From the NCBI GenBank assembly GCA_963682025.1, contig OY821518.1, forward strand, positions 123,714,800 to 123,778,799: 64,000 nucleotides of DNA. The letters run 5' to 3'. Of this stretch, positions 1 through 64,000 are shown piece after piece. A program made the translations under genes and the position numbers. Numbering within the stretch: the stretch's first letter is position 1; every line of letters starts with the position of its first letter. The DNA comes from Cordilura impudica (Eukaryota; Arthropoda; Insecta; Diptera; Scathophagidae). The notes beneath the pieces are model-generated. The model worked only from the letters and a program-made list of their open reading frames with translations. It did no database searches and was not told the origin of the DNA.

Positions 1-1153
1 AAATTATAAACAGCATGTTTATTGAATTTTAAGAGTTTACTAAAATTGACCCCGAGGTATTTAAAGCTTTCCTTAAAAACAATTTCATTACCGCCCAGAA
101 ATAGTTTTAGTTTTTTACTCTCCGGAACCACAGTATATTTGCATTTTCCGGAAGCATTTCGTATGCACATTTCATTGCTCTTGGAGACATTAATTTTAAT
201 TCCCCAGTGAGATGCAATGAAACTTGTTCCAGAGCAATAAGCGGCGACTCATCATGAGCGTATAAAAGAGAGTCATCCGCATAAAATAAACCTAAAAAAT
301 CGTTGAACACATGGGGAAAATCAGAAATAAATATATTATACAAATGAGGTGCCAAAATTGAACCCTGAGGAACCCCACAAGTTACAGCACCCTGAGAAGA
401 TAGCATATTGTCAATCTGAACACGAAATCTCCTGTTATCGAAAAAGCTTTTAAAAAGTTTTATTATTTGTGGTTGAAACCCAATATTAATCATTTTGTAT
501 AAAATACCGTTGTGATATGCTTTGTCAAAAGCCTTTTCGATATCAAGAGATATTGCAACAGTACATTGACGTTCACGTAAATGTTGAATGATATCATTGT
601 GAAATTTAAGTAGTGTATGTACCGTAGAGTTACCCTTTTTAAAACCAAATTGATATTGAGGAATGTAATCTTCATTTATGCCAAAGTCCATCTTCTCACG
701 AATAATTTTCTCAAATAATTTCCCCAAATTGCATAACAAAAAAACGGGTCTTAAACAGTCAACATCGGTCTTACCCTTTTGTTTTGGAATTGGTACAATT
801 TTTGCAATTTTCCAAGCATCAGGGAAATAACAGTTATTTATAAAATTATTAAAAATTATTGTTAAGTATTCAAAAGCTTTCATTGCAAATTTTTTAATTA
901 AATAATTAGAAATGTTATCTAAACCGCACGATATCTTGTTATTTATCAATTTGGAAATTTCGAGAATATCATCTAATATTGTAAACTTTGTGTCTCTCTG
1001 ATTGTTTAAAGATCCACAATTATCATCAAAAATTACAAGAGAATTTGGAATTTGAGAAGTGATGGTACTTATAAATTCTTCCAAATCTGAAATATCTCTA
1101 TTTGGAGGAGACCCTTGATAGACGGAAGTGAAATGATTTTTTAAAGCCTCCAA
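1..1153 (-). pseudogene. Reverse transcriptase domain of element A, frameshifted
   Basis: An open stretch of 348 codons (1153 down to 107) carries RT blocks in order: LRPVFLLCNLGKLFEKII, YQFGFKKGNSTVHTLLKF, SLDIEKAFDKAYH with the first catalytic Asp, CGVPQGSILAP, and the YADD box in FYADDSLLY. A one-base frameshift near 206-215 moves the thumb region, with a recognisable FKYLGVNF motif, into another frame that continues to base 1. In the family this enzyme copies the element RNA at a nicked target. EN lies just upstream. A stop-containing stretch of about 60 bases separates the two segments, so no complete ORF2 exists. Confidence 0.87.
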
Positions 1154-1216
1154 TTTTTGGTCTAACTCCTTAATTTTGACACCGTTTACCGAAATGTCAT
1201 TGACGCTTGTTCGATT

Positions 1217-2400
1217 TCAGTTTTCAATGACATTCAAAATATTTCTATAAGTCGATGGTCCTGGTTTTATGTCTTTAAGCTTTTCACAGAAAAGTTTCGC
1301 TTGTTCCAATTCTATTTGTTCCTTAATTAAAATCTTGACCAAATCAATTTGTTTGGAAATAAGCAAATAATCTGGATGCCTTCTGTTTAATGTTCTAGTA
1401 AATATTCTTTTAAAATCCCTTTGCCAATTATACTTAATCCTTAGAAGCTTCTTAACATGTTCCGAAACAATAAATTTTGGATTGTTTTTAGTTTCAAATT
1501 CCCTTGAGTGAATTTTGGTTATGAAATTTATTGTAGTTACAAACTCATTAATAAGATAATCAATTTTTTCATTTGATAAATTTATATTATTTGGCGGAAA
1601 ATGATCCAACAAAGAATTAGTAACATCAATTTTGAATGCGTTCCAATCTGTGTTCTTAAAGGAAACAGAATGGTTGGGAATTTTCAAAAGAAAACTAAAA
1701 TTTGAAAATACAATTTGAAGTTTTAGCGATATATGGTCCGAAAAAGTGGGAAGTGTAAATGTTTTATAATTCTGGTTGGCAACATCAATAATATCTGAAC
1801 TTACTATAAAGTGATCTAAATGAGAAGAACCACCCGGGAAAGTAGGATATGAATCGCAAATTCTAGTAACAGAAAAAGATTCATTCTGAAGCCAGTTCGA
1901 CAATACTTCACCATTAAAGTTGTTAATAGAATCTCCCCAATTAACGTTCTTTGCATTCAGATCACCACCTAAAATCAATCCATCGAAATTTCTTGAAAAA
2001 TTTAATATTAACGAAAGACCGCTACACATTGCCCTACGACATATGTTACTAGGAAAATAAATACAACCACAAATAATTTTCTTAATATCGCCATTAATTG
2101 AAATATTTACTTCCATAAACAAATTAGGAAATTTCAAATCAGAAATATATATCCTTGAGTAGGAGAAGGATTTTTTAGTGCTATGCCAACTCCTAAAGAG
2201 CTATCCTCCCTCAAAACAATAAAATTATCAAAATAAACCTTCATGCCTTTAGGCAAATGTAGTTCTTGTAAAAAGGCAACATCAGTATCATATTGAGCCA
2301 ATAATTTGTTAAGTTCAATTCTCCTGCTTATATTTACAAGAGAACCAACATTAAAAGTAATCAAGTTCATAGAATTACGGACCATAGACATTTTGTACAA
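1217..2400 (-). pseudogene. AP-type endonuclease domain of element A, split by a frameshift
   Basis: Two overlapping minus-strand frames (2400-2134 and 2137-1217) together give the LINE endonuclease. Visible motifs are ITFNVGSL at the start, the metal-binding Glu in FLQELHL, GDLNAKNVNWGD, SHLDHFIVSS and the final TFSDHISL. In the family this domain nicks target DNA to prime reverse transcription. The frameshift lies near 2134, after the first third of the domain. Downstream of the SDH motif is the usual basic linker leading to RT. Confidence 0.85.
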
Positions 2401-4143
2401 CTTTAATTATACTCAAGCATTCTTCTTTAGCTTGATCCTTTGTCATAGTTCTATAATTTGCTATAAAATTCGAAATTCTTTCTTCCAGAGTTATTGGCTC
2501 TGGCTCACACAACAGTCTCGCAATTTTTAAAAATTCCTCAACAAAAGTCGGTCTTTTTGGTTTGTTTTGCCCTGACAATTCATCTGAACCCCTTAATACA
2601 CTAGCAAATGATCTACCCAATATAAAATTAGAGGAGGAAAGTTCCCTTTCAACATTCGAAACTGCCGCACTCTTACGGGCACTTGATTGTTCTGATGACT
2701 TTTTTCTTAAAGAAACGTATTTATTATAAAACGAACAACCTCTAAAATTAGAAGTATGGCCAATCTTTTTGCAATTTACACAAAAAGGTTACTCATCACC
2801 ACCGGAAACAAAGGCACAATCTCCAGGTGCGTGTTTTTTATCACACTTCATACAAGCAAACGGACGATTACAATTCTTAGAAAAGTGTCCCCAAAGTTGA
2901 CACCTCCAACATTGTTGTATCTTAGTGTTGTTCTTTGGACGTTCCCAAGAAACAATCTGATTAAAGATAATCCTTATGCCAAGAATCTCTTTTATATTAA
3001 TGCCTTTTTTTTTTTTGGAATACTCCGTAGAGAATTTTGACACAGTATCAACAGTATCTTGAGCGATCTTATCTAGTTCCAACTTAATATCATTGATATC
3101 TGATTTATAATAAAGACCTCTGCAAACAACGCCCCGACGTTTTAACTCCCTGGGAGTGTATGAGTAAGATGCAATTTCTTTTTCTCTTAACAGTTGCATC
3201 GTTTCAGCGTGAGCTGATGGATCTTTAAGGTATAATTTGCTTCTATAATTAGACTGGTTCTTAACTTTAAATTCAATGTTTTTGGATTTAAGTTGATCAA
3301 CAAGTGATTTTACATTTACATTTTGAAGAAATATGGGAGGACAAAATGAATTCCTGGCTTTTAGCTTCTTTTGTGAATTATTCATTTTATTGTTAACATG
3401 ATTTAAGTTTGAATTATTATCTACAACCCCCTCGGGTTCTAAATCTAAATCCCCTAATAACGAATACTTATTTGTACGATTCACATTATTATATTGTTTA
3501 TCTAAATTTTTTAAATGAAAATTTGTTAAATCAACTTTTACATCACCTTCAAAAGTTCTTTTCTTTTCTATTGCTGCCGATTATTTTGTATTCGTCATCA
3601 GTTGTGAAATTGGAATTAGTTGCATACTCCATGTCGTTCTCTGAGTTGTCATCTTCAGAAAAATTTTGAAGTTTTATATTTTCTAGAATTTCTATTTTAT
3701 TTTTTAATTCAACAGACTTTTCAGAAGAAGCAGATGCCGATTGAGAATGTAGTGACGAGTTTCACAAAAAAAGTGTCACGCAAATCATTAGCTGAACTAT
3801 AGGTTTGTACACTATTTGTTGATCTGTTTATGAGCTCATTAAGAGGCGAACTAACTGATTGTAAATGAGATTGATTTTTACTATTGACATCATTGACGTT
3901 TGTTTTTTTACGAATGGTTTCTTGGATACTGGATGAAGTTTCAATTGAAATCGCATTATTAATACCATTTTTATTTGTTGGTGGATTTCCATTTGCCTTT
4001 GACGATTTTTTTTGTGAGTTGGACGTATTCCCCTTTGATTTTTTGCTTTTATTATTATTTCCATCCAATGCTGTTCGAACTGCACCTTTGAAGTTATCTG
4101 GGGGTCGACCTCCTGAATGGGATTCAGGCATTTTAACATCCAT
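2375..4143 (-). pseudogene. ORF1 (Gag-like) of element A with three zinc knuckles, broken
   Basis: The N-terminal part starts at 4143 and is Lys, Asn and Ser rich (MDVKMPESHSGG). The middle (3484-2789) holds two CCHC knuckles, CWRCQLWGHFSKNC and CMKCDKKHAPGDC. A TAA stop after GGDE at about 2789 precedes a third knuckle, CVNCKKIGHTSNFRGC. The C-terminal piece is open from 2620 to 2375. Three CCHC motifs are usual for ORF1 of Jockey and I-type LINEs, which bind element RNA in cytoplasmic particles. At least two frameshifts and one nonsense codon make this a pseudogene of about 590 codons. Confidence 0.83.
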
Positions 4144-4208
4144 TTCAAAGAAGTAAACACGAAAATTCCGGAAGGTTGAAAGATTTTATACAATAAGAAT
4201 ATAAAAAG

Positions 4209-4235
4209 TTTTTTTTTTTTTTTTTTTTTTTTTTT
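4209..4235. repeat. Poly(T) run of 27 bases
   Basis: A continuous run of T lies between the 5' end of element A and the next fragment. It could be a poly(A) tail read on the minus strand, or a slippage-prone homopolymer whose length is uncertain. Confidence 0.8.
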
Positions 4236-4665
4236 GAAAATTCTTTTCAATTTATATTTTATATTTTGAAAATAATTATTTAAAAGCACGTCCGATGTGT
4301 TCAAATTCAAAATTCTTCCTTTTCGTCGGCTGTGTATAGAATTTAATCAACTGTATAACATTATTGATTTTCAGAAAAGTTTTGCTTTGATTAAAAGGGA
4401 TATAATACTTTATCTAAATAATGTGTGATAAATATTTTGCTAGCCATTTTCAATTATAAATTGTGTTTAGACATAATATAATATAATACTTTATCTAAAT
4501 AATATGTAATACGTGTTTAGCTTGAATTTTTTAATTTTAAATTGTTTTTAAACATGTTTGATCCAATTTATATATGTATGTTTACAAATGTTATGTATGT
4601 TACTTTTATAGTCTGTAAGGAAAAATTTCCATAGACTAGTAAATAAATAAATAAATAAATAAAAA
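4236..4665 (+). mobile_element. 3' end fragment of another non-LTR element with (TAAA)n tail
   Basis: The stretch has no ORF. It ends in ACTAGTAAATAAATAAATAA-type (TAAA)n repeats at 4640-4665, which is how many Jockey-type elements end. A 5'-truncated reverse transcriptase in the same orientation begins about ten bases later. I infer a 3' UTR left by an older insertion. The 5' limit is unknown. Confidence 0.5.
4401..4562. repeat. Tandem duplication, two units of about 81 bp
   Basis: TATAATACTTTATCTAAATA begins at 4401 and again at 4482, and the flanking bases align over the whole unit with scattered differences, so this is an old direct duplication inside the 3' UTR-like fragment. Confidence 0.75.
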
Positions 4666-4675
4666 ATAATTACTA

Positions 4676-6469
4676 TTACGAAAACTTAAGTAGGGTTGAT
4701 AACGATCCAAAAATGTGCTGGAGTTTTATAAATAATGTACTCGGGAGAGTTTCAAATAAAAATATTTATCTTGCAACACCTGAAGGTGTATCTATTTTTG
4801 ATGATCAGGTAAAAGCTAATAATCTAAACAAATATTTTGTACAATCTGTTAATGAGTTACGGAGACAAATTCAAACATTTCCTGGAGATAATTGTAATTT
4901 CATTAGAACACTGTCCCAATCACCAAATCGTTTTTTTTTTCAACCGATTACTATTAATGACATCGATATAATCATAGATAATATGAATTTCAAAAAATCA
5001 ACTGGTTTTGATAATATACCACCAAAATTGATGCAGACATGCAAAGAAATAGTTGGTCCCATTTTAAAAAATATTTTTAATAAAATTGTGACCTCTTCAA
5101 GTTTTCCAAATTGTTTGAAAATTAGCAAGATTGTTCCCATACCAAAAGTTATAAATGCTTCTCAAGTAAATAATTTTCGTCCAGTTGCTTTGCTGTCAAT
5201 TATTGATAAAATCTTTGAAAAAATTATTCATCAAAGACTGTTATTATACTTTGAAAATAATAATTACTTCTATAAATACCAATTTGGATTCAAGAAAGGA
5301 TGTGGCACTAATGAAGCTGTGGCTAATGTTGTAAATTTTATATGTGATGGTATTGATAATGGTTCAAAAGGTGTTGCAGGTTTATTTTTGGACTTTACAA
5401 AAGCTTTTGATTTGGTTGACCACGATGTAATAATACAGAAATTAAGATATTGCGGTGTGTTGGGAAAGGAGCTGAATTTGTTTGAGAATTACTTTCAAAA
5501 TCGGAAACAATTTGTACAAATAGACAACAGCAAAAGTGATATGCCAAATGTTGAGTGTGGTGTGCCGCAAGGGAGCTACTTGGGGCCATTGCTATTTTCG
5601 ATCTATCTAAACGATATTTCTAACTTGAATCTAACCGGTCGATTATACATGTTTGCTGACGATATTTGCCTCTTTTATCCCTATAAATATGATTTGACAC
5701 TAAAAACGATCATGGAACGAGATGTTGCCTTGGTATTTGAATATGCTCGATTGAACAAGTTAATTCTAAATGCAAATAAAACCAAATTAATCAGATTTAC
5801 ATCTCGTGCCCATGCTTTGAATAATACTATCAATATTTTGGTTGGTGGCACTTTTATTAATGAAACCCATGAGGTAAAATACTTGGGAATTACTTTGCAA
5901 AGTAATCTTTCATGGGACACGCATATTTTAGAAGTCAAAGCTAAAATTGCGCCGGCTATTGGTATTTTGTATAAAATGAAAAATAAATTGAATATTAAAA
6001 CTAAAATGTTAGTATATCAAGCTCTGATACAAAGCCACTTGAACTATATGGCAATAATTTACGGTTATAAAATCACGAACGTTTTGAAATCACTGCAAAG
6101 TATGCAAAATAAAGCTTTAAAAACTATATACACTTTAACAATTACTTACTCAACATTATCTTTATATAATAATATCTGTAAATCCATTATGACTATTCAT
6201 GGATTATATAAATATCAGCTGCTCCTGTATGTCTTCAAAAGTTTGAACAACATTGGTTATCATACTGTTAAGTTTATTCAGAACCAATCATTTATTAATA
6301 CAAGGAACCAACAAAATTTACGAATATCGAGATGCAGACTAGAGTCAACAAAACAAAGAATAGAGTATACGGGTGATTTCAAATATAATAACTTGCCTGT
6401 GTTATTAAAGTCAATAAATAGAATATCTAATTTTAAAACAGAATTAAAAGGTCACTTATTTGAAATTAT
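4676..6469 (+). pseudogene. 5'-truncated non-LTR element B: reverse transcriptase
   Basis: The frame is open from just after the (TAAA)n tail (first Met 4713) through about 585 codons. It holds RT blocks ILKISKIVPIPK-type, FRPVALLSIIDKIFEKII, YQFGFKKGCGTNEAV, LFLDFTKAFDLVDHD, CGVPQGSYLGPLLF and MFADDICLFYP, then YLGITLQSNLSWDTH of the thumb. This is a Jockey-superfamily RT. EN and ORF1 are absent, as expected for 5' truncation during target-primed insertion. The reading frame runs into a DINE-like insertion at 6470 that adds about 24 foreign codons before the stop at 6542. The true C-terminus and tail are therefore missing. Confidence 0.85.
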
Positions 6470-7256
6470 TATACCCTATACCACTATGTGGTTTGGGTAT
6501 AATGACTTTGTGCTGCTGTTTGTAACAACCAAAAATATTTGACCTAGACCCACCTTTAATTATACCGATCGAATCAGAATCACTTTTTGAGTTGATTTAA
6601 CAATGTCCGTCCGTCCGTCCGTCCGTCCGTCTGTGTGTCCATGTAAACCTTGTAATCAAACTGCAGGTCGCAAATATGAATATATTTTGATGAAATTTGG
6701 TGTATAAGCTTTTATCGGCCATGGGATGAACGCTATTGAAATTGGTGAGAATCGGTTCATGTTCAGACCTAGCCCCCATACAAATTACCCCTATGAAATC
6801 GACATAAATTGCCATAAGATCCAAATTGTCATATAGATCTTACTCAAATTAGGTTTTGTATGCGTTCATTACGTCCATTAATGAGTAATCCAAAAATGAT
6901 CCTTTTGGCCCCATATAGACTGCTTCCCGATCTTCACTTAAATCTATTAAAAACAAAAATATTGCACTGATTCTTCTCAAATTTTGTTTGTATATATTTT
7001 TGCAAAATACAAGAGACTTTACCAAACATGATCAGGATCGGTCCATTTTTGGACCTAGTCGCCATATAGATATAGCATCCGATATGAACTTTTTCATATC
7101 TGCAGCCAAAAAAATTATTAAAAAATCCCACTCAAATTTGGTTTTTGCTTATTTTCTATGTCCAGTTAGTTGGGCCTAAGAGATAGGGTTTTTAAACGCA
7201 TGGTATAGGGTATCGTATAGTCGGTGTAGACCGACTATAATTTTCTTACTTGTTTT
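6470..7256 (+). mobile_element. DINE-1-like (Helentron-type) element, copy A
   Basis: The 5' end TATACCCTATACCACTATGT can fold as a hairpin. It is followed by a (GTCC)n microsatellite at about 6605-6630 and about 600 bp of AT-rich body. The 3' end has GGTATAGGGTATC, the reverse complement of the 5' subterminal motif, then a near-perfect palindrome around TAGACCGACTATA and the end CTTACTTGTT. These features match non-autonomous DINE-1/INE-1 elements of flies. The copy interrupts the reverse transcriptase of element B. Confidence 0.75.
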
Positions 7257-8376
7257 TATATCTGTTGTATAAATTTAGCAATTAAAATGTACAAGTTTTT
7301 TGCCAACTAGCCTCAAAAATACCTTAAAGGCGCTGAGGCCAAACATATATTTGAATTTTAATTTTACATGAAATATTAAATCAAATAAAAAAAAAAACTG
7401 GTTCTACGGTGGGGACCCCAGAGTCCAAGTGTACTTTTCCTTTGGTTTAGCAGCCACTTCCAACCTATGATTTTAGGGTGAAAAAACGAATATGAAGTCC
7501 AACTTTAAAAAAGTGTTAACTTGGAAGCTTCAGTTGTAAAAGTCAGAGAGAGTCTGTAGACAGCCTTAGTGGTTAAGCCAGAAATAAAAAAAATATAACA
7601 AAAAACAAATCGAGTATAATTTCCGTGCAACAAAGTCATTTTTATTACAATAAAAGCTCCATGCATGTAGCTTAACAGTTAGATACTAATACCAAATGAA
7701 TCATTCGGGTACGTGGTACTTTTTGAAATAGGTTTTTTGCTTTTGAAAAGCACAAATGGATGTTTCATTTCGTACAAAACGTGCATGTTAAATATATCGA
7801 ATTTTTACGCAATTATCACGACTTCTTTCATCCCCAGTCAGGAAAATGATTAATTTCATCGCATCTCACAGTCCACCCTGGGTAACCTGCCTTGTTACCA
7901 ACATTATTATTTGTAGTTGAACCTGCTCAAACGAAATTTATACATGGTCATGTCTTTAAATTTTTCATCAATATCAGCGGATTGATTTTTTATTCAGTAT
8001 TGAGTCTTCTATGATGGCTTTCATATCCTGTGTTTTAATTTTCAGTACATTTCTACCCATATAAGCGTCCATCAGATATATACACCGCCCATGTACACAT
8101 TCTACTCACGCATGATATGTGGAAAATCAATAACATCATATGATTTTTCTTTCTGATTTTAGCGACCAATTTAAGATGAATGGCTGACAGAATTGGTTCT
8201 TTTAAAAGAATTTGTGCCAACATACAGTGCAGAACTTAAGTATTACACAGTAATAACTTTCAACTTCAGGATTGATTAAATAGCTTTATGAAAGCGATTT
8301 TTAATAATTTATCAACAAAATTAATTTCTTCATTTCAAAATATTTATTATAAAATAAATAAACAAAAAAAAAAAAA
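7257..8376. other. AT-rich stretch without recognisable gene
   Basis: About 1.1 kb between DINE copies. I see no ORF above background, no recognised protein similarity and only short poly(A) runs. Confidence 0.6.
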
Positions 8377-8517
8377 ACAAGTAAGAAAATTATAGTCGGT
8401 CTAGACCGACTATACGATACCCTATACCATACGTTTAATAAAAATCCCACTCAAATTTGGTTTATGCTTATTTTCTATGCTTATTTTATATACCGCATGG
8501 TATAGGGTATCGTACTT
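8377..8517 (-). mobile_element. DINE-like fold-back fragment, copy B
   Basis: The first about 55 bases are a minus-oriented 3' end (AACAAGTAAGAAAATTATAG, palindrome, CGATACCCTATACC). They switch to a plus-oriented 3' end (CCCACTCAAATTTGG to GGTATAGGGTATCGTAC). The two 3' ends face each other, leaving about 140 bp that can fold on itself. Copy C begins within a few bases. Confidence 0.7.
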
Positions 8518-8519
8518 TT

Positions 8520-9292
8520 TATACCCTATACCACTATGTGGTTTGGGTATAATTACTTTGTGCTGCTGTTTGTAACAATCAAAAATATTTGACATAGACC
8601 CACCTTTAATTATACCGATCGAATCAGAATCACTTTCTGAGTTGATTTAACAATGTCCGTCCGTCCGTCCGTCCGTCTGTGTGTCCATGTAAAGCTTGTA
8701 ATCAAACTGCAGGTCGCAAATATCAAAATATTTTGATAAAATTTGGTGTTTGATCTTTAATCGGCCATGGGATGAACGCTATAGGAATTGGTGAGAATCG
8801 GTCCATGTTCAGACCTAGTCCCCATACAAATGACCCCTATGAAATCGACATAAATTGCCTTAAGTTCCAAATTATCATATAGATCTCATTCAAATTGGGT
8901 TTGCATGTGATTATTATATCCATTAATGAGTAGTCCAAAAACTATGCCTATAGGAAATTCTTAGTCATAGGCCCCATATAGAGCTGCTTCCCGATCTTCA
9001 CATAAATCTCTCAAAAAACAAAAATAATGCACAGATTTTTCTCAAATTTGGTTTGTATATATTTTTTCAAAGTGTAAGTGACTTTACCAAATATGGTCAG
9101 GATCGCTCCTTTTTTGGACCTAGTCCCCATATAGGCATATCATCCGATATGAAGTTTTTCATATCTGCAGCCAAAAAAAAATAATAATGCCACTCAAATT
9201 TGGTTTATGCTTATTTGCTATATCCAATTAGTTGGACCGAAGAGATAGGGTCTCTAAACCATGTTATAGGGTATCGTATAGTCGGGCTAGAC
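8520..9292 (+). mobile_element. DINE-like element, copy C
   Basis: Same structure as copy A: TATACCC hairpin start, (GTCC)n at about 8655-8676 and the Helentron-type body. It ends within the terminal palindrome at GGGCTAGACCGAT and is fused to the 142-bp tandem array, so the last about 25 bases are missing. Confidence 0.75.
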
Positions 9293-9295
9293 CGA

Positions 9296-10640
9296 TCACC
9301 TATTGTTAATATTAGTATCCGCGCCGGAAAAGGGCCGGATCGGAGAAGTGGGCGTGGTACCTCCCATACAAGTAATAATTCAATGTTATATATCTCGAGT
9401 ACTATGATAGAGAGAGCTTTTAAAATTTGTCTGATGGCACCTATTATTAATGTGAGCAGTCGGACAAAAAATGGGCACTATCGGACCAATAGGCGTGGCA
9501 CCTGCCATATAAATAAAATATAAAATGCCAAATATCTGGAGTACTGTTATAGTGAGAGTCTTGGGACTTTGTGTGAACCCATAAGTTATTCATATGATTA
9601 GTTAGACAAAAAATGGGCGTGATCGGAGCAGTGGGCGTGTCACCGCCCGTACGAAGTAAATATATGATATCATATAACTGGTGTACTAAAAGAGGGAAGC
9701 TTTGACACTTTGCACGACACCATCAGATCTTAGTATGAGTAGTCAGACATAAAATTGGCGGGTTCACACCAATGGGCGTGGAGCTGCCCATGCAAAGTAA
9801 CTATTAAATGTCAAATATTTGGAGTACTGTAAAAGAGAGAGCTTTGTAGCTTTGCGTGAGCCCATAGGTTCTTTGTGTGATTAGTCGAACAAAAAAATGG
9901 GCGTGATAGAAGCAGTGGGCGTAGCACCGCCCATGCAAAGTAGATATCTAATATCATATAACTGGGAAAGGCTCGACATTTTGCACGAGTCCCTCAGATA
10001 TTAATATGGGTAGTCCAATAAAAATTGGGCGGGATGGGATAAGTGGGCGTGGCACCTCCTATATCAAAAATATGATGTACTACGAAAGCAACAGTCTTTT
10101 GACAAGTACATTAGTTATCAATGTGATTTGTCGTGGAAAATATATTGTCAAAATCAAAAATCGCGAAAACAAACAAAAAAAATTTTATATCAGTATCAAA
10201 AACAAAGAATTAAAGAGCTAATGTGTTTGTTTGTATGTAGGAGGTAATCTCCGTAACGACTTATCTGATCTTCCTGAAATTTTCACTGATTCTTACTGCG
10301 GATATCGGAAGTGCTACAGGCTGTTTTTTTTTAATACTTTTAGTGGGCGTGGCACCTCCCATTCAAAGTAAATTTTTAATATCATATATATAAAGTACTA
10401 TGATAGAGAAAGCTTTGCAAATTTGTCTCAGGTCATCTATTATTAACGTGAGTAGTCAGACAAAAAAATGGGCGGGATTGGACAAATGCGCATGGTACCC
10501 CTATACAAACTTAATATTAAACGTGATATATCTGAATTACTGTGTTAGTGAGAGCCTTGGGTGCACCGGGTGCAAAAGTGCGACCTTCTCTGGAGTACAG
10601 AGATCGTGTGTACCAAATTTCAGATAAGTTCGTTGAAAAA
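9296..10640 (+). mobile_element. Helitron-like element copy 1 (tandem-repeat bearing)
   Basis: The segment contains the 142-bp array, then CAAGTACATTAGTTAT and a short AAATCGCGAAAAC stretch. The same order occurs at 58439-61444, where it ends in a small hairpin and CTAGT like a Helitron 3' end. This copy lacks that end. GTGGGCGTGGC modules resemble those inside Drosophila INE-1, so it may belong to the Helentron lineage. Function is not coding. Ends are uncertain. Confidence 0.5.
9348..10560 (+). repeat. Tandem array of about 142-bp units with alternating subtypes
   Basis: The module GTGGGCGTGGCACC-GCCC starts at 9348, 9489, 9631, 9772, 9915 and 10043, and again at 10343 and about 10486, giving spacings of 141-143 bp except one shortened unit of 128. 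Units at 9489 and 9772 share CAAATATCTGGAGTACTG-like text. Units at 9631 and 9915 share ATATCATATAACTGG and GCACGA. A higher-order period of about 284 bp results. Confidence 0.8.
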
Positions 10641-12050
10641 TAAAAATTTGTATAGCGAACAAATACCAGAAAAAAGAAAATGGATTTTATATAAAAAGTG
10701 AGAGTAAAAGTAGGCGTGGCCGGTATGAAACATATGCAGAAACAAATTTCAAAAAAATCCTTTGAAAATTAAAAATTTGTTTAGCGGTCGAACAAACAAA
10801 CAAACAAACATTAAATGAATTTTATCAATGTAGAGATTTTAGTTGTACACTTTTACCAAATTTTACAACTCAAAAATTTAGATCATATCCACCATTTCCT
10901 TTTTGATTCGTATTCTTCGTTACACGCAATTGCATTCACATTGCATATACATTTTACGCCACAGAATACCTTTGAATTCAGACGAATCTTCGATGACATT
11001 CACCATCTCTAAAACGAAAATAACAAATGCCATAAATAAATGTTCACTTTACATAAAAACTAGTTTTGAAATTCTAATCACATCCACTGAAACCACTAGC
11101 TGATGGTATTATTCATGGGACCAAGGTTTCTGCCATCTTTAATAGCGATCGAATTCTTTGCTTTTACTTCAACTGTTCGCGTCTCTAGTTGTGCTGTTAT
11201 CGGTTGGAGTAATTTAGTTGCAATTTTATCACTATAGTTGACATTGTTGTTCATCAATCGTTTTCAAACTCTAATTGCTTACATCCATTGACAAGTTAAC
11301 TGCATTCACAAACGCTGAAGAATCTAGTAGTTGCAAGCAATCGGCTAATCTGGATCTTCGATGCTGTCAACAAAGTTTTCGGATTCATCACCTTTAATTG
11401 AATATGTAAAGTTTTCAATTTCTTCATCAGTCGTTGAAGAAATATTGACATTTTTCTGCTTATCGCAGTTTTTAGCTCTTTCGCTTTTTCGTCGTGGCAT
11501 ATTCTTAACGAATTAAAAAAAATGTTGCTGACAATGGACACCCAAAACTTTCCGAGTCGATTGCGTTATTGGAAAACATTTTTAATTTTTTTTTTTTTTA
11601 ATTTAAATTTGCACCAAAATTACAAATTATTTTCGGTTCAGTCAACACCAAAATCTTGACTATTCCACTGAGTACGTTGAAACTGGCACCGTTCGATAAA
11701 TAAATGCAAACTCACACAAATGTTTTTGCACGCTAGCTAGATAACGAAAAATATTGTGTTTGAAAAAAAAAAAAATGGATTTAGTGATGACATTCTGGGT
11801 AAAGGTTTAAGTTGAATGTATAATACGTTTTCTTTTTTTATTAACATAATTTTCAGAATAAAGAAATATTCGTAAATTGATATAATAAGATTTTTCTTAA
11901 AAAAATTTTAAACTTTTGACAAAATAATTATTATTTTTTAGATTCTGAAATAGTTTTATGGAAAAGTTGGAATCCAACAAAAAAAAATTTTAAATATCTT
12001 AACCCCTGTTAGGGTTGTAGTTGAAAGTTTGTGCTGCGCAGATTCGATTC
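10641..12050. other. AT-rich stretch, no recognised gene
   Basis: Contains a (CAAA)n run at about 10790-10812, several homopolymers and the small open frame listed separately. No transposon end or conserved protein was recognised. Confidence 0.5.
11345..11500 (-). other. Small open frame of 51 codons, unknown
   Basis: It starts MPRRKSERAKNCDKQK and ends at TAG. It is basic at the N-terminus and acidic afterwards (TTDEEIENF, SIEDPD). No family is recognised and it could be chance or a piece of a Gag-like ORF. Neighbouring minus-strand text down to about 11110 is also open in short pieces. Confidence 0.15.
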
Positions 12051-12579
12051 TCTAAAAATCAGATATTAGCTTAAGATCATGTTGGACGGGCTTGCACAGC
12101 AAACCATCTCTAATGTGGCAAAAAATACTGGACTAAAATGCAGAATTTTTGGAAGGCGTACGAACATTTCAGATGTAATTACATATTTGTACAATCCATC
12201 TAACCATGAGGACAATAACAATTATGAAATATTTAACTAAATAAGCGAAACAGGTGTAATAAATATAGTTATTAAGATTCTTAAACGTTTGGCGGATTAA
12301 AACATAAATACAGACGAAGCAGTGGTGGTTACTGATAAGTTCTTTACTGTTCGGTTTGAGATCATGTATAGATTTTCTTATAATAGAAAATATAATAATT
12401 TTACAATGTAAGAGATATATGGAAAAAATTTAAGACAGCGCTAAATGGCGCAGCCACTTTCGAACAACGCGACTTATTCATCATCAGTATCCTCTGTCTG
12501 TTAATTCAATTCATGTTTAGTTAACTATTGCTGATATGAATATTGAACCAGAAGTTCCTGTTCATAACTAATATCACAC

Positions 12580-12750
12580 AACTAAGCAAATTGTATAATT
12601 TCCTTATAACCGTAGAATCTGAGAATGAATTTTCTTCAGCGGGATTAATCTACATGAATATAAGATCACGCCTTTCCAAAGACTTTTGGTATTGGAATCT
12701 CTGGTCTGTAATAACAAATTTTCTGAAAAAAAAACTTAAAGGTGCACTTT
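12580..12750 (+). pseudogene. hAT transposase remnant, C-terminal dimerisation domain
   Basis: The translation LITVESENEFSSAGLIY followed by RSRLS matches the hATC signature of hAT transposases, in which Ser-Glu, Phe-Ser-x-Ala-Gly and Arg-x-Arg-Leu are conserved. The catalytic DDE part is not recognisable upstream, although gene-like text occurs from about 12060. No terminal repeats or 8-bp duplications are visible. It is a short relic. Confidence 0.6.
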
Positions 12751-12754
12751 AGGT

Positions 12755-14005
12755 AGTTGAACCAAGTTTAAAGTCTCACTAGCCATAAAAGATTCACGCT
12801 CTTCATTCAAGGCTTGCATCCACTGCAACCTAGGATTATTATATTCTGCTTTTGGTAGTTCTTAGCTTCATCATAATTGGCTATTAAGGTACAACTTGTA
12901 ACATTCTGAAGCGGATTCTGCTTCCTTGAACGCAAATTGTTTCGACTATTTTCTGCTTCATTATCACTGTCCTAATCTATGTATATTTTGAGCAGCCTTT
13001 ATTTCCTCTGTAGACTAAATTTCTAATTTAATTTTCAGCTTCTCATATGTATAATGAAGTTTCGTGATATTTTTAAGTGTTTTTCGATAGATATCCAAAT
13101 GCGATAATATTTACATTCTTCTTCATATCAAATTAAAACACCTTTCTTGTACTTCGGTGCCAATTTTTTACGTTTTTCTTGTAGAACACCAACATATGCA
13201 TCTGAACCAAAAATATGAAATAATGAAGTATCGGGTGCTGTTCCAACCACAACTTTTATTTCAGCAGATCCTATCCTATCCTATTTTATGCAAATACGAC
13301 ACAATTAACAGCTTTTTCCCAGTAATAAAGATTAAGAATCTTAAGAATCTAGCTATTTATACTAAAGTTTTCCTGGTGCAAGTTTTTGGGGTATTTCTTT
13401 GAATTTACGTACAATATCACATACGTCGTTATTAACCCTGGAAGGTTACTCTTCATTTTAGTACATTAAAGTTACACTTCGTCGAATCGACGAACAATTT
13501 TTTTTTTAAATTTCTAGCTGAACGATTTTTAAAGTAAAAATAAAGAAAAATTTTTGTTAGTTCAACATTTTATTAAAAAATAAAGAAAAAAATAAAATAT
13601 AAAAATAAAAATTATTTTTCAGTCTCAAAATTCGTTACGAATTTGGCCCCTTTTTTTGGTTTATATGATAAAGAGTAAATGAGCTTCGTCCATTCGACGA
13701 ACAGTAACCGTCCATGGTTAAGGAATTCCGAACCATTGTCTGAACTTCATATTGTAACATTCAATCCTGTATCTGCTAGTCTGTTACCCACATTTGCAGC
13801 CCGAGAGACCATAGAGACCGCTTAAACATCAGGATCCAGATCACTGGAACAAGATATTTGGATGGTACTTCGGATTTGGCTTTAATGAAGTAAACATAAC
13901 GATAGCTTGAAGACTCTTCTCGCCAGACAGCCATAAAACGATATCCATCGAACGATGATATCTTTGCCTTGATGAGAAGGGTTCTTAACTCAAATTGAAA
14001 TTTGG
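12755..14005 (-). pseudogene. Copia-type pol remnant (integrase to RT start)
   Basis: Read on the minus strand, the 3' part (about 12840-12760) gives NPRLQWMQALNEERESFMAS, the conserved start of copia RT (W-x-A-M-x-E-E-x-x-S). The part at 13420-13090 resembles the integrase C-terminal region (YWEKAVNCVVF). The part from 14005 to 13722 resembles the integrase core (VYFIKAKSEVPSK, then SDNGSEF). Stops and frameshifts are frequent. A TTAA-flanked MITE interrupts the integrase directly after the DNGSEF motif. No LTR is recognised. Confidence 0.65.
13436..13717. mobile_element. piggyBac-like MITE, 282 bp, TTAA duplication
   Basis: The ends are inverted repeats CCCTGGAAGGTTACTCTTC and, on the other strand, CCATGGACGGTTACTGTTC, flanked on both sides by TTAA (13432-13435 and 13718-13721). 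TTAA target duplication is diagnostic of piggyBac transposition. There is no ORF. Deleting the element and one TTAA makes the surrounding copia integrase frame continuous, an internal empty-site test. Confidence 0.85.
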
Positions 14006-14009
14006 TCGT

Positions 14010-15305
14010 AAATGGATAGAGAAAATAAGCACAAGTGAAATTGAGGAATGGGTCGATTACAGCTATGCTTAGTTAGGTCACATACATATGTACTCGTATC
14101 AATTTTATAAATAAACGTAAAGACCGGGCAGCAGTTCCATATGACTAAAGCTGCTGATACAGAACTTTTTTTTGCTGTGACGATTAAAGAATATAAACAA
14201 CAGATTCAAACCAAATTTTATCACAACACATACTAATAATCTGGATCCAAAACTAAGTTAAGCCGATCTCATAGGAAATATTTTTGAGCATGCACCGCTT
14301 CGATATCGAATTTGTCTTCTAGTTTTTGTTGTAAGATATATCAGCACAAACTCACTAAAACTTCACTATAAAAACTCAAAGTCAAGTAGAAAATTTAGTA
14401 TAAAAGTACAATTTTAAAATTTTTTATATAAGAAAATTTTGGTAAATTTAATCATCTGTAAAAGTAAGTTATTGGACCTCTATTCAAACTTCATTTTTAA
14501 ATATTTGGCTTTCATAAGTTCAAAAAATAAATGATAAACCAAATACAAAAATATAAAAAAATATCAAAACAAAGTCATTTATGTGATTTTTTTAATAACA
14601 CTGAAACCAATTCGATCTCAATATTCAATTTAGCACAAGAGCAGAAAATATAATCAGCTATAAGATATTTCTCTTTTTTTAAATATAAAAATATCACATT
14701 TTCAGAATACTATCACCATATTTTGACCGTGTGTTAATGAGCTTTCACCTTTTACGAATTTAATATATATCATTAACAAGTTTATAAGAAAAACTCAATT
14801 AATAAGTTTTGTTTGTATTCAATTATTTTTTTTTTTTTTGATTCGCTGGTTTCAAATAGAATTTCACCACTATTTTTATACATAGGTACATACCTACAAA
14901 TTTCTATCACAAAGTTTTAACCTTGATTTAATAAATCACAATAAAACTAAATTTTGAAAAAGTTTATTTCCTATAATGGCGTCTGTATTTAAGTGTGAAC
15001 TACACTCAATGCTGTGGATGCATTATGTCATTATATATAAAATAAAATACGATTGAATAATTCAATTCGACAAACTTTACTGATAAGTTAAACAGCAGCA
15101 ACAAAAAAAGACTTGCCATTTAAACAAAAGTTATTTTTATAATGCGAAATACAATTATAATAAAAAAAAAAATATTTGCGAAAATAAATGCAATAACTCA
15201 ATTTGAAGTTTAACTACAATACAAGAACTAAACAAACATATACAGCAACAACAGAGAAGAGGAGATTTTAAATCAAATGAAATACACCCACTCAGGCTTT
15301 ATAAA
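14010..15305. other. AT-rich stretch, no gene seen
   Basis: Long A and T runs and no ORF with recognisable similarity. Confidence 0.6.
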
Positions 15306-15308
15306 CAT

Positions 15309-15361
15309 ACACTCACACACACACAGACACACACCCACACACCCACACACCCACTCCCACA
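15309..15361. repeat. (CA)n microsatellite, imperfect
   Basis: CACACACACACAGACACACA-type repeat with CCCACA variants over about 50 bases. Confidence 0.9.
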
Positions 15362-15445
15362 CAAAGAGACTTTTGTACATTATATCGTAAAAACAACAAA
15401 TGAAATGTAACCATTTGCTAAGGAAATGGTCGTATTGGTACACAA

Positions 15446-15757
15446 TAGGGCGGGTCGATTTAAAAATCGCCCAAGTGACAAGGAAAATCGTATTCAAGGA
15501 AACAAACTAAGAAACTTTGCCCGAGAAACCATACCTCTAAATCGAATTCTGATGTCCCGACTTTTGAGCTGTCTGTCTGTCTGTCTTTCTCACTTTGACC
15601 AATTTAAAGGGCCCCAATCGAGTCCAAATGCATGATCGACCCCCACTAACTATGGAGGGCCGACCCACCTATGACAGTGAGACACCCCTGGAACCCCCTG
15701 AGGGGTTCCCCGTACAAAAATTTCAAAAAATCACAATTTTTGCCACTCTACATGGAA
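15446..15757 (+). mobile_element. Second dispersed repeat family with (GTCT)n, copy 1
   Basis: The sequence from GGGCGGGTCGATTT through AAGTGACAAGGAAAATC, AACTTTGCCC and ACCATACCTCTAA to a CTGTCTGTCTGTCTG microsatellite is repeated in reverse at 21600-21775. The arrangement (short unique head, tetranucleotide repeat, body) resembles the DINE-like copies but the sequence differs. It abuts DINE copy D. Superfamily not determined. Confidence 0.65.
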
Positions 15758-15758
15758 A

Positions 15759-16556
15759 AACTAGTAAGAAATTTTAATCGGTCTAGACCGACTATACGAT
15801 AGCCTATACCAAGGCTTAGAGACCCTGTCTCTTCGGTCCAACTAATTAGATATATAAAATGGGCAGAAACCAAATTTGAGTGAACTTGTTATTAATTTTT
15901 TGTCTGCAGATATGAAAAACTTCATATCGGGTGCTATATTTATATGGGGACTAGGTCAATATATAGACCGATCCTGACCATATTTGGTTAAGTCACTTTT
16001 TGAAAAAATATATATAAACCAAATTTGAGAAAAATCTGTTCAATACGTTTGTTTTTTGATAGATTTAAGTGAAGATCGGGAAGCAGCTCTATATGGGGCC
16101 TTTGACGAAGATTTGTCACATAGGGGTTATTTTTGGACTACTTATTAGTGGATATAATAAACACATACACACCCAATTTGACTGAGATCTATATGATAAT
16201 TTGGATCTTATGGGAATTTATGTCGATTTCATAGGGGTCATTTGTATGGGGACTAGGTCTCGCCAAGGACCGAATTTCATCAATTCCAACAGCGTTCATC
16301 CTATGGTCGATAGAAGCTTACATACCAAATTTCATCAAAATATATTCATATTTGAAACCTGTAGTTTGATTACAAGCACACAGATTACAAGACACACAGA
16401 GGGACGGACGGACGGACGGACATCGCTAAAACGACTCATTAAGTGATTCTGAGTCTATCGGTATAATAAAAGATGGGTCTAGTTCAAATATGTTTTGTAG
16501 TTACAAACGGCAGCACAAAGTCATTATACCCAAACCACATGGTGGTATAGGGTATA
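15759..16556 (-). mobile_element. DINE-like element, copy D
   Basis: Minus-oriented copy running from CTAGTAAGAAATTTTAATCG, with the palindrome GGTCTAGACC, to GTGGTATAGGGTATA. The (GGAC)n microsatellite is at about 16403-16421. It is full length with several changes in the 3' hairpin arm. Confidence 0.8.
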
Positions 16557-16689
16557 AAAATGAATTTAACTTAGTAATAGAAAAGAAACGAAAAAAAATT
16601 ATTGTTTGAAGTCTTTTTTGCTTTCAAATCTCACCAATTTCGCACGCCTCTCTAATGTCGTCGCCATAACAGCCCTACATTTTCCGGTA

Positions 16690-17642
16690 TAACTCGTTTG
16701 GAAACGCTAGCTAGCAATTGAACGTGTCATTCCATTCCTTGTATGTGGGATGGAATTTTTGGATCATTAAAAGGTCGATCATCTTGATTTAAACATTCTT
16801 TTAATGTATCGTACGGAAAGCTTCGCATAAATGGTGGAACAAATACGTTATTTATATCATTCAAATTGATCATTTCCGTGTAAAATGTGCAATCGAAGTT
16901 TATATCTGGTTTTCTATAAACTCTAAGTTCCGTTGGGCCGCCAGGATCGGTTCGATAGCGTAGAATTTTCTTTATAGCACAGTCGCGCTTTTCTTTGCCA
17001 TCACCAAACAACATTGATGACAAGATATTTTCCGAATGCACATAATATGAATTATCTGTAATTACTTGATTGACAATTCAGCGTAAACGAGGATCTAGAA
17101 ATCGTGACCACCTAATGAACTTGAAAAATAAAGCACTACCGTACACGACAGAGCTGTAATAATTGATATTGAAGTACATTCGCACGTAACATTTAATTAT
17201 AAATTCAACCAGAATTCTTAAGTTCTCATCCAGATTTGCCGTTGTCACATATAATCGTAATAATGTAGCGGGCTTTACAATTTTCCCTGGTTTGATGTTA
17301 GCCAGATCCACCAAAACCACGCCGCTAGATATTGCATTGGCCATGCCGTATAAGTACTTCGAATCGGTGGAAAATTCAATTTTCTGAAAGCCGTCCACCA
17401 CCTGAAAATATATAATAATAAATAATTAAAAACGGTTGACAATTATAATAAATTAGTGATAGCAATAACTTACCGGAAGAGTTTCAGAAGTTTCGATTTG
17501 ACGGCTCAGTATTCCGGTTGCCGATCTTGGCCCAGTGCTGGTTGCTTTATCCAAAGCTTCAAACAAATGCCGAAACGGAAGTTCGTTGAAGTGTAGAAGG
17601 CAAACGAACCAATACAATGGTCTTTTTAATATCAATTCGAAT
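16690..17642 (-). pseudogene. Unnamed multi-exon gene, 3' half, interrupted by Transib-1a
   Basis: Going down from 17642 the frame gives LKRPLYWFVCLLHFNELPF and DKATSTGPRSATG, then a spliceable intron (17473-17402), then FSTDSKYLYGMANAISSGVV, LLRLYVTTANLDENL and a stop near 17078. A further segment (17041-16727) gives SENILSSMLFGDGKEKRDCA. I know this pattern from uncharacterised multi-copy arthropod proteins, but no function is established. A stop before SENIL and the loss of the usual C-terminal Cys-His-x-Gln-Ala text show decay. The upstream half lies beyond Transib-1a at 20489-21325. It could be a degenerate host gene or part of an unnamed mobile element. Confidence 0.6.
17402..17473 (-). 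other. Predicted 72-bp intron of the broken gene
   Basis: On the minus strand the 5' site is CCG|GTAAGTT and the 3' site is ATTTTCAG|G after a TA-rich tract. Splicing joins two open frames in phase. The size is typical of short fly introns. Confidence 0.7.
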
Positions 17643-17647
17643 CGTCA
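17643..17647 (+). repeat. Left target-site duplication of Transib-1a
   Basis: CGTCA at the left matches CGTCG at 20484-20488 with one change. Transib elements duplicate 5 bp with consensus CGNCG. Confidence 0.75.
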
Positions 17648-17682
17648 CACAGTGGACCATATTTTGAGAAGGCGGCCAAAAA
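17648..17682 (+). repeat. Left terminal inverted repeat of Transib-1a, RSS-like
   Basis: Heptamer CACAGTG, then a 21-bp spacer, then CCAAAAATA. The heptamer is identical to the recombination signal sequence heptamer of V(D)J recombination; the A-rich block shares 6 of 9 positions with the nonamer ACAAAAACC. Confidence 0.85.
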
Positions 17683-18189
17683 TAATTTTTTTTTGTTACC
17701 GATTTTAAAGTTATGTTATTCATTTGAAAGAAAATACTAGTAAACCTCGGGAGCCAAAAATTGCGACTCTATCTCAACTATATCGTAGCGAACAGGATCT
17801 TCGAAAATGGGCTTTCTCAGTATTTTGCTAAAATTAAAAGTTTCTTTGTAAATTTTTATTTCTGAATGACTGTAACTTTTTTGATTTAAAGATTTTGAAG
17901 TGAAATAAATTTTGTATAATTTTGTGGCTTCCATACTATTAACGTTAAAAATATAAAATCACTGAGTCATTCCGAAATTTAAAAAAAAAATTTTTTTAAA
18001 AAGTCAAAATTTTCCAAAAATCTCCTACTTAATAGAGCATAACTCCTGCCAGTCAAAAGCAGTCAGAAAAAATCTTGCACTCGTCTATAGTCCTAACCCT
18101 CTCCTATACTCCTATGCCCCATTATACACCCACCAGTTTCCGCCCGTGTGCACCAGAACAATTTTTCTGACCCAAGGTTAGATATTTTC

Positions 18190-18430
18190 TGCAAAATTTA
18201 TGAATACAAAAGTTGTCCACTATGTGGTTAGGATATATTAAGTTTGAGGTGATGTTTGTAACTGCCAAAAATATTGGACCTTTATCCCTCTTTTATTATA
18301 CGGATCGACTCAAAAACACTTTCTGAGTCGATTAAACGATGTCCGTCCGTCCGTCTGAGTGTTATGAATACAAAAGTTGATCGTACCGGTGCACCGCGGT
18401 GTATTTTTTTGCGTGTCGGTAGAGTTGTCA
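18190..18430 (+). mobile_element. Short DINE-like relic inside Transib-1a
   Basis: The text CCACTATGTGGTTAGGATAT, ACTGCCAAAAATATTGGACC and ATGTCCGTCCGTCCGTCTGA parallels the first 150 bp of the DINE copies. The same relic is at about 32140-32370 in Transib-1b, so it was present before the two copies split or it is part of the element. Confidence 0.6.
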
Positions 18431-18587
18431 GGAGTTGTTATATACTTATAAAAAAGGGTTGAGATATAATGTGCTTAATTGTTACAGGTAAATTTACACA
18501 GGTGTCTTTCAAAAACATTAATAGTCTGAATTAGAGTTATATAGTTTAAATACCTGACAAAATGGGAAACAATTTAAATAACAGGTA

Positions 18588-18808
18588 AATGGTAAAAAAA
18601 AAACTATTGCGACATAGCCCTTTAAGATATGAGCAGGTATGCTTCACCTTTTAAAAGGGGTTAGGGTGGGTTTTTTTTGCTTTTAAAAGTGGTAATAAAA
18701 GATAAAAATTTGTGAATGGTAAAAAAAAAACTATTGCGACATAAGATATTAGCAGGTATGCTTCACCTTTTAAAATGGGTTAGGGTGTGGGTTTTTTTAT
18801 GCTTTTAA
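18588..18808 (+). repeat. Tandem duplication of about 130 bp in Transib-1a
   Basis: AAAAAAACTATTGCGACATA, GCAGGTATGCTTCACCTTTT and TTAGGGTG occur twice in direct order (from 18592 and from about 18720). Copy 1b has a single unit at 32517-32610. Confidence 0.75.
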
Positions 18809-18846
18809 TAATGTTTCCACAATAATTATTCATTACAAGTTCTGCA

Positions 18847-19607
18847 ATGGCTAAGTACTGTTACAGAGATCTGGCAGATATTTATTTTCAACGAAATGAT
18901 GTAGACGATGTAATTTTGCACATAGTGAGCAACGACTTCTTTAAGAATTGTAACCTAGAAGACATTGAAATACACAAAGGAAAAATTACTAATTTTGCAT
19001 CGAATTTGAAAAGACGGGACATTGAATGCTCTCATAGCAAGGCAAAGATGTACAAACGTTACCAAGACTGGTTAATAAAGGAACTTATTTCTGAGAGTGC
19101 ATCTACAACTGCCAACAAAAGTGGAAAAAAGGGTCGACCAGCAAAACCAATTGACGGATGTAGTGAAAGATCGCGAAGGCGCAAGCAGGAGAATATCAAT
19201 GAAGACATTTCTCAAAGAATTATTAATGATTCATTTTTGCACCAAATTCAACCAACCCAAAATTAAAAAACAAAATTGAAATAATTGAAAAAATAGTAGA
19301 AGCGAGCCCAAGGCGCACAAAGCGGATTTTAAAAAGCATTCCTACACCAATTGAAGATAAGAAATTTACGCCGGAAGAAGCGTTCGCCCTATTTTTGGAT
19401 TTGAAATTGACCAAAAATCAATATAAAGAATTGCGGAAGCGAACCAATGAAAAGAATTGTGGGATTTTTCCAGAGTATCGAGATTTAGATTCTGCCAAAA
19501 AAGAAAGTTTAAAAACAAATTCAATAAAAATATGTACAGCTAGGCCTCGTAATCGCCCAACCAAAACAAGGGGAAAGAACATGAATCAGGTGTATATCAT
19601 GAATTAA
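18847..19607 (+). pseudogene. Transib-1a transposase, N-terminal region, frameshifted
   Basis: The ATG at 18847 opens 139 codons (MAKYCYRDLADIYF) with a basic stretch GKKGRPAKPIDGCSERSRRR. A slip in an A run near 19264 puts the continuation into another frame, with SPRRTKRIL, TPEEAFALFLDLKLTKNQY, ELRKRT and GIFPEYRDL. The same sequence of blocks (Gly-Arg-Pro, basic SERxxRR, LTKxQY, IxPxYxx) recurs in Transib-2 and in the family's pre-core region. Near 19510 an internal deletion jumps to text that in copy 1b lies about 740 bp further on, removing the catalytic Asp and zinc regions. Confidence 0.75.
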
Positions 19608-20055
19608 TAAGACGATTCACAATCATATTACAAGTTCTAGCATGCAGCAGAAAGATAAATGCAAAAAAATTTGGAGAGTACGCCAATAAATAGCTATACT
19701 TTATAATGAAAAATACTCTTGGAGATATATGCCATCCACAGTTCATAAAATTTTGTACCATGGGGAACAAATAATTCAAAACAATATGCTACCAATAGGA
19801 GATCTATCTGAAGAAGCGCAAGAAAAAAGGAACAAATACTACAGATTCTTTCGCGAGCACAACACAATGAAAATGTTCAGATGTTGTACTAATGAAGACC
19901 TTATCACTATTTTGTTGTGCACTTCAGATCCATATATGTCCAACATTCGTCAAAAATGGAAAACTACCTCTATTGAATTAGACGAAGAAGCAAAACAACT
20001 TCTAGAAGATGAAAATCAAGGCTATTTAGAAGAAATTTTTACTAAAATTGGTTGA
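19600..20055 (+). pseudogene. Transib-1a transposase, C-terminal catalytic-Glu domain
   Basis: From 19729 the frame gives MPSTVHKILYHGEQIIQ, LPIGDLSEEAQEKRNKYYRF, FREHNTMKMFR and TSDPYMS, ending at a TGA at about 20053. HKxLxHG, LPIGxLSEEAxExRNK and TSDP are hallmarks of the Transib C-terminus; the Glu before RNK corresponds, as I align it by eye, to the last catalytic acid of the RAG1 core (E962). Upstream of 19729 the frame is broken. Copy 1b lacks this domain entirely. Confidence 0.78.
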
Positions 20056-20448
20056 TTTAAATTCATTACACTAACAATAAGTTACACTTTTTTTTATATA
20101 GTTAAAAAATTTTCTTGATCTAAAAATTTAAATATTTTGTAAATTTACAATAAAAATTGTTATATTTCATTTTCTGAAAAAATTAACTTAAAAAATTGTT
20201 AAAAAGTATTAGTTGTAAAATTAACTGAAAAAATAAGACATTATATTAAAAAAAAAACCTTTTTTTACCTTTTAACACTTCACTTTTGTACTAAAATTCA
20301 ACTATAAATGAAAATGTATTTTAAACCCTCCGTAACTTTTTTTATTTCCGAGAATTACGTTTTATAGCAAAACTTAAAGGCTAGAGTCTCACCAACCAAA
20401 CAAAAAAAAACCGCATATCAAAATTCCAATCCAATCAAGGGTTATAGA

Positions 20449-20483
20449 TTTTTGACCGCCTTCTCGTCAAATGGTCCACTGTG
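20449..20483 (-). repeat. Right terminal inverted repeat of Transib-1a, RSS-like
   Basis: On the minus strand it begins CACAGTGGACCATTTGACGA. Heptamer CACAGTG, 21-bp spacer, then TCAAAAATC, which matches 7 of 9 positions of the RSS nonamer ACAAAAACC. The right duplication CGTCG follows at 20484-20488. Confidence 0.85.
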
Positions 20484-20488
20484 CGTCG

Positions 20489-21325
20489 TATAATTCCACC
20501 ATGTGGGCCAGTGTTTGCTGGCTCACCGTCAGTGTATATGTCAATTAATGCATCCCGTGATATATTTCTATCGTTGAAAAAATCATTTAATTTTGTTGTT
20601 TTGTATTCAGCGGTTTCATGTTCCAGTCTTACGTAACCAATCAATTCATAATTCGGTTCTCTCAAAATAAGAAGATGAGGTTCTTTTACCATCATAGTAT
20701 GATACTTCTCTCAATTTTATCTCTCTTTAAAGCATCATCTTTTCTGCCATCAAATGAAAACGCTAAAAAATTGGTATCATCTAACAGTTTGCGAAGCACT
20801 TCTTATCTGCATTTCTCTTTTTCTCTGCGAACTTTCGATTTATCCACGATGGGAAGTTTGCCATGCTTATGTTTCATTTTAAAATCTTGGAAAAGAGCGG
20901 TTCCCAATGCTGATGCTACTCTATCAGGCACACCAAATCTGTCACATATCAAGGCAAAGTAAAAACAATCGTATCTTTCTGTGTATTGTGAACTTTTGTT
21001 TCTATCCATATCTTCTTGAACCGATGGCGGTGCGTATTTTGAATCATTTGGCTCTTGGTATGTTGGCATTGATGATACAGACGTTGCTCCTTGCTCTTCA
21101 ATTTCCATCACAAATGCATCCACTGTTAGTCTTCTTTGATTGTGTTGATCGTGCATAAACTCTTTGAGGCGTTCTGGAACCAAGCCGCACGTACATGGAG
21201 CTGCCTTCAGATCGCATTTACATGTTCCAATGTAAAAAATTGTTTCCAGAGATTTTACTAACTCTGCAAAATTTGGGTTTTTCTTTTTGCTCTTGATTTG
21301 GGCTTGATATTTGTCAAGCAATCTA
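20489..21325 (-). pseudogene. Unnamed multi-exon gene, 5' half, interrupted by Transib-1a
   Basis: The frame from 21321 to 20803 (MLDKYQAQIKSKKKNP; Cys-rich GTCKCDLKAAPCTCGL; RYDCFYFALICDRFGVPDR; VDKSKVRREKEKCR) is followed in a second frame by DDTNFLAFSFDGRKDDA, VKEPHLLILREPNYELIGYV and DIYTDGEPANTGPHGGIIRR. The order and motifs match the same uncharacterised arthropod family as 16690-17642. The Transib entered just after GGIIRR. The start is cut by a dispersed repeat at about 21326, so the N-terminus is unknown. One frameshift lies near 20800. Confidence 0.6.
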
Positions 21326-21778
21326 TATCGACCAAGTTTCAGATTGAGTGGATGAGGGAAAATTCATTTTTAATCTCTCCGTGACTGTGCGTGACTAAGC
21401 ATGACTGTGCGTGACTATGTCAAAGTTAATTTTTTTTCACAGCCAGTGTATGGACCAAGTTTCTGATCGATCGGATGCGGGTTAATAACTTTTGGATCAC
21501 TCCGTGACTATGCGTGACTCTGCGTGACTACCCCAAATTTAATCTGTAGTCACAACAAGACTATGGGCCAAGTTTCAGATCAATTGCATGAGGGGGAATG
21601 AGGTTGCCTCATGGCAGACAGACAGACAGACAGGTTAAAAGTCGGTATATCAGAATTCGTTTTAGAGGTATGGTTCCTTGGGCAAAGTTTCTTATTTTAA
21701 TCCCTAGAATATGATTTTCCTTGTCACTTGAGCGTTTTTTTTGCCTCCCTACAAATCGAGCCGCCCTAGTACACAAGC
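21326..21778 (-). mobile_element. Second dispersed repeat family, copy 2, with 120-bp tandem units
   Basis: The distal part (21600-21775) is the reverse of the repeat at 15446. The proximal part has units of roughly 120 bp starting at CGACCAAGTTTCAGAT (21330), GGACCAAGTTTCTGAT and GGGCCAAGTTTCAGAT. Inside each unit a decamer CGTGACTGTG, CGTGACTAAG, CATGACTGTG repeats two to four times. A (CAGA)n microsatellite is at about 21617-21632. Confidence 0.65.
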
Positions 21779-22200
21779 AACAACATCAACTACGACTGCT
21801 CAAACAAAAAATACTATTAAAGAGTTACCGAAATAACAAACTGAGCTCTTAACGAAATGCAAATAAACTATATAATTAACGTGACCAGCTAATATGCTCA
21901 TGACTGATCCATTAACTGACTCTGTATAATTAGCACCTATATATGTCTTAATATGATGGTAATAACTAACATCGTATAAATTTTACATAAACACTGCTAC
22001 CCCTATTCTTAAAAAAATTAATTTTCCTGAATTAGCCAAATTCAGATCTCTCCTTGGACCATTCCCCTGTCATATTCTGTCTTCGGAAGGATCCCATTTA
22101 TATTCCTCAGAACTATAAACTAATCTCACCGAAGACAAATGGATTTTAGTTTTGCAAATATATATCCAGTCAAATTGACGCCAATTAAACAATAATAACT
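21779..22200. other. AT-rich stretch, no gene seen
   Basis: No ORF or repeat end recognised. Confidence 0.5.
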
Positions 22201-23284
22201 GCTGCAGAGGTTGCCACTACTACATACAGTCTAGCCCTCAATTGCCGACACACGATAAGCAACAGCTAAATAGAAGAATTAGTGACCACGACGCCTTAGA
22301 AGAGAATGGCAATCCCACGGGTAGAAGAATTGAGACAAGCCGAAACAAGAAATCTAGACACTTATTTAGAAAACCTATCTTCTGGCTGTACTAAACATTA
22401 TTCTCTATGGAAAGCAACAAAAAAATTTTAAACCGCCAATTGCAGGCGAATTTCCACTTAGGTAACTAGGCACGAATTGACAAACATAAAACTGAAATAT
22501 TTGCTGGGCATTAGAGTCTTGTTTTTGAGTGAAATCCATGCACCAGTTGGTATCAAATTCGTGTACATATTTAAAATAAACAGGCCACAGTACACCCAAT
22601 CATGGTCACTTCCGACGAGTTGGGCTATGTTACCGAAAATGAACTAGATGTTAAAAAAGTACCGGGTGTGACCTAAATAATTAAGGAACTACCTATGGCA
22701 GAAAGAGTATATCTTATTCAATGAAACGGTTCAGAACGGCTATTTTCAGAACACTTGGAAAACCTGAAATATTATTATGATCCACTAACATGGTAAAGAC
22801 AAACAACACTTGCTTCATGCTATAAGTCTTCTTGGCAAATACCATGCGTTATCTTACCGAAAATGACGTGATACCAACACACCAGTCTGGTTTTCTTACA
22901 GAACATGGCACAATTGAACCGGTAAATTGTGTGTGTAACGGATCGGATAAGGCGAACATCTGAAGACAGGAATTACTGTTCGACTAGCTTCTTAGACATT
23001 GCCTAAGCATTCGATGAGGTATGGGAAGAGGGTCCGCTATAAAAAATACGTTTCTATCAAATTCTCACAGTATTCTGGCATCATACATAACTAATAGAAG
23101 ATTTCTAGTAAAGTACAAAAGTCACATCACTCATGACTTTAAAGTCAAATCAGGTGTTCCTTAGGGAGTCCTAGGTGCTATTTTGTATATGTAGTTTTTA
23201 TATTTGATATACCAACGGACCAGAGATTAACCACGTCAACTTTTGCAGCTCATAAAGCGATTCTTAGCATTCACAAAACACTGG
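22200..23284 (+). pseudogene. Jockey-like retrotransposon remnant, first part
   Basis: Fragments in changing frames follow the order of a Jockey pol. ETRNLDTYLENLSSGCTKHYSLWKAT at about 22350-22415 is the linker before RT. YRTWHN and later GVP-like text lead to DIPTDQRLTTSTFA at about 23208-23250, the position of the FADD box, where the second catalytic Asp is lost (FAAH). Stops and frameshifts are frequent. The sequence is cut at about 23285 by a minus-strand insertion and resumes at about 24670. Confidence 0.6.
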
Positions 23285-23285
23285 A

Positions 23286-24665
23286 TTTTTTTTTTAATTT
23301 ATTAACCAACACTCAGGGGATGCCCCCTACAAATGCAATGCATTGTGCTGATCTCAGGAAAATAGGTTATGGGAAGGAGGAAAGAGGGAGTAGTGTTTGC
23401 GGATATTTGACTTAAATTTTATTAGTTTAAAACTGTCAGGAAAGACTTCTGCGGGGAGTTTATTCCACATACGACTAGTTCAACTGATAAACGAATTCTC
23501 TCTGTAATGCGTTGTGCGGTCAACTGGACAATAAACTACAAATGGATGTGATCTACTAGAGAAGCGGGTAGAGCGAACCGAAACTCGGGCACTTGGAATA
23601 AGTTCGCTAATCTCAGAAGAACATTTCCCATGGTAGTAGCTATGGAACAGTGATACACAACCCACATTCCGACGATATTCCAATGAGTCAATAGAATTGG
23701 ATACCCTACTATCTTTGATGAGCATCAACGCCCTCATTCGCACACGGTCCAGTAGCTCCAAACTAGACTTTGAAGCTCCTGCCCGTATTGGGAGTTGTAT
23801 TCCATTTTCGGTCGGATGTAAGTGGTATAGATTTTAAGGAGATCAGAAAGAGTGAATTAATTTTTGCACCGTTTTAGAAAACCAAGACACTTTAATGCTT
23901 CTTTCGACACTTGAAAAACATGCTCGTTCCAACGACCATCACATTGAATTATCATGCCTAGAACATCAATAGTATCCGATTCCTCAATACCTATACCACC
24001 CATATATACAGATGACATTTTAAATCCATGGCCCTATGGGTCAACATACAACATTGAGTCTTCAACGCATTAAAATCAACCCTATTCGCTTTACCCCACT
24101 TGGAGATTGTTGACAGATCTTGATTGAGTGTACCATTCATTGTCCGCCTTTTGCCCCAACCTCATCTGCGAAAGAGTATATAGAGTTAAAAGTTTGACCA
24201 AGAAGGTCGTTCAGAAAGATAAGGAAAAGAGAAGGAGAAAGAACGGAACCTTGGGGTACCCCTGAATTAAGCTGAAACTTATTGGATGAGACCCCATCAA
24301 TAACAACACGTATTGTTCGATCTCTGAGAAAACTCGATATAGATCGAGAGAAGTCATTACCGACTCCAAATGCAATAATCTTAGATATCAGTGCACCGTG
24401 CCACACACGATCGAATGCCTTGGAAATATCTAGAGCAACCACTTTACTTTCACCAAAATTGCGAATGGATCGACTCCAGCGCTCAGAAAGTAGAGCTAAC
24501 AGGTCTCCCGTGGAACTATTTCTACGGAAGCCATACTGACGATCATTAATAAGTGAGTTGGTAGGTAGTTGACAAGATGGAAATTGATCATGGTCTCCAT
24601 CATCTTTGAGAGTGCAGAGCAGATTGCAATTGGACGGTAATTTCCAGGGTTATTAGCCGCACCCT
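23286..24665 (-). pseudogene. Non-LTR retrotransposon fragment nested in the Jockey remnant
   Basis: Reading down from 24660: NPGNYRPIAICSALSK, NDRQYGFRRNSSTGDLLALL, VVALDISKAFDRVWHGALI, LNSGVPQGSVLSPSLFLIFL, then YSFAD with a frameshift exactly at the catalytic YADD-type box. The C-terminal piece (23761-23480) gives LDRVRMRALMLIKDSRVSNS and VSLFHSYYHGKCSSEI, known from Jockey-superfamily thumb regions. The EN part is missing (5' truncated). A T run at about 23287-23296 marks the tail, read as poly(A) on the minus strand. Confidence 0.75.
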
Positions 24666-24669
24666 ATGC

Positions 24670-25135
24670 GGCATCATTGTTGTTAAAAGAACACCTATGC
24701 GGTGTTGAGATATGGCTCTCTACCTGGAAAATCAAGGTAAATGAACAAAAGCGCAAACATGTTATATTCAGCTTACAGCCCGAAATATGCCCTCAATTTT
24801 TCTGGACAACGTCGTAATCTCACACACCAACGATGTCATCTACATTGACATTCCTTTGGATCGCCGCCTTACATGGTGCAAACACATTGAAAATACAACC
24901 AGAATTAAGATAACATCGATGTTGGTGGCATCTGCAACCAACATCGATGTTATATATACAAAGACTTGAATGTTTCTAAAATAAAGGATGAAATCCCCCG
25001 TCTGCAAACAAATTATAAGATGAAATTTGAAGCTCATCCGAATCCGCTTGCAAGAAATCTGAAAAGCACTGCAGGAATAACACGTCTTCGAAGAACCGAC
25101 CTGCATACAATACCTTAGGACCCTGCTGATTATTG
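24670..25135 (+). pseudogene. Jockey-like retrotransposon remnant, second part
   Basis: The text resumes with VEIWLSTWKIKVNEQKRKHV and DIPLDRRLTWCKHIENT, the post-YADD region of Jockey RT. It ends with KIKDEIPRLQTNYKMKFEAH, HPNPLARNL and GITRLRRTDL, the conserved C-terminus. The long intervening thumb region is deleted around a perfect inverted repeat at 24910-24953. It is the same element as 22200-23284. Confidence 0.65.
24910..24953. repeat. Perfect 17-bp inverted repeat with 10-base loop
   Basis: ATAACATCGATGTTGGT at 24910-24926 pairs with ACCAACATCGATGTTAT at 24937-24953. Each arm also contains the palindrome AACATCGATGTT. Confidence 0.95.
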
Positions 25136-25690
25136 GAAGTAGCGCTTTCTAAGACATTTTAATTGTTGAAAATACCTTTGCTTAAAATATAACCATTATT
25201 AAGTTCTTAATATTTAGTTTTTAAGATTTGTATACCTATTGTTAGGCATACCACGGTGACATATTGGATAAAACCGGCTATGTTTAAAAGAAAATTTATA
25301 AAAAATACCGCTACAGTTATTTTAGAAAAATTTTCAATTCAAGATAAGTTTTATTTTACTGTTAGACTCATTCCATGAACAACTGTGGTGAATACCTCTT
25401 TAAATTAAAACATTATACCGAGTAAAATATAATATATAGAGAAATTTGCAATTTTTCTATATTCTATCAATTTCAGACTTTTCTATTTAAAATGGCCACA
25501 AAATATTTTACATCTGTAAAAAAGAATATATATACCGAAATCTATCATAAATTATATAATAAATAACTTTAGAAACACAAAAACCGTTAAAAAATTTAGC
25601 GGGGATGCCGACCAAAATGTAGAGTCGTACAGAGAAGATGCCTGAATTGCTGTAGAATTCAGAAGTGATCAATATAAGTTAGTTTTCAGA
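25136..25690. other. AT-rich stretch, no gene seen
   Basis: Probably the 3' UTR of the Jockey remnant at first, then unassigned sequence. Confidence 0.4.
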
Positions 25691-26068
25691 GTAGTGGAGT
25701 CTCTTAATATAAAATTTAGCTTGCGCTCTATACAAAAAAAGAGTCCAAAGAAGCTATAGAGCTTAGCACCTTTAAACACAATAAATGGAATAATGGACAA
25801 CTATATACAAATCATATTGTATACTGCATGAGATAATACTTCCGAATGACTATTCTGTGGATATTCCAAACTAGAGACCGTTCTGTGATGGCCAACTCAG
25901 TCACCCAACCATAAACCTATTGAAAACCTACAGGAAATTGCAAACAAACAGGTCAATCGCAAATTTGTACATAGGGCTCCAATCAAGCTCTACCAAACCA
26001 TAAATGATGCATGCTCAGCCATTCTAATGTCGACAGTGGAGAGCGTTATTATATGTTTTGTCATTTGA
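25690..26068 (+). pseudogene. Tc1-like transposase remnant, C-terminal part
   Basis: From 25889 an open frame gives WPTQSPNHKPIENLQEIANK and HRAPIKLYQTINDACSAI, ending at TGA 26066-26068. This matches the Tc1 block WPxQSPDxNPIENLW, which carries the third catalytic Glu of DD34E. The usual Asp-Leu before NPIEN is changed. Upstream (about 25780-25850) a broken frame shows text like the MDNY and WIFQ region. The catalytic Asp residues and inverted repeats were not found. Confidence 0.65.
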
Positions 26069-26228
26069 ATAGATATAAGTTTTTGTCAATACAATAATAT
26101 TTTGTTAATTACTTTGATGTTTAAGAGTGAAGTACTGCAATAAATTTATGGTTTTATTAAAACCGGGGAATAATTTTTATGTTTTATGCATTTATGGTTT
26201 CAAAAAGTTTAGTTTTTTGCCATATTAA

Positions 26229-26955
26229 AACAAGTAAGAAAATTACAGTCGGTCTAGTCCGACTATATGATACCCTATAACATAATTAAGAGACCCTACC
26301 TCTCCGGTCTAACTAATTGGATATAGAAAATAAGCATTAACTAAATTGAGTGACATTGTTATTAATGAAAAAGTTCATATCGGGTGCTATATTTATATGC
26401 GGACTAGGTCGATGAATGGACCGATCCTGACCATATTTGGTAAAGTCAATTATATTTTGAAAAAAAGTATACAAGCCAAATTCAAGAAAAATCTGTGCAA
26501 TATTTTTGTTTCTTGATAGATTTAAGTGAATATCGTGAAGCAGCTCTATATTGGGCCTATGCCTAAGAATTGTCATATAGTGATTATTTTTGGACTACTG
26601 AATTAATGGATACAATAAATGCATACAAACCCAATTTGACTGAGATCTATATGATAATTTGGATCTTATGGCAATTATTGTCGATTTCATAGGGGTCATT
26701 TGTATCGGGCCGATAAAAGCTTATGCACCAAATTTTATCACAAAATATTCATATTTGCGACCTGTAGTTTGATTACGAAATTTACATGGACAAACAGACG
26801 GACGGACGGATGGACAGACATCGCAAAATCGACTCAGAAAGTGATTGTGAGTCGATCGGTATAATAAAAGATGGGTCTAGGTCAAATATTTTTGGTAGTT
26901 ACAAACAGCAGCACAAAGTCATTATACCCACAACCACATAGTGGTATAGGGTATA
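26229..26955 (-). mobile_element. DINE-like element, copy E
   Basis: Minus-oriented copy from AACAAGTAAGAAAATTACAG with the palindrome around GGTCTAGTCC to GTGGTATAGGGTATA. (GGAC)n is at about 26801-26812. A short internal deletion removes the usual CTAGGTCTGAACATGG text near 26705. Confidence 0.75.
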
Positions 26956-26984
26956 TATAGTAAGAACGTGATCTTCGTCCAATA

Positions 26985-27235
26985 TATTTACTGACACTGT
27001 ACCTTTTTTTAAAATTTGCTAACAAAACGGATACTCCTAAAAAAGAAGTTGCTCTATAAAAAGTACCTTAAAGTATCTTAAAAACTACCTTTTTGTAAAA
27101 AGTAATGTTTCCTAAATATGTACTTTTTCTTAAAAAATTTCTTTGTAGTTTTCAGTACCTTTTATTAAAGTACCTATTCTTTAAAAATGCAATTTCTTAA
27201 AAATCTATCACTTATATAAAAAGTATTTTTTTAAC
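26985..27235. repeat. Degenerate minisatellite rich in AAAGTACCTTTT, left block
   Basis: Motifs such as AAAAAGTACCTTAAAG, TTCCTAAATATGTAC and TTTTCAGTACCTTTTATTAA recur every 20-35 bp. The same motif fills 28880-29515 on the other side of a piggyBac relic. Confidence 0.6.
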
Positions 27236-27457
27236 CGTGCTGTTAGGTTTGGAACAATTTGGTCATTTTTTTAATATTTTTTTATATAAATTTGCTGTGG
27301 CTAATACTATCGAATTAAAACTTCACCTCATGTATTTTTTTTTTTTTTTTCTAAAATCGAACGGGAAAAAATTAAGGGTTACAAATCTAATGTTATGGAC
27401 TATTTTGGTCTATGCAATTTATATAATTTTGTACATTAGTAAAAGTAAGAAAAACGG

Positions 27458-28752
27458 CTATGGCTTATAGTTGTTTTCGCAGCAAGATTTACAAATTGAT
27501 TTTCGATTCAATTTGCATACAATTCTATTACATAAAATGCATTTGGTATCACATTTGAACTTACAGCAAATTCCCCGTTTTCTAGGACCTGAAGTTTTTA
27601 CATCACTGTTTGTAGATGGTCCAATATTTGACGAAGAAGCTTGCTGTTGAGCCAATAGCTCTGCTGCAAATGGATTTTTAGGTTTAGCTGTACTTTTCAA
27701 CATGTATTCTTCTATAGGCTCATAGCTAGCTAACGTTAAAACTCAGGTCTTCTGCGATTTGAATCATTTGCAGCCCATGATGGATCGATTGTCTGTATAT
27801 AAAATAAATGCACTCAATGCGGATATATCAACTATATTTGAAAACACCATTGGATTTTCTTTAAGTGCTAATTATTTGATCAGCAGTATCAACGCCTCCT
27901 AAGATATATAAAGCAAAGGCTTATTGCAGAAGCAATATATAATGACCAAAAATAACAAACCTTTTGTAGATTAAAATATGAAATATTGAATCGATTTCAT
28001 CTTTTTTGTGCATGGTGCTCATCAATACACAACCTTTATTTCTTGCCCAATATATGAAACAAGTGTTACGATTTCACTGAACACAAATGCGGATATATAT
28101 AAAGGAACTTTTTTGAAAATTAGCAAATTCGATGGGATAAAAGTTTTGTTTTTTCGCACTGTTCCCACATGTATCAGTTTCCTTTGTAAAAGTTTTTTCA
28201 CCAACTCAAAAGATGAAAAGAAGTTATCAGCTATAATATCTTGCCCTTTCAGTCCTTCGTCAACTCTTACATAAGTCGCTCTCCTTGATTTTTTTCAAGC
28301 TTTTCATTTTTGCTTTCCAAGGTATGGTTGAATTTTGCATAAGTATCCTGACTTGGAGTCTACAGCTAACCAAAATTTAAGCCCATAGTTGGCAGGTTTT
28401 GAAGGCAATTACTACCTAAAAGAACATCGTCCTCTAAAACGAACTATCTACTCATCAATAGTGACATTTTCATGACAGTTATAAAACATTGGAAGAAGAG
28501 CTTCCCAATAGTCCCATAACTCACGAATAGGAACAAACCTGTCAATACTTTTTGTTGTCTTCTATTGATAATGTCTTCAAAACGAAGAGCGCAAGTTGTC
28601 ATTTGAAAATTGTCCTCGCTCATAATAGACCGAAATATTGGACGATCAAAACAGCTGTAATACAAAATTTTCATGCGGCTTTCATATAAGCCCCAGAAAT
28701 AAGTAGAAAACCAATATATGCCCTCAAAGTGGATTCTTCTAAGGCTTTCCAT
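27458..28752 (-). pseudogene. piggyBac-type transposase relic
   Basis: Minus-strand pieces occur in piggyBac order. 28752-28444 has IYWFSTYFWGLYESRM, DRPIFRSIMSEDNF and LRFEDI (GRPIFxxxMSxxRFxxLLRxLRFD region). 28204-28022 has LQRKLIHVGTVRKNKTFIPS and IVTLVSYIGQEIKVVY. 27703-27458 has the Cys-rich C-terminus with CCKFKCDTKCILC, RIVCKLN and CKSCC. The central catalytic Asp regions between these are lost or out of frame. The Cys-rich tail binds the transposon ends in characterised family members. No TTAA-flanked inverted repeats were found at the edges. Confidence 0.78.
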
Positions 28753-28879
28753 AAAATAAATGTAAAATTGCTATCCACATATTTCCAGAAATATAAATTA
28801 CTTAAAATATCTGGTAGAAAGAATTTTATTTAAAATTATTGTGAAAAATACGAAGTAGACCAAGATGGTTCCTTACCTA

Positions 28880-29515
28880 AGATTGGTAAGTTTTTTTCAA
28901 CCTAACAACCTTTTCTTCAAATATTTTATTCCTTACGAAAATACTTTTCATTAAAAAAGTAAATTTACTTACAAAAGTATCTTATCATATAAAGTAGAAT
29001 TTAATTTTATTTCCTTAAAAAGGTACCTTTTTATAAATGAATTACCTTTTTTAAAAAATTACGTTTTCCTAAATTAGAATATTTTCTTACAAAGGTACCT
29101 TCTTATTTCTCAAAGAGTAAATTTTTAAAATGAAGCTTTTCTTAAAAAGTGAACATTTTAAATAAAAGTACATTTCATTAAAAAAAATAACTATTTTTAA
29201 AAAAGTTCATTTTCATAAAAAATTACATTTTCTTTAAAAATAACTCTTCTTACAAAAGTAAATTTTTTTAAAAACGCCTATTCTTAATGATGTACCTCTC
29301 CTTAAAAATGCACATTTCCTTCAAAACGCATATTTCCTTAAAAAAAAAGTACCTTTTGCCAAAATTTATACATTTTCTTGAAAAATACACATTCTCCAAA
29401 AAGCACATTTCTTAACAACAACATTTTCTCAAAGAAGTGCCTGCTCTTAAAAATTGCTTTGCTTAGAAAAGTGTTATTTCCTCAAAAAAGTACCTTTTCC
29501 TAAACAAATTCCTTA
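28880..29515. repeat. Degenerate minisatellite rich in AAAGTACCTTTT, right block
   Basis: About 25 imperfect units of 20-30 bp with a core like TTCCTTAAAAAAGTACNTTT. It probably formed one array with 26985-27235 before the piggyBac element entered. Confidence 0.65.
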
Positions 29516-29732
29516 ACCCATATGGTAACGCAAAATATGGTTACACTAAATGCTACTTAGTAGGCCGACTATTCAAAAATATGTCAAAAGAATATTTTTT
29601 TGGATCACACGGACAGTTTTTTTAAAAAGCAGCAAGTCAATTGTGTTTGAAAGCGTGAAGTTCTATTTGAAAAATCGAAAAAATTTTAAAAAATGCAAAA
29701 TAAACTACATGAAGAAATAGGTAGTATAGTTT

Positions 29733-30467
29733 TATACCCTGTACCCCTATTTGGACAGGGTAAAATGAATTAGTGCTGAAGTTTCTTACTTCAAAAAAAT
29801 TAACTAGACCCAGCTGTTATTATACCGATTGATTAAGAATCAATTTCTGAGTCATTTTAGCTATGACCGTCCGTCCGTCCGTCCGTCCGCCTAACATTAA
29901 TCAACCTACGGGTCGCAAATATAAATATATTTTGAAAATATTTGGCACATATCAGTCATACAATGAATACTGCTGAAGGTGGCGAAAACCGCTGCATCTT
30001 GAAACCTAGTCGCCATACAAGTAACTCCTACGAATTCGACTTAAATTGACATAGCATCCAAATTATTATATAGATTTCGATCAAATTAATCGGTTGCCCA
30101 TAAATAAAACCTCTCGAACAATTTGTAGTCATAGCCCCATATAAAGTTGCTTTCCGATCATTACTTAAACAAATATATTGCACAGATTTTTATTAAATTT
30201 GGTTTGTATATGTTTTTGCAAAAAATTAATTGCCTTACCTCATATGGTCAGGTTCGGTCCCTTTTTTGGCCTAGTTCTCATATAAATATAGCATCCGATA
30301 TGAACTTTTTCAAATCTGCAGGAAAAGAAATAATAAAAGTTCCACTCAGATTTGGTGTATGCTTATTTTCTATACCCAATTAGTTGGACTTGAGACCAAT
30401 TCTCTAAATGAAACGTACAGGGTTCGAATAGTCGATCTAGGCGGACTATAATTTTCATACTTATTTT
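29733..30467 (+). mobile_element. DINE-like element, diverged copy F
   Basis: It starts TATACCCTGTACCCCTATTT, with a hairpin to GGACAGGGTA, has (GTCC)n at 29869-29888 and ends with GATCTAGGCGGACTATAATT and CATACTTATTTTT. It is more diverged than the others and is followed directly by copy G. Confidence 0.75.
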
Positions 30468-31203
30468 TATACCCTATACCACTATGTGGTTTGGGTATAA
30501 TGACTTTGTGCTGCTGTTTGTAACTACCAAAAATATTTGACCTAGACCCATCTTTTATTATACCGATCGAATCAGAATCACTATCTGATTCAATATAACG
30601 ATGTCCGTCCGTCCGTCCGTCTGTGTGTCCATGTAAACTTTTCATACAAACTGGAGGTCGCAAATAAGAATATATTTTGATGAAATTTGGTATATAAGCT
30701 CTTATCGGCCATAGGATGATCAATATTTAAATTGGTAAGCACCGGTACATGTTCAGACCTAGCCCCCATACAAGTGACCCCTACGAAATCGACAAAAATT
30801 TCCATAAGATGGATGAGGAGTCCAAAAATGATCCCTATGGGATAACTCTTAGTCATAGGCCCCATATAGAGCTGCTTCCCGATCTTCACTTAAATCTATC
30901 AAAAAACAAAAATATTGCACTGATTCTTCTCAAATTTTGTTTATATATATTTTTGCAAAATACAAGAGACTTTATCAAACATAGTCAGGATCGGTCCATT
31001 TTTGGACCTAGTTCCTAGTCCCCATATAGATATAGCATCGGATATGAACTTTTTCATATCTGCAGCCAAAAAAATTAATAAAAATCCCACTCAAATTTGG
31101 TTTATGCTTATTTTCCATATCCAGTTAGTTGGGCCTAAGAGATAGGGTCTCTAATCGCATGGTATAGGCTATCGTCTAGACCGACTATAATTTTTTTACT
31201 TGT
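30468..31203 (+). mobile_element. DINE-like element, copy G
   Basis: It starts TATACCCTATACCACTATGT, has (GTCC)n at about 30602-30624 and ends GTCTAGACCGACTATAATTT, TTTTACTTGTT. It lies head to tail with copy F without spacer. Confidence 0.8.
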
Positions 31204-31205
31204 TA

Positions 31206-31577
31206 ATAATGTTGTGTTTAAGAAAATCTTTTGTGATAACTTTTTGCGCCGACCAAATTAACACCAATTGCGAATACGTGTTTTGAAATGCTCGCTACTT
31301 TAGTTTTGGCACCTGTTGTTCCTACTAAGTTCAGGAACAACTCTGATGTGAATTTTTCAATTTAAAAGCATTGAAAAGAGTAGTATCTCAATCTTCAACA
31401 TACCCGTTACCACCAGCGAACAAAGATACACAATTCATTTGGATAAAAGAAATTCCTTAGCTTCGAATCCAATCTTTCCATCGGGCAATGACTGTCGCTG
31501 TTTGGAGCCACATGACCAGTTTGAAAAATTCATTTGTAATGCTTTGATTCAACATATTGCTAATAATTTAAATAAAT
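31206..31577 (+). other. Unidentified open sequence flanking Transib-1b
   Basis: An open frame from 31439 (MDKRNSLASNPIF, CRCLEPHDQFEKFICNALIQ) reaches the transposon edge. Across the element the frame continues from 41785 for about 11 codons and then meets a stop. No family is recognised. It may be a broken gene into which the transposon inserted. Confidence 0.3.
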
Positions 31578-31582
31578 CGACG
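31578..31582 (+). repeat. Left target-site duplication of Transib-1b
   Basis: CGACG, identical to 41785-41789 and fitting the CGNCG Transib target consensus. Confidence 0.9.
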
Positions 31583-31617
31583 CACAGTGGACCATATTTT
31601 GAGAAGGCGGCAAAAAT
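31583..31617 (+). repeat. Left terminal inverted repeat of Transib-1b
   Basis: CACAGTG heptamer followed by the same GACCATATTTTGAGAAGGCG spacer as copy 1a and a CAAAAATC block. Confidence 0.85.
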
Positions 31618-32728
31618 CATTTTTTTTTTGTTACCGATTTTAAAGTTATGTTATTCATTTAAAAGCAAATACTAGTAAACCTCGGGAGCCAAAAAATTGC
31701 GACTCTATCTCAACCACATCATAGCGAACAGGGTCTCCGAAAATGGGCTTTCTCAGTATTTTGCTAGAATGAAAAATTTCTTTGTAAATTTTTATTTTTG
31801 AATGACTGTAACTTTTTCGATTTAAAAGATTTTGAAGTAAAATAAACTTTGTGTAATTTTGCGGCTTCCCTACTATTAATTTTAAAAATGTAAAATCACT
31901 GAGTCATTCCGAAATTAAAAGAAAAAACAATTTTAAAAAAGATCCAAATTTTCCGAAAATCTCCTACTTAATAGAGCATACCTCCTGCCAGTCAAAAGCA
32001 GTCAGAAAAAGTCTTGCACTCTTCTATAGTCCGAACCCTCCCCTATACTTCTATACCCCACTCTACACCCGCCAGTTTCCGCCCGTGTGCACCAGAACAA
32101 TTTTTCTGACCCAAGGTTAGATATTTTCTGCAAAATTTATGAATACAAAAGTTGTCCACTATGTGGTTAGGAGATATTAAGTTTGAGGTGATGTTTGTAA
32201 CTGCCAAAAATATTGGACCTTTATCCATCTTTTATTATATGGATCGACTCAAAAAAACTTTCTGAGTCGCTTAAACGATGTCCGTCCGTCCGTCTGAGTG
32301 TTATGCATACAAAAATTGGTCGTACCGGTGCACCGCGGTGTATTTTTTTTGCGTGTCGGTAGATTTGTCATATAAAAAAGGGTTGAGATATAATGCGCTT
32401 AATTGTTACAGGTACATTTACATAGGTATCTTCCAAAAACATTAATAGTCTGAATTAGAGTTATATAGTTTAAATATTTGACAAAATGGGAAACAATTTA
32501 AATAACAGGCAAATGGTAAAAAAAAAACTATTGCGACATAGCTCTTTAAGATATGAGCAGGTATGCTTCACCTTTTAAAAGGGGTTAGGGTGTGGGTTTT
32601 TATGCTTCTAAAAGTGGTAATAAAAGATAAAAATTTTTATTTTACATAATTGCAAGAAAATATTTATTATAATGTTTATAATATTTATAATAATGTTTCT
32701 ACAATTATTATTCATTACAATTTGTACA

Positions 32729-33540
32729 ATGGCTAAGTATTGTTACAGAGATCTGGCAGATATTTATTTTCAATGAAATGATGTAGACGATGTAATTTTG
32801 CACATAGTGATCAACGACTTCTTTAAGAATTGTAACCTAGAAGACATTGAAATACACAAAGGAAAAATTACTAATTTTGCATCGAATTTGAAAAGACGGT
32901 ACATTGAATGCTCTCATAGCAAGGCAAAGATGTACAAACGTTACCAAGACTGGTTAATAAAGGAACTTATTTTTGAGAGTGCATCTACAACTGCCAACAA
33001 AAGTGGAAAAAAGGGTCGACCAGCAAAACCAATTGACGGATGTAGTGAAAGATCTCGAAGGCGCAAGCTGGAGAATATCAATGAAGAAATTTCTCAAAGA
33101 ATTATTAAGGATTCATTTTTGCACCAAATGCAACCAACCCAAAATAAAAATAAAATTTAAATAATTGAAAAAATAGTGGAAGCGAGCCCAAGGCGCACAA
33201 AGAGGATTTTGAAAAGCATTCCTACACCAATTGAAGATAAGAAATTTACGCCGGAAGAAGCGTTCGCCCTATTTTGGATTGGAAATTGACCAAAAATCAA
33301 TACAAGGAATTGCGGAAGCGAACCAATGAAAAGAATTGTGGGATTTTTCCAGAGTATCGAGATTTAGTTTCTGCCAAAAAAGAATGCTTACCTTCACAAT
33401 CTGCTATTAGTGTCACTTCATCATCAGCAGAAATAAAATTGCAAGATCTCCTTGGACATACTGCAGAACGATTGCTAAATACGCTTGATACTGCTCATTT
33501 AAAAAAAAAATTGGTAATGGCAGCATTACTTTAATTTCTA
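32729..33540 (+). pseudogene. Transib-1b transposase, N-terminal region
   Basis: Very close to copy 1a: MAKYCYRDLADIYFQ, then TGA in place of the CGA Arg codon of copy 1a. Later come GKKGRPAKPIDGCSERSRRR, an A-run frameshift near 33145, a one-base loss near 33272, LTKNQYKELRKRTNEKNCGI and FPEYRDLVSAKKECLP. Unlike copy 1a it continues into SSSAEIKLQDLLGHTAERLL, which leads to the catalytic core. The stop at 33533 follows a poly(A) expansion. Confidence 0.75.
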
Positions 33541-34370
33541 ATGGGGATCCTCTGGTCAGAAACAATACAAGCAATCTAATGCCGAAAATTCATCAGATAC
33601 TAATTTATTTATGGTATCTTTCGTTCCATTGCGCTTAACAAAAAGGTGTAGCGTCTTAGAGCCGTCAACTATTAGAGCAACAGAAATTTATATATGGAAA
33701 AATTAAATTCCTTCTTCAACAAAGTATTGCAGACCAATAAAATTTGCATTCAAAAAGGAAACCAAAGATGTCATAACTGAAGAAGTTCAAAAAATAAAAG
33801 ATCCAATTAAGGAACTTCAACCAGTAATATTTAAATCTGATGACCAAGACATTGAAGTACTTTTTAAAATGTGTCTCACAATGATTGATGGAAAAGTTGC
33901 ACAAGCTTTAACTGGAACAAAGTCAACGTCAAGCTGCATTATATGCCAAAAGACATCAAGTCAATTAAGCCAACCACCACCAGAAGACGATAGTTTTAAG
34001 GAAGCCTACGAATTTGGAATGTCCCCTCTTCATGCTAGAATACGTTTCATGGAGCATATTCTTAAATTGGGTTATGATTTGGAATTTGGTCCGTTAGGCG
34101 AAACAGTGTGAAAAAACAAAGAAAATGAAGATAAAAGAAAGCAAAAAAAAAAACAAATTCAACAAAAATATCTACAGCTAGGCCTCGTAATCGACCAACC
34201 AAAACAAGGGGAAGGAAACACAAATGATGGAAATACTGTAAGGAGATTTTTTTCCGATCCGGAAACTGCAGCATCAATCACAGGTGTAGATCATGAATTA
34301 ATAAGACGATTCAAAATCATATTACAAGTTCTAGCAGGCAGCAGAAAGATAATTGCAAAAAAATTTTAAG
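33541..34370 (+). pseudogene. Transib-1b transposase, central catalytic and zinc region
   Basis: GSSGQKQYKQSNAENSSDTN at about 33550 matches the text just after the first catalytic Asp (family motif DGxxGxxxYKQ). The preceding codons are disturbed by a small deletion. From 33869 the frame gives MIDGKVAQALTGTKSTSSCI, with the second Asp in IDGK, CIICQKTSSQ as a zinc-binding pair, and FGMSPLHARIRFMEHILKLG. A TGA at about 34109 and an A-run slip follow, then text on GRGNTNDGNTVRRFFSDPE-like sequence. The last catalytic Glu domain is absent. Confidence 0.72.
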
Positions 34371-34778
34371 TACTTTTTCATTACACTAACAATAAGTTAC
34401 ACTTTTTTTTATATAGTTAAAAAATTTTCTTGATTTAGAAATTTAAATATTTTGTAAATTTACAATAAAAATTGTTATATTTCATAAATTTACCATAAAA
34501 ATTGATATAGAAATATTTAAAAAGACAATAAAAAAAATTTAACTAAAGCAAAAACATACGAGTTTTTCATTGAAACTTCTCTATCTTGAACCAATATAGG
34601 GTAACTTTTACGTTCGCTGCTTAATAAATTATATTTTAACTTGGAATCTTTCAAAAAAAAAAAAAAAAACAACCTTTGGCCCTTGTGCACATTAGGACTA
34701 AAAAGTTTACGGGGGGCCAAAGTTTGGCATTTTCTGAAAAAATTAACTTAAAAAATTGTTAAAAAGTATTAGTTGTAA

Positions 34779-35137
34779 TATAGCAGACAAGATAGTTTTA
34801 GAGTTTAATAGTATTTATTTTATTTATGCTTCAGCTCTATCTAGGAGCTGAGTCTTTTAATGCTAAATTATTAATGATTAATTGATTATAAAATGTTCCT
34901 CTTTATATACATATTTTCAACCTATATTAACAACAATGTGTTACCTGCACTTGGGTCAGCATAAACATAAGTGTGCCAGCGTAACAACAACATACAATAA
35001 CAATATACGCAGTCATACAATGTTTTGCAAATGCAGTGGTCAACAATATTGGTATTTGTTATTTCCGCATTTGCAAATATTGTACGCTATGCAGTGTGGG
35101 TATTATACAGCACACTACGAAAGTCTGTTACGCTACA
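34779..35137 (-). repeat. 3' LTR of the gypsy element
   Basis: On the element strand it starts TGTAGCGTAAC and ends GTCTGCTATA; the ends TGTAGC/GCTATA form a short imperfect inverted repeat. It carries CTTTCGTAGTGTG-type U3 text. It matches 41166-41525 throughout except for one base near 35125. Confidence 0.92.
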
Positions 35138-35149
35138 CCTTCCTTTTTT
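35138..35149 (-). other. Polypurine tract of the gypsy element
   Basis: On the minus strand AAAAAAGGAAGG lies directly before the LTR start TGTAGC. This is the expected position and composition for plus-strand DNA priming. Confidence 0.85.
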
Positions 35150-35316
35150 ATAAGAATGTTCATATAACATTTTGTTCTATGGACATTCTTTTATTATTTG
35201 TACTGTTGGTTTTTTTTTTTTTTTTGTGGTTGTATCAAGTGCAAGTTTCACATTTTACAATAAATTTATTTTATTTTATTTACAAATATAGATTTAAAGA
35301 AAAGAATGCATATTGT

Positions 35317-36441
35317 TTATTTAATATTGTATAACTTAAGTCTATTCTTATGAAATATTTGTTCTTTATTTGTTTTCTTATCAACTATGGTTACATTATT
35401 TCTGAAATCTATTTTCTTAATTTTATATGGCCCTTTATATGCCATCTCTAACTTATGTCCTGCATAATTTCTTACCAAGACTAAATCTCCTATTTTAAAA
35501 TTGTAATCTAATTTTGTTTTATCATAATTAATTTTTTGTTTTATTTTATTTATGTCTAATAGTTTTTTAACTCTATCTATTGCTACTTCTAATCTAAATT
35601 TAATTTCCTTAGCATAATTATCTATATTATAAAGTGGTGCAACTCTATCTACTTCACTAAATTGTCTAAAATTGTTTGGAATTTTTCCAAAAATAAGTTC
35701 ATAAGGGCAATAATCATGTACTGTAGATGGTGTAGTGTTAAAACAGTACGTGAAATATTTGAGCCATTCATCCCAGTCGTCTTTATCTACTGATATGTAG
35801 TTTCGTACGTATTCGTTAAAAGTCCGGTGACTTCTTTCTATCGTACCTAGTGTCTGGTGATGATGTGCTGTCGATGTGCGTTTATCTATCTTCAATAGGT
35901 TGCAAAGCTCTGTCAGTATAGAGTTCTTGTATTCTGTGCCCATATCCGAAATGAACGTCTTCATTGGACCGTATATAAGCACAAAATTTTCAAATATCGC
36001 TTTTGCGATCGTCTTAGCTGATTTATCTTTTATTGGTATTGTTACCAAGTATTTAGTTAAGTCACATATCATTGTGACTGCATATTCATTTCCATAAATT
36101 GACTTTGGAAATGGTCCAATTGTATCTACGTACACAGTATCAAAAGCCCTATTTGGTGTCTCCGTTATTGTCATTGGACTTTTTATATGTTTCTCCGTTT
36201 TAGCCAATTGACATTTATGGCATGTTTTCACATATTTGGCAATGTCTTTTGTCATATTTTTCCAGTAATAATATCTCCTGATCTTCTCAGTGGTTCTATA
36301 TATCCCACAATGTCCTCCTTCTATAGGATCATCATGGTATTTCAGCATTATCTCACGTATTGCCTTTGCATTCGTGTTATCAATTTTAGTTACTTCGTTT
36401 AATAGCGCTATTCTGATTTCATTCAGTGTTTTATTGCCCAT
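35317..36441 (-). CDS. Gypsy integrase region of pol, intact frame
   Basis: A 374-codon open frame holds the HHCC zinc domain (GGHCGIYRTTEKIRRYYYW then CHKCQLAK, residues about 42-82) and the catalytic core: VYVDTIGPFP (first Asp), FISDMGTEYKN (second Asp) and HHQTLGTIERSH (Glu). The C-terminal basic tail ends with FHKNRLKLYNIK. In the family it inserts the double-stranded DNA copy with a 4-6 bp duplication, which agrees with GTAA here. The first Met is probably not a true start, because IN is normally released from Gag-Pol; the upstream frame is shifted by one base near 36515. Confidence 0.9.
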   Translation of the reverse strand: MGNKTLNEIRIALLNEVTKIDNTNAKAIREIMLKYHDDPIEGGHCGIYRTTEKIRRYYYWKNMTKDIAKYVKTCHKCQLAKTEKHIKSPMTITETPNRAFDTVYVDTIGPFPKSIYGNEYAVTMICDLTKYLVTIPIKDKSAKTIAKAIFENFVLIYGPMKTFISDMGTEYKNSILTELCNLLKIDKRTSTAHHHQTLGTIERSHRTFNEYVRNYISVDKDDWDEWLKYFTYCFNTTPSTVHDYCPYELIFGKIPNNFRQFSEVDRVAPLYNIDNYAKEIKFRLEVAIDRVKKLLDINKIKQKINYDKTKLDYNFKIGDLVLVRNYAGHKLEMAYKGPYKIKKIDFRNNVTIVDKKTNKEQIFHKNRLKLYNIK

Positions 36442-36455
36442 ATTCTCAAATTCAC

Positions 36456-37225
36456 TTATCGAGACAAATTCGAAAATCTTCTCATGTGGTGAAATTTGAA
36501 TCTTATTAATATTCGTTCTAGCCTAGGGAAAAATTGCCCTAAGTCAATATTCCCTTTAGTAAACAAATCATCTATTCTTATGCTAGCATATATGGATTTG
36601 CCCTTTTTGATGTAACATCTGTTGGGTAAAATCTTTAATTTATAATATCTTTTGACGTCTATATTATTCAATGGTATATATACCTTGGGCTTATTATTAT
36701 TATTGATATTTTGCTGATTTACTACTGGTTTACTTATTTTCTCTTCTTTAGTCATCGATCTTGTCGTGACCCTTAAAACGGATGAAATCTTGTCGTTAAT
36801 ATCCTTTAAGTCATTTATTGTAATGCGCGACAGTGCGTCGGCAACATAATTATCTTTTCCCCTGAGATATTCTACTCTGAAATCATATTCCTCCAGATCG
36901 AGTCTCATTCTCGTTAGCTTAGAACTTGGATTTTTCATGGAGAACAGGTATGAAAGTTGTCTATGGTCTGTTCGGACCAAAAAATGTTTTCCATATATAT
37001 ATGGTCTGAAATATGTGACAGCCCAGTGTATGGCAGTTAATTCCTGTTCAATGGTCGATTTGTTGCTTTCGCCTTTAGTGAAAGTTTTAGATGCATAGGC
37101 CACAGGTAGGTGTCTACCTTCATGTTCCTGTGTTAAAACTGCACCGCAAGCATGCTTACTCGCATCTGTTGTTATGCAAAATTCCTTCATAAAGTCTGGG
37201 TACTGAAGCAATGTTGGGCTCACAA
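36456..37225 (-). CDS. Gypsy RNase H region of pol (frame-shifted segment)
   Basis: It begins in frame near SPTLLQYPDF and holds FCITTDASKHACGAVLTQ, VAYASKTF and ALSRITINDL, plus FLVRTDHRQLSYLFS, the RNase H/tether pattern of Ty3/gypsy. Relative to PR-RT the frame is displaced at about 37215-37225, with a short stretch of the usual connection deleted. Relative to IN it is displaced by one base near 36515. The open frame extends upstream to 37334 in a non-coding frame. The enzyme would degrade the RNA template. Confidence 0.85.
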
Positions 37226-38930
37226 TCTTTTGTCCACTGAAATGGTACTCCCTTTTTGGATAGCCTTGTAAGGTGTCTGGAATATTCAGAGAAGTTTCTA
37301 ATAAATCGTCGGTAATAGTTGCAAAACGCGACAAACCTTCGTGCGCTATCGGCGTCCGTAGGCGTCGGGTAATTTTCTATCACCGAATATTTACTATCAT
37401 CCGGTAATATTCCTCTATCAGTACATTTGTGGCCAAGGTAGGTTACCTCTCTCACAAAGAATGAACATTTTTGCGGGTGTAGTTTAAGATTGTGTTTACG
37501 GCAAAGATCAAATACATCCTTCAAATTTGAAAGCATATGTTTTTCAGAACATCCCAATACAACCAAGTCATCCATATATAGGAATGCTTGATTCGGCTTC
37601 AGACCACTGAAGGCTAATGTCATCATTCTTTGGAATGAATTCGGTGCTATTTTTAAGCCACATGGTAGTCTAGTAAATCTGTATGAACCATTGTTTGTTG
37701 AAAATGACGTCAAGGCTCTAGAGTTCTTTTCCAAACCAATTTGATGAAACCCGGACATGAAGTCCAAACAAGAAAAATATTTTGCTCTACCTAGTTGGTC
37801 TATAATATCGTCTATTCTAGGCAACGGGAATTTATCTGATATTAGTTTTTTATTTATCTGCCTATAGTCTATCACCAAGCGCCATCTTTTTTCATCTGTT
37901 CCGGGAAGTGATTTCTTTGGTACCAACATTGTATTGTATTCCGAAAATGATGGTTCGATTATCTTGTCATCTATTAGTTTTTCAACCTGTTTGTTTATTT
38001 CCTCCTTATGAGATTCTGGTATGCGATAATTTTTAATATACGTTGGTTGATTATCTTTTACTCTCAGTTTTTGTTCATAGAAATTGTTGGTAGTAATTGT
38101 TTCAGTCCCTAAGCCAAAAATATCATTGTATTCTAAACAAAGCTTAGTTAAAGTTGTTCTGAACAGTTCAGGAAAGTTTCCCTTCAAAAGGTCCAAAACT
38201 TCAGATTTTCTTTGGGTATTTTTATGTGGTTTTTGTTTTACTATTTCATAGTCAGACATTTTCTCGGTTTTTATGTTATTTTGCCTAATTGTTACTATTT
38301 TATGTGTGGTATTTAAAAAACGAACCAATGCGTTATTTGATTTTACCAGTGTATTTGGTACAAAGACACCTGGTACGATTTCTTGATTTGGTATTAGTAC
38401 ATCGTCTTCAAGCTCCGGAAACCTGATTTGACGAATCACTTCTGACCTTGGTGGGAGTGTTATTCCATTGAAGCCGTTCGTAAGTGGAATTTCTATTACA
38501 TGCGACAGATTGGGTGGTCGTAGTACGAGGTAATCATGGTTCCCATTGAAATCTAGTATACATTTATACTTCTTAAAAAAATCCATTCCAAGGATACCGT
38601 CGCAAGGTATTGGAAAATTATTTTGTACTACTTGGAAATCATGTGGTATCAAAAAACCTCTAAATTTTAGGTCAATAAATACATTACCTATTGAACGAAT
38701 TTTACCCTGTCCTATTCCACTCAATGTGGTTGTTCTGTTTCTGTTAATTTGTGTTTGATGAAAATGTTTAGTTTTTATAACCGAAATGTCTGCTCCTGTA
38801 TCTACCAACAGTGTTACCGTGTTGTTCGTGTCGTTAATTTTTATATTAACATAAAAACTTAAGCTGAGGTTAAGGTTGTATATGTAGTTGGTATTGTTAT
38901 TATGATATATCTCAGAGGATTTTAGCAGTT
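37226..38930 (-). CDS. Gypsy protease and reverse transcriptase region of pol
   Basis: The protease motif VDTGADISVI is at about 38808, with GILGMDFF further on. RT has WRLVIDYRQINKKLISDKFP, FSCLDFMSGFHQIGL, LPCGLKIAPNSFQRMM and the catalytic box YMDDLVVLG, then CDSARRF-like connection text ending QWTKDCE. The frame is open upstream across the gag stop at about 38922 and lies in the -1 frame relative to gag, so expression by -1 frameshifting is likely. No canonical slippery heptamer is obvious (the local text is GGAAAACTGC). A deletion or frameshift after QWTKDCE separates it from RNase H. Confidence 0.88.
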
Positions 38931-40052
38931 TTCCGAATCATTTTCATGTGACTCTGCTGCTCTGACGTAATTTCTGTTACGTCTGTGGTTCTGATTTTGT
39001 TGAACCCTGTTGTGAATAGGTTTTTGTTGGGGTCTGCCGTTGTTACTGTTATTACTATTATTGCGTGGGTAAATGTACCTTCCATGATATTGTCTGTAGT
39101 TATTATTTCGGTTAAATTTCTGCCCGAAATACAATACGGCACTTTGTTGCCCTGTTGCTTCAGTGCAACTGTTTATGAATTTGCCAACGGCCTCATTCAT
39201 GTTACTGAATTGGCCTGCTTCCATGATAAGTTTAACTTTATCGATGGTGCAATTTTTGGTTAGTGCCTTTACTGCTACCTGTGTTGAATATTTACATGCC
39301 AATTCGCATGGCAAACCATCTGATAAATAGGCATTTTCTAATGACTTCGTTAAATTCTCTATTTCACTGCAATAGTTATTGGCAGTTTTATTGTTTTGTC
39401 GGGTATTCATTATTTTTGCTGTCAATACCTCAACCGACTCGCCCTTTACTGAGTTTTTTAGTTTATTTATTATCTCAGTAATGGTTTGTTCATTACCTAT
39501 TAAATTTCTTGCACTTCCCTTTAACTTTGTTTTTATTAAAGAGACTGCGATAGATTCGTGGTCACCTTTGATGGATTCTATTAACTGTAACGAGTCTATA
39601 AAGGAACGTAAATTTTCTGGTTTTCCATCAAATTCTATGATCAGCTTTGAAGCTGTGTTCAGAAAGTCAACGACTGTTTGTGTCATTTTTACTTCTGTAC
39701 TTTCCAAAGAGGTTCCAATATTCTCTGAATTTTCAGTTTCTACTAAGAATTTTACCTCTTCGTGTAGTGTATGTGGTAATTTTACCTTAACACCCTTCTT
39801 AGATGATATAATCAGGATTCTAGTCTTGACATCTAAGAAAAAACTTTCAGCAGCTGTCCTATGTGGTGTCGTGAGTCTGTTATAATTTGCATTTAGCAAA
39901 ACCCTGATTTGTTCTAACTTTTCGCATAAGATTCTAATATGTTTTATTATTGTTTCCTCTTTTGTGCTTCTATCTATATTTAAACATTTATAAGATTTGT
40001 CGAACTCCTCTTTGATTAGTCTCACCTTCTGAATTATTTCTTGCCAATCCAT
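38922..40052 (-). CDS. Gypsy gag, 376 codons
   Basis: The ORF starts MDWQEIIQKVRLIKEEF and encodes a mostly helical protein with a capsid-like middle (KLIIEFDGKPENLRSFIDSL) and an Asn, Arg and Gln rich basic tail (RNNSNNSNNGRPQQ, HRRNRNYVRAAE) in place of a CCHC zinc knuckle. Gag of this position packages element RNA into particles. It ends with TAA at 38922, overlapping the open pol frame (-1). The start follows the small ORF at 40064-40282 by 11 bases. Confidence 0.85.
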   Translation of the reverse strand: MDWQEIIQKVRLIKEEFDKSYKCLNIDRSTKEETIIKHIRILCEKLEQIRVLLNANYNRLTTPHRTAAESFFLDVKTRILIISSKKGVKVKLPHTLHEEVKFLVETENSENIGTSLESTEVKMTQTVVDFLNTASKLIIEFDGKPENLRSFIDSLQLIESIKGDHESIAVSLIKTKLKGSARNLIGNEQTITEIINKLKNSVKGESVEVLTAKIMNTRQNNKTANNYCSEIENLTKSLENAYLSDGLPCELACKYSTQVAVKALTKNCTIDKVKLIMEAGQFSNMNEAVGKFINSCTEATGQQSAVLYFGQKFNRNNNYRQYHGRYIYPRNNSNNSNNGRPQQKPIHNRVQQNQNHRRNRNYVRAAESHENDSENC

Positions 40053-40063
40053 GGGAAAATTAT

Positions 40064-40282
40064 TTAAATTTTGTTTAAGTCATTGGCTCTGCTCAAATAT
40101 TTATTTTTTAATTTCTTGGTGTTTAAGGCATAAATATGTAATGCAAAATTTAAGCTAAGCAGTACGGTTATTATTAGTAAACAACACTCAATTAATTTTA
40201 GGTCGATTGAGTCTTCTTTTATTTCTACTTCATTAATAACATTTGCATTGGGATTCTCTATTTTTGATTGACGACCTCCCAT
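40064..40282 (-). CDS. Small ORF before gag: predicted myristoylated membrane peptide
   Basis: 72 codons beginning MGGRQSKIENP: Gly at 2 and Ser at 6 fit the N-myristoylation pattern. Residues about 28-51 (LKLIECCLLIITVLLSLNFA) form one hydrophobic segment, followed by a basic tail KKLKNKYLSR. It sits in the leader, just upstream of gag and in a different frame. Function is unknown; membrane targeting is inferred only from sequence. It could also be chance, but the position right before gag and the combined motifs argue for a real product. Confidence 0.5.
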   Translation of the reverse strand: MGGRQSKIENPNANVINEVEIKEDSIDLKLIECCLLIITVLLSLNFALHIYALNTKKLKNKYLSRANDLNKI

Positions 40283-41151
40283 TTTCCTTTGCTATTTATT
40301 TTGTATTTTTTTCTATTATTTATTTCTATTAAATATTTTTCTGACTGCCTCAATAATTTAACCGAATCTTATATCTTGCTAATTATATATCTTCCCTAGT
40401 AATTCATTATTTTTATCAATAGCTTATACTATTTTACATGCATCAGTTTTATTTATGTATATATTTAATTTATAAAATATTTCATTCTAATTTAATATCT
40501 GTTTTTTTTTCAACAGCATAATTACCATAGTGTTTTTGTTTTTATATATATAATAGCATCAAGATTAAATATAACCTTTTCAAAAAAAAATTAGATTAAT
40601 TGAACTGCATTCCTTTGTGGATTTTTTCTTACAAATTACTGTTTTTATTTTCTATTTCAAATTTTTTTTTTTTTTTTATTTATTTATTTGCCAAGAGCGG
40701 TTAACGCTTTCTGGCCTACGGGTGCATAACGGGATGCTCCACTTTTTTTTTTTTGTTTTTGGTAAAACTAGGATGAACTACCTGTTTGTTGTTTTATTAG
40801 GGGCATATTGATGTGTATATTGATATATACCAGGGGTCTTTTGATGTGTTTTTCCTTCGTTTTCTGCTGGCCCGTCTTTCTTCTGTACTCTTCTATGAAG
40901 ATATGTTTTGGCCCTTCCGCCATTGATTTTGCAATATCCACTGTCTTTAGGCCAGACAGTATCTTCCTTCAACGCAGCTGATGGATCGTTGTGGCTGATC
41001 CACCAGGACAATATTATTATGCAATTTTTTTTTTTTTTTTTTTATTATTTTCAGGATTGCTCAATTTGAGAGCATAATCCTTGTATTATATATATATTTT
41101 TTTCGTAATATATATATTTTTTTTTTTTTACAATGCTCATCTAAGGAGCAC
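40283..41151 (-). other. Leader (5' UTR) of the gypsy element
   Basis: About 870 bases with long T runs (A runs on the element strand). A 77-codon open frame (41011-40778) starts MSWWISHNDPSAALKED and is Lys rich. No domain is recognised. It may be leader peptide or chance. Confidence 0.6.
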
Positions 41152-41165
41152 TGGCAGGATCGCCA
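41151..41165 (-). other. Primer binding site, tRNA-Arg type
   Basis: On the element strand TGGCGATCCTGCCAG directly follows the LTR. It is complementary to a tRNA 3' end CTGGCAGGATCG plus CCA, which as I recall is insect tRNA-Arg(ACG). Confidence 0.75.
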
Positions 41166-41525
41166 TATAGCAGACAAGATAGTTTTAGAGTTTAATAGTA
41201 TTTATTTTATTTATGCTTCAGCTCTATCTAGGAGCTGAGTCTTTTAATGCTAAATTATTAATGATTAATTGATTATAAAATGTTCCTCTTTATATACATA
41301 TTTTCAACCTATATTAACAACAATGTGTTACCTGCACTTGGGTCAGCATAAACATAAGTGTGCCAGCGTAACAACAACATACAATAACAATATACGCAGT
41401 CATACAATGTTTTGCAAATGCAGTGGTCAACAATATTGGTATTTGTTATTTCCGCATTTGCAAATATTGTACGCTATGCAGTGTGGGTATTATACAGCAC
41501 ACTACGAAAGTCGTGTTACGCTACA
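41166..41525 (-). repeat. 5' LTR of the gypsy element
   Basis: 360 bp, matching 34779-35137 throughout by eye except for one extra base near 41514. GTAA duplication follows at 41526-41529. Confidence 0.92.
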
Positions 41526-41749
41526 GTAAAACTAACTGAAAAAATGAGACATTATATTAAAAAAAACCTTTTTTTACCTTTTAACACTTCACTTTTGTAC
41601 TAACATTCAACTACAAATGAAAATGTATTTCAAACCCTCCGTAACTTTTTTTAGAACTACGTTTTATAGCAAAACTTAAAGGCTAAAGTCTCACCTACCA
41701 AACAAAAGAAACCGCATATAAAAATTCCAATCCAATCAAAAGTTATAAA

Positions 41750-41784
41750 TTTTTGACCGCCTTCTCGTAAAATGGTCCACTGTG
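41750..41784 (-). repeat. Right terminal inverted repeat of Transib-1b
   Basis: On the minus strand CACAGTGGACCATTTTACGA, GAAGGCGGTCAAAAATT; CGACG duplication at 41785-41789. Confidence 0.85.
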
Positions 41785-41789
41785 CGACG

Positions 41790-42260
41790 CTTTTTTCGAG
41801 GAAAGAAACCCCACACATTACTTAAAAAGAGCTGCGTACCTTTATTGGAACGAACAGATCCCAGCCCTCAAAATTCGAGTGCAAATTCTATGAAATTTTC
41901 TTATTTCATTATTCATTTTCAACACAGCGATAGCTTTGTATAATTTTATGTATGTGTTAGTAGCAACCTTAAATGAATTTTACTCAAAAAAAATTTAAAA
42001 ATGTAAAAAGCTGTTAATCTGGTGGACAGCTAAAAGAAGCACCTTTCAAACGAGGGTGTTTGGTTAAAATAGGATTAAAACTGGTATACTTACATCGATT
42101 AAAAAAAATCGCCTCGCATAATAATATTACAGATTATATAAGACATTGGATGCAACGGTCCAACCAGATTAAGAAATATGTGATGTATATACGGAGATTT
42201 GGGAAACGATCTATCTTACTATAGTATTTGTCGATAACGTTTTATATGTATGTGCAATAA
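41790..42260. other. Stretch between Transib-1b and the copia element
   Basis: The first about 110 bases show gene-like text in one frame (KRAAYLYWNEQIPALKIRVQ), perhaps the continuation of the sequence at 31439. The rest is AT-rich without recognised content. Confidence 0.35.
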
Positions 42261-42265
42261 TCTTC

Positions 42266-42440
42266 TGTAGAAGTTTAATATTCTAGAACTTTGTACATTA
42301 TAACATTAGTTATCTTTGAAAAATACTTTTAATATTTTGTCAAACAAAAAGAAAATATTTCCATTCCAATATTTGTATTCAACCTGAACACACAATAAAT
42401 TTTTACTTTCAACTTCATTCTCTGGTTCTGAATTCCAAGA
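42266..42440 (+). repeat. 5' LTR of the copia element
   Basis: Starts TGTAGAAGTTTAATATTC and ends GAATTCCAAGA. AATAAA-like text (CACAATAAATTTTTAC) lies about 40 bases before the end. Confidence 0.88.
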
Positions 42441-42450
42441 GGTTATGGGC
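42441..42450 (+). other. Primer binding site, initiator tRNA-Met half-molecule type
   Basis: GGTTATGGGC directly follows the LTR and equals the start of the Drosophila copia primer site, which pairs with an internal part of initiator tRNA-Met. Confidence 0.8.
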
Positions 42451-42453
42451 ATT

Positions 42454-43572
42454 ATGGAAAAGCACACCGGAATAGCTCAATTCAACGGAACCAATTTTGC
42501 TAATTTGCTAATCCGAGTGGAGAAGCACTTGGCTTCCCATGGCTGTTTAGACGCTGTTACAATGGATAGTGCTGCAAATGAACCAAACAATGCAAGTGGA
42601 AGTCGATTTTTAACTGCGGACAGAAAGGCGCAAGATATAATCACAAGTTTAATAAATGATGATTATTTGGAGTACATAAGAGATCAAGCAACTGTCAAAG
42701 ATATGTGGAATTCTTTGTGCACAGCATTTGAACGAAAAAGCTGCCAAAGCCAAACGCTCATAAGGAAAGATCTGGCTAAGTTAAAGCTATTGGAAGGAGG
42801 AGACCTTAACTCACACTTTTTGAGGTTCGAAATGTTAGTACGAGAATTAAAAGCTGCTGGAGGTCAACCATCAGAAGCGGATTTAGTATCCCAGTTATTT
42901 GTGACATTGCCAATGTCATACGATGCAGTTGTAACAGCTTTAGAGAACCAGCCTGATGATCAATTAAAATTGTCATTGGTGAAAATTCGTTTACTTGGAG
43001 AAGAATTGAAACAGAAAAGCCGATCTTCAGAAGAAAATTTACACAATAATGCTACTGCATTTTCAAGCAAGAAGAAATTCAAACCCAGTTTTAATGGCAA
43101 AGGTAATAAATGCGGCAAATTTGGACATAAAAAAGCAGACTGTCGTTCAAAAATTGTAAATGTAGCTGCTGCAGCTAAGAAAGGAGTCAGTTTTATGGTC
43201 AATTCAGAACACAAATTGATGGCAAACATTTCAAAAACAGAAGTTGCTTTTGCATTAGATTCAGGCGCCACTGATCACTTTGTGAAAGACGATTGGATAT
43301 TTTCGGATTTAAAGGATTTGGATCTTCCGAAGAATATATATGTGGCAAAGGCAGAACAAGCAATAGTTACGTCAAAAATAGGAACAATTCATGGAATAAG
43401 CGATACTGGAACTAGTTTGATGCTAAATAATGTTTTATACAGTCCAGAATTTAGAGAAAACCTGCTATCTGTCAGTAAAATCGTTGAAGCTGGAATTAGC
43501 GTAAAATTTCAGAAAAATAAAGCTCTGTTGATTAAAAATGATGAGATAATCGCAACCGATCGATGTGGATAA
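42454..43572 (+). pseudogene. Copia gag and protease region
   Basis: The frame is open from an ATG inside the primer site (42445), but the Met at 42454 (MEKHTGIAQFNGTNFANLL) is the likelier start. The Gag middle has DYLEYIRDQATVKDMWNSLC, usual for copia Gag. The zinc knuckle reads NKCGKFGHKKADC, so the first Cys of CX2CX4HX4C is missing. Protease has FALDSGATDHFV (active Asp-Ser-Gly), then LLSVSKIVEAGISVKF. The frame closes at 43572 and integrase continues in another frame. Confidence 0.8.
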
Positions 43573-44054
43573 ACATGGCGCAAATATATCGATGGCTGAG
43601 AATGGTCAACGTTTAGGCCATATATGCAACAAAAATCTCAATGAATTGGTCAAATATGATATGGTTGGTGGCATTCAGAAAATTTCTACAAATGAATTCT
43701 GTGAAGTTTGTACTCAGAGCAAGCAATGTCGGTTACCATTTAATGGAACTCGTCCACTCTCAACAAGACCATTAGAACATATTCATTCAGATGTATGTGG
43801 TCCTATTAGCGCTATTTCTTGGGATGGTTCGAAGTATTTTTTAACCTTCATTGACAATCATACTCATTTTGCAATGGTTGAAAAATTGTAACGTCCCAAT
43901 TTGGAACAAAGATATCAAAACTCACAATTGATCAAGGAACAGAGTACAAGTCAAAACCTATGGTTGAATTTTGTGTATCCAAAGGAATCCAAATCGTGCA
44001 GACAACCTCATATTCACCTCAGCAAAATGGAGTTTCAGGAAGGAACAACCGTAC
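43565..44054 (+). pseudogene. Copia integrase, first part
   Basis: The zinc domain has GHICNKNLNELVKYDMVGG, then CEVCTQSKQCRLPF. The core has IHSDVCGPISAIS with the first Asp and, after a frameshift near 43891, TIDQGTEYKSKPMVEF with the second Asp. SPQQNGVSGRNNRTI should contain the catalytic Glu, but here it is Gly (GGA). The Transib-2 insertion begins right after RTI. Confidence 0.8.
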
Positions 44055-44059
44055 CATTG
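44055..44059 (+). repeat. Left target-site duplication of Transib-2
   Basis: CATTG here and AATTG at 47506-47510: 5 bp with one difference. Removal of the element plus one copy keeps the integrase frame open. Confidence 0.7.
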
Positions 44060-44094
44060 CACTATGGCCAAAATTGCGATTTTAGCGGCAAAAA
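44060..44094 (+). repeat. Left terminal inverted repeat of Transib-2
   Basis: Begins with heptamer CACTATG, followed by GCCAAAATTGCGATTTTAGC and GGCAAAAA. Confidence 0.9.
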
Positions 44095-44352
44095 ATACTT
44101 CCCGACAAGCTAGCTTCACCAAATTTTTTGTGTAGACTTCTAATGATAAAAAAAATCGATTTGAGAAAAATGGGGGGCCACGCCCCCTTTTTCCAAAGTA
44201 ATGGCTAATAGTACTTCCTGGCAAGCTAGCTTCACCAAAATGGTTATACGGACTTCTACTGACAAAAAAAATCATGTGAGTCCGATCACAGGGAAGATGT
44301 GTAAACATCTAGTAATTAAAGATTTTTTTGTCATTTTTTAAAACCAAACAGG

Positions 44353-44472
44353 AAGCGTCATCTATGTATCACTTATAGCAAAAACTGTTTCAGCTAATTC
44401 AACAACCCTTTGCTGTAAAACGTTAAAAATATCCCAATATAAACGTATATATGTGATACATAGATGACGCTT
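44353..44472. repeat. 120-bp fold-back with perfect 20-bp inverted arms
   Basis: AAGCGTCATCTATGTATCAC at 44353-44372 is the exact reverse complement of GTGATACATAGATGACGCTT at 44453-44472. It may be a tiny MITE inside Transib-2; no clear duplication was seen. Confidence 0.85.
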
Positions 44473-44933
44473 TTAAAAAAGTGGCATAAAAAACCATGTT
44501 ATATCATAATTTTTTCACCAATACAATCATAAGTCACACAGCGTTTTTGTGATTGTATTGTGAAATAGAAATTTACCCCCCTGCGCGTATAGATGTTTAC
44601 ACATCAAAAAGCAACTTGAGAAAAAAAGAGCGGTCCGCGCCCCCTTTTCCTATACCCAAAACTCAAATTGTCGGCAAGAATACTTACCAAAAAGCTGGCT
44701 TCATCAAATTTTGTATACGGACTTCTACTGACAAAAAAAACTTGAGAAAAAATGGGCGATCCACGCCCGCTATTAAAAAAATATTGAATGCTACCAAGAA
44801 ATTTATTTATTTTTTAATTCATAAATTTATAATTTTAAAGAAGTTGTAAATGCTTATGGATTTTTCTAAAAATAACAAAATAATAGATACATATTCTCAA
44901 AAGATATACGGCTTAATTAATCATGGTCGTTTT

Positions 44934-47005
44934 TTAGTTTTCATCCGTTTCTAATTCCAATGAATAATTATTTAACGACTCCATGCTAACATCACAATCA
45001 GAACTATTATTGCAGCCGGAGGTTTCTTGAGATGTTGGAGCTAATAGCAGTTCTGGTGGTAATTCAGGCATTTTAAAAAGATCAATGACTTCTCGAGGAA
45101 ACGGAAGTTTTTTGAACAATTTGTATGTTCTTGCAAACATAAACTTGAAATATATGGGTCACAGCTATCCATAGCTTTATGATACATGCCAAGTATGTTG
45201 TGCACTCTTGAATGCTTTCGAGCGTGACCAGTTCCATCTTTTTTATAATATTTGTTTCGCGCCGCAGATGCATTTTCTGCAAGGCAACCTACGGGTACTA
45301 CTGAAGCCATAATTATGATTGACGAATATTTCGTGTATTGTGGCGGACATCGAGTACCATTCGAAGTTTTGGAAAAATATTTCACTGTTTAATGCAATGG
45401 GCACAAACCTTTGAGCATCAATTTCAAATTCAGAGGAGAGAGCAATTAAGATTATGTGTAAATGTTTCAAAAAATCAATATTTATACCAGTAATAGATGC
45501 TGAAAGGTCCGTGCGAGAAAATGCTCTTCTAGCTGTGTTGTCATCATTGGTGTTGCCGCTGCCATTTGCTTCCGGCTTATCGACATGAAGGCCCATTTGA
45601 AGCAAAAAATCTTTTTGAATTTTTTATTTCTTTTCTGCCAGGATTCTCTTCTCTTCTGTTCCACGAACTTGCCATTTTCTCATATCTAGCTTGTATGAAA
45701 GTTTTAAAACAAACTCGAAACTACGAAACCACGCATGCAAAGGGCTTATTCCATATTTCAATGCGTCCGCCTTTGCTTCAAAATTGCTTTGGACCGGCAT
45801 GACAGATGGGGCATTTCTGTGCACTTTTAGTTCCTGTCAACACATTTAAGACTTTCCCATCTATTAATGTCATATATAAATTATATTTTACTTTAGCTTT
45901 TTTCCCATTACTTAGTGTGTATTGTAGTCGTTCCAACTTCTTAATCCGTGTGTTGTGGTTTTCAGTTGAAATGTGCTCTTTTGTTTCTTTAACAAACTCC
46001 ACTTTTAAAGGCCTACAAAAGCATACTGACTGAGATGTACGGTTTACTCAAATATTATCACCTGCTGATGAAATTATTTTTATTGGAATGACTGATGTCA
46101 CAAAAAGGGACTGATCGAAACTTTCCGAAATATTTTCCACAAATTTTTGTTTAAACAAGCTGTGACCGGTAGAACCATCAAGCCCGTAGCTCAAAATTAG
46201 GATCGATTCTTCAACATCCATTATACACAATACTTCAACTTGATATGCAAGAATTCTTTTAGCTGTTCTACCAAATTTTGCAACGATACTTCGACAGAGC
46301 TTTCATTCACTTTGATTTCATCCGGTCTACATTTCAATTTGCTTTTATAAACTTTATCATAAGTCGGATAAATACTACTATTGTGTTTTATGTTTAATTG
46401 ACGCATATTTGAGTACTGCTTTTTAGTTAATCTGTTTTCTAATAAAAACATTAGAGCTTCATCTGGTGATACTGCCGTAACTTCTTTTTGGCTAGTATTA
46501 AGAACTTCTCGAATTTTGGATGGCCAATTTGGAGATATAGCAACTTGTTGAAGGACAAATTTCAAATCCATTGCGTGGGATTTTTTGGCAGATATAGAGG
46601 CAGCATGAACTAATAATTGCGCATTGTCTCCTTGCTGGGAAGCTAATCTCCTTTTATTTCTTTCGCAGCTATCATCATAAGTCATTTTTGGTCGCCCGAT
46701 AGCATTAATCGTTTTCGGTATAACAAAAATTGTTTCTCGAACCAACCATTCCTTATTATATTTTCTAAATGCTTTCTCATTCTGGATTGTTTATCCCATT
46801 TTAGTTTAATAAAATTAAGTAACTTCCGAGCTTTAGTACATATTAATTTACTTAATTCACTGCCAATTTCGTATGGAATCTTTCCTTTTATGTAACTCAA
46901 AACATTCCTGTTGTTTCTCAACCAAAACTCAAATATTTCAGAATTTTTGAACCTGAGTGTTTCTACAAAAATATTAAAAATTCGTTTATTAGCAGTCAAA
47001 TGCAT
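44934..47005 (-). pseudogene. Transib-2 transposase, full domain order but broken
   Basis: The N-terminal part starts at 47005 (MHLTANKRIFNIFVE). 46745-46221 has GRPKMTYDDSCERNKRRL, SPDEALMFLLENRLTKKQYS and SSIYPTYDKVYKSKL. 46230-46048 has GLDGSTGHSLFKQ with the first catalytic Asp. 46002-45778 has MTLIDGKVLNVLTGTKSAQK with the second Asp and CPICHAG. Then come YGISPLHAWFRSFEFVLKL (45824-45624), GNTNDDNTARRAF (45605-45243) and VVPVGCLAENASAARNKYYK with CDPYISSL (45385-45041). This is the order of Transib/RAG1-core proteins. The residue aligned with the last catalytic Glu (before ARNK) is Ala. At least five frameshifts are present. Confidence 0.82.
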
Positions 47006-47470
47006 ACAATTTTACCATGACATAAAACTTGAGATTTCTATAAACAATCACATGTAAATAGTTCCAATGACACTTCATGACGTTTTTCGTTTTACTCCAC
47101 GAAAAAATATAAAACTCTTCAAAATTTCACAAAAAAATTCAGACAAAAATCCACCAACATAAGTACGAAATACAAACATTTAGCAAACTATATTTGTATA
47201 TAGTAAAAACACTCACCTCGAGTATTACAACTCATATTTACAAAGTTTTTTTTTTCAAAAATATGTTATTAAAAAAACAGTTTTTAATTTTATAAAAATT
47301 TTGCTGCTTCACTTGTATTAACACGTACAAAAAAATATGTAAATATTAACAGCTGTTTGTACATAAACTGGGTTGTCAACAGTAAAATTTTTTTTAGTTT
47401 TTTCTTATCAATATGATGGGTATTGAACACCATCAAAAAAATTGTAAAAATTTAAAGTTGAAAAATTGAC

Positions 47471-47505
47471 TTTTTGCCGCTAAAATCGCAATTTCGGCCA
47501 TAGTG
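47471..47505 (-). repeat. Right terminal inverted repeat of Transib-2
   Basis: On the minus strand it starts CACTATGGCCGAAATTGCGA; one mismatch to the left repeat. The target duplication AATTG follows. Confidence 0.9.
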
Positions 47506-47510
47506 AATTG

Positions 47511-47805
47511 TTGAAAAAGTTCGAGCTTTATTACTACAATCAAGAGTTCCAAAATATCTCTGGGGGGAAGCAGTTTATACAAGTGTACACTTATTAAATA
47601 GAAGTCCCACCAGTGCTCTTCAATGTAAGAAAACACCATCTGAATTGTGGTTTGAGCAAAAACCAAATGGACATAAAATCAAGGTTTTTGGATGCCAAGC
47701 ATTTGCGTGGATACCTGCCCAAAAGAAACAAAAGTTGGATCCCAAAAGCAAATCCTATGTCATGATCGGATACTGTCCAAATGGCTATCGTTTATGGGAT
47801 ATGAA
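47511..47805 (+). pseudogene. Copia integrase, second part
   Basis: It continues the integrase after the Transib: LLQSRVPKYLWGEAVYTSVH, TPSELWFEQKPNGHKIKVFG, then DPKSKSYVMIGYCPNGYRLW. These are the conserved W-x-EA-V, ELWF, KVFG and GYxxxGYRLW blocks. From 47645 this frame runs without a stop into the Penelope-like fragment, forming a chimeric 352-codon ORF (47645-48703). Confidence 0.8.
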
Positions 47806-48703
47806 CTTAAATATAATTACGATAATGAATACATTGAACTCATATCATAATAAACTCAAATTTACAATAGAACGAGAACACAACAATGAAATTCCTTACT
47901 TGGGTATAAAAATAATAAAAATAATTAAGGACAATGAAAAGCTAATTACTAATTGGTACACGAAGACGACAGCATCAGGACGAATGATAAATTACCACTC
48001 TACACAACCATGGAAAATAAAACTTAATACAGCAAACAATTTAATCCAAAAAGTAATACAAATTAGCGATCAACGATATAAAGGTAACAATATCAATAAA
48101 ATAAAGGAAATTTTATTAAAAAATAATTATCCAATATACATTATTAAAAATCTTTTCAATAATATATTCAACAAAAAGCAGCAAAATAAGAAACAAAAAA
48201 CAATAGAAGCTAATTTTTACAGTGTACCATACATACCAACATTAACGGAGAGCAAAAATCTCAATAGAATAATAAATGACAAGAGTGTAACAATAGCACA
48301 CAGATCAAATGAAACACTTAGATCCCTTTTTACACACAAAAAAACAAAACCAGATGTATTAAAAATTGACAACGTAGTTTACGAGATAAAATGCGATGGT
48401 AATGAAAGGGAGGTGTGTAATAAAGTCTACATAGGAACAACAAAAAGAATGTTAGGAGTAAGAATTGCGGAACATCAAGCAGACATAAAAAAACACAAGG
48501 AATCGACAGCATTATCTCAACATACAAAAGAGAGCGGACATAACGTCGATTTAAAAGGAGTTAAGATTTTAGATAAAGAGAGAAATGAAAACAAAAGACA
48601 CACATTGGAAAGTTTAAGAATACAACAAAAAATACACAAAACATTAAACAACAAAGAAGACAAAGATAACACTAAGCTGCAATATTCAATTGCAATTACT
48701 TAA
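47806..48703 (+). pseudogene. Penelope-like RT C-terminus with GIY-YIG endonuclease
   Basis: LNSYHNKLKFTIEREHNNEI, PYLGIKIIK and NWYTKTTASGRMINYHSTQP are the RT thumb region of Penelope-like elements. The endonuclease domain follows: VVYEIKCDGNEREVCNKVYI, YIGTTKRMLGVRIAEHQADI and ALSQHTKESGHNVDL. It has a Cys pair before the YIG strand, the catalytic Arg in GVRIAEH and a downstream Glu/His region. Terminal GIY-YIG is specific to this class. The frame is open to TAA at 48703 but lacks its own start and RT core; translation could only begin in copia sequence. Confidence 0.82.
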
Positions 48704-48984
48704 ATCTTAGTTCTGTGATATTAGTCGTTAAGTTTAAAACTGTGATTTTTTTTAATATTTATTTTGATTATTTATTTTTATTAATTTATTTAATTTTATT
48801 AAAATTGTGTCGTGATGTCCAGTTTTTTATCTTTAAATTTATTAAATAATAATAACCTGACAATGTAAGTTTGGATTAATCATAAGTTAAACTATTGTGA
48901 CTAATATAACATTATGTTGATATATTGTTTTATTTTTAATTTTTTGTCGCCAGAAATTAATAATAAAAAAATTTTTATACACTC

Positions 48985-49014
48985 CTGATGAAGTTGAAAA
49001 ACCGTCAACGAAAC
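48985..49014 (+). ncRNA. Possible hammerhead ribozyme core in the Penelope-like 3' UTR
   Basis: CTGATGA is followed by A, a five-pair stem GTTGA/TCAAC with loop AAAACCG, then GAAAC. These are the conserved boxes of a hammerhead, and Penelope-like elements are known to carry such ribozymes. The extra A after CTGATGA and the unclear stems I and III make activity doubtful. Confidence 0.4.
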
Positions 49015-49084
49015 GTAGAGTGGAGATGAAATAAATTTTGTTTTAATTTATTTTATTTAAAACTTATAAGCTGACCATCATAGC

Positions 49085-50585
49085 CCAAAAGAAGTAACAT
49101 AAACAATTATTTTAAGTCGAGATGTTAATTTCAATGAAAGCGTTTTTCCGTTTCATTGAACAAGAGGGAAAAGACGAAGATTTCGGTATTCAAGAGGCCA
49201 GAAATCATCAACTGATGCATCAGCTGGCCAGCAAGAGGCCAGCAATGAATCATCAACTGATGCATCGTTAACTGACTTAGAAGAAAGTACTGCTCCTGAT
49301 GAATCGCACGATGCAATCCAATTTGTTCAACGCAAGAAAGAAGAAATTACTCAACCTGTTCCAAGAAGAAGTGAACGGAAAACAGTACCAACCTCCAAGT
49401 TTACAGACTATTATAATTCCTTGTTCAAAACGTACTCGATGCCAGATTCAGAAAATATTCCGAATACATTTCAAGATGTTTCCAGTTCTCCTTATCGAGA
49501 TAAATGGATGAAGGCTATCGAAGAAGAACTAGAATCGATGAGCAAGAACAAAGTATGGAATATGATGGAGAAACCTGAAAATGCCAAACTTATGAAATGC
49601 GGATGGATTTTTTAAAATCAAAGAGGACTCTTTTGGAAATCCAGTCCGTTATAAAGCAAGGCTAGTGGCTAAAGGATTTTTGCAAAAAGCTGGCATAGAC
49701 TATGAAGAAACTTACTCTCCTGTTGCGAAGCTTTCTACTATTCGAATAGTCCTTGCAGTTGGTGTCAGCAAAGCCATGTATTTCAACCAGTTGGATGTCA
49801 AAATAGCTTTCCTATACGGCAAACTGAAGGAAGATATTTTTATGTATGTTCCACCTGGAATTAATGCCAAACCAAATATGGTACTTAAACTGCAGAAGAG
49901 CATTTATGGACTTAAACAAAGTCCGCGGTGTTGGAACACCAAATTTAATTTATCATTGCTCAATCTCGGGTTCACCACATCATCACATGACTATTGCCTC
50001 TATACCAGAATAAGAGCAGACGATGTCATATATTTAGTGCTGTATGTGGATGACTTATTGTTAGCAGGCAATAAGTTACCTGAAATACAATCGTTAAAAC
50101 TTCAGCTATCAAAAATATTTGAAATGTCCGACTGCGGTCCACTTAAGCATTATCTGGGTACCTCAGTGGAATATGACCAAAAGAAAGGTGTTATGAAGTT
50201 ATGTCAAGAAGCAAGTACTTTCAAAATGCTTGAAGTATTTGGAATGATGGATTGCAAGCCAGCAATCACACCAATGGAGAAAGGTCTTCAATTGCTAACT
50301 GTGGAAGATGCTGAAACTATAGCAAATCCATATCGAGAGCTACTAGGTAAGCTCATGTACCTTAAGCTTTGCGTTCGTCCTGACTTATGTTATGCTGTTG
50401 GATATATGGGGAGATTTCAGCAAAATCCAGGAGAATTTCATTGGGTTGCACTTAAGCGAATATTGCGGTATTTAAAAGGAACTACTCAACTGAAACTTGT
50501 ATTCAGCAGAAAAACTCAATCTGAAAAACTTGTAGGGTATATTGACAGAAAATCGACATCTGGGTTCATTTTTTATGTGTTTTGA
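49085..50585 (+). pseudogene. Copia linker and reverse transcriptase
   Basis: After SRDVNFNES comes a Ser, Asp and Glu rich linker with a duplicated segment (ATCATCAACTGATGCATC twice, about 49206 and 49252). VPRRSERKTVPTSKFTDYYN and YRDKWMKAIEEELESMSKNK begin the RT. AKGFLQKAGIDYEETYSPVA, NQLDVKIAFLYGKLKEDIFM, KSIYGLKQSPRCWN and VLYVDDLLLAGN (YVDD box) follow in the frame from 49665. Frameshifts occur near 49614. The domain ends shortly after VGYID, where part of RNase H is deleted. Confidence 0.85.
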
Positions 50586-50963
50586 TGTCCTGTTTCCTGG
50601 TGCAATAAGAAACAAATTTTTGTGGCTACCTCTTCCAGTGAGGCAGAGTACGTTGCATTAAGTGCTGCTGTTTCTGATGGAATATGGATACGAGGAATAT
50701 TAGAAGACATGCAAGTTTTGGATAAGAATGAAGCATTTATATTGTATGAAGACAACGCTGGATGCATCGCTATGGCGAAGAATTTAGAATGCAAGAGATC
50801 TAAACACATTGACATAAGATTTCACTTTATTCGTGACCATGTGCAGAATGGAACTGTTAAAATTGAATATGTGCCGACTTCTCAACAAATTGCAGATATC
50901 TTCACAAAGTCCCTAGATTCTAAACTGTTTGTATCAATTCGGAAAATGTTATCGCTGAATTGA
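50586..50963 (+). pseudogene. Copia RNase H
   Basis: RKSTSGFIFYVF, then a TGA (50583-50585), CPVSWCNKKQ, ATSSSEAEYVALSAAVSDGI with the catalytic Glu, LYEDNAGCIAMAKNLECKRS with the Asp, and HIDIRFHFIRDHV. The first catalytic Asp of the family (GYxDADWA) is removed by a small deletion. It ends with TGA at 50961-50963, just before the polypurine tract. Confidence 0.85.
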
Positions 50964-50970
50964 GAGGGAG
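50962..50970 (+). other. Polypurine tract of the copia element
   Basis: GAGAGGGAG immediately before the 3' LTR start TGTAAAAG. Confidence 0.8.
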
Positions 50971-51145
50971 TGTAAAAGTTTAATATTCTAGAACTTTGTA
51001 CATTATAACAGTAGTTATCTTTGAAAAATACTTTTAATATTTTGTCAAACAAAAAGAAAATATTTCCATTCCAATATTTGTATTCAACCTGAACACACAA
51101 TAAATTTTTACTTTCAACTTCATTCTCTGGTTCTGAATTCCAAGA
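50971..51145 (+). repeat. 3' LTR of the copia element
   Basis: Starts TGTAAAAGTTTAATATTC; two substitutions from the 5' LTR by eye. TCTTC duplication at 51146-51150. Confidence 0.88.
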
Positions 51146-51150
51146 TCTTC

Positions 51151-51597
51151 ACTTTGTAAGCACAGAAACCAAAAATCCTGATGAAACAAATGTGGATGGA
51201 AAAGGTCATCTTGTGATGTCATTTATTAAAAGAATACGATGCTATGGGGATTATGCAAAACTAATGTTTTAAAGAAATTCTTTAAAAAAAAAGTACGGAC
51301 GTTTAATCGTTGTTCTCCACTAAAAACAAAAATTTAGTGATTTAAAGTGGAAATAAATAATAAAAACCTAATTATTGCAATTTCTTGTTATCTGCACATA
51401 TAAATATATAAACAAAGAGAGCAATACAGTAATTGAAACAAACAAATAAACTTATTAGTTTTGCTAAATTTACATTTATTGAACTTATATCAAACAATAA
51501 TATACCAAATAAATACAAACTTTATCATCAAAACAAACGAGAAACCACAATCTCTTTAAGAGTTAAACAGAACCAATTTGAATAAACGAATAAGCTA
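51151..51597 (+). other. Sequence between the copia element and non-LTR element C
   Basis: The first about 120 bases are open (FVSTETKNPDETNVDGKGHL) and of unknown origin. The later part is probably the 5' UTR of element C. No promoter was identified. Confidence 0.35.
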
Positions 51598-52584
51598 ATG
51601 TCTACATACAAAACAAAATCCAAAGCAAAATCAAACAAAATAAACCAAAATAAAATCAGCAAAATGAATACAAAAGAACAAAACAGTGCAACAGCTCAGG
51701 GTATTCTTGACCAAAATAATATACCAACAACAAGTTTACCAAATATTACTACTCCCGCGCAAAAGAGAATGAGAGATGTTCTACAATCCTCTCTTCTTGG
51801 TAATGTAACAAAAACACCAAGACTAACCGATACAGAATCACCACTTAAATTCATAACAATAATGGACAAGCGATTTGACAAATTAACAGAACAAATACAA
51901 ACAATAATGCAAACAAAATTTGTGGAATATAAAAACGAACTCTTATGTGAGCTCGATAAGAGATTCGATGAAATAAAGAGTGATTTAAATGCGATTAGAA
52001 GTAGAGTAAATAAACTTGAAACAGAGAACGCTGAAATGAAACATATGAAAGACGATATACTTGATTTAAAACGAAAAATATTAAAACAAGAGAACTCGGT
52101 AGTGGCCGGCGGTATACGAATTCGTGGTGTACCCTACTATGATAATGAAAATCTTATTGACATTTTTAGTTCTATATGTGATAATTTAAAAATCGATACA
52201 CCTCAACTAGAAAATATATATAGACTAAAAAAAATATATAGAGAAAATAAACCATACTCACCTAGTGATGAAGTTATAGTTGCTAAATTACATTCTCCGT
52301 ACGAAAAAAACTTTCTTCTAAGAACAATTGCTAAGTTTAGACGAGAAAATAAAATTACGTTGTGCCAAAAACATGCTGGTTTTAATTGTGATGATCCGAT
52401 ATACGTAAATGAAAATTTAACGCCTTATAATCACAAAATACTACAATCCGCCTTGAACTTAAAAAAAAATAACCAGATTAAAACTACATTTACTGAACGT
52501 GGACTCGTATTCGTAAGGAAGTTTGATTCGGAGGAACCAGTACTAATTGAATTTATTGAACAACTAAACCAGCTTTTTCGTTAG
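51598..52584 (+). CDS. ORF1 protein of element C, coiled coil plus FP-like C-terminus
   Basis: 328 codons. The N-terminus is Lys, Asn and Gln rich. Residues about 95-175 (KRFDKLTEQIQTIMQTKFVE, RSRVNKLETENAEMKHMKDD) form a predicted coiled coil. The C-terminal half (VVAGGIRIRGVPYYDNENL, IYRLKK, NLTPYNHKILQSALNLKK) resembles the baculovirus FP-protein-like ORF1 of some insect LINEs, which binds nucleic acid. No zinc knuckle is present, unlike element A. Start at 51598 is the first Met; one at 51664 is an alternative. ORF2 follows after 224 bases. Confidence 0.8.
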   Translation: MSTYKTKSKAKSNKINQNKISKMNTKEQNSATAQGILDQNNIPTTSLPNITTPAQKRMRDVLQSSLLGNVTKTPRLTDTESPLKFITIMDKRFDKLTEQIQTIMQTKFVEYKNELLCELDKRFDEIKSDLNAIRSRVNKLETENAEMKHMKDDILDLKRKILKQENSVVAGGIRIRGVPYYDNENLIDIFSSICDNLKIDTPQLENIYRLKKIYRENKPYSPSDEVIVAKLHSPYEKNFLLRTIAKFRRENKITLCQKHAGFNCDDPIYVNENLTPYNHKILQSALNLKKNNQIKTTFTERGLVFVRKFDSEEPVLIEFIEQLNQLFR

Positions 52585-52808
52585 CCAAATGATGTATACT
52601 TTAATATTACTATCTTGCTATAATCCTAATTTTTTACCATTTTTTTATATAATTGTTTCTATTAATTTGTGCTTCGTTTCAATTAATTCAATTTATTATT
52701 TTCTTAATTATATAATTTTTAATTTAAACATATGTTCAATCAAACTTAACTTATATGATTCAACTATTTTCTTATTAAACACTAAAATAAATCGTGTACA
52801 ATTGAGCG

Positions 52809-55643
52809 TTGCTGTTGGTACGTATTTCTTTAATGATCCGTATGACTTTGTTACGTAATAATATAACATTTTCCAAAGACAGTACTGCAAATATGGTTAA
52901 AATATTGGCTAAACAAAAAAATGGTCTTAAAATTTGCCACATAAACGCACAGAGTCTCGCAAGGAAAATTGACGAGTTTCGGCACATTTTTGAAAATTCT
53001 GGTGTGGATATTGTATGTGTATCTGAAACCTGGTTTGACGAATCTATCACAGATACTTTGGTATCAGTAGACGGCTACAATCTTTATAGAGCTGACAGAG
53101 CAGATGGGTACGGAGGAGTAGGCATTTATGTCAGAAGTGGATTAATTAGCAAAGTTAAACGCAGAATTGGTAATGAAAATGATAAAGTAGAACATTTATT
53201 TTTAGAATTGTGTGCAGCTGGAGGCAAGATTCTTATTGGTAGTGTTTATAGACCAAATCGTAATATAGACCTTGGGAATTTCTATAAAATGTTGGCGGAA
53301 GATTTTATACCTTTTTATGATAATATTATATTAACTGGGGACTATAATTCAAACCTGCTGGAAAACTGTAGTATGGTCGAAAATATGAAATCTCTTGGTC
53401 TTACGCCCGTGAACACGCATATACCAACACATTTCACTACCGTTAACAACTCATTACTAGATTTATTCTTCGTCTCTGATGAAGCAAACACACTGATATA
53501 TGACCAACTATCTGCACCTGGTTTTTCTAAACACGACCTAATCTTTATAACCTATGATATTCCTTTAGAAGTTCCTAAGAAAACAATAGAATTCAGAGAC
53601 TTCAAAAACACAAATTTCACTCAGTTGGAGGAAGCGTGTTGCCAAATCGATTGGAACTCGATATACTTTATGTTATCTGTAGATGATCAGCTGGCCTTCT
53701 TGGAACATCATGTCTCAGCCTTATATAATATTATTGTTCCGATCAAAGTAAAAACAATAAGCAAGCGACAAACACCATGGTTTACAGCGGAAATTAAAAA
53801 ACTTATAGAAAATCGTGATAAAGCCTTTTTCCGATGGAAGCGGTTTAAAACAAACGCACTTCATGAACTTTATCGCACAACCAGAAAAATTGTCAATAAA
53901 AGCATAAGGAAAGCTAAGGCCACATACTATGCTGAAAAGTTTTCAACATCAATTAATGCAAAAAAAACATGGAAAACAATTAGAGAAATTGGGGTTGGAA
54001 AGAGGAAGGGTATAGAAGAAAATTTCATATCAAACCCTAATGAAATTAACGAGAATTTTATTAATATTCCAATGCCTCAAGCTGATCACTCATATTATGG
54101 CAACTATACCCCTAATTATGTCCCACAAACCCTTTTTTCATTTGACTGCGTTAGTCCCTTCGATGTACTTAAGAGCTGTCAATCTATAAAGTCTAATGCA
54201 ATAGGAATTGACGGTATTCACCCTACTTTTCTAAAAATGCTGCTTCCCTTCCTTTTGCCGTATATCACGCACATTTTTAATAAAATAATTACGGTGAGTG
54301 ATTTTCCCCAACGATGGAAACAAGCTAAGATCTTACCTGTACCAAAGTCGGCAACTGAATATCGGCCCATAGCTATATTACCATATCTGTCGAAGGCATT
54401 TGAACGGCTCCTTCATTGTCAAATAACGTCCTTCATAAATGATAATAACCTGCTTACCGACCGTCAATCTGGGTTTCGTGCCAAACACAGCTGTATTACA
54501 GCTTTAGCTGATGTAACAGAAGATATAAGGAGAGATATTGATGATGGCCGCGTGGTAATATTAGTGCTGTTAGACCATTCAAAAGCTTTCGATACGGTGG
54601 ATCACACAGTTTTGATACAAAAGCTTAAGAACATGATGCACTTTTCACCAACTTCTATTGCACTTATGAAGTCTTACCTAGTAAATCGTTCGCAATGCAT
54701 AGAAACTAATAAAATTGCATCGACGTTCCTTCCTGTGGTAAGAGGTGTACCACAGGGTTCTATTCTTGGTCCCCTCCTTTTCTCAATTTATGCTTCTGAT
54801 CTACCTAAACAGTTAATTCACTGCAATATAAGAATGTATGCTGATGACGTACAGCTATATATTAGCAGCAAGAAAGAAAAAATTGAAGATTGCAGTAGAA
54901 ATTTGAATGATGACTTAGAACGTGTTTCTCGTTGGGCAGCTGCAAATGGACTGAGTCTCAATCCACAAAAAACAAAGTGTATTTTGGTGCGTAACAGATT
55001 GACAAGAATCTCAGACAATCTAAACATATATATAAATGATCAACAAATCGAAATCGTTGAACGAGCAAAAAATTTGGGTGTTATCTTTAATAAAACATTG
55101 ACTTGGTCAGACCATGTCGCTGCTGCCTGTGGTAAAACGTATTCGATGTTACGAACACTTTGGCCTACCCAATATTGTACACCAATTAATATACGCTTGC
55201 TACTTGTAAAGACATACTTAATACCAACACTACTATATGCATGTGAAATATTTGCAAGTTGCGATACTAAAAGTAAGTCCAGGCTAAATATAACGTTTAA
55301 CAATATCGCAAGATACGTTTACGGGCTCAGAAGGTTCGATCAAATTTCATCTTATTCAAAGCAAATTTTCGGTGTCAATTTTGATGACTTATTAAAAATA
55401 AGATGTCTTACTTTTTTACACAAAATAATTAGTAACCAGAGCCCAGAATATCTTTATAACCGATTGCGTTTTAGTAGGCTTCGGAGAAATAACAATTTAA
55501 TTCAATTTCGGCACCATACGTTGGTATCTGAATGGCAGTTTTTCATACATGCAGCACGTCTTTGGAATGGTTTACCTTCTACAATTAAAGGAATCAGCAA
55601 CGGCTCAATTTTCAAAAAGAAAATTTTACAACATTACATTTAG
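52809..55643 (+). CDS. ORF2 of element C: endonuclease and reverse transcriptase, 944 codons
   Basis: Endonuclease: LKICHINAQSLARKIDEF (about residue 36), CVSETWFDES with the metal Glu, LTGDYNSNLL and GFSKHDLIF near residue 245. RT: ILPVPKSATEYRPIAILPYL, LTDRQSGFRAKHSCITAL, LLDHSKAFDTVDH with the first Asp, RGVPQGSILGPLLFSIYA and MYADDVQLYISS with the double Asp near residue 680. The thumb has NLGVIFNKTLTWSDHV. The frame is uninterrupted to TAG/TAA at 55641-55643. The first Met may not be the true start: Met at 52893 lies closer to the endonuclease. A -1 or reinitiation mechanism is not evident. Confidence 0.9.
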   Translation: MLLVRISLMIRMTLLRNNITFSKDSTANMVKILAKQKNGLKICHINAQSLARKIDEFRHIFENSGVDIVCVSETWFDESITDTLVSVDGYNLYRADRADGYGGVGIYVRSGLISKVKRRIGNENDKVEHLFLELCAAGGKILIGSVYRPNRNIDLGNFYKMLAEDFIPFYDNIILTGDYNSNLLENCSMVENMKSLGLTPVNTHIPTHFTTVNNSLLDLFFVSDEANTLIYDQLSAPGFSKHDLIFITYDIPLEVPKKTIEFRDFKNTNFTQLEEACCQIDWNSIYFMLSVDDQLAFLEHHVSALYNIIVPIKVKTISKRQTPWFTAEIKKLIENRDKAFFRWKRFKTNALHELYRTTRKIVNKSIRKAKATYYAEKFSTSINAKKTWKTIREIGVGKRKGIEENFISNPNEINENFINIPMPQADHSYYGNYTPNYVPQTLFSFDCVSPFDVLKSCQSIKSNAIGIDGIHPTFLKMLLPFLLPYITHIFNKIITVSDFPQRWKQAKILPVPKSATEYRPIAILPYLSKAFERLLHCQITSFINDNNLLTDRQSGFRAKHSCITALADVTEDIRRDIDDGRVVILVLLDHSKAFDTVDHTVLIQKLKNMMHFSPTSIALMKSYLVNRSQCIETNKIASTFLPVVRGVPQGSILGPLLFSIYASDLPKQLIHCNIRMYADDVQLYISSKKEKIEDCSRNLNDDLERVSRWAAANGLSLNPQKTKCILVRNRLTRISDNLNIYINDQQIEIVERAKNLGVIFNKTLTWSDHVAAACGKTYSMLRTLWPTQYCTPINIRLLLVKTYLIPTLLYACEIFASCDTKSKSRLNITFNNIARYVYGLRRFDQISSYSKQIFGVNFDDLLKIRCLTFLHKIISNQSPEYLYNRLRFSRLRRNNNLIQFRHHTLVSEWQFFIHAARLWNGLPSTIKGISNGSIFKKKILQHYI

Positions 55644-55920
55644 AAAATTTTTATTTTTTTTTTACAATGCACATATACTAACTTGTGTTAACAAATATAT
55701 ATTGAAAATTTTTACTGTATACTTTTTATTTGTTTTTTAAATTATATATGTCACTTATAAATATCTATTATTTGTATATAAATCAATATTTTATTTTTTG
55801 TTATTAATATTTAATATTGTCACACTAATGTTAAGTTGTATTGTAAATCAAACTCCAACTAACATATTTAAACCTGTTCTGTTTTGAAGATTTCATGTCT
55901 TGTTGAACAGGATACCAAAT

Positions 55921-55921
<1 letters not shown>

Positions 55922-55960
<39 letters not shown>

Positions 55961-55975
55961 AATAAATAAATTATA
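55922..55975 (+). repeat. (TAAA)n tail of element C
   Basis: At least twelve TAAA units after GAACAGGATACCAAATT, the 3' terminus generated by target-primed reverse transcription. Confidence 0.9.
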
Positions 55976-56029
55976 TTTATTTATCAATTAAAAACGTATG
56001 TGTAAAAAATTTGATATTCCTCTCTTCCT

Positions 56030-56345
56030 TGAGAGCTTTAAAATTCTAGGTATGAAATGACTTCTCTAAGAACCCATAGCTTTTGTATTTTGTAACACTT
56101 ATTTAAATTAATTAACCGATCAATATGGGTTAAAAATTACGTTCTCTTACAAAAACAGTTTTTCTTTAAAAAATACCTTTTCTTAAAACGTAACGGACCT
56201 CTATACCCTATGTAGGGAAAGCTTTAAAATTCAAGCTATGAAAGGAATTCTCTAAGAACCCATATTTTTTTGTATTTTGTAGGTCTTGTTTAAATTAAAA
56301 TCAAAAAATTACGTTTTCATAGAAAAATTTCCTTTTCTGAAAAGG
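56030..56345. repeat. Direct duplication of about 187-bp units
   Basis: AGCTTTAAAATTC, CTCTAAGAACCCATA and TTGTATTTTGTA occur from about 56032 and again from about 56219, followed each time by AAAATTACGTT and TTTTCT-rich text. Confidence 0.7.
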
Positions 56346-58430
56346 TATTTTCGTCAGTAATTAATGGGCGACTTAGTGGCTTACAACTTAATAGTGTATT
56401 CCGTATTGACCCAAATAGTTTTGAATGCAATAAAGAGCATACAAAGGAAAGTTGAAGAACAGAGTTACTGAAATTTAAGGATGCTCGCTTTAGTGGTAGT
56501 TATGTCTCGTTCTTAATTCTACTTTTTTTATTTTTTTTGAAGAGTGCAGTCCAACTTTTATATTCCGAATTATTTTTTTTTTTTTAAATTCCCATCACTG
56601 CTAGTTGGTCTGCTTATATATTTTTACTTCATTTACTCTACTCTATAAACGTAAATAGAAAATGCATTTGACGCAGTTAAATAAATTTTTTGTTTTAACT
56701 CAATGATGTTTTTTTTCTGCAATATTTTCAAATTTGTTAAGGATGACTCCACATACACTCGCGTACACTTTTGCAAACCATCCAGATACTGTTCGTAAAT
56801 TTTATTTAGTTTTTTTCTTCTTCTTTGGTAATACTAGTAAAACTAGCAAAAATTCAAATGCTGTTGCAACTTTTCATCCCTATGCAAGATTTATGCTTCA
56901 AGTTACCAGTTGAGGGTATTTTAAATAGTTTACTTGTGGTATATCTACACACTCTCGTACGTAGACACTTCCGTTCGTGTAAATATACATTTATCGAGAT
57001 CTAACTTTATTTTATATAAATATTACACATACACACACACACACAAAGAGAGAGACATTAGATTTTCGTACAACATTCTACGAGTACCGGAAATTCTTAC
57101 AGTAATGCCAACAGCATTATTTCAATCGAATACACACAGCTTTATATATTTATTTTTCGGTAAAAAATTTTGTGCAGTCATGATGTTGTTGTTGTTTTTC
57201 TTTTTTCTACTGGTACAATATCTCAAATATAACTTATGCTAGATTGTCTTGACTATGAAATGGAGATGCAGAAAAAAAAAACTGATACAAAAAATCCTAA
57301 TTCCATGTTGCATAGAAGATCAAGTAAGAGTAGGATGGATTTAGATAGAATAAGGGTAACAACAAAGGGCCTTACATTAACACCGTACTACAGTCATTTA
57401 TATAAATATCGACTTTTGTATGTTTGTTGGTTTGTGGTTTATAGGAGACTACACAATTAGGGGTACATCCAAAATAAAGTCCTATTACCACGCTGTAGCC
57501 GATATTGTGCTGAAACCGAAAAATGTTTCCTCAGGCCATTTCGGATAAAAACGTTTCGGGTCGAAGCCGATTTCTTAAGATTTTTTTTTTATTTTTTCAA
57601 AATTTTTTATTTTATAATTATTTAACTACTTACATTTCTTAATATAATTATATGATTATAATCATAATCACAATCTAAAAACTATCTTTGTTAAGTGAAA
57701 TTAACTTAACATTAAGAGTTCGTGTTGATTTGCATTGGGGGAAAATATCTTGTACGACTTTGATGGCGCGTTCCGAACAAATGTTGCTGCGTTGTGTTTT
57801 TGGAATTCTTGATTCGTCTTTCACCAAATGTCTTAGAAAGCATTTCTGAGCATTACTAAAGCCCGATAATGATTTGTTTAAGGCTTCGAAGTCATTTTTA
57901 TTGTAACAATGGTCTGAAAACCAAATGTTGTACCAAGGGCCACATATAAATTCGCATATTGCATATAATTTGCAAAAAAAAAATTTTTCTTTTACAAGTA
58001 GTATTTTGATCAAATTTTTTCGTCACTAGATTCTTGCTATTGTAAAAAAGTTTTCGCACCATGTTTAATAAAGTTTGAAATCAATAGGTCTCAAAAATAA
58101 ATAAAAGTTAGTTAAAAAAAAATTTTATATATTTTTATACTTTTAGCAATAAATTATAATATTTCGCAAATTTGCATAAGACAGCGTAGAGAAGTCGCAA
58201 TATTTTATCACGATTAATTGAATTTATAGAGAATATTATTCCCAAACTTAGTTGCATTTGACGCGGAACCTTTTTTAACGATATCGAAAATCTAAAGATG
58301 CAGTTCTTATTGTTTTTTTATGCACTACATGGTATGGAGAGGGCTATTTTGATATTTTCAAAAATTGTAAAATAGTTGTATCCCTACTACACCATTGGAC
58401 CGACCGTTTTGAAATTTTTATGGTATGTAA
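56346..58430. other. AT-rich stretch, no recognised gene
   Basis: Contains a (CA)n run at 57029-57047 and several poly(T) runs. One minus-strand open frame is listed separately. Confidence 0.5.
57675..58013 (-). other. Open frame of 112 codons, unknown
   Basis: Begins MIKILLVKEKFFFCK and continues with NKNDFEALNKSLSGFSNAQK and SRIPKTQRSNICSERAIKVV. The central part has balanced composition, unlike the surrounding AT-rich DNA, and could be a gene or transposon fragment. No family or intron signal is recognised. Confidence 0.2.
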
Positions 58431-58678
58431 CTGCCTAACTGGGCGTGGTATCTCCCATATAAAGTGAATTTGTAACATCTAATTTTAACATATAATTTCT
58501 GGAATACTATGACAGCAAGAATTCTGAAACAAGATTGGCGGAAAAATGGGCGGTATCGGACCACCATACAAAGTAAATATTTTATAATATATGTATAACT
58601 GTAGTTCTATAATAGAAAAAGCCTTAGAACTTTGTCTGAGTTCATGATAGTACCAATGGGCCTTGCACGCCTAATAAA

Positions 58679-59458
58679 AACAAGTAAGAAATTATAGTCG
58701 GTCTAGAGCGACTATACGATACCCTATACCATGCGTTTAGAGACCCTATCTCTTAGGCCAAACTAACTGGACATAGAAAATAAAATAAACCAAATTTGAG
58801 TGGGATTTTTATTAATTTTTTTGGCTGCAGATATGAATAAGTTCATATCGGATGCTATATCTATATGGGCACTAGGACTAAAATTGGACCGATCCTGATC
58901 ATGTTTGGTAAAGTCTCTTGTATTTTGCAAAAATATATACAAACAAAATTTGAAAAGAATCAGTGCAATATTTTGGTTTTTGATAGATTTAAGTGCAGAT
59001 CGGGAGGCAGTTCTACATGGGGCCTATGAGTAAGGGTTGTCCCATAGGTATAGTTTTTGGACTACTCATTAATGGATGTAATAAACGCATACAAACCCAA
59101 TTTGAGTAAGATCTATATGACAATTTGGGTCTTATGGCAATTTATGTCGATTTCATAGAGGTCATTTGTATGGGGGCTAGGTCTGAACATGGACCGATTC
59201 TCACTAATTTCAACAGCGATATGACCGGTGGAAGCTCATATGCCAAACTTCATCAAAATATATTAATATTTGCGACCTGCAGTTTGATTACAATGGACAC
59301 ACAGACGGACGGACGGACGGACATCGTTAAATCGAATCAGTTAGCGACTCCGATTCGATCGGTATAATAAACGATGGGTCTAAGTCAAATATTTTGAGTA
59401 GTTACAAACAGCAGCACAATGTCATTATACCCAAACCACATAGTGGTATAGGGTATAA
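58679..59458 (-). mobile_element. DINE-like element, copy H
   Basis: Minus-oriented, from AACAAGTAAGAAATTATAGT with the palindrome region GGTCTAGAGCGACTATAC to AGTGGTATAGGGTATA. (GGAC)n is at about 59305-59320. The empty site at about 10065 (ATCAAAAATATGATG) defines its ends to within a few bases. Confidence 0.85.
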
Positions 59459-59622
59459 AAATATGATATAATATGAAAATCACAGTCCTAAAATTTTGAC
59501 AAGTAAAGGGTCCGCCATCTAACGTTTTTTTTTCTTTCAACTAGTGCTTATTTCGTGAATGGCAACACATAGCTCATGTCTGATTTGACAGATAATTAGC
59601 TTTATCCTTCCGCTGAACGAAT

Positions 59623-60753
59623 ATGGTTGTGTATACGCTTGAACAACGCTGGGAAATATTGCGACATTACCATGAGGCCCTATGCTCCTAAAAGGAACAA
59701 CGGGACTATATATATATATATACCATGAAAATCATGGTAATGTTGCAGAATGTGTGCGAAAATTGCGTACGGATTTTGGAAGAAGAGAAGCACCGTCAGC
59801 TCCGTATGTTCGTTATCTTGTGAAAACAGTGAAAGAAACTGGCAACCTCATCGATAAACCAAAGCGAGAAAAGCCAAAAACAGTGCGTACACCCGAGAAT
59901 ATTGCTGCTGTGGCAGAAAGTGTGCGTGAAGCGCCATCAACATCAATTCACCGTCGTTCTCAAGAATTAAACATTTCGGAGGCATCATTGAGACGAATTT
60001 TGCATAAAGACCTTGGTATGATGCCATACAAAGTCGAATTGGTACAGGAGTTGAAGCCAACTGACCATCCAATGCGTTTTCGCTTCGCTAAGTGGGCCTA
60101 CGATCGACTTACAGAAGATGCCGATTTTGCCAAAAAAAATCATCTTTTCAGATGAAGCTCATTTTTGGCGGGTATGTAAACAAGCAAAATTGTCGCATTT
60201 GGGGCACAGAAAACCCGCATGCATACATTGAAAAGCCGATACACCCAAAACGAGTCACTGTTTGGTGCGGATTTTAGTCCAGAGGCATAATTGGGCCATT
60301 TTTCTTCGAAAATGAGCAAGGAGTGGCCGTTACAGTCAGTGGCGATCGTTATCGGGCCATGTTGAACGAATTTTTGTTCACAAAAATTAAAGAGGAGGAT
60401 ATTGGCAACATTTGGTTTCAACAGGACGGCGCTACGTGCCACACAGCCGAAGCTACACTCGATGTTTTGCGATCTGTTTTTGAAGATCGTATTATCAGCC
60501 GCAGAGCTGATGTCGTTTGGCCACCTCGGAGCTGCGATTTGACACCGTTGGACTATTATTTGTGAGGTGCCCTCAAAGATAAGTGTTACGCCAACAAGCC
60601 AGAGACAATTGACGCTTTAAGGGACAATATTCGTGAAGCCATTGGTGAAATACAGGTGCACGCAATCGATAATGTGCTTAAAAATTGGACCGATCGTGTA
60701 GGCTACGGCATGGCCAGCCGAGGCAGCCATTTGAATGAAATTATTTTCCATTA
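59623..60753 (+). pseudogene. DD41D mariner transposase, broken
   Basis: Starts MVVYTLEQRWEILRHYHE at 59623. A 45-bp insertion shifts the frame; then HENHGNVAECVRKLRTDFGR, RRSQELNISEASLRRILHKD (helix-turn-helix) and YKVELVQELKPTDH follow. Catalytic residues are visible as Asp in FSDEAHF, Asp in FQQDGATCH and Asp in TPLDYYL, 41 residues after the second. Lesions: one extra A in a run near 60135, loss of a codon or two after EAHF, TGG to TAG after WCGF at about 60276, TGG to TGA after DYYL at 60563. It ends GSHLNEIIFH at 60753. Confidence 0.88.
59668..59728 (+). repeat. 45-bp insertion flanked by 8-bp duplication in the mariner ORF
   Basis: TACCATGA occurs at 59668-59675 and 59721-59728. The 45 bases between begin GGCCCTATGCTCC and end in (TA)n. 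The related coding text reads through without it. Confidence 0.75.
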
Positions 60754-60904
60754 GTAACCGGAAGAATTGTACTTTCAAATTAAAAAAGATATTTGAGATA
60801 ATATTCAGTAGTTTTTTTTATAGCATTTTCAAAAAAAAAAAAAGTTATTTGGGGGACCCTTTACATTAGTTGGCAATTTTAGTAGTCGTGGGATATATGC
60901 GTGA

Positions 60905-61350
60905 AATTTCTAAAACCGAAAATCGCGAATAACAAAAATCGCCTAAAACAATAATCGCCAAGATCAAAAATCACAACAAAAAAAATTTGTCAGATCCAAA
61001 ATCGGTAAAATTGCAAATAACAGAAATCGGCTAAAAAATCGCCAAAAGCAAAAATTGCCAGAACCGAAAATCGCGAATAAGAAAATTCGAAAAAATCGCC
61101 GAAATCAAAAATCGCCAAAAAATCAAAAATTGCCAAAAAATCAAAAATTGCTAAAAATCAAAAATCTCCAAAATCAAAAATAGCAAGAAAAGCATAAATC
61201 GCCTATATCAGAAATCGCCTAAACCGAAAATCGCCAAAAAAAAAAAATCAAAAATCGCCTAAATCAAAAATTGCGAACACTGAAAATCGCGAATAACAAA
61301 AATCGCAAAATAGCCCAATATCGAAAATCCCGAAAAAATAATCGCTCAGG
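60905..61350 (+). repeat. AAATCGCC-type minisatellite
   Basis: About 450 bases of imperfect units such as AAAATCGCCTAAATCAAA and AACCGAAAATCGCGAATAAC, mostly 12-20 bp long, strand-biased for A. A short version is in copy 1 at about 10147-10165. Confidence 0.8.
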
Positions 61351-61415
61351 TCAAAAATCAAAATGATAAATAAAATAGTTTTCTACAAAATGTATTCCCA
61401 GTTTTTTATTTCGTA

Positions 61416-61445
61416 CGATGGGTGTAGCGAAGCGCATCGGCTAGT
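61416..61445 (+). other. Possible Helitron 3' terminus (hairpin plus CTAG|T)
   Basis: CGATG at 61416-61420 pairs with CATCG at 61435-61439, with one inner mismatch and two more pairs, then G and CTAG before T. Helitrons end in a hairpin followed by CTRR. The spacer here is shorter than usual. Confidence 0.45.
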
Positions 61446-61476
61446 ATATAATATATAACTGAAAGAGAAACATACA

Positions 61477-61641
61477 CATATGTGACCTTCTCCGAGAAGG
61501 TGTATGTCAAAAAACGGGTTGTGTCAAAAACGGTGGATTCTGGTACCTAAAAGGGTGTAGAAACTTTAAATGCGTTTTTTTTTTTTCTCTAAACTTAATT
61601 TTCACACACTAGGTCTCTTTTCTCGGAGAACGTCACATATG
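61477..61641. mobile_element. MITE-like element, 165 bp, with 22-bp inverted arms
   Basis: CATATGTGACCTTCTCCGAG at the left and the same text with one change on the minus strand at the right (61620-61641). The target duplication is ambiguous (possibly ATAT). It contains no ORF. It begins 32 bases after the putative Helitron end. Confidence 0.6.
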
Positions 61642-62554
61642 ATAAAAATGTTTTTTAAGATTTTCAAATTATTATCAATGGTGTATTTTTCTCCCTTAAT
61701 GGAAATACAAGTTTCAATTAATTTGAAGATAATTTTAAAATATAATGATATACCAATATAGATATTAAATAAAAGAGGTTCAATTCAACAGTTAAAAATA
61801 ACGTATGCTTTTGGGAATTGCATTTTTTCTAATGTTCTCATTTACATATTGAAATATGGATCCAAAAATATCCTTGTCTCAAACGAAAACCTAATTTCCA
61901 TATAAGGGCCAATAATTCCCCTTACATATTTAGTCCCTACCTCCAGAATGAAAAAATTTAAAAAAGAAAAGTTACAATAAGTTCATCTACTTCATGGCAA
62001 ACAAAACCAAATAAAGATTTAAGCGACATATCACAACAATAAAGTACATTTTACATGTTAAATCTCAAAGAATATAAACTCAGTCTACATTTGTTGCCAT
62101 AAAACTATGTAAGTCATTCGCAACTAACCGTAGAAAGAATACACAAATGTATGTAAACCATCCGTAAAGTCTGTTAAGGAAAAATGTTTAATATGCGTAT
62201 ATTTTTCTAAAACTCGCACTCAACTTTTTGGTTTTGAAATTTTTTGGAATGTGAATGTATATGTGATTACTTTTTTTTTTTTGTTTGTTTAAAAATTTCT
62301 GAGAAAATGTCTCAATTTTTACATAAAACTTGTATAAATACGCAACCAAATATTTTGAATCACATTTATACGTATATGAGTACATATGTACATATCCTTA
62401 TATCTGAGAGTGGGCAGAATTTATTGCAAAACTTTTAAATTTAACTTAACTAAATATCAAGGAATATTTATTTTTTTATTTATATTTTTTTTCAGGTTAA
62501 CGTGTCTTGCAATAATACCATGAATCTAATCAAAGTGAGGCTTCTACCAATAAC
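61642..62554. other. AT-rich stretch, no gene seen
   Basis: No conserved ORF, and no repeat end recognised. Confidence 0.5.
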
Positions 62555-63230
62555 AACAAGTAAGAAAATTATAGTCGGTTTAGACCGACTATACGATACC
62601 CTATACCATGCGTTTAGAGACCCTATCTCTCAGGTCCAACTAACTGGATATAGAAAATAAGCATAAACCAAATTTGAGAGGGATTTTTATTAATTTTTTC
62701 GGCTGCAGTTATGAAAAAATTCATATCGGATGCTATATTTATATGGGGACTAGGCCCAAAAATGGACCGATCCTGACCATATTTGGTAACGTCTCTTGTA
62801 TTTTGCAAAAATATATACAAACAGAATTTGAGAAGAATCACTGCAATATTTTTCTTTCTTGATAGATTTAAGTGAAGATCGGGAAGCAGCTCTATATGGG
62901 GCCTATGACTAAGAGTTGTCCAATAGGGATCATTTTTGGACTACTGATTAATGGATGTAATATATACATACAAACCCAATTTGACTAAGATTTGTATGAT
63001 AATTTGGATCTTATGGCAATATATGTTGATTTCATAGGGGTCATTTGTATGGGCGCTAGGTCTGAACATGGACCGATTCTCACCAATTTCAACAGCGTTC
63101 ATCCCATGGCTGATAGAAGATGAAATACCAAATTTCATCAAAATATATTGATATTTGCGACCTGCAGTTTCATTACAAGCTTTACATGGACACACAGACG
63201 GATGGACGGACGGACGTGGTTTGGGTATAA
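62555..63230 (-). mobile_element. DINE-like element, copy I, 5' end deleted
   Basis: Minus-oriented, from AACAAGTAAGAAAATTATAG to (GGAC)n at about 63199-63216. About 120 bp between the microsatellite and GTGGTTTGGGTATA are missing, so only a stub of the 5' hairpin remains. Confidence 0.8.
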
Positions 63231-63234
63231 AAAA

Positions 63235-63690
63235 TATATATTTATTTTATAATACAAAAGTATTTAAATTTGTAGCTAGTTAAAACGTAACGAAACGTGC
63301 AAGGATTCAAAAAAGTTTTTAAAAATAGCACTGGGCGACAAAGCTATTAGTTGCGTCCATGTTTTATACATGGTCTCTAAATCAGATGTTTTCATCTCAC
63401 AAATAATTATTAATAAAATCTTCGCTGATTATGCATAGTTGTCCAAATACTTTGAGAATGCATGTCAAACATTTGTTAGGAAGAAATTGTAATTTAGTGT
63501 TCCTAACTTTTCGTGTCCCAAACAGTAGAGCAGTACCGATTTAATACTCGTATTAAATATAATAATACAATGCTTCTTATAAAGGGTTTTTCAACAGGGA
63601 CGCTACAAAAGTAGAAAGACAGGGACAGCAAACGACGCCATATTTCTTGCCGCTCTTTTAACATTACTCTTCAGTAAGGTTTGCCCTTTC
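63235..63690. other. Stretch before the last transposase
   Basis: No ORF. The part from about 63580 (GGGTTTTTCAACAGGGACGC) may be the left end and 5' UTR of the mariner that follows; its partner end lies outside the window. Confidence 0.4.
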
Positions 63691-64000
63691 ATGATGGAAA
63701 GATATACGAGCCAACAACGAATCGAAATTATTAAAATTTACTACCGAAATTCGGAGTCAGTGGACTCAACGTTAAGAGCGCTACGTCCAATTTATGGTCG
63801 TCATAATCGTCCTAGAAGATCAACAATTGAGCGTCTAGTGGAAAAATTTGAATTCACAGGCACAGTACAAAATGTTCCCGTGCCAGTGAGACAAAGCAGT
63901 GCCCGTAGTGTCGAGAATATTGCTGCCGCTGAGGCTTCAGTTGAAGAAAGCCCAAATGTGTCTCTCACACGTCGTTCTCAAGCATTGGGCATCTCTGTGA
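63691..64000 (+). CDS. Mariner-type transposase, N-terminal part, cut by the window end
   Basis: 103 codons are open from ATG 63691 to the last base: MMERYTSQQRIEIIKIYY, ALRPIYGRHNRPRRSTIERL, VEKFEFTGTVQNVP, then SVENIAAAEASVEESPNVSL and TRRSQALGIS. These are the two helix-turn-helix regions of the rosa/DD41D-like mariners, related in plan to 59623-60753 (RRSQ-LNIS, NIAA). No lesion is visible in this part. The catalytic domain is outside the window. Confidence 0.8.
   Translation, partial: MMERYTSQQRIEIIKIYYRNSESVDSTLRALRPIYGRHNRPRRSTIERLVEKFEFTGTVQNVPVPVRQSSARSVENIAAAEASVEESPNVSLTRRSQALGISV

What the first reader, a model, noticed from the sequence alone, without database searches (positions are those of the whole stretch)
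17648..20483. Transib ends carry the exact V(D)J recombination signal heptamer and an RSS-like nonamer
Seen: both ends of the element start CACAGTG; 21 bp later come CCAAAAATA (left) and TCAAAAATC (right), sharing 6 and 7 of 9 positions with ACAAAAACC. Known: RAG1 and Transib transposases share a catalytic core, and Transib ends resemble recombination signals. Inference: this fly family is an unusually close natural match to an RSS.
Basis: partly seen in the sequence, partly recalled or inferred. Interest (0 to 1): 0.85.

Follow-up and report, generated by a model that had tools for sequence, protein, structure and literature searches.

The report
Fly Transib transposon with RSS-like ends
This is a defective copy of an abundant fly Transib transposon whose ends carry the antibody-gene heptamer and a partly matching nonamer but not the 12- or 23-base spacing, a resemblance already known for this transposon group.

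Summary
Window 17648-20483 is flanked by 36-bp inverted ends: CACAGTG, 21 bp, then CCAAAAATA (left, 6/9 to ACAAAAACC) or TCAAAAATC (right, 7/9). It is a Transib: a C-terminal piece matches HzTransib (E 8.2e-19). This copy lacks the stretch with two of the three catalytic acids, so it is non-autonomous. Among sampled ends, 26 of 28 left and 40 of 44 right keep CACAGTG; 24 of 28 and 40 of 44 keep CAAAAAT; the adjacent 5-mer is CGNCG in 45 of 72. 'Unusually close to an RSS' is not supported: the spacer is 21/21, conservation is uniform along the end, and reviews already report Transibs with identical heptamers and nonamers and symmetric 20-22 bp spacers. Of five Transib families examined in this genome, another is closer: CACAGTG, 23 bp, GCAAAAATC at the 5' end of two fetched copies with open 699-aa frames; a pattern leaving four heptamer positions free hits 1,873 places. 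Left-right comparison in families 1 and 3 fits bipartite recognition by the catalytic core and an N-terminal GRP (NBD-like) domain; family 2 does not show it. New member of a known kind.

The parts
17643..17647 (+). left target-site duplication, CGTCA
   Evidence: 4/5 match to the right one; of 15 non-duplicate complete copies 8 have 5/5, 5 have 4/5 (this one among them), 1 has 3/5, 1 has 0/5
17648..17654 (+). left terminal heptamer CACAGTG
17655..17675 (+). 21-bp spacer of the left end
17676..17684 (+). left A-rich nonamer-like block CCAAAAATA (6/9)
   Evidence: CAAAAAT at positions 30-36 in 24 of 28 left ends
18559..18797 (+). internal repeat, about 120-127 bp per unit, expanded in some other copies
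   Evidence: direct repeats D1 and D2; many overlapping matches to query 938-1161 in other copies
18847..19266 (+). N-terminal transposase piece (139 aa) with GRP motif, NBD-like
   Evidence: 150 scored places in the genome at 92-100% identity, of 11,970 first-look candidates
19395..19607 (+). second transposase piece, frame disrupted (residues 178-256 of the family-3 frame match at 19278-19508)
19511..19587 (+). approximate internal-deletion region; residues 257-542 (family-3 numbering), with catalytic D308 and D415, have no match in this copy
   Evidence: blastn and tblastn against longer copies
19729..20055 (+). C-terminal transposase piece (108 aa), keeps the third catalytic acid (E622 in family-3 numbering)
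   Evidence: 6PQN HzTransib E=8.2e-19; RAG1 chains E=0.17 and weaker; PF12940 E=0.03, below cut-off
20447..20455 (-). right A-rich nonamer-like block TCAAAAATC (7/9)
20456..20476 (-). 21-bp spacer of the right end
20477..20483 (-). right terminal heptamer CACAGTG
20484..20488 (+). right target-site duplication, CGTCG
31583..34781 (+). second copy of the same family, right end not found (3' limit is the last match); starts CACAGTG after CGACG; a 1-bp spacer deletion puts CAAAAATCA at 29-37
44060..47505 (-). a different Transib family (family 2): ends CACTATG, 21 bp, GCAAAAA; flanks CATTG/AATTG; transposase remnants on the minus strand

Best explanation
Window 17648-20483 is an internally deleted, non-autonomous copy of an abundant Transib DNA transposon family. 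It would be moved only by a transposase supplied in trans by other copies. Shown here: homology to HzTransib/RAG1, 36-bp imperfect TIRs, a 5-bp duplication with motif CGNCG in the family, loss of the stretch with two of three catalytic acids, and about 1,800 right ends in the genome. Inferred: the transposase cuts next to CAC of the heptamer by the nick-hairpin DDE reaction reported for HzTransib and RAG, while the N-terminal GRP domain grips the A-rich block about three helical turns inside. The RSS resemblance comes from shared ancestry of RAG1 and Transib plus this common bipartite recognition, and is not a special property of this family.
For: C-terminal piece to 6PQN HzTransib, E=8.2e-19. 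In 8 longer family-1 copies, D308 is kept in 7, D415 in 6, E622 in 7. The family-3 frame matches 6PQN over residues 209-686, E=3.9e-88; D308, D415, E622 and G130-R131-P132 are invariant in 15 of 15 aligned homologues. The Transib profile aligns GRP with RAG1 'GGRPR', collinear with two stronger stretches. Ends and flanks; CGNCG flanks 18/28 left, 27/44 right. Genome-wide right-end pattern: 942+876 places, reversed-pattern control 0. Left versus right ends: family 1 identical at 1-13, 15, 19-28 and 30-36; family 3 (L061 5' end against the L059 3' end) identical at 1-11, 15, 17-19 and 28-40. GRP in Transibs: PMC9435367 (passages). Hairpin mechanism of HzTransib: PMC6941560 (passage).
Against: Little against Transib identity. 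The role of the A-block is inferred: no binding data; the GRP-to-NBD stretch scores only 4.4 bits, not significant alone. Family 2's two ends agree almost throughout (34 of the first 35 positions), so they show no diverged middle, and family 1's inner block (19-36) is wider than a nonamer. The HzTransib chain in the structures begins after the NBD region, and a 489-aa HzTransib is reported (PMC1852546, passage), so a Transib can work without that domain. Pfam gives the window pieces no hit above cut-off.
Confidence: 0.92

Rival explanations
1. This family's ends are an unusually RSS-like natural substrate that vertebrate RAG1/2 would use.
For: Exact heptamer at both ends and 6-7 of 9 nonamer, conserved in sampled copies. 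In 12-RSS assays CACAGTG was marginally preferred overall (PMC9723617, abstract).
Against: Spacer 21/21, neither 12 nor 23. A closer family exists in the same genome. Identical heptamers and nonamers are already stated for Transibs (PMC6941560, passage). In 12-RSS assays many other heptamers worked, and CACAGTG ranked only 933rd when followed by GG (PMC9723617, passages); here it is followed by GA, so that figure is only a hint.
Confidence: 0.05
2. The A-rich block is chance in AT-rich DNA, and only the terminal heptamer region is functional.
For: In random sequence of this composition the best match over spacers 11-24 is >=6/9 in 29% of trials. Copies are young, so everything is conserved. 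HzTransib TIRs are said to have little or no nonamer similarity (PMC8289069, passage). Family 2 shows no diverged middle.
Against: Left and right ends of families 1 and 3 stay identical over this block while part of the middle differs. An A-run starts at position 31-33 in four of the five families examined; in family 4 it is interrupted, CAATAAAT.
Confidence: 0.12

Closest known systems
Transib superfamily, HzTransib (PDB 6PQN and relatives)
   Same: DDE transposase related by sequence, heptamer-like TIR (PMC8289069, passage), 5-bp TSD (PMC1852546, passage)
   Different: The HzTransib chain starts after the GRP/NBD region and its TIRs are described as lacking nonamer similarity (PMC8289069, passage); here there is a GRP domain and an A-block
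Drosophila melanogaster hopper / transib2
   Same: Transib, 5-bp TSD, palindromic target motif
   Different: Target motif CCANTGG (PMC3276498, passages); families 1 and 3 lie in CGNCG or near it, family 5 has CANTG at 6 of 14 places
V(D)J recombination signal sequence (RSS)
   Same: CACAGTG; A-rich block 6-7 of 9
   Different: Spacer 21 instead of 12/23, symmetric pair, no gene segments
Transib families with near-12/23 asymmetric TIRs (Transib5_DM, Transib2/N1-3_AG; PMC8355894 passages)
   Same: Heptamer plus nonamer-like block
   Different: Those are asymmetric; this family is symmetric 21/21

Membership tests
Transib superfamily | transposase homologous to RAG1 core / HzTransib | tested here: met
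   window C-terminal piece E=8.2e-19 to 6PQN; longer family-1 copies align to the family-3 frame
Transib superfamily | DDE catalytic triad encoded by the family (a property of autonomous members) | tested here: met
   of 8 longer family-1 copies, D308 in 7, D415 in 6, E622 in 7, all three in 4. The window copy itself keeps only E622 and lacks the other two, so it is a defective member
Transib superfamily | TIRs starting CAC | tested here: met
   28 of 28 left and 41 of 44 right ends; both ends of the window copy
Transib superfamily | 5-bp target-site duplication | tested here: met
   of 15 non-duplicate complete copies: 8 with 5/5, 5 with 4/5 (window copy among them), 1 with 3/5, 1 with 0/5
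V(D)J recombination signal | heptamer CACAGTG | tested here: met
V(D)J recombination signal | nonamer ACAAAAACC | tested here: inconclusive
   6/9 and 7/9
V(D)J recombination signal | 12- or 23-bp spacer, paired 12/23 | tested here: not met
   21/21; family 3 has 23 at the 5' end (L060, L061) and 22 (L060, L061) or 23 (L059) at the 3' end
V(D)J recombination signal | cleaved by RAG1/2 | not testable with these tools
   needs a cleavage assay

The most novel reading that the evidence does not exclude
The related family 3 in this genome (CACAGTG, exactly 23 bp, GCAAAAATC at its 5' end; 699-aa frames with the DDE residues and a GRP domain) is a natural 23-RSS-like end that vertebrate RAG1/2 could pair with a 12RSS, and its GRP domain reads the A-block as the RAG1 NBD does. 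It would give a present-day insect model for how heptamer-23-nonamer recognition worked without RAG2.
Probability: 0.2. Interest if true: 0.6.

Novelty: new member of a known kind. Interest (0 to 1): 0.27.

Why it matters
Transib ends are the accepted relatives of antibody-gene recombination signals. This family adds a large set of ends with exact heptamers, and family 3 adds a version with a 23-bp spacer at the 5' end (22-23 at the 3' end) and open transposase frames. Together they would allow a direct test of whether the A-block and its spacing matter to a RAG1-like enzyme that has no RAG2. The finding itself does not change the accepted picture.

Tried and rejected
Information-content test as proposed: ran it. 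It does not discriminate, because positions 1-36 carry about 1.5-2.0 bits throughout in young copies; left-right and between-family comparison was used instead. One search located ends with a fuzzy match that shifted the boundaries and spoiled the duplication comparison; it was replaced. Literature for a table of Transib ends: Kapitonov & Jurka 2005, Hencken 2012 and Liu 2019 not held; searches gave listings, from which I read passages of ten papers but saw no table of end sequences. Solved structures for the N-terminal piece: nothing relevant. Pfam on whole transposases: no relevant hit. L063: no convincing end found. Families 4 and 5 (L062, L064) rest on one 3' end each. The ends sample is partial and biased to young copies: fetched were 8 places, 30 of the 40 scored places (of 637 candidates) and 20 of the 40 (of 1,773), and ends whose 21-bp middle differs by more than 4 bases are missed. 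L039 and L040 share flank and end and were counted once, though both are.

Full report
What is there. Window 17648-20483 is bounded by an imperfect inverted repeat. Left: CACAGTG, 21 bp, CCAAAAATA. Right: CACAGTG, 21 bp, TCAAAAATC. The flanking 5-mers are CGTCA and CGTCG. Minus-strand frames of unknown function lie on both sides and look like one gene interrupted by the element (inference). The element carries transposase pieces at 18847-19266, 19395-19607 and 19729-20055. The last matches the HzTransib chain 6PQN at E 8.2e-19 and RAG1 chains weakly (0.17 and worse). Pfam RAG1 (PF12940) scores below its cut-off (E 0.03).

The copy is defective. Against L041 it lacks about 740 bp at one place, and further stretches. 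By tblastn with a family-3 frame, residues 257-542 have no match in it, and that stretch holds two of the three catalytic acids. Family-1 copies with more of the gene keep the triad in part or whole: of 8, D308 in 7, D415 in 6, E622 in 7. Of the 15 complete copies, 13 were checked (this one included); the longest stop-free stretch in any of them is 345 codons. In the genome search with the N-terminal piece, 150 places were scored of 11,970 first-look candidates, at 92-100% identity; one of them lies in a 658-aa open frame. I did not fetch that place.

Conservation among copies. Ends were located by TIR positions 8-28 only, with up to 4 substitutions, so heptamer and nonamer took no part in finding them. 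Of 28 left ends 26 have CACAGTG, 1 CACCGTG, 1 CACAGGG. Of 44 right ends 40 have CACAGTG; the others are TACAGTG, TTCCGTC, CACATTG and AAAAGTG. CAAAAAT stands at positions 30-36 in 24 of 28 and 40 of 44. The adjacent 5-mer is CGNCG in 18 of 28 and 27 of 44. Outside that 5-mer information content is below 0.5 bits; at positions 1-36 it is about 1.5-2.0 bits throughout, spacer included. The sample is partial and biased to young copies. Of 15 non-duplicate complete copies, 8 have a perfect 5-bp duplication, 5 have 4/5, one 3/5 and one 0/5. Genome-wide, a 35-letter right-end pattern with four heptamer positions free occurs 942+876 times, the reversed control 0 (places without letters).

Is it unusually RSS-like? 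The heptamer is exact, the nonamer 6-7 of 9, the spacer 21. At spacer 23 the match is only 5 (left) and 4 (right), at spacer 12 it is 3 and 3. A second, diverged family in the window (44060-47505) has CACTATG, 21 bp, GCAAAAA at both ends. A third family, met through PF12940 and fetched as L059-L061, has CACAGTG, 23 bp, GCAAAAATC at its 5' end (L060, L061) and 22 bp (L060, L061) or 23 bp (L059) at its 3' end. L061 has CGTCG on both sides; L060 has CGACG and TGACG. A 35-letter pattern of its 5' end (heptamer positions 3-6 free, 23 bp, GCAAA) occurs 936+937 times, control 0; of the 23 places returned with letters, 20 have CACAGTG. L060 and L061 each have an open 699-aa frame, counted from a TTG. 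With L059's 545-aa frame as query, 80 of 41,075 first-look candidates were scored, all at 94% identity or more. Single 3' ends of two more families read CACGGTG (L062) and CACTATG (L064), with weaker blocks (5 and 6 of 9). So two of the five families examined have the exact heptamer, and the reported family is not the closest to an RSS. There may be more families; I did not count them.

What is known. PMC6941560 (passages) states that some Transib ends have heptamers and nonamers identical to the RSS consensus with spacers of various lengths. PMC8355894 (passages) lists symmetric 20-22 bp Transib spacers and a few near-12/23 families. PMC8289069 (passages) says most Transib families have symmetric TIRs, with HzTransib showing little or no nonamer similarity. 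PMC9435367 (passages) reports a GRP-bearing NBD equivalent in Transibs. PMC9723617 (abstract and passages) reports that CACAGTG is marginally preferred by RAG1/2 but that a wide range of heptamers works, and that CACAGTG is only 933rd when followed by GG. An exact heptamer is therefore weak evidence of RAG usability. The founding paper (Kapitonov & Jurka 2005) was not held; what I know of it is recalled.

Mechanism. The family-3 frame aligns to HzTransib over residues 209-686 (E 3.9e-88). D308, D415, E622 and GRP130-132 are invariant in 15 of 15 aligned proteins (that the three acids are the catalytic ones follows from the alignments to 6PQN and RAG1 and from recalled RAG1 knowledge). The profile's N-terminal GRP stretch aligns with RAG1's GGRPR stretch, weakly (4.4 bits, not significant alone) but collinear with two stronger stretches of 21-22 bits in that chain, while the 6PQN chain begins only after that region. 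The best-supported model: the core cuts at CAC of the heptamer, and the N-terminal domain holds the A-block about 30 bp inside. For it: left and right ends agree in two outer blocks with differences between (family 3: 1-11 and 28-40, with 15 and 17-19 also equal; family 1: 1-13, 15, 19-28, 30-36), and an A-run begins at position 31-33 in four of the five families. Against it: family 2's ends agree at 34 of their first 35 positions, so they show no diverged middle, and HzTransib seems to do without the N-terminal domain. Binding and cleavage were not tested.

Target motif. Families 1 and 3 lie in CGNCG or near it. Of 14 exact 3' ends of family 5, 6 are preceded by CANTG, which resembles CCANTGG of Drosophila hopper and transib2 (PMC3276498, passages). 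Whether heptamer type and target motif go together across families is open. The family-4 flanks seen are CAGCG (L062) and CACTG (the one of 9 places shown with letters), which fit neither motif cleanly.

Verdict. Observation confirmed; identity as Transib supported; the special closeness to an RSS not supported. New member of a known kind.

Noticed in passing
L060:1106-4412, L061:1143-4335, L059:1069: A different, very abundant Transib family with CACAGTG-23-GCAAAAATC at the 5' end (L060, L061) and open 699-aa frames; a 5'-end pattern with four heptamer positions free hits 1,873 places.
   Followed up: partly
window 44060-47505: A CACTATG-ended Transib remnant that seems inserted into a Copia-like retroelement (flanks CATTG/AATTG), a nested insertion.
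   Followed up: partly
window 16727-17635 and 20435-21321 (minus): Frames of unknown family on both sides of the Transib that look like one protein interrupted by the insertion.
   Followed up: no
window 18559-18797; G000 C2:248501258-248502246: An internal repeat of about 120-127 bp in family 1, present in many overlapping units in some copies: a minisatellite growing inside a transposon.
   Followed up: no
families 1, 3 versus 2, 5: CACAGTG-ended families lie in or near CGNCG; the CACTATG-ended ones have CATTG/AATTG (family 2, one copy) and CANTG at 6 of 14 places (family 5): heptamer type and target motif may go together.
   Followed up: partly
window 59682-60155: Open frame that looks like a mariner/IS630-type transposase N-terminal part (recalled resemblance, not tested).
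   Followed up: no
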